Positions 1 through 37,606 of a stretch of 37,606 bases of DNA are shown piece after piece. A model generated the notes under the pieces. It saw nothing but the letters and a program-made list of their open reading frames with translations, did no database searches and was not told the DNA's origin. The stretch spans positions 1-37,606 of the forward strand of contig JABCZY010000009.1 in assembly GCA_013289395.1 (NCBI GenBank), given 5' to 3'. The translations under genes and the position numbers were made by a program. Positions within the stretch are counted from its first letter, which is position 1. Every line of letters begins with the position of its first letter. Source of the DNA: Bacteroidota bacterium. GTDB lineage: Bacteria > Bacteroidota > Bacteroidia > JABEUT01.

Positions 1-1
1 A

Positions 2-1195
2 GCTGCAAACCCTGATACACGATGCAAAGTATTGGAGGATCTTCTTTATCAAAAACTACTTTTATTAGAAGCAGAGAAAGACTCGACCATTATTATCAGC
101 GATGCACAGGTTGATGCGGAAATGCAAAAAAGACTGAACTATTATATTAGCCAGTTTGGTTCAAAGGAAAAATTCGAAGCGTTTTATGGTAAAACCGAAC
201 AGCAGTTTAAAGATGAATTACGTGGAGATGTAAAAGATATATTGCTTGCCCAGCAAATGCGCAGCAAGGTAACGGAAGGTATAACTGTAAGCCCGGAAGA
301 GGTAAGAAAATATTTTGAAGCGATACCTGCTGATAGTATATCTCCTATTAATTCACAGGTTGAAATTGCAGAAATCATAAAAAAACCGATCGTATCATCT
401 GATGAAAAGACATTGGCAAAAAGCAAAGCGGAAGAACTCCGCCAGCGCGTACTAAAAGGAGAGAATATTGCGAACCTGGCAATTCTGTATTCTGAGGATC
501 CGGGTTCAGCAAAGAATGGTGGCTTATATAAGGATATTGGCAGACATCAGTTCGACCCTGAATTTGAAAAAAGAGCGTTCGGTTTAAATGACGGCGATAT
601 TTCAGAGGTGTTCGAAACACAATTCGGCTATCACTTCCTGCAGGTAGTAAAACGTCATGGAGAATTGGTGGATGTTCGCCATATTTTAATTATTCCTAAG
701 GTAAGCGATGAGGATATGACAAGAGCTAAAGCCTCAATAGATAGTATTTACAAAGCTGTGAAAAGTGATTCCCTTACCTTTGGTGAAGCAGCAGCTAGGT
801 TTTCAGATGACAAGAACACTAAATATGCCGCAGGGGTTATTTTAAACCCTCAAACTGGCTTATCAAAGTGGGATATGGATCAGGTTGGGCAAATAGACCC
901 GACTATATCTTTTACTATTAATAGTATGAAAGTAGGTGACATATCTGCACCTGCATTTTACAGCACGCCTGATGCGAAACAAGCATATAGAATTATTAAG
1001 CTGAATAACATTACCAAACCCCATAAGGCTAACCTTGTAGATGATTATCAGTTAATACAGGCGGCAGCACTGGCTAAGAAGCAAATACGCGTAATTAACG
1101 ACTGGATAAATAAAAAGTTAAGACAGGGAATTTATGTGAAGATAGACCCTGAATACATGAGTTGCCATTTTCAGAATAACTGGCTGACTCCATAA
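2..1195 (+). CDS. SurA-like periplasmic peptidyl-prolyl isomerase (5'-truncated)
   Basis: Parvulin-type foldase/chaperone expected to escort outer-membrane proteins through the periplasm. The frame is open from base 2, so the true start and signal peptide lie outside the window; the TTG at base 32 is not a real start. 397 residues are visible. The first ~110 form the helical SurA N-terminal chaperone region. Two rotamase domains follow, at about residues 120-218 (containing YSEDPGSAKNGG and the FGYHFLQV end) and 222-330 (starting VRHILI, with FSDDKNTKYAAG). A C-terminal helical tail follows, as in SurA. The second rotamase domain is more divergent. Bacteroidota often carry several SurA paralogues in a row, and the missing upstream gene could be one. 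No terminator is seen before the next gene, which has its own promoter. The family call is secure; which paralogue it is cannot be told. Confidence 0.9.
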   Translation, partial: AANPDTRCKVLEDLLYQKLLLLEAEKDSTIIISDAQVDAEMQKRLNYYISQFGSKEKFEAFYGKTEQQFKDELRGDVKDILLAQQMRSKVTEGITVSPEEVRKYFEAIPADSISPINSQVEIAEIIKKPIVSSDEKTLAKSKAEELRQRVLKGENIANLAILYSEDPGSAKNGGLYKDIGRHQFDPEFEKRAFGLNDGDISEVFETQFGYHFLQVVKRHGELVDVRHILIIPKVSDEDMTRAKASIDSIYKAVKSDSLTFGEAAARFSDDKNTKYAAGVILNPQTGLSKWDMDQVGQIDPTISFTINSMKVGDISAPAFYSTPDAKQAYRIIKLNNITKPHKANLVDDYQLIQAAALAKKQIRVINDWINKKLRQGIYVKIDPEYMSCHFQNNWLTP

Positions 1196-1215
1196 TTCAA
1201 GTATTATTTAATTGT

Positions 1216-1246
1216 TTTGCGGAATTAAACTATTCATGTACTTTTG
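1216..1246 (+). promoter_or_regulatory. Bacteroidota-type promoter for the SpoIIE phosphatase gene
   Basis: TTTG at 1216-1219 and TACTTTTG at 1239-1246 are separated by exactly 19 bases. This is close to the Bacteroidota sigma-ABfr consensus (TTTG near -33, TAnnTTTG near -7). The ATG at 1254 begins only 7 bases after the -7 box, so transcription would start at or next to the start codon. Confidence 0.6.
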
Positions 1247-1253
1247 AGGTAAC

Positions 1254-3491
1254 ATGAATAAGAAATATTGCGTTTTTCTATTTTCTCTTATTTTTTTAGC
1301 GTTTTCTTTTAAAGGAAATGCAGGGCCCAAACCAATGATTCATATTGGGTACAATATGGATACGGTTAATGCGCAACCACTAATCCGGATTGATAGTATA
1401 CCCAATGAACTTGTGCTCTCAGGTTTGTGGAGATACCATGAAGGAGATAACATTCAATGGGCTTCTCCTGCTGTCGACGATGATAAGTGGAGTACCCTTC
1501 ATTCATATTTAAATGAATCAGAACTGAAGCAGTTTAAGGGTATCGGTTGGTTTCGTATCCATTTAAAAGTTTCGTCTGCCCTGTTTCATAAAACGTTTGC
1601 TATTAAAATGAGCGAAGACGGGGCCTCAGAAGTTTATCTTAACGGTAAGCTTGTTCATTCCTTTGGTACTGTATCTGCTACAGGTAACGAATCGCCTTTT
1701 GATCCTACACACGGTAGCTATTTTATACAGCTCAGCGGAGATACATCACAGGTTATTGCAGTCAGGTATACGGCATGGAAAGCGCTTGCAAGAGGTCTCG
1801 ATCAACCCGGATTCACCATTTCTATCCAGAATGTTTCAATGGTTAATGGTAAAGAGAAAGAGGAATTAGGCACAGTAGCCGGAAGCGTATTCCTGTCGAG
1901 TGTCTTTTTTGCATTTGCCATGTTTCACTTATTACTATTTGTTTTTTACCGCAAGGTGCGTTCAAATTTTTATTACAGCGTAATGGCTTTTATCCTTGCT
2001 GTATTCTGGTTGTACCCATGCATAATGTTATTTACCCCCAACGCTATTTTTCATAGCTATGTAAATATGTTTATGTTCTACATATACCCACCATTCTTCT
2101 TTATGATGGTGCTACTTCTATACTCTATTTTTGGATTGCGTTTCGGTGTTGTTTTCTGGGTCATAATAGGGCTTACTGTCCTGTCTATGGTTTTAGCGAA
2201 TATAGATACCGGGATTTATGGTATAGCGCTTGCAGTCTTAGTTCTTGTTTCATCCATCGAAAGCCTTAGAATAGCTATAGGCGCTGTGCGCAGAAAGAAA
2301 CCCGGAGCGTGGATAATTGCAACCGGTTTTTCAGTGTTTTCCGTAGTTATATTAATTGTGTTGGTTATTGTATTGGTTGCCATCTTTGGTTCGAATAGGG
2401 GTGAGTTCGATTCTTCAAGCAACCTGTTGTTTTCAGTGTTTATTGCGTGGGCTTTCAGTATTCCCACATCTATGTCAGTTTATCTGGCAAGCGACTTTGC
2501 CCGCACTAATAAAACCCTTGCATTACAATTGGTGCACGTTAAGCAATTGGGTGAGCAAAACCTTGAAAAAGAAAGAGAAAAGCAACAACTGATTGCTGAG
2601 CAGAATGAAATGCTGGAAAGACAGGTGAAAGAAAAAACGCATGAGATACAGGAGCAAAAAGATGAACTGGAAGAAAAGAATAAAGAGATAACAGATAGTA
2701 TTACCTATGCCCGCCGAATTCAGAATGCCATATTGCCAACTCCTGAAATGATGGCTGAGTCATTGGGTGAATATCTTGTTGTATATAAGCCTAAGGATGT
2801 TGTGAGTGGAGATTTCTACTGGTGCCATTCTTCAGGCGACAAGGTGATATTTGCCGTGGCCGATTGTACAGGGCATGGAGTACCCGGAGCATTTATGAGT
2901 ATGATAGGTAACAGCATTCTGAATGAAGTGGTAATTGACAGGAAAATTACAGACGCGGATGCTATATTGAATGAATTGCGGAGCACTTTGATATATACGT
3001 TACAAAAGAGTACCGGCCAAACAACGCGCGACGGAATGGATATTGCTTTATGTGTATTGAATAAAAAGGATAATACCTTGCAATATGCGGGAGCAAATAA
3101 TTCTTTATACTGGATTAGCGAAAACATTGCGGTTGATGGAGGCGTGAATGAGTCGGAAAAGATACGGCTGGGGTTTATTAATTTGCTTGAAGTGGTGGCA
3201 GATAAGCAGCCTGTTGGATACCAGGAAGGCAAAATGGATAACCCATTCACGAAGCATACCATTCAATTGCGCAAAGGTGACCTCATCTACATTACATCTG
3301 ACGGTTATACAGATCAGTTTGGCGGAGAAAGGAATAAGAAGTTTACCTCAAAGCGCTTTCGCGAAATGCTTGCCTCGTTTGTTAATCAACCAATAACAGT
3401 GCAAAAGCAAATATTGGAGGATACTATTGAGCTGTGGAAGAAATATGAAACCCAAACGGATGATATCTGCGTTATAGGAATAAAGATCTGA
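1254..3491 (+). CDS. Membrane sensor SpoIIE-family (PP2C-type) protein phosphatase
   Basis: Predicted inner-membrane sensor with a cytoplasmic Ser/Thr phosphatase output, 745 aa. The order is: signal peptide (about 1-23); an extracytoplasmic beta-sandwich resembling the galactose-binding domain of GH2/7TMR-DISM proteins (about 40-200, with GWFRIHLKV and VYLNGKLVHSFG); seven or so membrane spans (about 210-425); a charged coiled coil (about 435-490); and a PP2C/SpoIIE domain (about 500-745). Metal-site motifs are visible: SGDFYW, ADCTGHGVPGAFMSM, DGYTDQFGG and a terminal DDICVIGI. Such proteins usually dephosphorylate an anti-sigma antagonist or similar partner, but no STAS or HATPase partner gene lies beside it. 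The start at 1254 is supported by the signal peptide directly after it. It ends 8 bases from the convergent glycosyltransferase gene. The ligand is unknown. Confidence 0.9.
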   Translation: MNKKYCVFLFSLIFLAFSFKGNAGPKPMIHIGYNMDTVNAQPLIRIDSIPNELVLSGLWRYHEGDNIQWASPAVDDDKWSTLHSYLNESELKQFKGIGWFRIHLKVSSALFHKTFAIKMSEDGASEVYLNGKLVHSFGTVSATGNESPFDPTHGSYFIQLSGDTSQVIAVRYTAWKALARGLDQPGFTISIQNVSMVNGKEKEELGTVAGSVFLSSVFFAFAMFHLLLFVFYRKVRSNFYYSVMAFILAVFWLYPCIMLFTPNAIFHSYVNMFMFYIYPPFFFMMVLLLYSIFGLRFGVVFWVIIGLTVLSMVLANIDTGIYGIALAVLVLVSSIESLRIAIGAVRRKKPGAWIIATGFSVFSVVILIVLVIVLVAIFGSNRGEFDSSSNLLFSVFIAWAFSIPTSMSVYLASDFARTNKTLALQLVHVKQLGEQNLEKEREKQQLIAEQNEMLERQVKEKTHEIQEQKDELEEKNKEITDSITYARRIQNAILPTPEMMAESLGEYLVVYKPKDVVSGDFYWCHSSGDKVIFAVADCTGHGVPGAFMSMIGNSILNEVVIDRKITDADAILNELRSTLIYTLQKSTGQTTRDGMDIALCVLNKKDNTLQYAGANNSLYWISENIAVDGGVNESEKIRLGFINLLEVVADKQPVGYQEGKMDNPFTKHTIQLRKGDLIYITSDGYTDQFGGERNKKFTSKRFREMLASFVNQPITVQKQILEDTIELWKKYETQTDDICVIGIKI

Positions 3492-3499
3492 TAGCTCAG

Positions 3500-4768
3500 T
3501 TATTTAGATAGAATATTTTGGTAAAGGTCTATATATCGCTTAGTCGAAACCGGAAGATCGTATTTAGCTATCGCCTCATCTCTTATTTGTGAAGAAGATA
3601 ACTGCACACCTTTTTCAAGAAATAAATTGATCTTATCTACTAATGATCTTGTACTAATGTCAGTGGAGAGATAGCCGTTCTTTCCTTCTTCTATAATATC
3701 AGGTAATCCCCCAATAGGAAATGCTATTACCGGGGTGCCGCATAAAACCGATTCTAGGGCAGTGTTGGGTAAGTTATCTTCTGTGGATGGAATAAGCAAT
3801 GCATCGGCGGCGCTATATATTTTGGCAAGCTTTTCTTCGCTTTGAATTTCACCGAGTGAGATGAAGTTTGGTTTTGAGTTGCCTTCAGAAGTTTTGCCAA
3901 CCGAGCACATAACTACATTGTTATTCTCACTTAAGACTTCTGCGGCTTCCATAATGTAATTGTTCCCTTTTCTTTTATTGTCTATCCTTTCAGCTACAAA
4001 TAAAAGTACTTTTTTATCTGGAGGGATCCCAAGTTCCTTTCTCGCTTCTTGTTTAGGGTAGAGCTTAAATATATTGCTGTCGATACCATTAGGGATAATT
4101 GTTTGCTTATATGCGCCAAACAAACTGCTTTTCTTTACGCAGTCTGCCATCCAATTTGAAAGCGGTACTACATGCAATGGTGTGCTTTGTGTAAGGTGTT
4201 TGCTTTTGTAGTTATGCAACTTGTTGGTATATGCTGGATTACTTGTTGTTTTCAGGTAATGGCAATAACTGCATGATTCGATGAATTTATCGCACCCGCC
4301 ACTGTAATGGCACCCTCCTGTAAATGGATTCATGTCGTGTAATGTCCAAACAACAGGTTTGTGGTTCTTTTGAAAAAAAGAATAATCTAAAAAACCGGCA
4401 GCCCAGTGTAAGTGAATAATATCAGCCTCTTTATACCATGGGTGCTGTGTGAAATCATAAGCTGAATAAGGTTCTGAAAATGCCTCTAGTATAGCGGGAG
4501 TAAGTGCTTCAATTTCCCTTCTTACTGTTTCTGTGGCCTTTCCCATTCCTGCTTTAATTGCAGCACGTTTCAACAGATCAGGCTTTTTGTATACATAAGG
4601 AAACTCTTTACTGAAAACACGTATGTTTCCATTTTCGGGGTATTCGTTCTTTGAAAATAATATCAGCAGTCTGGAGGAAATTCCTTGCTTTAACAGGCCC
4701 TGATGTAAACGCATACATGCTTTAGCTGCTCCGCCCTTATCATAGGTATTGATGAGTAATATGTTCAT
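3500..4768 (-). CDS. Glycosyltransferase family 4 (GT-B fold), WcaC-like
   Basis: Retaining glycosyltransferase of 422 aa, probably adding a sugar to a surface polysaccharide at the cytoplasmic face. The N-terminus (MNILLINTYDKGGAAKA) is the typical Rossmann start with the glycine-rich acceptor loop. The middle has the family's HLHWAAGFLDYSFF and WTLHDMNPFTGGCHYSGGC stretch with four cysteines (CHYSGGC...CSYC). The C-terminal nucleotide-sugar half shows IPNGID, VAERIDNKRKG and the E-x(n)-E region STEDNLPNTALES followed by GTPVIAFPIGGLPDII. It lies 22 bases downstream of an ABC-2 polysaccharide permease on the same strand, which supports a role in exported glycan synthesis. Sugar and acceptor cannot be told. 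It is the last gene of the minus-strand run and converges on the phosphatase gene with no hairpin in the 8-base gap. Confidence 0.88.
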   Translation of the reverse strand: MNILLINTYDKGGAAKACMRLHQGLLKQGISSRLLILFSKNEYPENGNIRVFSKEFPYVYKKPDLLKRAAIKAGMGKATETVRREIEALTPAILEAFSEPYSAYDFTQHPWYKEADIIHLHWAAGFLDYSFFQKNHKPVVWTLHDMNPFTGGCHYSGGCDKFIESCSYCHYLKTTSNPAYTNKLHNYKSKHLTQSTPLHVVPLSNWMADCVKKSSLFGAYKQTIIPNGIDSNIFKLYPKQEARKELGIPPDKKVLLFVAERIDNKRKGNNYIMEAAEVLSENNNVVMCSVGKTSEGNSKPNFISLGEIQSEEKLAKIYSAADALLIPSTEDNLPNTALESVLCGTPVIAFPIGGLPDIIEEGKNGYLSTDISTRSLVDKINLFLEKGVQLSSSQIRDEAIAKYDLPVSTKRYIDLYQNILSK

Positions 4769-4790
4769 GATAAGGTTCTATGAATTGCAA

Positions 4791-5657
4791 TTAAACAGTA
4801 TCAAGGAATGTTCTTTCCTTGTAATTGAATAGTGCCAGTCCTGTAATAAAAACAATAGCAGCAAATGCTGTTGAATACATAAGGTGGTAGATGTTCAATT
4901 CGCCTGAATTCAGAAAAATATAACGTACGGCTTCAATAATAGAACTCATGGGGTTAGCCAGTATTATTGTTCTGCGAATGCCTGATGTGGCAGATAATGG
5001 AATAATAACCGGGCTTAAAAACATGGCCAGTTGAACAGCGAATGCTACCAGGAATGTAAGGTCGCGGAATTTTGCAGAAAGTGAAGAAATAAGTATACCC
5101 ATACCCATACCCATAAGCACAGCTAAGAGTAAAAGTACCGGCATTAACAGTAATAATAGGGGATTAATATGGATAGGAATTGATTTAAAGAACACATAAT
5201 AAGCCAATAAAAGCAGGAACACCGAGAACTGAATGCAAAAGGAAATGAAGTTTGAAATAATTACCGAGACAGGTATTGTTAAGCGCGGGAAGTAAACCTT
5301 TTCGTATAAACTTGCATTAGCTAAAAATGTATTTGATGTTTTAATTAAAGAGCTTGAAAAAAGATTCCACACAACAATGCCCGACATATAGAACAGCACG
5401 TGAGGTGTACCCCCGGAAGAGCCATTCATCATGCTTCCGAAAATAATAGTGAAAACAAGTGTGGTCAGCACAGGTTGTATAATGAACCATGCAGGGCCGA
5501 GTACAGTTTGTTTATAGGTAACAGTAATGTCTCTTTTTACAAACATCAAAATAAGATCCTTATACTTCCATATCTTAGAAAGGCTAAGTGAAAGCGTAAC
5601 CTTATCGGCCTCTATTATTGTATCCCAGTATTCTTTCTCTTCAGTTTCCTGTTTCAT
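4791..5657 (-). CDS. ABC-2 type polysaccharide/polyol-phosphate export permease (Wzm/TagG-like)
   Basis: Inner-membrane permease of an ABC exporter for O-antigen- or teichoic-like glycans, 288 aa. A cytoplasmic N-terminal segment ends in the family motif WKYKDLILMFVKRDITVTYK, followed by GPAWFIIQPVLTTLVFTIIFG at the first membrane span. About six membrane spans follow. The conserved LSAKFRDL loop and a C-terminal NPMSSIIEAVRYIFLNSG element are visible. The matching ATPase (Wzt/TagH) is not in the window, so it must be encoded elsewhere. Start 18 bases after the TPR gene and stop 22 bases before the glycosyltransferase gene suggest co-transcription. The substrate is unknown. Confidence 0.9.
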   Translation of the reverse strand: MKQETEEKEYWDTIIEADKVTLSLSLSKIWKYKDLILMFVKRDITVTYKQTVLGPAWFIIQPVLTTLVFTIIFGSMMNGSSGGTPHVLFYMSGIVVWNLFSSSLIKTSNTFLANASLYEKVYFPRLTIPVSVIISNFISFCIQFSVFLLLLAYYVFFKSIPIHINPLLLLLMPVLLLLAVLMGMGMGILISSLSAKFRDLTFLVAFAVQLAMFLSPVIIPLSATSGIRRTIILANPMSSIIEAVRYIFLNSGELNIYHLMYSTAFAAIVFITGLALFNYKERTFLDTV

Positions 5658-5675
5658 GTGACCTGCTTGTCATTA

Positions 5676-6440
5676 TCAGTCCATTTTTGCAAGCAGTTTT
5701 TTTGCTTTGTCTTTTACGTTCTGAGCGTCGTCACCCTTATAGGTAGTATTACCTATTATCTTCTGCAGCCATATTTTAGCGTCAGAATATTTGTCCATTT
5801 CATAATACGTATTAGCAAGCTCATACTGGTGGATCAAATAGTCCGGTGAGTATACAACTGCCTTTTCAAAAGCGTTTACTGCATCTTGGTAAGTAGCTTC
5901 AGGAAGACTTGCTCCATAAAGAGCTTTAACAGCAAATTTTTCAACACCACTGAACTCAGCCAGCCTTCTGCACCAACGGCCAAGTAAATGATATGCGCCC
6001 GAATGCCCCGGATCCTTCTTTAAACATTTGTCAATTTCATCCTTCATTATTTTGGCATTGGCAATTTGCTGCTTGTGGCTTGCAAATTCATTCAATGAGC
6101 CCACAACAAAAGCGTAAGCATAATGTGCTTCGGCATCACCACTATCCTTTTTTAAGGCCTTTTTTGCAAGGTATAATGCCGTGTTGTAATAAGGCGTTGA
6201 TTGACTTTCATCTACTTCTTTATCATGCCATACTTTAGCCAGCAAATAGCTATTGTATTCAAGGTAGCTGATGTTATTTGAGTCTTGTTTTAACAAGCCT
6301 TGTACAATACCCAATGCCTCTTTACATTGGCCCAAGGTAGCCAGTTGAATACATTTTTTTAATTGATCGGCATTGCTTTGCGCTGTTGCTGCAAAACTTA
6401 AACCGGTAAATAAGCCAATTGCCAGGATGATTTTCTTCAT
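5676..6440 (-). CDS. Secreted/periplasmic TPR protein resembling the eukaryotic RMDN (FAM82) family
   Basis: 254-aa helical-repeat protein with a clear signal peptide (about 1-20, ending ATAQS), so it is exported. The rest is a TPR solenoid: ALGIVQGLLKQDSNN, a middle pair around ALYLAKKALKKDSGDAEAHY, then DKCLKKDPGHSGAYHLLGRWC (HLLGRWC at 151-157) and a last repeat around NAFEKAVVYSPDYL. The HLLGRWC...EF..VEK.A..ALYG..LPEATYQDAVNAFEKA pattern is what I recall from human regulator-of-microtubule-dynamics proteins 1-3 (HLLG-W-C, then a xTxExAL-F-A block). This is recollection, not a search. The start lies 8 bases after the lpdA stop, so it is probably in the lpdA transcript. The partner protein is unknown. 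Confidence 0.8.
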   Translation of the reverse strand: MKKIILAIGLFTGLSFAATAQSNADQLKKCIQLATLGQCKEALGIVQGLLKQDSNNISYLEYNSYLLAKVWHDKEVDESQSTPYYNTALYLAKKALKKDSGDAEAHYAYAFVVGSLNEFASHKQQIANAKIMKDEIDKCLKKDPGHSGAYHLLGRWCRRLAEFSGVEKFAVKALYGASLPEATYQDAVNAFEKAVVYSPDYLIHQYELANTYYEMDKYSDAKIWLQKIIGNTTYKGDDAQNVKDKAKKLLAKMD

Positions 6441-6448
6441 TATGTTTT

Positions 6449-7834
6449 TTATAGATGTATTACTTCACCATACGCTGCAGCGGTAGCTTCCATAATAGCT
6501 TCGCTCATGGTAGGATGTGGGTGAATTGATTTCAATATTTCGTGTCCGGTTGTTTCCAGTTTACGTGCAACAACTATTTCAGCTATCATTTCGGTAACGT
6601 TATAGCCGATCATGTGCGCTCCAAGTAATTCACCGTATTTGGCATCGTAAATAACTTTTACAAAACCGTCTTTTGCACCAACACCGGCTGCTTTGCCCGA
6701 TGCTGAGAATGGGAACTTACCAACTTTAATTTCATAACCTGCTTCCTTAGCTGCTTTTTCAGTATAGCCAACGGAAGCAATTTCGGGTTGGCAATAGGTA
6801 CAACCCGGTATGTTCTTATAATTGATTGGGTCAGGATTCTGACCTGCCATTTTTTCTACGCAGGTAATTCCTTCTGCACTGGCAACGTGTGCCAAGGCTT
6901 GACCGGGAACACAATCGCCAATGGCATGTATACCCGGAATGTTTGTTTGATAGTACTGGTTAACTACAATTTTACCTTTATCAGTTACTACACCTACATC
7001 TTCCAGGCCAATGTTCTCAAGGTTAGATTGAATACCAACTGCTGATAATACAACATCACATTCAACAACCGATTCTCCGTTCTTGTCCTTTATCTTCACC
7101 TTACAACCTGCACCTTTGGTATCAACTTCTAATACCGATGCTTCGGTACGTACTTCAATACCTATTTTAGCAAATGACTTAGCCAATTGCTTTGATACTT
7201 CTTCATCTTCAACAGGAACAATATTTGGCAACATCTCCACCAGGGTTACCTTAGTACCCATAGTTGCATAGAAATATGCAAACTCTGATCCTATTGCACC
7301 TGAACCAATAATTATCATTGATTTTGGTGTTTGAGGCAATACCATTGCTTCTCTGTACCCTATAATCTTTTTACCGTCTATTTTAAGGTTAGGCAGTTCG
7401 CGCGATCTTGCACCTACAGCCACAATAATGTTCTTTGCTTCGTAGTCGGTTGCTTTTCCGCCATCGGTTACTTCAACCTTTTTACCGGCTTTCAGTTTAC
7501 CATTACCTTTTATAACGTCGATCTTATTCTTCTTCATTAAAAACTGTACGCCCTTGCTCATGCCATCGGCAACGCCACGGCTACGTTTAATAACAGCAGG
7601 AAAATCAGCTCCTCCGCCATTTACCTTTATGCCATAATCGGCAGCATGCTTCAGGTATTCAAATACCTGCGCGCTTTTTAATAAGGCTTTGGTTGGTATA
7701 CAGCCCCAGTTAAGGCAAATACCACCCAGCTCGGCACGTTCTACAATAGCCGTTTTCATTCCTAATTGCGATGCCCTTATGGCAGCAACATATCCGCCGG
7801 GACCGCTTCCTATAACAATCAGATCGTAATTCAT
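6449..7834 (-). CDS. lpdA: Dihydrolipoyl dehydrogenase (E3)
   Basis: Flavoprotein that reoxidises dihydrolipoamide of 2-oxoacid dehydrogenase complexes and/or the glycine cleavage system, producing NADH in the cytoplasm. 461 aa, the usual length. Visible elements: FAD site GSGPGGYVAAIRASQLG (about 10-25), redox disulphide GGICLNWGCIPTK with C40 and C45, NAD site IIIGSGAIGSEFAYFYATMG (about 174-193), second FAD motif IHAIGDC, and the C-terminal catalytic HPHPTMSE with its His-Glu dyad. All key residues are present. It is the first gene of a minus-strand run of four. No E1 or E2 gene is nearby, so it may serve several complexes. The upstream 113 bases are AT-rich and shared with a divergent gene. 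Confidence 0.97.
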   Translation of the reverse strand: MNYDLIVIGSGPGGYVAAIRASQLGMKTAIVERAELGGICLNWGCIPTKALLKSAQVFEYLKHAADYGIKVNGGGADFPAVIKRSRGVADGMSKGVQFLMKKNKIDVIKGNGKLKAGKKVEVTDGGKATDYEAKNIIVAVGARSRELPNLKIDGKKIIGYREAMVLPQTPKSMIIIGSGAIGSEFAYFYATMGTKVTLVEMLPNIVPVEDEEVSKQLAKSFAKIGIEVRTEASVLEVDTKGAGCKVKIKDKNGESVVECDVVLSAVGIQSNLENIGLEDVGVVTDKGKIVVNQYYQTNIPGIHAIGDCVPGQALAHVASAEGITCVEKMAGQNPDPINYKNIPGCTYCQPEIASVGYTEKAAKEAGYEIKVGKFPFSASGKAAGVGAKDGFVKVIYDAKYGELLGAHMIGYNVTEMIAEIVVARKLETTGHEILKSIHPHPTMSEAIMEATAAAYGEVIHL

Positions 7835-7877
7835 AAAGGGTAAAAATTTATAGATTGCGAAATTAGCAAAAATTACA

Positions 7878-7900
7878 TTGAGATTCAGGTTGAGATTCAG
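7878..7900. repeat. Two tandem copies of TTGAGATTCAG
   Basis: TTGAGATTCAGG at 7878-7889 is followed at once by TTGAGATTCAG at 7890-7900, in the divergent intergenic space between lpdA and the orphan gene. Short tandem units of this kind recur in Bacteroidota intergenic DNA. A regulatory role is possible but not shown. Confidence 0.6.
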
Positions 7901-7916
7901 TTATGAAGGGTAATAG

Positions 7917-7924
7917 TATATTTG
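7917..7924 (+). promoter_or_regulatory. Probable -7 box (TATATTTG) for the 213-aa orphan gene
   Basis: TATATTTG fits the TAnnTTTG -7 consensus exactly and lies 23 bases before the ATG at 7948. A TTG at 7890-7892 is the nearest -33 candidate, but its 24-base spacing is longer than usual. Confidence 0.45.
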
Positions 7925-7947
7925 TGAGCACCATTATATATTGTTGA

Positions 7948-8589
7948 ATGATAGAATTGAATGATGCAGATATCCTTCCTGATGACTTAAAGGCTTTATT
8001 TGATAGCTTAGATTATGAAGAAGAGGGTGGTTTAGGAGTCGATTTAATAGAGTATCTGAGTAATGAAGTTCATCTAACATTTTCTTTGTCTCTTGGCGAT
8101 ATAAGTCAACAATGGCAATTACAGATTCTAAATTATAAAGGGTCTAAAATTGATATAGATAACCTAGGTGGTTACTTTAAATTCTATTCGAGCCATTATC
8201 TGATGTATGAATATTTAGATAATTCGACAGAGCTATACGTCAAAAAAGGATGTGATAACCCCGAACAATTGCTTTCTGAAATATATAAACTACATAACAC
8301 GGTTTTTGAAAACTATATTCCGCTAGAAAGATTTTTAAATGGAGATGACTTGTTGAAATGCTGTAAGTCCCAGTTTGGCCTATTTGCTCGTGGTCCTAAG
8401 GGAATTTTGAGTTACTATTTCGAATGCTTAAAAAAAATGGGAAATGAACCTTATTATATAGGAGACTATACATTAACTGAATGGGATGGAACAAAGCAAA
8501 TCCCCACAAATAAGGATTTGAAATTGATAATAATTGGCGGAACTTATTTTGTCGGACAATCATTTGTTTTTAAAAGAATCAGTAAATAG
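7948..8589 (+). CDS. Hypothetical protein, 213 aa, not recognised
   Basis: I do not recognise this family. It is a soluble protein with no signal peptide or membrane span. The first 30 residues are acidic (LNDADILPDDLKALFDSLDYEEE), the middle is mixed alpha/beta, and the C-terminus has an LKLIIIGGTYFVGQ strand-turn-strand. Its codon use looks more AT-rich than lpdA or the M61 gene on either side. It is a single-gene unit with its own -7 box and possibly its own inverted repeat downstream. The size and acidity would suit an immunity or anti-effector protein, but no toxin gene is adjacent and this is only a guess. The ATG at 7948 is well placed relative to the promoter. Confidence 0.7.
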   Translation: MIELNDADILPDDLKALFDSLDYEEEGGLGVDLIEYLSNEVHLTFSLSLGDISQQWQLQILNYKGSKIDIDNLGGYFKFYSSHYLMYEYLDNSTELYVKKGCDNPEQLLSEIYKLHNTVFENYIPLERFLNGDDLLKCCKSQFGLFARGPKGILSYYFECLKKMGNEPYYIGDYTLTEWDGTKQIPTNKDLKLIIIGGTYFVGQSFVFKRISK

Positions 8590-8648
8590 TCTCGATACTT
8601 CTGAAGCTTCAAAGAAGTTACTAATATAGGTCCTGTATCTAACCTCCG

Positions 8649-8672
8649 ATAACTTGCTTTACGTAAAGTTAT
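8649..8672. repeat. Inverted repeat ATAACTT...GTAAAGTTAT
   Basis: ATAACTTgcTTTAC faces GTAAAGTTAT with no loop spacer, forming a stem with a 4-base bulge. A run of seven T lies about 20 bases downstream, so a weak terminator for the orphan gene is possible. The stem is too far from the T-run for a classical intrinsic terminator. Confidence 0.35.
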
Positions 8673-8735
8673 TAAGTATTAGGGTGCCGGGATTTTTTTA
8701 TCTCAAAAGTTATCCACCACTCTAAATGTTTAATG

Positions 8736-8743
8736 TATATTTG
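8736..8743 (+). promoter_or_regulatory. Probable -7 box (TATATTTG) for the M61 peptidase gene
   Basis: TATATTTG matches TAnnTTTG exactly. It falls inside the longest open frame, just after the ATG at 8733, so that ATG would be upstream of the transcript. This moves the likely start codon to the ATG at 8763, 19 bases after the box. No clear TTG -33 element is seen. Confidence 0.45.
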
Positions 8744-8762
8744 TATGCATTTCGTACCATAT

Positions 8763-10511
8763 ATGAAATATGTAGTATCATACTCTACTCACCATCAGCA
8801 TTTTATAGATATTGAAATTATTATCCCTGTTTCAGGTGATAGAACAACGGTTCAATCGGCAGCCTGGAGGCCCGGCAGATACGAACTCGGCAATTTCACC
8901 AAGAATGTTAGGAAATGGTCTGCTTTTGATGAGTCTGGCAAAGCACTTGATTTTTGCAAGTTAAATAAAGATACCTGGGTTGTTGAAACCAAGGGTGTTA
9001 GGGATCTTCATGTAAAATACAGCTACTATGCAGCTGACCTCAATGCCGGATCGACATTTGTTGATGACAAGCAGTTATACATGAATCCCGTTAATTGCTG
9101 CATGTATGTGCCTGAGTTAATGGGCCAACCTTTGCAATTGGAAATATTGCTACCTGAGCATTACCGCATAGCTACGGCTATGAAAAAGGGACAAACCAAG
9201 CAAGAAGGTAAGCTTTACCGACATGTTTTGCATGCTGTTAATTTTGAAGAATTAGGAGATAGCCCGCTTATAGCCAGTGCCACACTTAAGCATAATGCCT
9301 TTGTAATGGATGGTATTGAATTCAACCTGTGGATACAGGGTGAATGTAAGCCTGACTGGGCAAAGATGATAAATGACTTCTTCATCTTTATCAACGATAT
9401 GGTACTGATGATGAAGGGCAGCCCGATAAAGGAATACCATTTCCTGTTCCATATATTACCTTACAAATACCATCATGGGGTTGAGCACTTGGCTTCAACT
9501 GTAATAGTTATGGGCCCATCGTACAACTTAATGAAAGATGAGTTGTATAATGACTTCCTGGGTATATCGTGCCATGAGCTTTTCCATAGCTGGAATATAA
9601 AGACCATTCGACCGGTTGAAATGCACCCTTACGACTATACCAAAGAGAACTATTCCCGCCTGGGGTATGTATATGAGGGTATAACAACTTATTACGGAGA
9701 TTACCTGTTATTCAGGTCTGGTGTGTTTAGTGAGTTTGAGTACATAAAGGCCATACAAAGAGAAGTACAGAAGCATTTTGATAATTACGGCCGCTTTAAC
9801 CTGAGTGTAGCCGATTCTTCATTCGATACCTGGTTAGATGGTTATGTTGCTGGTATTCCGTACCGCAAGGTTTCCATATATACCGAGGGTTCTATAATTG
9901 CCTTCATTACCGATATGTTCATCCGTAAGCATACCAATAACAAGAACAGCCTTGATGATGTAATGCGCTTGCTTTACCATGAATATGCCTTGAAGGGTAA
10001 AGGGTATTCAGAAGCTGACTTTAAAAAGTTGGTGGAAGAGGTGTCTGGTACTTCATACGACGATATTTTCAATAACTATATCAATAAACCGGCTGACTTT
10101 GAAAAACCTTTCCGTGAGGCCTTGGGCCATATAGGTATGATGTTGCATACATCACCTGCCAAAAGAAACTGTGAGCGATACTGGGGCATGAAGGTGCAGG
10201 ACGATAAGGTATTGCAAAAAGTAACTGCTGTTGCACCGGGCTCTCCGGCTGAACTGGCAGGTATTTGTCCGAACGATGAAATTGCACTTATCAATGGCCA
10301 TCAGCTAAAAGGCAACTTCCATGATTGGTGTACATACTATGGCGACGATGAGGTCCGCCTGAGTATAATATCTGACCAGATCAGGAGGGAAGTGCATATT
10401 GCATCAATACCGGGCAAGGAATTCTTTCCATTATACCATATGACCAAGACCCGCAGTGCTAACCTAGAACAGCAGGCGGCTTATAGGTTATGGTGTAACA
10501 GGGAATACTAA
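8763..10511 (+). CDS. M61 family metallopeptidase (glycyl-aminopeptidase type) with PDZ domain
   Basis: Zinc aminopeptidase-like protein, 582 aa from this start. N-terminal beta domain (about 1-170), thermolysin-like catalytic domain with HELFH at 271-275 and the probable third zinc ligand E305 in YEGITTYYGD, then a C-terminal PDZ domain (about 465-550, with VAPGSPAELAGI and DEIALINGHQL). No signal peptide is visible, so it is probably cytoplasmic. The ATG at 8733 adds ten residues, but a -7 box overlaps that stretch and homologues, as I recall them, begin near MKYxVSY. I therefore prefer 8763. The substrate is unknown; related enzymes prefer N-terminal glycine or alanine. It is a single-gene unit, convergent with ridA. 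Confidence 0.88.
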   Translation: MKYVVSYSTHHQHFIDIEIIIPVSGDRTTVQSAAWRPGRYELGNFTKNVRKWSAFDESGKALDFCKLNKDTWVVETKGVRDLHVKYSYYAADLNAGSTFVDDKQLYMNPVNCCMYVPELMGQPLQLEILLPEHYRIATAMKKGQTKQEGKLYRHVLHAVNFEELGDSPLIASATLKHNAFVMDGIEFNLWIQGECKPDWAKMINDFFIFINDMVLMMKGSPIKEYHFLFHILPYKYHHGVEHLASTVIVMGPSYNLMKDELYNDFLGISCHELFHSWNIKTIRPVEMHPYDYTKENYSRLGYVYEGITTYYGDYLLFRSGVFSEFEYIKAIQREVQKHFDNYGRFNLSVADSSFDTWLDGYVAGIPYRKVSIYTEGSIIAFITDMFIRKHTNNKNSLDDVMRLLYHEYALKGKGYSEADFKKLVEEVSGTSYDDIFNNYINKPADFEKPFREALGHIGMMLHTSPAKRNCERYWGMKVQDDKVLQKVTAVAPGSPAELAGICPNDEIALINGHQLKGNFHDWCTYYGDDEVRLSIISDQIRREVHIASIPGKEFFPLYHMTKTRSANLEQQAAYRLWCNREY

Positions 10512-10514
10512 TTC

Positions 10515-10546
10515 AATTAAGAATTAGTAATTAAAAATTAAGAATC
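10515..10546. repeat. AT-rich dispersed repeat, copy 1
   Basis: This 32-base stretch (AATTAAGAATTAGTAATTAA followed by AAATTAAGAATC) matches the reverse complement of 16149-16180 at 29 of 32 positions. It lies in the 65-base gap between the convergent M61 and ridA genes. It is followed by CTTAAYCTWA-like short units (10545-10577). Confidence 0.6.
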
Positions 10547-10576
10547 TTAACCTTAATCTAAGTCTAAACCTTGATC

Positions 10577-10954
10577 TTAGCTAACTGCAATTACCGATAT
10601 CTCTACATTCACATTAAGCGGAAGCTTTGATACCTGAACGGTTTCGCGTGCAGGGTAGTTTCCGGTAAAGAATGAGCCATATACTTCATTCATTTTTGCA
10701 AAATCATCCATATTGGTAAGGAAAATGGTTGTTTTAACCACTTTATCAAGGCTTGAACCAGCAGTTTCCAATATGTTCTTTACATTCTGCATCACCTGCT
10801 TGGTTTCATTCTGAATACCGTCAGTAACAATTTTGCCTGTTACATAGTCTTTCGCCACCTGGCCCGATACAAATACAAAGCCCCCCGCCTGTGTTGCCTG
10901 GCTATAGGGTCCAATAGGTTCAGGGGCATTTTTGGTTACGATTATCTTTTTCAT
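10577..10954 (-). CDS. ridA: RidA family reactive-intermediate deaminase
   Basis: Hydrolyses reactive enamine/imine intermediates released by PLP enzymes such as threonine dehydratase. It is a cytoplasmic trimer. 125 aa, normal length. The N-terminal IGPYSQATQAGGFVFVSGQV is the family signature. NYPARETVQVSKLP carries the conserved active-site arginine (about residue 102), followed by VNVEISVIAV with the conserved glutamate. It starts 19 bases after the lnt stop, so it is probably in an lnt-ridA transcript. The link looks positional rather than functional. All key residues are present. Confidence 0.95.
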   Translation of the reverse strand: MKKIIVTKNAPEPIGPYSQATQAGGFVFVSGQVAKDYVTGKIVTDGIQNETKQVMQNVKNILETAGSSLDKVVKTTIFLTNMDDFAKMNEVYGSFFTGNYPARETVQVSKLPLNVNVEISVIAVS

Positions 10955-10973
10955 TTTATAAAGGTTTTAAAGA

Positions 10974-12605
10974 TTATACAATTTTACTTTTAATTAGTAC
11001 ACCAAGTACATACACCAATAGTACTGCACTCAACCAGCTCATAAGCACACCAATATAGTCGCCATGTTTTACATAAAACGTGATTTCAGTATTAGGTGAA
11101 ATTTTGGCTTTAATTACTGCCGGTACCCACCAGGCTGTCTGTTCACTTACATTACCCATTTCATCAATAAACTCTGATATACCGGTATTGGCGGAGCGGG
11201 CAATAGAACGCCTTGTTTCTATGGCACGCAAACGGGCATAAGCCAGGTGTTGTTTATAGCCGGGTGTGTCACCCCACCAGCCATCGTTTGTAATGACAAA
11301 AATAAGTTGAGCTCCCTTCAAAACATATTGCCCTATATACTCCCCATATATCGATTCATAACATATAGCTGTTCCCACACACGTTTTGCCATTCGGGGTG
11401 TAAAAAACAGAGGGTTCTTTTTGGGTTCCTAAAGTGCCTGAAGTTCCACCCAAAGAGAAGGCCAGATCGGCTATCGGGCCAAGCAGTTTTCTAAAGGGCA
11501 TTGTCTCCACGCCGGGTACTAATTTTGACTTATGGTAAAGCTGTAACTTACTGCTATTATTTAATTGAATAGCAGTATTATATGCGTCAAAAAATCCATC
11601 GCCACCAATATACTTCCTTGCGCTCTCCGGTATGTTGTCACCTATATTATAATTGCGCCATGTAGATGCCCCAGTAACGATGCTTAGGTTAGGGTGTTTT
11701 GCAAGATACTTTTGCAAGGTTTGTATGCTGCCATTTTTGTCAATATCATTCTCCCAAATGTCGGGGTCGGTTAGTGCTGTTTCAGGGAATATTAAATAGT
11801 CGGTTGTAGAGTCAACTTTGGTATCGGCAAGGGTAATCAATTTGTCGAGCTGGTTCTTAAAATCGCCACTGAATTTTTCGTTGTAGGGGTCAATGTTTGG
11901 TTGAACAACTACGGCCTGCACATATAGTTTTTTATCGGCAGTTTTTGAGTTATAGCTGAAAGCAATTATAAAGGAAACCGATATGGGGATTAGTACAATT
12001 GCAATAACTCTGATAATGCTCTTCTTACGGTAAGTCTTACCATCAACATCAAGCCACAAGCTTTTTACCAGTTGAAAGAACAATAAATTACTTACCAATA
12101 TCCACAACGAACCACCCAATACGCCCGTGTATTCATACCATTGCACAGCCTCAACATGGTTAGCAAAACCATTACCTAATGTCAGCCATGGCCAACTGCA
12201 TTGCCAGTTCAGGTGAAAGTATTCGAAGGCTATCCACAGTATTGCAAATGAAGCATAGCCAGTAATATTGTTGGTTTTCATTCGAACGTAATGGAAGGCT
12301 ACCAATACCAAAGCCATAAATAAGGCATTTAATACAATAGCTGCTATACCACCAACAATGGTTGAGTTTAACACCCACCAGGTCGACAGTATATTCCAGC
12401 TAAGTGCCGACACATAGGCGTATGTAAAGAACTTGAATGCCCTGAAATTAGCGCCTTGCCTGTAAAAGTGTTCTTCTACCACCAGTAATGGGCAGAACGC
12501 AAACAGCAGTATAAAAGGCAAACCTCTTGCCGGCCATGCCGCCCATAGCAATACACCTGTTAATAGCGATAAAAGATATAGCTGGGGTTTAGAGAATGCT
12601 TTCAC
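10974..12605 (-). CDS. lnt: Apolipoprotein N-acyltransferase
   Basis: Inner-membrane enzyme that adds the third acyl chain to the N-terminal cysteine of apolipoproteins, the last step of lipoprotein maturation. 543 aa, within the family range. About six or seven membrane spans precede a periplasmic nitrilase-like domain (about 225-500), and a final span is at about 510-535. The expected triad is visible: E275 in FPETAL, K359 in LYHKSKLVPGVE and C415 in AICYES. NTEIT and ARLRAIETRRSIARSANTG are also typical. It is first in a two-gene unit with ridA. Upstream lies a CCCCTGAAGGGG repeat that marks the edge of the accessory island. No promoter box is clear. Confidence 0.95.
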   Translation of the reverse strand: MKAFSKPQLYLLSLLTGVLLWAAWPARGLPFILLFAFCPLLVVEEHFYRQGANFRAFKFFTYAYVSALSWNILSTWWVLNSTIVGGIAAIVLNALFMALVLVAFHYVRMKTNNITGYASFAILWIAFEYFHLNWQCSWPWLTLGNGFANHVEAVQWYEYTGVLGGSLWILVSNLLFFQLVKSLWLDVDGKTYRKKSIIRVIAIVLIPISVSFIIAFSYNSKTADKKLYVQAVVVQPNIDPYNEKFSGDFKNQLDKLITLADTKVDSTTDYLIFPETALTDPDIWENDIDKNGSIQTLQKYLAKHPNLSIVTGASTWRNYNIGDNIPESARKYIGGDGFFDAYNTAIQLNNSSKLQLYHKSKLVPGVETMPFRKLLGPIADLAFSLGGTSGTLGTQKEPSVFYTPNGKTCVGTAICYESIYGEYIGQYVLKGAQLIFVITNDGWWGDTPGYKQHLAYARLRAIETRRSIARSANTGISEFIDEMGNVSEQTAWWVPAVIKAKISPNTEITFYVKHGDYIGVLMSWLSAVLLVYVLGVLIKSKIV

Positions 12606-12644
12606 AATACAAAGTAAATGAATTTTTCAAGCATATCCCTGTTT

Positions 12645-12690
12645 GCCCCAAACCCCTGAAGGGGTGAATATCCCTTCAGAACAATAAAAT
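12645..12690. repeat. Left boundary copy of the CCCCTnAAGGGG element (short form)
   Basis: GCCCCAAACCCCTGAAGGGG (12645-12664) is followed by TGAATATCCCTTCAGAACAA. The reverse complement of 15934-16039 contains both halves: GCCCCAAACCCCTAAAGGGG and, about 55 bases on, a CAGGGGTGATTGTACCTTCA stretch ending in GAACAATAGAA. So this copy equals the right-hand one in inverted orientation, with its middle deleted between two palindromes. The palindrome CCCCTGAAGGGG is at 12653-12664. Confidence 0.7.
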
Positions 12691-12742
12691 AATTTTGACT
12701 TTTATTTAATACTTCTGTTTTACGGGGATATTTATTAGTATT

Positions 12743-12925
12743 ATGAGTAAAAACTACGAGAACTTAATCCTTATTAAACAGATTCAAGTTAGGGATGAGA
12801 AAGACCCTAAAAAGAAACAATTCCTACAAAGGCAACTACGTGTACTGGAATATCAGAAACAAATAGAGGATATACATAAGAAGATAGATGACCTAAACCA
12901 GCTTAATAAAGCTTATGGTCAATGA
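12743..12925 (+). CDS. Small hypothetical coiled-coil protein, 60 aa
   Basis: Not recognised. It is a highly charged, helix-forming protein: QIQVRDEKDPKKKQFLQRQL is followed by LRVLEYQKQIEDIHKKIDDL, with leucine/isoleucine heptad spacing that suggests a coiled coil. The stop overlaps the next start (ATGA at 12922), which points to translational coupling and makes both ORFs more credible. It is the first gene inside the accessory island. No promoter box is clear upstream. Confidence 0.55.
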   Translation: MSKNYENLILIKQIQVRDEKDPKKKQFLQRQLRVLEYQKQIEDIHKKIDDLNQLNKAYGQ

Positions 12926-13161
12926 GCTTTACAAAAGGACTATCTATAAGTATATTTATTATTATGTCAGATTACCTAAGATATGCAGTAAATAAACTAC
13001 AAGCTGTAAAGGATTCATTACCTATTTGTGCTGATAGAGGCATTATAGCTGGTACTATATTCACTATGGTTTGTGCTGACACAGACGATGAAGGAATAAA
13101 ACGTATACTCGATGAAGCAATGGAATTAGAATCCTGTAAGGCTTTTTATAAGGCCATCTAA
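12922..13161 (+). CDS. Small hypothetical protein, 79 aa (65 aa from the internal start)
   Basis: Not recognised. The start is uncertain. The ATG at 12922 overlaps the previous stop (ATGA) and would give a short hydrophobic leader (SFTKGLSISIFII). The ATG at 12964 gives a compact soluble helical protein starting MSDYLRYAVNKLQAVKD. The second form resembles a normal cytoplasmic protein, with alternating helices and three cysteines. Its 3' end overlaps a small convergent ORF by 36 bases. Probably co-transcribed with the 60-aa gene. Confidence 0.5.
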   Translation: MSFTKGLSISIFIIMSDYLRYAVNKLQAVKDSLPICADRGIIAGTIFTMVCADTDDEGIKRILDEAMELESCKAFYKAI

Positions 13162-13305
13162 TTCTATTTTTGACTCTCTCACAATATTTTCTTTCTCTTT
13201 ATTTCCTTCTTTTGCAAACTGTTCTATTCTAGTACCGTGTATTGAGTTTGATATATGTAATAATATTTCATTCAATATCTTCTTCTCATTTTCTGTCATA
13301 GCCAT
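13126..13305 (-). CDS. Small charged helical ORF, 59 aa
   Basis: Reading the minus strand from ATG at 13305 gives 59 residues starting MAMTENEKKILNEILLHISN and ending LIKSLTGF, then TAA. The composition (Lys/Glu-rich, amphipathic helix spacing) is protein-like, and it fills a gap that otherwise holds no gene. It overlaps the tail of the 79-aa gene on the other strand. The function is unknown; it could be chance. Confidence 0.4.
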   Translation of the reverse strand: MAMTENEKKILNEILLHISNSIHGTRIEQFAKEGNKEKENIVRESKIELDGLIKSLTGF

Positions 13306-13351
13306 AGTTTTATGATATTAGTAATTTATTATACTAAAATATTAAAATCTA

Positions 13352-13894
13352 TTAATTCATTGGCTTAAATACCAATGCTCCTTTACCTGATTTCATTACT
13401 ATGTAACTGGTAGCCTCATCATATGTTAATACCATATTCGGGGACGTACTGCCACAATCCGAACTAGTAAACGTGGCTACTATACTATTACCATGTACAG
13501 TATATGTAAAGTAATAATTACAACTCTTACCAATGCTTTGTGCATCATCGCCCATTGTTGGCCTATTTGTATGTGAAAGTGTCATTGCGCCCATTATACC
13601 ATTGCCTTTATCTTCTATAGGGTCAAATTGAATTATATATGGATAATCACGGTCATCCGTATTGGAAAACTCTTTGCCATTTATCTTTTCTTTTACTTTC
13701 TCTGCTATCTTATCCGTTATAGGCGATGAATTAGTAGGTGATGAATTACTATTGATAGTATTAGGTTCTGATTTGAATACCAAAAAATCCTGTGGTATTA
13801 CTTTAAATTCATATCCAATACACAGTATAATACAAGCTGCATATAATATTATTAAGCTATCCGTTAAATAGGTTTTATTTTTTGTGGTTTCCAT
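13352..13894 (-). CDS. Membrane-anchored hypothetical protein, 180 aa
   Basis: Not recognised. One N-terminal membrane span (about residues 11-30, LTDSLIILYAACIILCIGYE) anchors the protein. A Ser/Asn/Pro-rich linker follows (NTINSNSSPTNSSPITD, about 45-62), then a beta-rich C-terminal domain of about 110 residues with two cysteines (SCNYYF and SDCGS). The C-terminal domain has the look of an exported, small beta-sandwich or lipocalin-like fold. It is transcribed divergently from the XRE regulator. A perfect 18-bp palindrome sits almost exactly midway between the two start codons, so it may be controlled by that regulator. Confidence 0.65.
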   Translation of the reverse strand: METTKNKTYLTDSLIILYAACIILCIGYEFKVIPQDFLVFKSEPNTINSNSSPTNSSPITDKIAEKVKEKINGKEFSNTDDRDYPYIIQFDPIEDKGNGIMGAMTLSHTNRPTMGDDAQSIGKSCNYYFTYTVHGNSIVATFTSSDCGSTSPNMVLTYDEATSYIVMKSGKGALVFKPMN

Positions 13895-13937
13895 GATAAT
13901 AATGATTTATAACTGCAAAATTATCAAATAATCCAAA

Positions 13938-13955
13938 GGTATGATATATCATACC
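13938..13955. promoter_or_regulatory. Perfect 18-bp palindrome, probable XRE operator
   Basis: GGTATGATATATCATACC is identical to its reverse complement over all 18 bases. Its centre (13946.5) is within about 2 bases of the midpoint between the divergent starts at 13894 and 14003. HTH-XRE dimers bind such dyads, and the XRE gene is adjacent, so joint control of both genes is the simple reading. Confidence 0.6.
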
Positions 13956-13984
13956 CGTTATTTTTTCAATAACCATCAAACTTG

Positions 13985-14000
13985 TAGTCTAATTAGGCTA
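13985..14000. promoter_or_regulatory. Imperfect 16-bp palindrome next to the XRE start codon
   Basis: TAGTCTAATTAGGCTA is a palindrome except for one symmetric mismatch. It ends 2 bases before the XRE ATG. It could be a second, unlike operator for autorepression or a translation-control site. It does not share the sequence of the 18-bp dyad. Confidence 0.35.
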
Positions 14001-14002
14001 TA

Positions 14003-14218
14003 ATGACTGAAAGGGAATACCTTATTTTGATTGGTAAGAATATCACTAAAATAAGAAAACAAAGGGGTATTACCAGTAAAGAATTGGGCTATCAGTGTGA
14101 TATGGAAAAGTCTAACCTTATCCCAATAGAAAAGGGTCGGATAAATACCACAATTGGCACCCTCATAAAGATTGCTAAAGCATTAGATGTTGATATAGCC
14201 GACTTCCTGAAGCGGTAA
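14003..14218 (+). CDS. XRE-family HTH transcriptional regulator, 71 aa
   Basis: Single-domain Cro/CI-type DNA-binding protein. The helix-turn-helix runs about residues 13-65: IGKNITKIRKQRGITSKELG, then IPIEKGRINTTIGTLIKIAKALDVDIADFL, which is the standard XRE core. There is no effector or peptidase domain, so it probably acts as a dimeric repressor. Two palindromes lie in the 108-base gap to the divergent membrane-anchored gene. It is followed by the IS1595 transposase unit, which has its own promoter. Small solitary XRE proteins of this type are common in mobile islands of Bacteroidota. Confidence 0.85.
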   Translation: MTEREYLILIGKNITKIRKQRGITSKELGYQCDMEKSNLIPIEKGRINTTIGTLIKIAKALDVDIADFLKR

Positions 14219-14310
14219 TTACCTCATTATTAGGGTTCTCCTATACGAAGAATTCCTGACATTTTCAACCTATTATTTTCATCATAACATAAAGATAACC
14301 AGGATATTAC

Positions 14311-14341
14311 TTGCATTTATCCAGGACTTATAGTATATTTG
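14311..14341 (+). promoter_or_regulatory. Consensus Bacteroidota promoter for the transposase
   Basis: TTG at 14311-14313 and TATATTTG at 14334-14341 are separated by 20 bases, close to the ideal sigma-ABfr arrangement. The ATG at 14386 lies 45 bases downstream, leaving a normal leader. The promoter suggests the transposase is not silent by lack of a promoter. Confidence 0.6.
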
Positions 14342-14385
14342 TATCGTGATTCAATGTTAATAGATGTGTTTAATATAGTTGAGAA

Positions 14386-15270
14386 ATGAAATATACGATT
14401 ACTGACTTCCGAAAAGATTACGCCACCGAAAACCAATGCTTAGATAGATTATTCCAACTCAAATACGGCAAGTTAGAAGCTTGCCCATCTTGTGGTGTTA
14501 TTAATGCTAAGTTTAAACGAGTTCCTAAAAGACGTTCATACTGGTGTACTGAATGCAATCACCAATTATATCCAACTGCTGGTACCGTGTTTGAAAAGAC
14601 AACCACACCGTTAACACATTGGTTTTACGCTATATTTTTATTTACCACAACAAGGAACGGTGTTGCTGCAAAGGAATTAGAAAGGCAATTAGGTGTAACA
14701 TATAAGACAGCGTGGCGAATGGCCAAGCAAATAAGGCTCCTTATGTCAAATGGGCCTGTTGAAATGCTAAAGGGTGAAGTTATGATTGATGAGACCTTCA
14801 TAGGTGGTCAGGAGAAATTTAAACACAGACATAAGAGGTCAAATGTTGATGGATACATGAAAAGAATCCCTGTATTTGGCATGATGGAGAAGGGTACAAA
14901 TAAAATGATAACAAAGGTTATGAAAGTAGAAGAAATCAAGGCTGCTCACCTTAGACCTATTATTACCAAGAGTATAGATAAGGATTCAATAGTAGTAACT
15001 GATTTGTTTAGGGGTTACATGGGACTGGATAAAGAGTTTAAACAACATGAAACCATTAATCACGCTCAAGAAGAGTATGTTTCAAAGAATGGTTTTACCA
15101 CCAATAATATAGAAGGATTTTGGAGCAGTTTAAAAAGAATGATACGGGGAACACATATACATGTAAGTGAAAAATACTTACCATTATATGTTAATGAAAC
15201 TGCTTTTAGATATATGAATAAGGATAAGGTGGATACAATGTTTAACCTTATTTTGAAGAAGGTTTCTTAG
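14386..15270 (+). CDS. IS1595-family (ISXO2-like) transposase
   Basis: 294-aa transposase of typical length and apparently intact. The N-terminal zinc ribbon has C33-x2-C36 (ACPSCG) and C54-x2-C57 (WCTECN). An HTH-like region follows (GVAAKELERQLGVTYKTAWR). The DDE-type catalytic domain has D135 (MIDETFIGG), D206 (VVTDLFRGY) and the IS1595 third-residue region TTNNIEGFWSSLKR near 239-251, with the later basic stretch MIRGTHIHV. The family ends in DDN(K/H/E) rather than plain DDE. It has its own consensus promoter. A small convergent ORF overlaps its 3' end. I could not find convincing terminal inverted repeats, so the exact element ends are unknown. Confidence 0.92.
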   Translation: MKYTITDFRKDYATENQCLDRLFQLKYGKLEACPSCGVINAKFKRVPKRRSYWCTECNHQLYPTAGTVFEKTTTPLTHWFYAIFLFTTTRNGVAAKELERQLGVTYKTAWRMAKQIRLLMSNGPVEMLKGEVMIDETFIGGQEKFKHRHKRSNVDGYMKRIPVFGMMEKGTNKMITKVMKVEEIKAAHLRPIITKSIDKDSIVVTDLFRGYMGLDKEFKQHETINHAQEEYVSKNGFTTNNIEGFWSSLKRMIRGTHIHVSEKYLPLYVNETAFRYMNKDKVDTMFNLILKKVS

Positions 15271-15403
15271 TTATTTTCTTAACCATTTTATCGAAGTCTT
15301 CTCTAGTGGCATCATTATGGCCATGACGTTTTAAAAACTCATCATAGTGCTTAGTGAGTTCCTTAATTGACTTAACTTTCTTCTTCTTTTTAACCTTTGT
15401 CAT
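15248..15403 (-). CDS. Small lysine-rich ORF overlapping the transposase 3' end, 51 aa
   Basis: From ATG at 15403 the minus strand reads MTKVKKKKKVKSIKELTKHY and continues DEFLKRHGHNDATREDF to a lysine-rich end (KKITKKPSSK), then TAA at 15248. It overlaps the transposase stop by 23 bases on the other strand. The lysine-rich start followed by a helical ExLTKxYDxFLK pattern looks like a real small protein. I recall similar short ORFs next to IS1595 transposases in Bacteroidota, without being able to check. It may be a passenger or regulator of the insertion sequence. An A-rich stretch precedes the ATG. Confidence 0.55.
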   Translation of the reverse strand: MTKVKKKKKVKSIKELTKHYDEFLKRHGHNDATREDFDKMVKKITKKPSSK

Positions 15404-15458
15404 ATTCTCAAAATTACTTATTTTTTATTAGATTTGTTATTACTTATTCTCATTATTC

Positions 15459-15767
15459 ATGGAAGTATATATTCATTACAATTTACATGGTGGTAATCCT
15501 GATGCGCATGGGACAGTTAAAAGCGAAATGAAAGAAAAGCAATATTCTGACTATTACGAAACAAATAAAAAGAAATATTACTTACCTAATGTTTCATTAT
15601 ATCATGCAAACAAACCTACCACTATAGCTGCTTATAATGATTTAAAGAGCATAGTTGATGAAATTAATAAAACAAGACAACCTCAAGATAAAGCAAGGAT
15701 AGAGCGATGTATTACTTTAGAATTTACTGGTCGTTTTCCATTTGAAGGAGACCCACACGCTGATTAG
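15459..15767 (+). CDS. Hypothetical protein, 102 aa
   Basis: Not recognised. Soluble, mixed alpha/beta, with no signal peptide. The start MEVYIHYNLHGGNPDAHG suggests a beta strand and a His/Gly-rich turn. A Lys/Tyr-rich middle (YSDYYETNKKKYYLPN) follows, then a helix (YNDLKSIVDEINKTRQPQDK), and it ends with an ITLEFTGRFPFEGD strand. The 55 bases before the start are AT-rich and contain no exact TAnnTTTG box. It may be cargo of the IS1595 region or of the wider island. Confidence 0.55.
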   Translation: MEVYIHYNLHGGNPDAHGTVKSEMKEKQYSDYYETNKKKYYLPNVSLYHANKPTTIAAYNDLKSIVDEINKTRQPQDKARIERCITLEFTGRFPFEGDPHAD

Positions 15768-15886
15768 TTACTTATTCTTTTAGACCAATTTATACTTAAG
15801 CGACCTATATGAATGCCATAAGATGTTTTATAACTTTCGTCATTTGGGTCCTTCTTTTTAAATAAGTTTTTAATCCATTTAATCAT
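15764..15886 (-). CDS. Very small ORF, 40 aa
   Basis: From ATG at 15886 the minus strand encodes MIKWIKNLFKKKDPNDESYK, then a TSYGIHIGRLSINW strand, ending at TAA 15764. The amphipathic, basic N-terminal helix followed by a beta-like segment is plausible for a small membrane-associated protein. The length is short enough for chance. It overlaps the 102-aa gene's stop by 4 bases, in convergent orientation. Confidence 0.3.
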   Translation of the reverse strand: MIKWIKNLFKKKDPNDESYKTSYGIHIGRLSINWSKRISN

Positions 15887-15933
15887 TCTTTTATTGGGTT
15901 TTTAGTGGCCCAAGTAGATGATTATTTAACCTT

Positions 15934-16039
15934 CTATTGTTCTGAAGGTACAATCACCCCTGAAGGGGCTTTGAATTGTTGTTGCTAAAGTCACAATATG
16001 ATATTTGGTTTTGAAGCCCCTTTAGGGGTTTGGGGCTGC
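15934..16039. repeat. Right boundary copy of the CCCCTnAAGGGG element (long form)
   Basis: Contains CCCCTGAAGGGG (15957-15968) and CCCCTTTAGGGG (16017-16028) separated by about 48 bases, then GGGGTTTGGGGCTGC. Read on the minus strand it matches the left element at 12645-12690 in two blocks, so the two copies are in inverted orientation around the island. The double palindrome could form two hairpins or a cruciform, as in REP/BIME-like elements. Confidence 0.7.
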
Positions 16040-16059
16040 ATTTTGTCTCCCCGCTTTGG

Positions 16060-16135
16060 GCGCCTTTTGCTCCCTGCTTGCCTGTTTTCCTATACTCGCA
16101 TCTTTTACAGCTAACCAGCGCCCACCTTTTGTCTA
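16060..16135. repeat. Dispersed intergenic repeat, copy A (about 76 bp)
   Basis: This block shares most bases with 21425-21501 in the same orientation. Shared cores include GCTCCCTGCTTGCCTG, ACTCGCATC, CAGCTAACC and GCGCCCACCTTTT. They differ by about a dozen substitutions and one 1-base indel. It has no open frame of note. It lies directly after the island's right boundary element. Confidence 0.75.
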
Positions 16136-16148
16136 TTTCTTTGAATTG

Positions 16149-16180
16149 GATTGTTAATTTTTAATTTCTAATTCGTAATT
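16149..16180. repeat. AT-rich dispersed repeat, copy 2 (inverted relative to 10515-10546)
   Basis: The reverse complement matches 10515-10546 at 29 of 32 positions. It also holds an internal inverted repeat, TTTTTAATT against AATTAAAAA (16158-16185). Confidence 0.6.
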
Positions 16181-16208
16181 AAAAAGTGGGGTTACACTTT
16201 TTCAATTT

Positions 16209-16275
16209 GTTACCCGTCAACTATTTGATAATCAACAGTAAAATCTCGCAATTTTTTGTCATTTTGTAACCCGTC
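16209..16275. repeat. Pair of GTNACCCGTC direct repeats
   Basis: GTTACCCGTC at 16209-16218 and GTAACCCGTC at 16266-16275, each preceded by an A/T-rich ATTTT-type tract, start 57 bases apart. No gene is seen between them. Confidence 0.5.
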
Positions 16276-16320
16276 CCTCATAATTTTTTTCGTACAATAC
16301 ATGCACCGTTTTTCTGATGG

Positions 16321-16443
16321 CTAACGATTAACCACTTACGACTATTTTCCACCACAGAGTTCACAGAGTAAAATGCAGCACAGAGTTTCACAGAGGGTAT
16401 AATGAATGTGTTATTTTTCTAACGACTAACCACTTACGACTAT
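16321..16443. repeat. 25-bp direct repeats flanking a CACAGAG tandem unit
   Basis: A 25-base unit beginning CTAACGAYTAACCACTTACG occurs at 16321-16345 and 16419-16443 with one mismatch. Between them, CACAGAGTTCACAGAG (16353-16368) and CACAGAGTTTCACAGAGGG (16379-16397) form a second, shorter repeat. The arrangement looks like a duplicated flank around a small inserted repeat. Confidence 0.7.
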
Positions 16444-16574
16444 ATTTCACAAATTTACACCCACCGCCAAAATAAGAAAAGAGAAATAAGCCAATGTTTT
16501 AAACAACCCCGATAACAGAGATATTCACTAATTGGTTATTTGTTAAATTTACAATCAATAAACAGCCACTTCAC

Positions 16575-17096
16575 ATGACACCACGGACACTTTTTCTGAT
16601 AATAATAAAGCTTTTCGGGCTTTATATGATATTAGAGTTTTTAGCAGGTGTACCGGCAATGCTTTCTTATGGATCTATGTTCGGACGTTGGAATTTTAGT
16701 GAAATAATGAATTTTTTGCTTGTTGTTCCGGGAGTTATTCTGTTATACTATATTATTATAAGGCTCCTCTTATTTAAGGGATCATGGATCATAGATAAGC
16801 TCTCACTTGACAAGCATTTCGATCAGGAAATTATTGATATTAAGATTGATAGTTTAGCCGTTGTTCAGATAGCTATAATTGTATTAGGTGGATTATTATT
16901 CATTGATACACTTCCTACCCTTATAAAAGAAATTATACTTATTGCGAAATCAAAACAAGAAGGTTCAATTATTCGTGATTCAGGTTTTGGCTATTTGGTT
17001 TATTGGGTATGTAAATTTACTCTCGGTTATTTATTGCTGACTAATAGTAAGTCAATAACTATTTGGATTGATAAAAAGAACAATAAGAGAGATTAG
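16575..17096 (+). CDS. Hypothetical integral membrane protein, 173 aa
   Basis: Not recognised by family. Four probable membrane spans: about 5-30, 44-66, 92-118 and 135-160. A cytoplasmic loop (about 67-90, GSWIIDKLSLDKHFDQE) carries alternating charges. The tail is basic (DKKNNKRD). It ends 4 bases before the YwqK-like gene, so the two are surely one transcript. The leader is AT-rich without an exact -7 box. Its role probably concerns the paired MORN-type protein, but nothing in the sequence tells what that is. Confidence 0.75.
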   Translation: MTPRTLFLIIIKLFGLYMILEFLAGVPAMLSYGSMFGRWNFSEIMNFLLVVPGVILLYYIIIRLLLFKGSWIIDKLSLDKHFDQEIIDIKIDSLAVVQIAIIVLGGLLFIDTLPTLIKEIILIAKSKQEGSIIRDSGFGYLVYWVCKFTLGYLLLTNSKSITIWIDKKNNKRD

Positions 17097-17100
17097 GTAA

Positions 17101-17895
17101 ATGAAGTCACTAATTCTAATACTATCCCTTTTCTTTAGCCTTGCTGCTTTTGGGCAGCAACCAGAATACCCAGATAGTGGCTTTACGAATAAGGCTGAGG
17201 CAAAAAATTTAATTGTGAATGGACAGAAGGAAGGGAAGTGGGTTATATATTATGGTAATCTTAATCTGAGGTTAGTCTCTGGCGACAAGGTGGTGAAACG
17301 TCATACAAGACACTATGAACTCGTTGTGTATAAGCATGATAAACTATATGGCGTTACTCAAAGATATGACAATGGTAAATTATCTTGGAGAAAAACTTAT
17401 AAGAATGGCAAGGTGAATGGTATTATTATTAAATATAATGAAGATGGCAGTAAATGGCAAGAGGCCACTTACATTAATGATACTCTATTAGGACCTGAAA
17501 AAGAATATCGTAATGGGAAAATATATATTGAAAATTGGTATACGAATCACATAATAGATAGTGAAGAAAATTTTTACGATAACGGACTACTTTCTGTACG
17601 AAGAGTATTTACAGATAACGGCAACAAGATAATTGAGCAGGACTATGATGAAGTTGGAAAATTAATGCAAACTCAATATCAGTTTATTACTGATTCATCT
17701 TACTATGTTAAATACTACAGACCAAACGGGAAATTGAAATTTGAAACTTTTTATAAAAGATGGACGACACCAATACATTATAAAGAATTTTCTCCAGACA
17801 AAGGCAAGGCGGTGGATAGAACATACAATTATCTGAATGAAAAAGTAATATTTGATAAGAGCTACGATGAAAACGGTATCGAAATAAAGCAATAG
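17101..17895 (+). CDS. YwqK-family MORN-variant repeat protein, secreted
   Basis: 264-aa exported protein. A signal peptide (about 1-18, ending AAFGQ) precedes a chain of MORN-2/YwqK-type repeats, about 20 residues each: GQKEGKWVIYYGN, KLYGVTQRYDNGKLSWRKTY, KNGKVNGIIIKYNEDGSKW, ENFYDNGLLSVRRVF and YYRPNGKLKFETFY. Members are often called antitoxin YwqK in databases, but that label comes from Bacillus. Here no toxin is adjacent and the protein is exported, so that role is unlikely. It probably forms an elongated beta structure in the periplasm or on the surface. It follows a 4-TM protein by 4 bases. Confidence 0.8.
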   Translation: MKSLILILSLFFSLAAFGQQPEYPDSGFTNKAEAKNLIVNGQKEGKWVIYYGNLNLRLVSGDKVVKRHTRHYELVVYKHDKLYGVTQRYDNGKLSWRKTYKNGKVNGIIIKYNEDGSKWQEATYINDTLLGPEKEYRNGKIYIENWYTNHIIDSEENFYDNGLLSVRRVFTDNGNKIIEQDYDEVGKLMQTQYQFITDSSYYVKYYRPNGKLKFETFYKRWTTPIHYKEFSPDKGKAVDRTYNYLNEKVIFDKSYDENGIEIKQ

Positions 17896-17952
17896 CTTTT
17901 TTCCACACTTTTGTACCGTAATAATTGCTCGCCAAAGTCGTTTAATAAAATA

Positions 17953-18660
17953 ATGAGGAGGTTTCTGATAATAATCGGTTTACTGTTTTGTATATCGCAT
18001 TGTGCCAGCGCACAATATGCTGATAGTACATTAGAGGATACCTCATTTTTGCACCAGGTAACTATTTTGCCAACAGGCTATGTGTCTATTAGTATTGGCC
18101 AGGGTACCGAGGTTGCAGGATTCAATGGTAGCGGCTACCAGTTAAGCCCTTGCGGCTTGCCAGGGCTAAATGCTTCAGTTAGTTTAAATAAGCCGCTTGT
18201 TTCGCATGCCGGTTTTTCCATTCTTGTGGGGTATTGCTTAAACAATACAAACACAAATACATATTGCGGAGGGTATGAGCAGCAGTTCGGATCAGGAGAA
18301 ACCATAACCAATGCCAGTAACCACGATTTCAGCGAATTGCTATTTATGGCCGGGCCTTTCTTTACCATGCCTTTTCATAGGTTTTCGTTCGATATGAAGT
18401 TGTTGTTTGGTACCATGGACTGGAATTCTCCAACTATATCATACACTGCAGTCAGCTCTTCGGGTGTACAAACACCAGAACAAGTTCCCGGGCAAGGTTT
18501 TGAATGTTATGTGTATGGCCTTGGGGCAGGAGCAAGGCTGCGGGTGTATAAAGATTTTGCACTTGTTGCCAATGCCGATTATGTGCGTAATTTCAGTGGG
18601 TCGACTAATACTTTTGTCATTTTTGAAACAGTAACAACGGGAGTCGCCTACCAGTTTTAA
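17953..18660 (+). CDS. Beta-barrel-like outer-membrane protein, 235 aa
   Basis: Signal peptide at about 1-22 (RRFLIIIGLLFCISHCASAQ), then a glycine/serine-rich beta protein with alternating hydrophobic strands: GFSILVGYCLNN, LLFMAGPFFTMPFHRFSFDM, GLGAGARLRVYKDFALVANA, and a final TTGVAYQF. The aromatic C-terminal residue (F) is typical of outer-membrane barrels of this length (OmpW/opacity-like, eight strands). An upstream TTG at 17911 would add 14 residues, but the signal peptide makes the ATG at 17953 the better start. A strong bidirectional terminator follows. The function is not known. Confidence 0.75.
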   Translation: MRRFLIIIGLLFCISHCASAQYADSTLEDTSFLHQVTILPTGYVSISIGQGTEVAGFNGSGYQLSPCGLPGLNASVSLNKPLVSHAGFSILVGYCLNNTNTNTYCGGYEQQFGSGETITNASNHDFSELLFMAGPFFTMPFHRFSFDMKLLFGTMDWNSPTISYTAVSSSGVQTPEQVPGQGFECYVYGLGAGARLRVYKDFALVANADYVRNFSGSTNTFVIFETVTTGVAYQF

Positions 18661-18666
18661 ATAAAA

Positions 18667-18685
18667 GAGGGGCTAAAAGCCCCTC
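18667..18685. terminator. Bidirectional intrinsic terminator
   Basis: GAGGGGCT-AAA-AGCCCCTC is a perfect 8-bp stem with a 3-base loop, in the 54-base gap between convergent genes. Pyrimidine/T-rich sequence follows on the plus strand (CTTCTATTT) and TTTTATTT on the minus strand, so it can end both transcripts. Confidence 0.85.
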
Positions 18686-18714
18686 CTTCTATTTCAGCAA
18701 ACCAATCTTTAATT

Positions 18715-20172
18715 TTATTGCTTTATAAATTTAGCCACACTTGCTGAATTAGCGGTCATTATTTTTACAAAATAAATACCTGCAGGCAGCTTGGCTATAT
18801 TTATCTCCATTGGCCCTGAGCTTATGTTTTTCTCAAATGCCATTACTTCATTACCCAATATATCCATAACAGAAACAGTTGCGGTAAGCGGAGTGTTTTG
18901 TGTTCCGAAATTGAGATAAATATATTGGCTTGCAGGATTAGGGTATTCATTAATTCCTACATATGCAGGTGTTATATTGGCTATTCCTACCTGCGATTCA
19001 AATACCAGGTTGTCAATTTTAAGATCGGCACCTACATATGAATTGGGAATTACATATGTTTTGGTTACATTATCATACACCCAATTGGAAGATTGAATAT
19101 TTACCAAAACTGAGTCAGGTGTTGTGCCAAAACTGAAGGGGATAACCATATGTGTATAAGATGCAGCAGCTTTCAGAGGCCAGCCTGAACCAAAAATTAT
19201 GCTGCTATTCTTTTTAAAGGTAAGGAATATAGTTGCCCTGTCGGCAGTGTCAGCCGGAGCATATTTATAATCGAAAGCTAGGTTATCACTTGTAAGTGTA
19301 TATGGATATCCGCCAACGGTACTATCATTATGCGAACCTACAATAATCTGTTTTCCGTCGTCGGCCTGGCCGGGAGAGTTTTGATTACTATGTTGGCCTG
19401 CACCCGTTGTTATAAGTTCCATCGCATAATTGCCCGATGCAGCATCGGTAGTGCGGAAAACACCTCCATTGCCATATGTTGCTTCCCATAACGATGGAGT
19501 AACAATTGAATCGTTCACCCAGTTCTCAAAGTCTCCGTTCAGGTTTACAGGCTGGCTGGCTACTCCTGTAAAGTTTACACTGTCAATAGTTAGCGTACTA
19601 CCGGGCATTCCATTGCCGTTATTTATAATTGATGCTGAAGTAGCTGCACCAAACACAACAGTATCGGGTGTTAAGCTTAAAGCAGGGCTAAAGGTTCCGG
19701 TAAGTAGTTTGTACGTGCTGGTAGTATCAGATATTTTTATAAAATATTGCCCTATAATAGTTCCTTTCTGTTTAAACCATACCAGTATGAGCCCGGTGTC
19801 TTTTGCCAGGATGGTGTACTTATAATGCAGGCTTATACCTGTTGCCTTTTGGTTGTAGGGTATACCACCCTGTACAGTTATTGAACTACCGTGACCGCTT
19901 GGGTTACCATCGAGTAAATACCCCGGCATGGTATCGGCGCCTATTTTTAACACAGTCAGTTTTGCCGCATATTTGCCATGGTAAGCCGATGTTACACGTG
20001 TTACATTTACTGAAAAAATGTTCCCGTTATTATTATTTCCGTTCGATGACATAAAGTATTGAGGGTCCTGCCATTTCTGAATGCTCCAGTTTTCAAACCC
20101 ACTATTTGGTATCGACTGCCCGAAAGCGGTTAAACCGATTAGTATTGCGATTGTAAGTAGTATCTTTTTCAT
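18715..20172 (-). CDS. T9SS-secreted multidomain protein with Por C-terminal sorting domain
   Basis: 485-aa cargo of the type IX secretion system. Signal peptide about 1-18 (ILIGLTAFGQ). Two similar carbohydrate-binding/jelly-roll-like halves follow: SGFENWSIQKWQDPQYFMSS near the start and NGDFENWVNDSIVTPSLWEA near residue 210. Each is followed by beta strands with SVNFTGVA- and DNLVFES-type ends. The sorting domain (about 405-485) shows NEYPNPASQYIYLNF, the DILGNEV motif, KLPAGIYFVKI and a final VAKFIKQ. The halves look like an internal duplication. The domain type suggests binding to polysaccharide or peptide on the cell surface. No partner enzyme is adjacent. Confidence 0.88.
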   Translation of the reverse strand: MKKILLTIAILIGLTAFGQSIPNSGFENWSIQKWQDPQYFMSSNGNNNNGNIFSVNVTRVTSAYHGKYAAKLTVLKIGADTMPGYLLDGNPSGHGSSITVQGGIPYNQKATGISLHYKYTILAKDTGLILVWFKQKGTIIGQYFIKISDTTSTYKLLTGTFSPALSLTPDTVVFGAATSASIINNGNGMPGSTLTIDSVNFTGVASQPVNLNGDFENWVNDSIVTPSLWEATYGNGGVFRTTDAASGNYAMELITTGAGQHSNQNSPGQADDGKQIIVGSHNDSTVGGYPYTLTSDNLAFDYKYAPADTADRATIFLTFKKNSSIIFGSGWPLKAAASYTHMVIPFSFGTTPDSVLVNIQSSNWVYDNVTKTYVIPNSYVGADLKIDNLVFESQVGIANITPAYVGINEYPNPASQYIYLNFGTQNTPLTATVSVMDILGNEVMAFEKNISSGPMEINIAKLPAGIYFVKIMTANSASVAKFIKQ

Positions 20173-20277
20173 GATGTTTTAAGGTTTGGTTATTTGCTTC
20201 AAAAGTACCTGGTCTTTTATGCTTGCCCCATGTCCCATGTCATAGTAAACATTGAGAGTTATCATATGTTTTTATTA

Positions 20278-20303
20278 AGCCTCAAGTGGAGTGTATTGAG
20301 GCT
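20278..20303. repeat. Inverted repeat AGCCTCAA/TTGAGGCT
   Basis: Perfect 8-bp arms separated by 10 bases, in the 240-base gap between divergent T9SS and bactofilin genes. No T-run follows. It could be an operator or a hairpin in the leader of either gene. Otherwise the gap shows only a TATCTTTA box (20373-20380) as a weak -7 candidate for bactofilin. Confidence 0.4.
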
Positions 20304-20412
20304 GATAACCAACTGTTTTATAGTTATATCTTGTAAAAAAACAGGAAAATAGGTCGCTTTTCTAAAAAAGACTATCTTTACGTCGCCTTTTTAATAATTA
20401 AACACTATTCCT

Positions 20413-20832
20413 ATGGCAAAAAATGTAATGGAAGATGCGTCCTTAGTGAACCAGATCAAAGCCGGTACACATATTGAAGGAGAAGTTAAGTCAAGCGGCG
20501 ACATGCGCATTGACGGAACTTTGAAAGGTAAAATACAAACACAAGGCAAATTAGTTATAGGCCCAACAGGCAAAATTGATGGCGATATTTCGTGTCAAAA
20601 TGCTGAAATACATGGGGTTATAAATGGTAAAATAACGGTGACCGAGCTCCTTTCCCTGAAGTCCAGCTCCAAACTATTAGGAGACATAGTAGTAGGCAAA
20701 TTAGCCATTGAACCAGGTGCCCAGTTCAGCGGGTCCTGCGTTATGGGAAATGCCGTAAAAGGACTTTACAACGGAAATGGACACGAAACCGCAAAGGAAA
20801 GAAACGAACGAAAAGCCGAAACAGTCGCCTAA
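20413..20832 (+). CDS. Bactofilin (polymer-forming cytoskeletal protein)
   Basis: 139-aa self-assembling protein that builds nucleotide-free filaments at the cytoplasmic membrane. The core (about 20-115) is a right-handed beta-helix built of short repeats: GTHIEGEVKSSGDMRIDGTL, KGKIQTQGKLVIGPTGKIDG, ISCQNAEIHGVINGKITVTE, SSSKLLGDIVVGKLAIEPGA. Short unordered ends flank it, as is usual. It directly precedes the ATP synthase accessory gene atpZ and overlaps it if the ATG at 20777 is used. A bactofilin ahead of the atp genes is, as I recall, a common Bacteroidota arrangement. No functional link to ATP synthase is proven. Confidence 0.93.
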   Translation: MAKNVMEDASLVNQIKAGTHIEGEVKSSGDMRIDGTLKGKIQTQGKLVIGPTGKIDGDISCQNAEIHGVINGKITVTELLSLKSSSKLLGDIVVGKLAIEPGAQFSGSCVMGNAVKGLYNGNGHETAKERNERKAETVA

Positions 20833-21016
20833 TATGCTTGCCCGTTATTCGGGTATGGCATTTCAAATTGGCGGTGCAATTATTCTAGGTGGCTTAATAG
20901 GGCATTGGCTAGACAAACAATTCGAAGTTCCTAAGAATTTATTTATGACACTCTTTTTGATATTGGGTGTTTTTGTTGGTCTTTACTCAGTTGTCAGAGA
21001 TCTTTTAAAGAAATGA
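20777..21016 (+). CDS. atpZ: AtpZ/AtpI-family small membrane protein
   Basis: 79-aa protein with two membrane spans (about 26-42, MAFQIGGAIILGGLIGHWLD, and 54-72) and the family's GxxxGxxLD hairpin. It belongs with ATP synthase assembly/ion-related factors encoded at the head of atp operons. The start is ambiguous. ATG 20777 gives a hydrophilic N-terminus (DTKPQRKETNEKPKQSP) and overlaps the bactofilin gene by 56 bases. ATG 20834 begins just after the bactofilin stop and yields 60 aa. I keep the longer form because homologues usually carry a charged N-terminal tail. It overlaps the next gene by four bases (ATGA). Confidence 0.8.
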   Translation: MDTKPQRKETNEKPKQSPNMLARYSGMAFQIGGAIILGGLIGHWLDKQFEVPKNLFMTLFLILGVFVGLYSVVRDLLKK

Positions 21017-21396
21017 AACAAGGTTCATTTGTAGCTTTTTTACTTCAACTTTTCGGCCTTACTGCAATACTTTACGGTGTACTGTATATGTTTTTTACAA
21101 AAGTAATGCCCGTTACTGGCATTCCGCTTGAGGTTATGCTGGGTATGCTTTTTGCTGTTACAGCACTTTCTCATTTCATTATCATTCAGTCCGGTAAAAA
21201 GAACCCACGCGCATTTACCTACGCGTTTATGTTCACCAGCTTAACCCGCCTGGTTGTTTACGGTGTTTTTATTGTATTATACGGCCGTCAGCATTCCGAT
21301 ATTGTAAAGCCCTTCGTACTTAGCTTTTTTGTGCTCTACATCATCTACACCGTATTTGAAATACGTTCTGTATTGGGCTACTTAAAGGGTAAGTGA
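21013..21396 (+). CDS. ATP synthase subunit I-like membrane protein
   Basis: 127 aa with four membrane spans (about 6-28, 37-57, 67-90 and 97-120), the layout of AtpI/Atp1-type proteins that help assemble the c-ring. It sits in the canonical place between atpZ and atpB, with ATGA overlap to atpZ. The similarity is mainly by topology and position, and I see no diagnostic motif. A 423-base gap full of repeats separates it from atpB, which suggests the downstream genes need their own promoter. Confidence 0.7.
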   Translation: MKQGSFVAFLLQLFGLTAILYGVLYMFFTKVMPVTGIPLEVMLGMLFAVTALSHFIIIQSGKKNPRAFTYAFMFTSLTRLVVYGVFIVLYGRQHSDIVKPFVLSFFVLYIIYTVFEIRSVLGYLKGK

Positions 21397-21424
21397 ATCA
21401 ATTCCAGTATTAATTCTTTTCGGG

Positions 21425-21501
21425 GCGACTCTTGCTCCCTGCTTGCCTGAGTTTCCTGAACTCGCATCATTTGCAGCTAACCCGCGCCCACCTTTTATCT
21501 A
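21425..21501. repeat. Dispersed intergenic repeat, copy B (about 77 bp)
   Basis: Second copy of the block at 16060-16135, in the same orientation. It lies inside the ATP synthase locus, 28 bases after the subunit I-like gene, and is followed at once by the GC-rich element at 21511. Confidence 0.75.
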
Positions 21502-21510
21502 GTTCATGTA

Positions 21511-21602
21511 TTTGCGTTAGGGATTGCAGTGGAAACCCCGCAGCCGACCTAAGGAGGCGAGGAGTTGTAACGTAAAGCCCGACCCGCAGGGGAACGCCCT
21601 GA
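21511..21602. repeat. GC-rich structured intergenic element
   Basis: A GC-rich block in AT-rich surroundings, starting GCGTTAGGGATTGCAGTGG and ending CCCGCAGGGGAACGCCCTG. GCGTT (21514-21518) can pair with AACGC (21593-21597), and CCCC near 21536 with GGGG near 21589. Two CCGACC units sit inside. The GGATTGCAGTGGAAA...CCCGACCCGCAGGG layout resembles repeats I remember from many Bacteroidota intergenic regions. It may be a transcribed structured RNA or a transposon-like repeat. There is no coding frame. Confidence 0.6.
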
Positions 21603-21773
21603 AAATAATTGTGAATTAACGCCATCAGGAATTGTACTATTTTCTTCCTATAATAAACTAAGTTTTGGCTATGTTTATCGCTCTCAACACCAGTTTAATC
21701 GCAGCTTTTCGAAGGGTGTTAAAATTCTCTTAAAAGTTATTCACATTATAAATAGATAGATATATAAATATCA

Positions 21774-21781
21774 TATATTTG
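21774..21781 (+). promoter_or_regulatory. Probable -7 box (TATATTTG) for atpBEFHAG
   Basis: TATATTTG fits TAnnTTTG exactly, 38 bases before the atpB ATG. It lies in a TA-rich tract and has no clear TTG at -33. It would allow the structural genes to be transcribed independently of bactofilin-atpZ-I. Confidence 0.45.
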
Positions 21782-21819
21782 CGGCGGATTTAGAAAAATA
21801 ATTGAATAATATTGGCTGA

Positions 21820-22959
21820 ATGACTACTGGAATCAAGGGTTTTACGCACATTAGAAAGCTGATCGCAATAATTTCGTTTTTATTCATTTTGCCTGTTTTT
21901 TCATTAGCAGGTGATACTGTAACCCAGGCTAAGCCTGCGGAGGCAGCTACCAAAGCTACTGAAGGCAAGGAAAAATTCAATGCAGGTGAAATGATTTTGG
22001 AGCACGTTAGCGATGCTCACAGCTGGCACGTTGCAGGTCATTTTTCTATTCCTTTGCCTGTTATTCTGTATTCAAAAGACCGCGGATTAATGATATTCTC
22101 TTCTTCTAAATTGAAAGATGGTAACATCTTCAAAGGGTATGAAAAAGATCCGAATTCGAAGAATGGTTTTAAAGAATCGGGTATTCATATTGTTGTTGCA
22201 AATGAGGACGGAACCGTAAATAAAGAAGAAACGGCAAAGCTTTGGGATCTTTCCATTACCAAGAATGCTGCTACTATATTACTTACCGGCTTACTATTAA
22301 TATTCGTTTTTTTAAGTGTAGCTAAAGGCTATAAGGTGCGTGGCACCGGAGCGCCAAAGGGCATTCAATCGTTCTTTGAACCAGTTGTTGTTTTTATCCG
22401 TGACGATGTGGCTATTCCTGCAATAGGCCATGCAAAGTATGCTAAGTTCATGCCATACCTGCTTACCTTATTCTTCTTTGTATTATTCCTGAACTTATTA
22501 GGTCTTATACCTTTCTTCCCGGGCGGAGCAAACGTAACCGGTAATATTGGTATTACCATGACATTGGCTTGCCTTACCTTTATTATAATGATGGCAAACT
22601 CTAATAAAAGCTATTGGTCACATACCCTTTGGATGCCTGGTGTGCCTCCTGTGGTTAAGATTCTAATCCTTGGCCCTATTGAAACCCTGGGTATTATCCT
22701 TAAGCCATTTACTTTATTAATACGGATATTCGCGAACATATTAGCAGGCCACATTGTGGCGCTTTCGTTCTTCAGTTTGATTTTCATCTTCGGTGCAATG
22801 AGTGCAGTTGCAGGTTACGGAGTATCGGTGGTATCGGTAATATTTACCATTATCATGTTACTGCTTGACACTTTGGTAGCGTTAATACAGGCGTATGTAT
22901 TTACACTGCTTTCTGCAATGTATTTTGGAATGGCAACGGCCGAAGAGGAACATCATTAA
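21820..22959 (+). CDS. atpB: F1Fo ATP synthase subunit a
   Basis: Membrane subunit that forms the proton half-channels next to the c-ring. 379 aa, about 100 longer than the E. coli protein. The extra part is an N-terminal signal-like segment (about 12-30) and a periplasmic-looking domain (about 31-148), with GEMILEHVSDAHSWHVAGHF and IVVANEDGTVNKEE. The normal core follows with five spans. The essential arginine is R302 in FTLLIRIFANILAGH, with LLDTLVALIQAYVFTLL near the C-terminus. This N-terminal extension is, as I recall, usual in Bacteroidota. First of six tightly linked atp genes. Confidence 0.96.
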   Translation: MTTGIKGFTHIRKLIAIISFLFILPVFSLAGDTVTQAKPAEAATKATEGKEKFNAGEMILEHVSDAHSWHVAGHFSIPLPVILYSKDRGLMIFSSSKLKDGNIFKGYEKDPNSKNGFKESGIHIVVANEDGTVNKEETAKLWDLSITKNAATILLTGLLLIFVFLSVAKGYKVRGTGAPKGIQSFFEPVVVFIRDDVAIPAIGHAKYAKFMPYLLTLFFFVLFLNLLGLIPFFPGGANVTGNIGITMTLACLTFIIMMANSNKSYWSHTLWMPGVPPVVKILILGPIETLGIILKPFTLLIRIFANILAGHIVALSFFSLIFIFGAMSAVAGYGVSVVSVIFTIIMLLLDTLVALIQAYVFTLLSAMYFGMATAEEEHH

Positions 22960-22975
22960 AATTTGGATTCTTTAA

Positions 22976-23260
<285 letters not shown>

Positions 23261-23274
23261 GGCTAAGAAAATTG

Positions 23275-23311
23275 ATCCTGCGGGTATCAACGCTTGGTTG
23301 ACCCGCGGGAT
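23275..23311 (+). promoter_or_regulatory. Strong intercistronic stem-loop between atpE and atpF
   Basis: ATCCTGCGGGT (23275-23285) pairs over 11 bases, one of them G-U, with ACCCGCGGGAT (23301-23311). CAAC/GTTG inside the loop can extend the stem. TTTATT follows directly. It looks like an intrinsic terminator or mRNA-stabilising hairpin located 15 bases after the atpE stop. It may raise c-subunit output relative to downstream subunits. Confidence 0.7.
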
Positions 23312-23352
23312 TTATTAAAAGGAAAAGAAGTAAATTAGAAAACTCAAACATC

Positions 23353-23847
23353 ATGGATATTATATCACCAGCATTCGGACTTATTTTTTGGATGACGCTC
23401 ACATTCCTTATTGTGTTCTTCACCCTAAAGAAATTTGCATGGGGGCCAATTCTTGGCGCATTAAAAGATAGAGAGAAAACTATACAAGATGCCCTTGACT
23501 CTGCTGAAAAAGCAAAGCAGGATATGCTTCAGTTGCAATCGAACAACGAAAAGATATTAATGGAAGCACGTGCTGAACGTGATACCATGCTTAAAGAAGC
23601 AAGAGAGATAAAGGAAAGCATGATAAATGAAGCTAAGGGTAAAGCACACAAAGAAGCTGAAAAGCTTTTGAAAGATGCACGTGAAGCTATACAGGGAGAA
23701 AAAGCTGCTGCATTAACAGAGCTTAAGAACCAGGTAGCAAGCCTTTCAATAGAAATTGCAGAAAGAATTCTTAAGTCTGAACTATCATCAGACGATAAGC
23801 AAAAGGCTTTGGTAAATACAATGTTAAAAGAAGTTAGCTTAAATTAA
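23353..23847 (+). CDS. atpF: F1Fo ATP synthase subunit b
   Basis: Peripheral-stalk subunit, 164 aa. One N-terminal membrane span (about 6-24, FGLIFWMTLTFLIVFFTLKK), the conserved FAWGPILGALKDREKTI junction, then a long alanine/lysine/glutamate-rich coiled coil to residue ~140, and a C-terminal segment binding delta. Length and heptad pattern are normal. There is one b gene only, as expected for a homodimeric b stalk. 18 bases to atpH. Confidence 0.95.
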   Translation: MDIISPAFGLIFWMTLTFLIVFFTLKKFAWGPILGALKDREKTIQDALDSAEKAKQDMLQLQSNNEKILMEARAERDTMLKEAREIKESMINEAKGKAHKEAEKLLKDAREAIQGEKAAALTELKNQVASLSIEIAERILKSELSSDDKQKALVNTMLKEVSLN

Positions 23848-23865
23848 TAGCTTAAATAGAGCATT

Positions 23866-24411
23866 ATGTCAGAAGTTGCAGTACGTTACGCCAAGTCACT
23901 CATCCAGATAGCCAATGAAAAAGGCCAGCTGGAAGCAGTGTATACTGATATGCGCATGGTACTGGCAGGCTGTAAAAACCTAAGGGACTTGCACAGACTT
24001 TTAGTTAGCCCTGTTATTAAGACAGAAAAGAAAGTACAGATACTGAAGGAGATTTTCAGCGGACAGGTAAATATAATTACCGAACAGTTTATTGTATTGC
24101 TCACCAAAAAGAGAAGAGAATCATATCTTGAAAATATTGCAGAGGAATTTATTTCGCAATACAAAGATCAAAAGCATATTGTATCGGCTACGGTTACTAC
24201 TGCAATACCATTAGATGAAACTGCGCGTAAGAACATTACCGAAGTATTAAAGAAATGGTACAAGACAGAAATTGAGCTGATAGAAAAGGTAGATCCGAAA
24301 ATTATTGGCGGCTTTATTATTACAGTAGGCAGCAAGCAGCTTGATATGAGTGTTCATCATCAACTGGCAGAATTACGTAAAGACTTTAACAAATCATATA
24401 TTCTTAATTAA
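23866..24411 (+). CDS. atpH: F1Fo ATP synthase subunit delta (OSCP)
   Basis: Couples the b stalk to the top of the alpha/beta hexamer. 181 aa, normal. The N-terminal helical domain (about 1-105) starts VAVRYAKSLIQIANEKGQLE. The C-terminal domain has the family signature VDPKIIGGFIITVGSKQLDMSVHHQLAELRK region (about 147-175). It lies 12 bases before atpA. Confidence 0.95.
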   Translation: MSEVAVRYAKSLIQIANEKGQLEAVYTDMRMVLAGCKNLRDLHRLLVSPVIKTEKKVQILKEIFSGQVNIITEQFIVLLTKKRRESYLENIAEEFISQYKDQKHIVSATVTTAIPLDETARKNITEVLKKWYKTEIELIEKVDPKIIGGFIITVGSKQLDMSVHHQLAELRKDFNKSYILN

Positions 24412-24423
24412 TACAAATAGGTC

Positions 24424-26004
24424 ATGGCAGAAATTAAACCAGCAGAAGTATCTGCAATACTGAGAGAGCAACTTTCGGGCTTTAAAACCGAAGCACAGCT
24501 TGAGGAGATTGGTACCGTTTTACAAATTGGTGACGGTATTGCGCGTGTATATGGTTTATTGGGCGTACAGGCCGGTGAGCTTGTAGAGTTCGAAACAGGA
24601 TTAAAGGGTATTGCCCTTAACCTTGAAGAAGATAACGTTGGTCTGGTGTTACTAGGTCCTTCCGGCGATTTAAAGGAAGGTGCTACTGTAAAACGCCTTG
24701 GCCGTATTGCATCAATTAAAGCAGGTGAAGGTTTACTTGGCCGTGTACTTGATGCACTAGGAAATCCTATTGATGGTAAAGGTCCTATTACTGGCCAAAC
24801 CTATGATATGCCAATGGAGCGTAAAGCGCCTGGTGTTATCTACCGTCAGCCGGTTACCGAGCCATTACAGACCGGTATTAAGGCTATCGATGCCATGATA
24901 CCAATTGGCCGCGGACAACGTGAGCTTATCATTGGCGACCGTCAGACGGGTAAAACAGCTATTGCTATTGATACCATTCTGAACCAAAAAGAATTTTACG
25001 AAAGAGGAGAGACAGTTTATTGTATTTATGTAGCGATCGGCCAAAAGGCTTCTACCGTTGCAAACGTGGTACGCACACTGGAAGAGAATGGTGCTATGGC
25101 TTATACAATTGTTGTAGCTGCAAGTGCTGCTGATCCTGCTCCAATGCAATATTTTGCTCCGCTGTCAGGCGCTGCAATGGGTGAGTTCTTCCGCGATACC
25201 GGTAAGGCTGCTCTTATTATTTATGATGATCTTTCTAAACAGGCTGTAGCGTACCGTGAGGTATCGCTCTTGCTCCGTCGTCCTCCGGGCCGTGAAGCAT
25301 ATCCTGGTGATATATTCTATTTACACTCTCGTTTGCTGGAGCGTGCTGCTAAGATCAACACTGACCAGAACGTAGCAAGCCAGATGAATGACTTACCTCC
25401 TTCACTTAAGGATATTGTGAAAGGTGGTGGTTCACTTACTGCATTGCCTATTATTGAAACACAGGCAGGTGACGTATCTGCATACATTCCTACAAACGTT
25501 ATTTCAATTACCGACGGACAGATATTCCTGGAAGGTAACTTGTTTAACTCGGGTGTAAGGCCGGCTATTAACGTAGGTATCTCGGTATCGCGTGTGGGTG
25601 GTAATGCGCAGATCAAGTCAATGAAAAAAGTTGCCGGTACATTAAAACTCGACCAGGCTCAATACCGCGAGTTGGAAGCATTTGCAAAGTTCGGTTCTGA
25701 CCTTGATGCGGCTACCAAATATGTACTTGACAAGGGTTCACGTAACGTGGAAATATTGAAACAAGCTCAGTATTCTCCGGTTCCGGTTGAAAAACAAGTT
25801 GCTATTATTTACTTAGGTACAAAAGGTTTATTGCGTGATGTACCGGTAAACAAGGTGCCTGAGTTTGAAGCTGAGTTTTTAGGAATATTAGATGCTAAAT
25901 ACAAGAGCACACTTGCTGATTTGAAAGCGGGTAAGCTTTCAGATGATGCAATTGCAAACCTTGAAAAAGTTGGTTCTGAATTATCTAAGAAGTATAAGAA
26001 ATAA
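24424..26004 (+). CDS. atpA: F1Fo ATP synthase subunit alpha
   Basis: Non-catalytic nucleotide-binding subunit of F1, 526 aa. N-terminal beta-barrel (about 27-95), Walker A GDRQTGKT at 171-178, Walker B-like [12 protein letters not shown] (about 263-274), the arginine-finger region [14 protein letters not shown] (about 375-390), and a helical C-terminal domain. All motifs are intact. The catalytic beta subunit and epsilon are not in this window. In Bacteroidota, atpD-atpC are generally at a separate locus. It is followed by atpG after 6 bases. Confidence 0.97.
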
Positions 26005-26010
26005 ACAGCT

Positions 26011-26904
26011 ATGCCAAGTTTAAAAGAGGTACGTGTACGTATAGCATCAGTAAACTCAACATCGCAGATAACCAGCGCCATGAAAATGGTGTCGGCATCG
26101 AAGTTGAAACGGGCCCAGGATGCAATAATTCAAATGCGTCCGTTTGCTGAAAAGCTGAAAGAAATACTTGATAACCTTGTTGCATCTACCGGTACCGGTG
26201 GCAGCGTATATGCTGCTAACCGCCCTGCAGAAAAGGTTATGATCGTATTGATTACCTCTAACCGTGGCCTCTGCGGCGGTTTTAACGCCTATGCTACTAA
26301 AACTGCTAATAACCTGATCCGCGAAAAATATGCAGAGCAGGCAAAGAAAGGCAACCTGACTATTGTTTGCATTGGTAAAAAGGGATTTGACCTGATGCGT
26401 AAAACAGCTTACAAAATAGAGAACCATAATGAAATATGGGATGGGCTTACCTATGCAAAAGCATCGGTTGTGGCTGAAGATATTTTGAAGAAGTTTGCAG
26501 CGGGTGAAGTTGATAGGGTAGAAGTTGTGTACAACAAATTCAAGAACGCTGCTACGCAAATATTAACTACCGAACAAATATTGCCTTTCCATGTTGAGGT
26601 AACTAAGGGCGCAGCAAAGAAAACTGAGAAAACAGGTTCTAAGCCTGATTATATATTTGAACCTGACGAAGAAAAGATAGTTCAGGATATTATTCCGTAT
26701 GCAGTAAAAGTTGGGTTATACAGGTCCTTGCTCGATTCAAATGCAGCTGAACATGGTGCACGTATGACAGCTATGCACAAGGCAACTGATAATGCAAAAG
26801 ATCTGTTGAAGGCACTTCGTCTTTCATACAACAAAGCACGCCAGGCATCTATCACCAAGGAAATCCTTGAGATCGTTGGTGGTGCTGAGGCAATCAATAA
26901 CTAA
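26011..26904 (+). CDS. atpG: F1Fo ATP synthase subunit gamma
   Basis: Central rotor shaft linking the c-ring to the alpha/beta hexamer. 297 aa. The N-terminal helix (VRVRIASVNSTSQITSAMKM) with ASKLKRAQ is the family signature. A Rossmann-like middle shows ITSNRGLCGGFN. The C-terminal helix ends with SYNKARQASITKEILEIVGG. Length and motifs are normal. Last atp structural gene here. A rhodanese gene starts 5 bases after it and is probably co-transcribed. Confidence 0.96.
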   Translation: MPSLKEVRVRIASVNSTSQITSAMKMVSASKLKRAQDAIIQMRPFAEKLKEILDNLVASTGTGGSVYAANRPAEKVMIVLITSNRGLCGGFNAYATKTANNLIREKYAEQAKKGNLTIVCIGKKGFDLMRKTAYKIENHNEIWDGLTYAKASVVAEDILKKFAAGEVDRVEVVYNKFKNAATQILTTEQILPFHVEVTKGAAKKTEKTGSKPDYIFEPDEEKIVQDIIPYAVKVGLYRSLLDSNAAEHGARMTAMHKATDNAKDLLKALRLSYNKARQASITKEILEIVGGAEAINN

Positions 26905-26909
26905 TAAGC

Positions 26910-27233
26910 ATGCTTAACAAGGAAGTTACCCCGATAGAGCTTAAAAAGATGATGGATACCCATGAGGACTTCCAACTGATTGATGTTCGTGAAGAACATG
27001 AATTTGAGACTTGCCAGATCGGAGGTAAGCTTATACCTATGGGCACTGTTGCACAGCATGTTGATGAAATTGCAAAGGACAAAAAAGTAATAGTGCATTG
27101 CCGCAGTGGTAAGCGCTCTGCTACTGTTATTGATATGCTTGAGCAGAACTTTGGTTATACAAACCTGTACAACCTTAAAGGCGGCATTTTAGCTTACGCT
27201 GATGATGTTGATCCTAAGCTGACTAAGTACTAG
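26910..27233 (+). CDS. Single-domain rhodanese-like protein
   Basis: 107-aa cytoplasmic sulfurtransferase-type protein. The Cdc25/rhodanese fold runs the full length. FQLIDVREEHEFETCQIGG is the conserved start, and the active-site loop is C64-RSGKR in VIVHCRSGKRSATVI. The catalytic cysteine is present, so it may carry a persulfide. The tight link to atpG (5 intergenic bases) suggests it rides on the ATP synthase transcript. No functional link is known. The substrate is unknown. Confidence 0.93.
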   Translation: MLNKEVTPIELKKMMDTHEDFQLIDVREEHEFETCQIGGKLIPMGTVAQHVDEIAKDKKVIVHCRSGKRSATVIDMLEQNFGYTNLYNLKGGILAYADDVDPKLTKY

Positions 27234-27288
27234 GATTTTTCTTTCTCTTAAATTATTTATATATTTACTGTATAAATAAATCCACTAT

Positions 27289-29073
27289 ATGAAAAAAACT
27301 ACAAGACTTTTTCTGTTATTTGCTGTTTTCTGTATGAGTAATGTGTTGATTGCTCAATCAACTTTTCAACATACATACGGAACTTCTCGAAGAAATGATC
27401 CTTATACTTATACACAAACCTCAGATAAGGGATTTGTTATAGTAGCTTCTGATACAAATAGTATGTTTGTTATTAAAACAGATTCGGCTGGTAATAAACA
27501 ATGGTCGAAAGGAATTAAACTGCCGTATCCCCTTTATGTTGATTTTGCCGGAATAATACAGGATAAAAAGAATTACGTAATATGTGCTTCCAATGTTATT
27601 ATAAAAATGGATTCCCTTGGGAATCTTATTTGGGAACATGACTTTACACCGTCTCACTATATTGGTTTCCTAAGATCAATTATTCCAACTACAGGAGGAT
27701 ACGTTGTATCAGGAGGAGGTGGATTCTTGTTGATGAAGGTAGATACCGCTGGTAACGCTATTTGGACTGTAATGCCTTCAGCTAACAGCAGTACCACAGG
27801 TGGGGTTGTTCAATTAGCCTCAGATTCTTGTTTTTATGTTATCAACAATTCTTACTCCTACAGAATATTTAAAGTAGATAAAAATGGGCATGGTATATGG
27901 GCTAAAAATATTTCACTAAATCATTTAACAGCACCTCCAAATTATGACGTCCAAAATTATACTTCTCAAATAGCACAGAGCCCTGATGGTAAATCTTTAC
28001 TGGCTTCAATAATAGATGGAAATGGTGCGCCATATTGGTTCAGGTTTGACACCTCAGGTAATATTTTAAACTCACGCATCTTTACCGGTAGTAGTTATGG
28101 CGGTAGCGGATTTACAGGTTTGTTTAATTGGACCCCATACAATAAAGGAGGAAGCACCGATTTGGTAATAACTAGTTTTTTTGATACAACAGGAGATCCA
28201 GGTGCTGGCGCTAACATCGATAAAGTAGATATACTGGTTACAAGGGTTGATACTACTGGTACTGCTAAATGGTGTTATAAGGTAGGTGGGCAGAAAAATG
28301 AATTCCCTTCAAATGTTAGTATGGCAGTTGATGGCGGGATTATAATTTTAGGTTCCACTGAAAGTTTTGGCGCAGGAGGAAAGGATGTATATTTAGTTAA
28401 AACCGATAGTATGGGTAATGGCGGTTGCAACTCTACCGCCACCAAAAATAAAATTTCCGCAATACCTGCAATTATTGGTACAGATACATGTGATATTCCA
28501 TTTGGAACAGTCCCGTATCCTACATTTCATAATATGAACTTTACTGACTCAAGATCTGCTGATACCAGCTTTAATGCCTGCAACTGTCATTCTCCGATTG
28601 CAGCATTCGGTTACAGTACTGTTTCAAACCAAATATCAGATAGTTCGTTATGGGGGCAAAAATGGTATTGGAGTTTTGGAGATGGAACATACGATTCTAC
28701 AGGTGTTGCTACTGATCATAATTATAATGTTATTGGAAAATATAATCTATGTCTAACTGTAAAAAATTCATGCGGTACTGATTCAGTTTGCCAATTAATA
28801 ACTTATAACCCATCGCCTATTGGAATTAGCAACATAAAATCTGATAATGAAATTAACATATCACCAAACCCATCAACCGGTGTGTTTCATATTTCCTTTA
28901 ATAATGTGGTAAACAAGCTTGAAGTACTCGATATTACTGGCAGGGTAATTTATAGTGAAGTGCCTTCTGAAAGAATATTCAATATAGATGTAAGCAGTTT
29001 CGAAACTGGTATCTACTTTGTGAAAGTATCAACCGATGCTGGTGTTGTTGTGAAAAAAGTTGTAAAAATTTAG
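27289..29073 (+). CDS. T9SS-secreted protein with repeat beta-propeller, PKD and Por sorting domain
   Basis: 594-aa exported protein. Signal peptide about 1-22 (NVLIAQS). Residues about 30-400 form repeats with a D-x(2)-G-N-x(2)-W theme (DSAGNKQWSKGI, DSLGNLIWEHDF, DTAGNAIWTVMP, DKNGHGIWAKNI, DTTGTAKWCYKV), which suggests a beta-propeller. A PKD-type domain with WYWSFGDGTYDSTG and YNLCLTVKNSCG is at about 430-510. The C-terminal sorting domain (about 520-594) carries ISPNPSTGVFHISF, LDITGRVIYSE and FETGIYFVKV. It is probably surface-exposed or released. A terminator follows. A TATATTTA (27260-27267) is a weak -7 candidate. Confidence 0.88.
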   Translation: MKKTTRLFLLFAVFCMSNVLIAQSTFQHTYGTSRRNDPYTYTQTSDKGFVIVASDTNSMFVIKTDSAGNKQWSKGIKLPYPLYVDFAGIIQDKKNYVICASNVIIKMDSLGNLIWEHDFTPSHYIGFLRSIIPTTGGYVVSGGGGFLLMKVDTAGNAIWTVMPSANSSTTGGVVQLASDSCFYVINNSYSYRIFKVDKNGHGIWAKNISLNHLTAPPNYDVQNYTSQIAQSPDGKSLLASIIDGNGAPYWFRFDTSGNILNSRIFTGSSYGGSGFTGLFNWTPYNKGGSTDLVITSFFDTTGDPGAGANIDKVDILVTRVDTTGTAKWCYKVGGQKNEFPSNVSMAVDGGIIILGSTESFGAGGKDVYLVKTDSMGNGGCNSTATKNKISAIPAIIGTDTCDIPFGTVPYPTFHNMNFTDSRSADTSFNACNCHSPIAAFGYSTVSNQISDSSLWGQKWYWSFGDGTYDSTGVATDHNYNVIGKYNLCLTVKNSCGTDSVCQLITYNPSPIGISNIKSDNEINISPNPSTGVFHISFNNVVNKLEVLDITGRVIYSEVPSERIFNIDVSSFETGIYFVKVSTDAGVVVKKVVKI

Positions 29074-29095
29074 AATGACCAATTTCTATTGAATG

Positions 29096-29121
29096 AAAAG
29101 GCTGCCGCAAGGGAGCCTTTT
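29096..29121 (+). terminator. Intrinsic terminator after the PKD/T9SS gene
   Basis: AAAAGGCT (29096-29103) pairs with AGCCTTTT (29114-29121), with CC/GG possible inside the loop. TGTTT follows. It lies 23 bases after the stop codon. Confidence 0.75.
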
Positions 29122-29204
29122 GTTTACCTACAATATCTAAGGTTTTATCTAATTCTTCCATTATTTTATCTTATTTTAAATACCTTCATCAAAATTTATT
29201 TGCC

Positions 29205-30041
29205 ATGAAAAAACTACTTTTTTTAATTAGTGTACTAATAGTTTGTGCGGGTAATGCGCAAACACTTACCTGTTGTGCCAAACCAGCCGATGGAATGGTT
29301 GCATTTGCAAATGATCCAAAGTTCATCGCATCGCATACTTCACCGGAAACATTCAATTATACTGAGCAGGCAGGGAAGATGGTGAAATTCGCCACACCTG
29401 ATAATGATATTGGTTCTGCCTATGTTGTAATGGCTACCACACCTACAAACAATTATTTAATTATTGAACATGAATGGTGGGGGTTGAATGATTATATAAA
29501 GCAACGTGCAGATGAATTACAAAAAGAATTGGGTAACGTAAATGTAATAGCAATTGATATGTATGATGGGCAAGTAACCAGTTTACCTGATTCTGCCAGT
29601 AAAATAATGGGTAGGGTAAAAGATTCCAGAATAAAGAATATTATTAAAGGGGCAATAACATATGCAGGCCCCAATGCGCGCATTATCACCCTGGGCTGGT
29701 GTTTTGGTGGCGGATATTCATTGCAGGCGGCCATACTGGCAGGTAAGCAGGCTATCGGCTGTGTGATGTATTATGGTATGCCTGAAAAGGATATGACTGT
29801 GTTGAAAACACTGAATTGCCCTGTGCTTGGTTTGTTTGCTGAAAAAGATGGGTGGGTAACACCTGAAGTAGTAAAAACCTTTCAGGCAAATATGAGTGAG
29901 GCAGGCAAGGTGCTTACCGTGAAATCATACGATGCAAAACATGGGTTTGCAAACCCAAGCAATCCTTTATTTGATAAGGCTTCTGCCGATGATGCTAATG
30001 CAAACGCATTAGCCTTTATGAAAGGGTTGGTGAAAAAATAG
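29205..30041 (+). CDS. Secreted dienelactone-hydrolase family protein
   Basis: 278-aa alpha/beta hydrolase with a signal peptide (about 1-19, VCAGNAQ), so periplasmic or exported. The nucleophile is C166 in LGWCFGGG, the dienelactone-hydrolase elbow. Acid D215 (EKDGWV) and H246 (DAKHGFAN) complete the Cys-Asp-His triad. EHEWWGLNDYI (about 88-98) is the conserved substrate-loop motif. Two adjacent cysteines (TCCAKP) follow the signal peptide. Substrates of secreted members are unknown; dienelactone itself is unlikely. No SD site. It is an independent unit before the ArsR-controlled cluster. Confidence 0.9.
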   Translation: MKKLLFLISVLIVCAGNAQTLTCCAKPADGMVAFANDPKFIASHTSPETFNYTEQAGKMVKFATPDNDIGSAYVVMATTPTNNYLIIEHEWWGLNDYIKQRADELQKELGNVNVIAIDMYDGQVTSLPDSASKIMGRVKDSRIKNIIKGAITYAGPNARIITLGWCFGGGYSLQAAILAGKQAIGCVMYYGMPEKDMTVLKTLNCPVLGLFAEKDGWVTPEVVKTFQANMSEAGKVLTVKSYDAKHGFANPSNPLFDKASADDANANALAFMKGLVKK

Positions 30042-30096
30042 TATTCATTTTTTTTCTTCCTCATTATCAGTTACTTACACTTACTGTGAAAAATAA

Positions 30097-30144
30097 TTGC
30101 GTAACCGAATGGTTTCATGTATATATTTGTAACCGATTAGTTAC
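30097..30144 (+). promoter_or_regulatory. Promoter with two ArsR-type operator dyads
   Basis: TTG at 30097-30099 and TATATTTG at 30122-30129 are candidate -33 and -7 boxes. Two related dyads surround the -7 box: GTAACCGAATGGTTTC (30101-30116) lies in the spacer, and GTAACCGATTAGTTAC (30129-30144) overlaps the -7 end and start point. Their centres are 28 bases apart. Both share AACCGAWTRGTT. An ArsR repressor is encoded two genes downstream, so autorepression of the whole cluster is the natural inference. Confidence 0.65.
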
Positions 30145-30165
30145 ATAATTAATAATAAAAACAAC

Positions 30166-30732
30166 ATGAGAAAATTAATTTCAAGCATAATAGTATCACT
30201 CGATGGGTTTGCAGCAGGGCCGAAAGGAGAGTTGAATATGTTTAAGGTGGAAGAGGAATTTTTTAATATGTCAGGTAAACTGACTGAAGCAGCTGATGCA
30301 GTTCTATATGGAAAAGGCACTTATGCCATTATGCAGGCTTACTGGCCAACAGCAGGTGATCAACCTAATGCTTCAAAGCATGATAAACAACATGCAACGT
30401 GGTATAATAAAGTACCAAAATACGTTTTATCCACAACCATGAAAGGTGCAGATGCGCCCAATGCCACAATCATTAACAGAAATGTTGCCGATGAAATAAA
30501 GAAGCTGAAAGAGCAAAGCGGAAAGAACATACAGATATTTGGCAGTCCGGGGGCAGTACGCTCACTAACAGAATTAGGCTTGATCGATGAATATCATGTG
30601 TTCCTGTTTCCGGTAGTTATCGGGCACGGCATTCCACTATTTAAAGAAATGAACCAATCGTTGAACCTGGAATTGATTTCCAGTAAGGCTATGAAATCGG
30701 GTGCGGTTGCATTACATTATAAAAAGGCTTAA
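30166..30732 (+). CDS. DHFR-family (RibD C-terminal-like) reductase
   Basis: 188-aa protein of the YyaP/YwjB-type dihydrofolate-reductase-like group. The start RKLISSIIVSLDGFAAGPKG is the family signature (pyrimidine/NADPH fold strand 1). YGKGTYAIMQAYWP and IQIFGSPGAVRSLTELGLIDEYHVFLFPVVIGHG carry the glycine-rich NADPH-binding and dimer strands. The substrate is unknown, and these are not true folate reductases. It is the first gene after the dyad promoter and lies 9 bases before the arsR-type gene, so it is probably part of its regulon. Confidence 0.9.
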   Translation: MRKLISSIIVSLDGFAAGPKGELNMFKVEEEFFNMSGKLTEAADAVLYGKGTYAIMQAYWPTAGDQPNASKHDKQHATWYNKVPKYVLSTTMKGADAPNATIINRNVADEIKKLKEQSGKNIQIFGSPGAVRSLTELGLIDEYHVFLFPVVIGHGIPLFKEMNQSLNLELISSKAMKSGAVALHYKKA

Positions 30733-30741
30733 TAATTAAGT

Positions 30742-31101
30742 ATGAGAAGAGACGTTTTTCAGGCAATTGCAGACCCCACGAGGAGGGAGATAATAAACCT
30801 GCTTGCACACAAGTCACTTACATTGAACGGCGTTGCTGATAATTTTAATATAAGCCGCCCTGCCATTTCAAAGCATGTTAAAATATTAACGGAGTGTGGC
30901 TTAATTACCATTGAAGTAAAGGGCAGGGAACATGTGTGTGAAGCGCAGTTAGATAAACTGAGTGAAGTGTCTGACTGGGTAGAGCAGTATAAGAAATTCT
31001 GGAATGATAAGTTAGATGCACTTGAAAATTATTTGAAAGTATTACAATCAGAAAATAAACCTAAAAACAAAAAACATGGAAAAGGTAAAAGAACCCGTTA
31101 A
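30742..31101 (+). CDS. ArsR-family winged-helix repressor (SRPBCC-linked type)
   Basis: 119-aa DNA-binding repressor. The winged helix (about 2-90) shows QAIADPTRREIINLLAHKSL, the recognition helix NISRPAISKHVKILTECGLI, and the wing VKGREHVCEAQL. The ELCVCDL-type metal-binding cysteines of ArsR/SmtB are absent; only two isolated cysteines occur. The signal is therefore probably an organic ligand or another cue rather than a metal. The C-terminus is lysine-rich (KPKNKKHGKGKR). Its last 26 bases overlap the start of the SRPBCC gene. Repressors of this type are regularly paired with SRPBCC/AHSA1 proteins. Confidence 0.93.
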   Translation: MRRDVFQAIADPTRREIINLLAHKSLTLNGVADNFNISRPAISKHVKILTECGLITIEVKGREHVCEAQLDKLSEVSDWVEQYKKFWNDKLDALENYLKVLQSENKPKNKKHGKGKRTR

Positions 31102-32035
31102 AGGAACGGATGGCCGTACATTATCTATTACACGGCTTATTAATGCACCGGTTGAATTAGTATTTGAAGCCTGGACAAAGCCGGATCATATTAAGCATTG
31201 GTGGGGGCCGAACGGGTTCACTAACACAATCTCAAAAATGGATGTTAAGCAAGGTGGAGAGTGGGTGTTTACCATGCATGGCCCTGACGGAACCGATTAC
31301 CCTAATACAAATGTTTTTGTTGAATTGGTTAAAAATGAAAAGATCGTGTTGAGGCACGTAGGCCCACCAATATTTGAATTGAGCGCAACATTTAAAGCGC
31401 AAGGTAAAAGAACTCTTATATCTATTACGTCAATCTTTGAAAAAGCTGAACAATTACAAGCGGCCATTGAAGCGGTTAAAGCCGATATCGGACTTAAGCA
31501 AAATGTCGACCGTATGGAGCAATATATGTATAAACTTTCTGCTGAAGCCAAGCATTTCCTTACACGTGAATTTAATGCGCCGAGAGAATTGGTTTACAAG
31601 GCATGGACTGATGCAGACCAGTTTGCTAAATGGTGGGGGCCTAAGGATACCGGCCTGAATATTACAAGATTTGAATTAATACCTGAAGGTGTTTGTATTT
31701 ATAGCATGAAATTTCCGGGCGGCAATGATGTGTGGGGTAAGTTTACCTATAAGGAAATTGTTGCACCAGAAAGACTGGTATTTACAAGTGCATTTTCTGA
31801 TAAAGATGGGAATATACAACCAATGCCTTTCTTCCCGGTTTGGCCATTGGAAATACTGAACATAGTTGAGTTTGCTGAAAATAATGGTAAAACAATTATT
31901 ACCATGAGCGGCGGCCCTGTAAATGCTACGGCAGAGGAGTTTGAAGCATATGAAGAGAAGAAACCAATGATACAAGGTGGCTTTAAAGGTACGTTTGATC
32001 AATTTGATGAATTTCTTGCATCTATTCAAAAATAA
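31076..32035 (+). CDS. Double SRPBCC (AHSA1-like) protein
   Basis: 319-aa fusion of two START/Bet v1-like ligand-binding folds. Domain 1 (about 14-152): ITRLINAPVELVFEAWTKPD, HIKHWWGPNGFTNTISKMDV. Domain 2 (about 162-318): LTREFNAPRELVYKAWTDAD, QFAKWWGPKDTG. Each has the AHSA1 pattern APxELVxxAW...KWWGP. The domains are clearly related to each other and to the next gene, so this is an in-frame duplication. Each domain probably has a hydrophobic pocket for a small molecule. The start at 31076 has an A-rich leader and overlaps the repressor gene by 26 bases, implying translational coupling. Confidence 0.9.
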   Translation: MEKVKEPVKGTDGRTLSITRLINAPVELVFEAWTKPDHIKHWWGPNGFTNTISKMDVKQGGEWVFTMHGPDGTDYPNTNVFVELVKNEKIVLRHVGPPIFELSATFKAQGKRTLISITSIFEKAEQLQAAIEAVKADIGLKQNVDRMEQYMYKLSAEAKHFLTREFNAPRELVYKAWTDADQFAKWWGPKDTGLNITRFELIPEGVCIYSMKFPGGNDVWGKFTYKEIVAPERLVFTSAFSDKDGNIQPMPFFPVWPLEILNIVEFAENNGKTIITMSGGPVNATAEEFEAYEEKKPMIQGGFKGTFDQFDEFLASIQK

Positions 32036-32050
32036 AAACACAAAAATATC

Positions 32051-32527
32051 ATGACAACTAACACCGAAACATCACATAAAACAATGCAACTTACCCGTAC
32101 ACTTAACGCTCCGCGTGAGTTAGTCTGGAAGGCATGGACAGAAAGTAAATTAATGGCGGAATGGTGGAGCCCCAGGGGCTTCACCAACCCAACCTGCGAA
32201 ATTGATGTAAGGCCAGGCGGCGCTATCCGCATACATATGGATCATCCCAATTTTCCTAACCATTGGATGACCGGCACTTTCAAGGAGGTGTCAAGGCCTG
32301 AAAAACTTGTTTTTATTTCCAAAGCATTTGAAGATGAAAAAGGGAATGCTGAACTGGAAATACTAAACACGGTGACCTTTGAAGAGATCAATGGCAAAAC
32401 AAAACTTACTGTACATGCCCAAATTTTAAAGGCTACCGAGAAGATGAAGTTTGCAGTTGGTGGTATGAACCAGGGCTGGAATGAAAGTATTGATAAGCTA
32501 GAAGAATTACTTGCCAAGATTAAATAA
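32051..32527 (+). CDS. SRPBCC (AHSA1-like) protein
   Basis: 158-aa single Bet v1-like domain: LTRTLNAPRELVWKAWTESK, LMAEWWSPRGFTNPTCEIDV, then RPGGAIRIHMDHP and KATEKMKFAVGGMNQGWNES. It is closely similar in pattern to both domains of the preceding gene, giving three SRPBCC folds in a row. It probably binds a small hydrophobic ligand. It starts 15 bases after the double-SRPBCC gene and is in the same cluster. The ligand is unknown. Confidence 0.92.
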   Translation: MTTNTETSHKTMQLTRTLNAPRELVWKAWTESKLMAEWWSPRGFTNPTCEIDVRPGGAIRIHMDHPNFPNHWMTGTFKEVSRPEKLVFISKAFEDEKGNAELEILNTVTFEEINGKTKLTVHAQILKATEKMKFAVGGMNQGWNESIDKLEELLAKIK

Positions 32528-32541
32528 CCAAATCATACACC

Positions 32542-32805
32542 ATGTCGTTTCAAGCCTATATAGATAACATTAAAACAAAGACGGGTAAAACACCTGAAGA
32601 CTTCAAAAAACTTGCAGAAAAGAAAGGTTTACTTAAACCTGATGTGAAAGCCATGCAGGTTGTAAACTGGTTGAAAGCAGATTTTGGTTTGGGCCACGGA
32701 CATGCCATGGCTATTTATGCCGTGTTTAAAGGTATTAAACAAGCAGAACCAATTGCGAAGAAACCGGTGAAGAAAAAGACAGGCAGTGCAAAAAAGAAAA
32801 AGTAA
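32542..32805 (+). CDS. DUF4287 domain protein, 87 aa
   Basis: Small helical protein with the DUF4287 core: MSFQAYIDNIKTKTGKTPED, then LKPDVKAMQVVNWLKADFGLGHGHAMAIYAVFKG. Ends in a lysine-rich tail (PVKKKTGSAKKKK). Function unknown. DUF4287 is often seen next to DUF5655/SRPBCC genes, which fits here. Fourteen bases after the SRPBCC gene, same strand. Confidence 0.9.
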   Translation: MSFQAYIDNIKTKTGKTPEDFKKLAEKKGLLKPDVKAMQVVNWLKADFGLGHGHAMAIYAVFKGIKQAEPIAKKPVKKKTGSAKKKK

Positions 32806-32812
32806 ATTGTCA

Positions 32813-33022
32813 ATGGTTGAAGTGTTTAAAACAAATGTGAGGTTAAAAAAGGAATCAATGTTACTGTTGAAGATTCTTTTGGAAATATTTCCGAAGTATA
32901 AAATAGACTTCGACCTTGATGATTGTGATAAGGTTTTAAGAATAGAAGGGATAGTTGTTCAATCGGGAAAAGTAATTAATGCATTAAAAGAACAAGGGTT
33001 CAGCTGTTCAGTACTTCAATAA
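32813..33022 (+). CDS. Small conserved-looking protein, 69 aa
   Basis: Not a family I can name with certainty. The fold pattern is beta-alpha-beta-beta-alpha-beta, like a small ferredoxin/HMA-type domain: MVEVFKTNVRLKKESMLLLK, then IDFDLDDCDKVLRIEG, then VINALKEQGFSCSVLQ. The FDLDDCDKxLRI block looks conserved-type. A longer form from 32786 overlaps DUF4287 and starts inside its lysine tail, so I prefer the ATG at 32813, 7 bases after that stop. Function unknown. Position suggests a role in the same cluster. Confidence 0.65.
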   Translation: MVEVFKTNVRLKKESMLLLKILLEIFPKYKIDFDLDDCDKVLRIEGIVVQSGKVINALKEQGFSCSVLQ

Positions 33023-33035
33023 AAACAAATAAAAC

Positions 33036-33818
33036 ATGCAAAAAGTAATTTCAAAAGATGGCACATCAATTGCCTATGAAAAAGTGGGCAAGGGCCCGGC
33101 ACTTATATTAGTAGACGGTGCGCTATGTAGCAGAGATTTTGGCCCAATGAGAAAGATTGCCGAACTTCTCTCAAATAATTTTACTGTGTATTTCTATGAT
33201 CGTCGCGGCCGTAACCAAAGTGGTGATACTAAACCATACTCAGTTGAACACGAGGTTGAAGATATTGAAGCGCTTGTTAAAGAAGCGAACGGTCCTGTTT
33301 ATCTGGCAGGTTCGTCTTCAGGGGCAGCGCTCGCTTTAAGGGCTGCTGCCAGTGGACTTAATATTGCTAAGCTGGCCTTGTTCGAACCTCCATACCTAAA
33401 AGGAGCAGGGGGGCATGAACCACCAGTAGATGCGCAGGCACAATTACAGAAAAGAGTAGATGAGGGGAACAGAGGGGCTGCGGTTAAATATTTTATGCAC
33501 GATATGGTTGGCCTTCCATCTATAATGACAGCTATTTTTCCCATTACCCCGGTTTGGAAGAAACTAAAAGGCGTTGCACACACATTACCATATGATGCTG
33601 CTGTTCTGGGAGATTTCTCAATTCCATTAGCGCTCGCAAAATCTATACGCATTCCGACATTGGTTGGTGCAGGAACCAAAAGCCCAAAACCTATGCAGGA
33701 TACAATGAAAAGAGTTGTAGAGGCTATTCCCGGGTCGAAGCTGTATATGCTTAAAGGGCAAACTCATAATGCATCACCTAAATCATTGGCTACAATGTTC
33801 ACTGAATTCTTTAACTAA
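33036..33818 (+). CDS. Alpha/beta hydrolase
   Basis: 260-aa cytoplasmic hydrolase. Nucleophile S94 in the elbow GSSSG (92-96). Histidine in the GQTHNASP region near residue 244. The oxyanion strand is LILVDGALCSRDFGPM, and YFYDRRGRNQSGD is the standard strand-4 motif. At the usual acid position (after strand 6-7, PTLVGAGTKSPKPM) there is no Asp or Glu; the acid may be E117 in LFEPPY. It may hydrolyse an ester, amide or lactone made or sensed by the cluster. The substrate is unknown. Confidence 0.88.
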   Translation: MQKVISKDGTSIAYEKVGKGPALILVDGALCSRDFGPMRKIAELLSNNFTVYFYDRRGRNQSGDTKPYSVEHEVEDIEALVKEANGPVYLAGSSSGAALALRAAASGLNIAKLALFEPPYLKGAGGHEPPVDAQAQLQKRVDEGNRGAAVKYFMHDMVGLPSIMTAIFPITPVWKKLKGVAHTLPYDAAVLGDFSIPLALAKSIRIPTLVGAGTKSPKPMQDTMKRVVEAIPGSKLYMLKGQTHNASPKSLATMFTEFFN

Positions 33819-33833
33819 ACTAAAAACAATCAC

Positions 33834-34202
33834 ATGAAAAAAACAAAGATCATTTATTGGATTTCAACCATATTGGTTGTGTTATCATTAGGTGCAACTG
33901 CAATTCCCGACGTATTGGCCGTGCCCGATGCTGTTAAGTTTATGACCCAATTAGGTTACCCGCACTACTTTATTCCGTTTATAGGTGTGGCTAAAGTACT
34001 TGGTGTTATTGCTATTGTTATTCCGGGCTTTCCCAGGATAAAAGAATGGGCTTATGCAGGATTGTTCTTTGATCTGATCGGAGCTACGTATTCCCAGTTG
34101 GCTACAACGCCCTCATCAATGGTCGCGCTGATGGTAATCTGGTTCATTCCATTAATTGTTTCGTATATATATCATCACAAAAGATTAAATGAAAATATTT
34201 AA
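33834..34202 (+). CDS. DoxX-family membrane protein
   Basis: 122 aa with four membrane spans (about 5-24, 42-64, 70-90, 95-115), the DoxX/DoxD layout. GATAIPDVLAVPDAVKFMTQLGYPHYF is the family's typical first loop. DoxX relatives have been linked to quinone/thiosulfate redox or to oxidative-stress complexes; the function here is unknown. Fifteen bases after the hydrolase gene, in the same cluster. It is probably membrane-bound. Confidence 0.88.
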   Translation: MKKTKIIYWISTILVVLSLGATAIPDVLAVPDAVKFMTQLGYPHYFIPFIGVAKVLGVIAIVIPGFPRIKEWAYAGLFFDLIGATYSQLATTPSSMVALMVIWFIPLIVSYIYHHKRLNENI

Positions 34203-34213
34203 ACTAGAACAAA

Positions 34214-34651
34214 ATGAAAAAGATAACACCGTTTTTATGGTATGATGGCAAAGCTCAGGAAGCTGCCGAATTCTATACCTCAATTTTTAAGAACTCTAAA
34301 ATTGTAAGTACTAACCCTATGTCTGCAACCTTTCAAATTGATGGATGTGAGTTCATAGCATTCAATGGAGGGCCGCACTTCAAGTTCAATGAATCAATTT
34401 CATTGTTTATTGATTGCAATACCCAGGAGGAAGTAGATGAATTATGGAATAAACTCTCGAAAGGTGGTTCTGAAAGCAGGTGCGGCTGGCTCAAGGATAA
34501 ATATGGTTTGTCATGGCAGGTGGTACCATCAACTCTTGGCAAGCTATTGGGTGATAAAGACCCTGTGAAAGCTAAGCGGGTTATGGATGCTATGCTTAAA
34601 ATGAGCAAGATCAATATTAAAGCATTGCAGGACGCTTACGAGGGCAAATAA
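34214..34651 (+). CDS. VOC-family (PhnB-like) protein
   Basis: 145-aa glyoxalase/bleomycin-resistance fold of the PhnB/3-demethylubiquinone-methyltransferase-like subgroup. PFLWYDGKAQEAAEFYTSIF is the start. EFIAFNGGPHFKFNESISLF and GWLKDKYGLSWQVVPS are the usual core motifs. Members may bind or modify small molecules. Last gene of the cluster; an inverted-repeat region follows. Confidence 0.9.
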   Translation: MKKITPFLWYDGKAQEAAEFYTSIFKNSKIVSTNPMSATFQIDGCEFIAFNGGPHFKFNESISLFIDCNTQEEVDELWNKLSKGGSESRCGWLKDKYGLSWQVVPSTLGKLLGDKDPVKAKRVMDAMLKMSKINIKALQDAYEGK

Positions 34652-34667
34652 ACGTTTCGATTTTAAG

Positions 34668-34740
34668 ATGTAAATTGTATATTTGTTACAACAGGTTTGA
34701 CAGCCTGTTTGCTCAGTACATAACAACATACAATTTACAT
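34668..34740. repeat. Long inverted repeat directly upstream of the glutamate-synthase-like gene
   Basis: ATGTAAATTGTAT (34668-34680) faces ATACAATTTACAT (34728-34740): 13 perfect base pairs. TTGTTA/TAACAA (34683-34688 and 34721-34726) and AACAGG/CCTGTT (34690-34695 and 34704-34709) nest inside. The whole 73-base block can form one long hairpin. It ends 5 bases before the next ATG. TATATTTG (34678-34685), a possible -7 box, overlaps its left arm. Confidence 0.75.
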
Positions 34741-34745
34741 TCTGC

Positions 34746-36311
34746 ATGAAAGCAAGGCCGGCGTTCGTATTCATTTCTACAGCTATTATAATTATCGTTG
34801 CTGTATCAGGGTATTGGCACCCTAAGGTATGGTGGTCAATGGTTTTGTTTGGCCCCTTAATTTACCTGGGCTATTCAGATATTATTCAGCGTAAACATGC
34901 TATTAAGCGCAACTTTCCTGTAATAGGGCATGGGCGTTTTATGCTTGAAAAAATACGCCCTGAGATAATGCAATACTTTGTAGAAACCGATCAGGCAGGC
35001 AGGCCATTTAACCGTATTCTACGTTCTATGGTGTATCAACGTGCTAAAAAAGTGACTGATACAACTCCCTTCGGAACGCAGTTAGATGTATATGCATCAG
35101 GTTATGAATGGATGGATCATTCCATGTATGCTCATAAAATTGATCATAGCGGGCCACACCCACGTGTAATGGTTGGCGGGCCCGATTGCAAGAAGCCATA
35201 TTCTGCCAGTATATTAAATTCATCGGCAATGAGCTATGGTTCATTAAGCAAGAATGCTGTAATGGCTATTAATAAAGGAGCCAAGATGGACAATTTTGCC
35301 CAGAACACAGGCGAAGGTGGCTTAAGCCAGTACCACTTAAAATATGGTGGCGATATTATATGGCAAATAGGTACAGGTTATTTTGGTGCACGTAATAAGG
35401 ATGGAACTTTCTCTGATAGTGAGTTTGCGAAAAGAGCAACTTTGGAGAATGTGAAAATGATAGAGTTGAAAATATCACAAGGCGCTAAGCCTGGTCACGG
35501 TGGTATATTGCCTGCATCAAAAAACACACCTGAAATAGCTGAAATAAGAGGAGTAGAGCCTTATACCGAAGTGCAGTCTCCGCCGGCCCATTCTGCTTTT
35601 TCAGACCCAACAGGTTTATTACAACTTCTTAAAAGAATGAGAGATCTTTCAGGTGGTAAGCCGGTTGGTTTTAAAATATGTATTGGTAAAGAGAATGAGT
35701 TTATTGATATATGTAAGGCAATGATTGCAACCGGTATCAAGCCTGACTTTATAACCATTGATGGAGGCGAGGGTGGTACAGGCGCGGCGCCTGTAGAGTT
35801 CTCAAACTATATTGGCAGGCCACTGAGAGATGGACTTTCATTTGCATATAATACATTGGTGGGGTTTGATCTTAAGAAAGATATTAAACTGATTGGCTCA
35901 GGAAAAATTGTAAATGGATTTCACATAGCAAGAACGCTTGCCCTGGGTGCTGACATGTGTAACAGTGCCCGTGCTATGATGCTTGCAGTTGGTTGTATAC
36001 AGGCATTGCAATGCAATAACAATACCTGCCCTACAGGTGTTGCTACCCAAGACGAAGTACTTATGAAAGGCCTTGACGTTGAAAGCAAATCGAACCGTAT
36101 TGCGAACTTCCATCACGCAACGTTAAATAGTTTTGTTGAGTTAATAGGTGCACTTGGCATTTCAAACCCTTCAGAAATTAATCGTTCACACATAAACAGG
36201 CGTATGAGTATCAATACCGTTAAGCGTTACGATGAGCTATATCCTTATGTAAAGAAGGGGGAATACTTAGTAAATGAGCCTAAAGCTGTTTCGTATGAAC
36301 ATAATATGTAA
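34746..36311 (+). CDS. FMN-binding glutamate-synthase-family protein
   Basis: 521-aa membrane-anchored relative of the glutamate synthase large-subunit FMN domain, without the glutaminase part. Two short membrane spans at about 4-20 and 28-46. The TIM-barrel follows (about 95-480) with NTGEGGLSQYHLKYGGDIIW, ISQGAKPGHGGILPASK and IDGGEGGTGAAPVEFSN. The 3Fe-4S cluster cysteines are C-x5-C-x4-C in CIQALQCNNNTCPTG. It is probably a stand-alone ferredoxin- or NAD-linked oxidoreductase. The actual substrate is unknown; these proteins are often called glutamate synthase by similarity only. It converges on the GNAT gene after 8 bases. Confidence 0.92.
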   Translation: MKARPAFVFISTAIIIIVAVSGYWHPKVWWSMVLFGPLIYLGYSDIIQRKHAIKRNFPVIGHGRFMLEKIRPEIMQYFVETDQAGRPFNRILRSMVYQRAKKVTDTTPFGTQLDVYASGYEWMDHSMYAHKIDHSGPHPRVMVGGPDCKKPYSASILNSSAMSYGSLSKNAVMAINKGAKMDNFAQNTGEGGLSQYHLKYGGDIIWQIGTGYFGARNKDGTFSDSEFAKRATLENVKMIELKISQGAKPGHGGILPASKNTPEIAEIRGVEPYTEVQSPPAHSAFSDPTGLLQLLKRMRDLSGGKPVGFKICIGKENEFIDICKAMIATGIKPDFITIDGGEGGTGAAPVEFSNYIGRPLRDGLSFAYNTLVGFDLKKDIKLIGSGKIVNGFHIARTLALGADMCNSARAMMLAVGCIQALQCNNNTCPTGVATQDEVLMKGLDVESKSNRIANFHHATLNSFVELIGALGISNPSEINRSHINRRMSINTVKRYDELYPYVKKGEYLVNEPKAVSYEHNM

Positions 36312-36319
36312 ACAACGTA

Positions 36320-37120
36320 TTAGCCTATCTGGCCACCAACCCTGTTAAACAATCCTTGCGGCTTCCATGCTCTTTTTTCGCCTAGGTACATGCGCTTGGC
36401 TTTTCGTACTTCTTTAAATCCATTGTTGAGTAAAAACTGAATGGCAGCTGCATTATCTATAGGCAATACTGCATTGTCATTCACCTTTAAACGTAGTTTC
36501 ATTAGTTCAATACCGGCTTGCGGGTTTCTGGCAATTATCATTCCTTCGCCCAGCTCGTGAAAGTAGCAACCAAGTATGTTGCCATTCTCTTTATAAACCA
36601 ATGAGCTTTCAATACTTTCTTTCAATCTGTTCTCTCTGTCCTCGCCTGAAATTTCTCTATCCATAGCTAAGATGTCATTCCGGAATTTTTCCTGGAACGG
36701 AACAATGTTAGGCGAGAGTGAAGTGTTCTTATCAAAACTGCCTTCTTTAAAAAAAGTGTATTCTGTTTCAGTAATGAAACCAAGTTTGGTATAAAGCGGA
36801 GCACCAAGGTCAGTAGCAATAAGGTAAATAGTTTTAAAGGCTGAGCCTTTGTAGTTCTCAATCAGCTTTTCAGTAATGGTTCTTCCAATTCCTTTGCTTC
36901 TGTATTTCGGGTGGACAATAATATGCGCGAGCCATACTGTATCCTTGTGCATTATAGCCGTACCTATACCAACAAGCTTATTATCTATAACTGCCTTAAT
37001 AGGCTCACAAAACTGTGAATCAATAAAGTATTTGTTGTAAGGAACAATATCGTACCAACCTTCGGGTTGAAGTTCTTTTACAGAATCCAGGTCGGTGTGG
37101 AGTAGGGGTTCAAAAGTCAT
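36320..37120 (-). CDS. Two-domain GNAT N-acetyltransferase
   Basis: 266-aa protein. The N-terminal GNAT domain (about 1-125) has the acetyl-CoA loop in IIVHPKYRSKGIGRTITEKL. The second half (about 130-260) is the Acetyltransf_18-type domain (YHELGEGMIIARNPQAGI-like stretch at about 200-218, and AAIQFLLNNGFKEV). The end is FNRVGGQIG. Such two-domain GNATs include Bacteroidota members of unknown substrate. It starts 5 bases after the ABC ATPase stop, so it is probably its downstream partner in one transcript. Confidence 0.88.
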   Translation of the reverse strand: MTFEPLLHTDLDSVKELQPEGWYDIVPYNKYFIDSQFCEPIKAVIDNKLVGIGTAIMHKDTVWLAHIIVHPKYRSKGIGRTITEKLIENYKGSAFKTIYLIATDLGAPLYTKLGFITETEYTFFKEGSFDKNTSLSPNIVPFQEKFRNDILAMDREISGEDRENRLKESIESSLVYKENGNILGCYFHELGEGMIIARNPQAGIELMKLRLKVNDNAVLPIDNAAAIQFLLNNGFKEVRKAKRMYLGEKRAWKPQGLFNRVGGQIG

Positions 37121-37125
37121 AGAGC

Positions 37126-37606
37126 TTAATTACCAATAGTCATCCTTTCTTCGCAGAAACTAAACTCTTCTTCTTTGTTATTTGAGAAGACAATTATGGT
37201 TTTGTCCTTGGCATAATTTTTTATCATATTCTGGTACCATACCACCGATTTCGCATCAAGTGCCGTTGCAGGTTCATCGAGCAATAGGAGAGGAGTAGCA
37301 CTGAGTATTGCCAATCCTAGTTTTACACGTTGCTTCATACCTGATGAAAAGTGTTTGTACATCTTTTCTTTTGTGTGTGATAATTCCAACACATCAATAA
37401 TGTCCTTTTCTGTAAGATTGTTTTGAATCGGCTTGAATACTTTATGAAAGGTCAGTAATTCATGTAGCGAGTATTCCTCAGGCACATCTAAATAAGGTGC
37501 AGCAATTGATACACTTTTGTAAACCTCATCAATACTTATGTCGCCCTTACTATTTGAGTATACCAAGGTTCCTTCTGTGGGGGTAAGGTTTCCGGAAGCG
37601 ATCTTT
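37126..37606 (-). CDS. ABC transporter ATP-binding protein (5'-truncated by the window)
   Basis: The frame is open to the window end, so the N-terminus with the Walker A motif lies beyond base 37606. Visible: residues after KIASGNLTPTEGTL, the Q-loop side, signature FSSGMKQRVKLGLAIL, Walker B LLLLDEPATALD and the C-terminal TIIVFSNNKEEEF. Where most ABC ATPases have the H-loop histidine, an asparagine appears (IIVFSNN). Small single-domain ATPases of this sort (CcmA-like) occur in Bacteroidota. The membrane partner is not seen. Linked to the GNAT gene by 5 bases. Confidence 0.85.
   Translation of the reverse strand, partial: KIASGNLTPTEGTLVYSNSKGDISIDEVYKSVSIAAPYLDVPEEYSLHELLTFHKVFKPIQNNLTEKDIIDVLELSHTKEKMYKHFSSGMKQRVKLGLAILSATPLLLLDEPATALDAKSVVWYQNMIKNYAKDKTIIVFSNNKEEEFSFCEERMTIGN

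Follow-up and report, generated by a model that had tools for sequence, protein, structure and literature searches.

One gene of a Bacteroidota bacterium encodes a protein that shares its domain family with the TPR domain of eukaryotic RMDN proteins (RMD1-3, among them PTPIP51/RMDN3). The gene lies in the window, the stretch of 37,606 nucleotides that was analysed as a whole, and its features and immediate neighbors are listed in Table 1. The relationship can be found in databases and is not categorically new; Pfam models the family already, which lowers the surprise. New here is the observation that the Verrucomicrobiota gene is often located downstream of a gene cluster that is most likely a pathway for phospholipid acyl-chain modification. 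Among the open-access papers listed in literature searches, none treats prokaryotic RMDN relatives, as judged from titles and the beginnings of abstracts.

Table 1. The RMD1-3 family gene of the window, landmarks in its product, and the adjoining genes. Positions are those of the window; aa, amino acids of the product.
Feature	Positions	Strand	Residues	Basis or remark
RMD1-3 family TPR-type protein, predicted to be exported	5676..6440	-	254 aa	Pfam, PDB search, AlphaFold2 model, fold match
Predicted signal peptide	6381..6440	-	aa 1-20	cleavage between ATA and QS, placed by eye
Pfam PF21033 RMD1-3 match	5754..6182	-	aa 87-229	Pfam search
HLLGRWC motif	5970..5990	-	aa 151-157	sequence
LPEATYQDAVNAFEKA block	5859..5906	-	aa 179-194	sequence
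Pyridine nucleotide-disulphide oxidoreductase, by eye lpdA (dihydrolipoyl dehydrogenase)	6449..7834	-		8 nt upstream of the RMD1-3 gene
ABC-2 type permease	4791..5657	-		18 nt downstream of the RMD1-3 gene

Relationship to the TPR domain of RMDN3

The open reading frame starts with ATG and has no internal stops. The best Pfam family for its product is PF21033 RMD1-3 (E 9.9e-18, 64.7 bits; curated cut-off 26.7), and the top PDB sequence match is human RMDN3 (7cc7; E 3e-16, 63.1 bits), with a designed TPR protein in second place (E 0.002, 21.1 bits). Taken alone, the window protein aligns with RMDN3 over aa 79-229. An earlier note on this DNA, made from the sequence alone, had pointed to an HLLGRWC motif and a LPEATYQDAVNAFEKA block in the product, and both are present. 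The same note held HLLGxWC to be common to human RMDN1-3; the PDB sequence search places HLLGRWC opposite FLLGRWC of 7cc7, so that LGRWC is kept and the leading histidine is not found in the solved human protein. Alignment A1, which comprises 37 bacterial proteins (the window protein, 29 from a phylum-wide search and 7 from the same genus; the starts of rows L015, L021, L025, L026 and L034 were set by hand, without ATG), has G154 of the motif in 37/37 rows, and P180 and A194 of the LPEATYQDAVNAFEKA block are conserved in at least 90% of its rows.

The profile of A1 scores 149.2 bits against RMDN3 in one colinear stretch, from positions 26-246 of 251 in the profile to residues 6-229 of 235 in RMDN3, and the alignment takes in the C-terminal "alelP..t.eD" segment. 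Two long consensus TPR chains reach higher summed scores with the same profile (237.2 and 153.0 bits), and single TPR families in Pfam match the window protein as well, as would be seen if the RMDN match were an effect of repeat composition. The scores of both consensus chains, however, are made up of many short stretches, each of 1-2 repeats and at most 36.6 bits, as opposed to the single colinear match of 221 positions to RMDN3. A control protein with generic TPRs from a Calditrichota locus (L096:8348-9496) does not have RMDN3 among the best 60 of its 226 PDB matches, and PF21033 exceeds its cut-off in 0/14 control genomes. Repeat composition is so improbable an explanation that, on the evidence of the TPR control protein and the colinear profile match, it was rejected. 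The earlier note would have counted generic TPR similarity and nothing more as a refutation; instead, RMDN3 heads the PDB by sequence and by fold, well ahead of the runner-up, and is matched colinearly.

The likeness extends to individual residues. Of 72 bacterial rows, 60% or more agree on one residue at 54 columns, and RMDN3 has that residue at 27 of these; when the letters of RMDN3 were shuffled 2000 times, the mean was 4.5 and the maximum 13 of the 54 columns, a comparison that is generous in that only the real row was aligned. Shared features include the LGRWC motif with the helix pair after it, an A-x-x-x-F-x-K-A block and the C-terminal segment, within a homology that is colinear over nearly the whole domain. 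The bacterial proteins differ from RMDN3 in a GGLP-type loop, with G in 71/72 and P in 70/72 bacterial rows, where RMDN3 reads E and L. They also lack the pre-TPR residues of RMDN3, the aligned part of 7cc7 beginning at entry residue 239, and have a signal-peptide-like N-terminus directly before the domain. RMDN3/PTPIP51 has an N-terminal membrane anchor, an FFAT motif and a coiled coil before its TPR domain. The 254-aa window protein, with its signal-peptide-like stretch directly before the domain, has no room for the anchor, FFAT motif and coiled coil of RMDN3. Microtubule association of the window protein in the periplasm is not expected.

An AlphaFold2 model of the window protein, built from A1, has a mean pLDDT of 93.6 and 12 helices following the signal helix, in keeping with the helical solenoid described in the earlier note. 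Foldseek places 7cc7 first for this model (E 5.8e-10; next 2.3e-6). The VIA comparison, which covered the chains ranked highest by Foldseek, likewise gives 7cc7 as the best match (Z 24.7, rmsd 3.3, 224 residues aligned; next Z 20.5), so that the predicted structure superposes on the RMDN3 TPR domain, the check that the earlier note had suggested. Also high in the VIA list are three bacterial proteins with a similar helical TPR-type fold, namely TPAT (8g52, Z 20.0), BstC (7t1s, Z 20.0) and TatT (3u64, Z 17.9). According to the available text of PMC10942540, the cavity of BstC is hydrophobic and the protein binds sterols. These values would be accounted for if the window protein were, as BstC is, a ligand carrier resembling TatT/TPAT (TRAP T-components) that shares its TPR architecture with RMDN by chance; they nevertheless only tie with that of an ordinary TPR protein (2pl2, Z 20.5). 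At E values up to 1, the window protein has 14 listed Pfam families, none of them a T-component family, and 24 matching PDB sequences, with neither BstC nor TatT among them. The Pfam library presumably holds a T-component family model. Membership in that group thus finds no sequence support in either search and is improbable.

Export, distribution and phylogeny

As far as sequence tells, the family proteins look exported. The window protein has a typical signal peptide by eye, as the earlier note had stated, reading MKKIILAIGLFTGLSFAATA followed by QS, and the mature protein is probably periplasmic. A home-made and lenient export-signal rule (a hydrophobic core plus a small-residue cleavage pattern) accepted 117/120 family proteins versus 79/295 neighboring ORFs of 200-450 aa. 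The control is imperfect: the family proteins were read near the start of the aligned domain, and the control ORFs, which run from stop to stop and may in part not be genes, within codons 1-41. Two of the three rows that failed the rule, L062 and L092, have signal peptides by eye. A lipoprotein reading was rejected, since a crude lipobox test matched 1/120 proteins (L034, inside its hydrophobic core). L007 and L039 are from one genome, and both are counted in the lipobox and export-rule tallies.

PF21033 exceeds its cut-off in 116/296 Bacteroidota genomes, and 137/296 have a match at E ≤0.001. Corresponding counts over the cut-off are 22/40 genomes in the phylum of a Calditrichota locus, 9/115 in that of a Verrucomicrobiota locus and 4/118 in that of a Desulfobacteraceae locus; a Calditrichota genome gives the top scores here, 92 to 93 bits. 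Deinobacterium chartae is the one genome of the 14 controls to match PF21033, below the cut-off, and Caulobacter vibrioides, also among the 14, has no match. A scan of genome contigs from 84,980 species, each represented by a single genome, with a 7-row subset alignment (A2) as query, returned 365 pattern matches, 287 of which are relatives. By title, the best 80 of the 287 comprise 49 Verrucomicrobiota, 9 Calditrichota, 7 Rhodothermota, 4 Bacteroidota, 3 Thermodesulfobacteriota, 1 Poribacteria, 1 Myxococcota and 6 unplaced sequences, with phylum shares that are biased by ranking on likeness to the first A2 row. The earlier note had placed the relatives in Bacteroidota envelopes. This holds for the presence in Bacteroidota and, judged by sequence, for export, and it proves too narrow, as relatives are found in Calditrichota, Verrucomicrobiota, KSB1, Poribacteria and delta-type lineages too. 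L006 (the same gene as L001) and L119 were left out of the family counts, as were three partial TPR ORFs in L096, L098 and L105. A search of 72,556 plasmids at E 1e-5 with one Calditrichota member (L054) gave no plasmid-borne relatives. In Rhodothermota-type genomes, RMD1-3-like genes occur as tandem pairs (L040:5881-7473, L041:5857-7551 and L042:2554-4249).

The phylogenetic tree was calculated from 73 rows, after 48 of 121 domain rows with more than 70% identity to a kept row had been removed. Bacterial groups fall largely by lineage, with Myxococcota and Desulfobacteraceae rows included in the Calditrichota group, and the window protein falls first with its genus and next with further Bacteroidota rows. 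RMDN3, the sole eukaryotic row, has an end branch of 2.94 changes per column, is placed beside another long row, and is in no starred set. The scattered occurrence of the gene among Verrucomicrobiota, and in the phylum to which the Desulfobacteraceae locus belongs, could be read as lateral transfer from eukaryotes to bacteria. Such transfer is highly improbable: the deep bacterial diversity largely tracks lineages in the tree, the family is present in 22 of the 40 Calditrichota genomes and 116 of the 296 sampled Bacteroidota genomes, and all but three of the 120 members have signal-peptide-like N-termini.

Genomic context in Verrucomicrobiota and in the genus of the window

The commonest conserved context in a clustering of neighboring genes is an acyl-modification cluster. 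It was counted in those 44 Verrucomicrobiota loci among the best matches whose upstream sequence is no shorter than 1.2 kb (L048 and L050, which have a CMAS gene and less than 1.2 kb, were left out). In 32 of the 44, a CMAS-type methyltransferase gene on the same strand lies upstream of the RMD1-3 gene, with a gap of at most 150 nt in 23/32 and of 360 to 2048 nt in 9/32. DUF1295 is present in 29/44 and DUF1365 in 22/44 of these loci. In L104 the order is Amino_oxidase-DUF1365-CMAS-DUF1475-DUF1295-CMAS-RMD1-3. The same search found no CMAS, DUF1295 or DUF1365 in the 26 non-Verrucomicrobiota loci of L039-L118 with at least 1.2 kb upstream. Since the 44 loci had been chosen as best matches, an even sample of 115 genomes was added. 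In this sample DUF1365 is present in 7/9 genomes with the RMD1-3 gene versus 16/106 without it (Fisher p 1.5e-4, kinship ignored), and it lies upstream on the same strand within about 5 kb in only 4 of the 9 (G354, G369, G375 and G400).

We take the methylase UfaM of R. sphaeroides to be of the CMAS type. In the available text of PMC7380195, UfaM methylates acyl side chains within phospholipids, UfaD and UfaO, the latter a DUF1365 protein, are required for the onward steps to a furan fatty acid, and furan fatty acids occur in the phospholipids of this organism, with UfaM and UfaO needed. The ufa genes and the Verrucomicrobiota cluster are thus alike in combining a SAM-dependent or CMAS-type methylase with a DUF1365 protein. 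They differ in that an RMDN relative or TPR gene is not named with the ufa genes in that text, where the word "tetratricopeptide" occurs 0 times. The available text of PMC4067076 has CFA, DUF1365 and DUF1295 in one table of genes induced by singlet oxygen in Chlamydomonas. Because of the UfaM and UfaO roles and this gene table, the Verrucomicrobiota cluster is, judged from its predicted genes, most likely a phospholipid acyl-chain modification pathway. The context suggests an old link of the family to lipid handling. Since the 26 other loci are without the cluster and the window gene is flanked by an oxidoreductase, a permease and a glycosyltransferase, the last lying beyond the ABC-2 permease, the link to lipids may be confined to a single phylum.

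No such cluster surrounds the window gene. The lpdA gene adjoins the RMD1-3 gene in 8/8 gene-bearing genomes of the genus and is its only constant neighbor. The ABC-2 permease was rejected as a partner, being unconserved in the roughly 1.5 kb flanks of the genus loci: among the other 7, a related piece is found only in L034, where it is 44% identical and further away. Three of 11 genomes of the order have no match to the RMD1-3 gene at E 1e-10, several of these genomes being incomplete. DUF1365 is present in 10/11 genomes of the genus, including 3/3 without a match to the TPR protein, so that co-occurrence says little in this genus; in the genome of the window it is on another contig than the RMD1-3 gene. 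That copy (G000:C59:9297-10002) is in two pieces in different frames, and is in one piece in 9 other genomes of the genus.

Other genes near these loci were recorded as well. Window positions 7948-8589 hold a 213-aa ORF that is divergent from lpdA and has no Pfam match at E 1e-5, and positions 14386-15270 hold an IS1595-type transposase (DDE_Tnp_IS1595, 119.8 bits) with a zinc ribbon. In eight loci, 7 of them titled as Calditrichota-type, the RMD1-3-like gene is preceded on its own strand by a gene for a related large protein, immediately so in 6. The large protein of L105 (L105:3951-5951), the one scanned, has HEAT repeats and a cyclophilin domain; similar ORFs are in L053, L080, L086, L095, L096, L098 and L099.

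Putative function in the cell envelope

The TPR domain of PTPIP51 binds phospholipids in a cavity and prefers phosphatidic acid in vitro, as given in the available text of PMC9239997, citing Yeo 2021. As the RMDN3 domain carries phosphatidic acid in vitro, a role as an envelope lipid carrier or presenter is proposed for the bacterial proteins. The homology to RMDN3, the signal for export and, in one phylum, the acyl-modification cluster all fit this role. The exported solenoid would hold a hydrophobic ligand in its concave cavity, by analogy with the RMDN3 TPR domain; the ligand would most likely be a phospholipid or an acyl chain, and the bound lipid would be carried or presented within the envelope. 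The Verrucomicrobiota member might then serve products or substrates of the phospholipid acyl-modification operon. Our tentative reading, which we put somewhat short of an even chance, is accordingly worded as a 12-helix RMD1-3 TPR solenoid that is predicted to be exported, is homologous to the RMDN TPR domain, and is a putative lipid carrier or presenter in the envelope. Its weak points are that the cluster was seen near the gene only in Verrucomicrobiota, that the neighbor in the window is lpdA, and that the protein is no more like BstC and the T-components than it is like an ordinary TPR protein.

Most TPR proteins bind peptides. The same homology could therefore belong to a periplasmic scaffold or assembly factor acting between proteins, with the lipid-operon context reflecting envelope maintenance and not lipid binding. 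Neighbors that vary by lineage are consistent with such a scaffold: lpdA in the genus of the window, the HEAT-repeat and cyclophilin protein in the eight mostly Calditrichota loci, and other genes again in the Rhodothermota loci. Against it stand the recurrence of the acyl-modification cluster, more common than any other conserved context, and the closest solved relative, a TPR domain reported in the available text of PMC9239997 to transfer phospholipid. A protein scaffold and a lipid carrier are considered equally likely.

RMDN proteins are found at ER-mitochondria contacts, and the roles reported for them differ (tether, microtubule regulator, phosphatidic acid transfer). A wider view, speculative and on balance unlikely, would make RMDN/PTPIP51 the eukaryotic branch of an ancient family of bacterial proteins that are exported and carry lipids. 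Phospholipid handling would then be ancestral, and microtubule regulation and tethering would not, and the cargo of the bacterial members on their way across the periplasm would be modified phospholipids or acyl chains.

The bacterial family raises the question of the source of the eukaryotic RMDN gene. As a widespread and apparently exported family with the RMDN domain, it offers a simple system for asking what the domain does, and the acyl-modification cluster of Verrucomicrobiota directs that question to lipids. The bacterial branch that looks exported, and its link to a cluster for lipid modification, are what is worth following.
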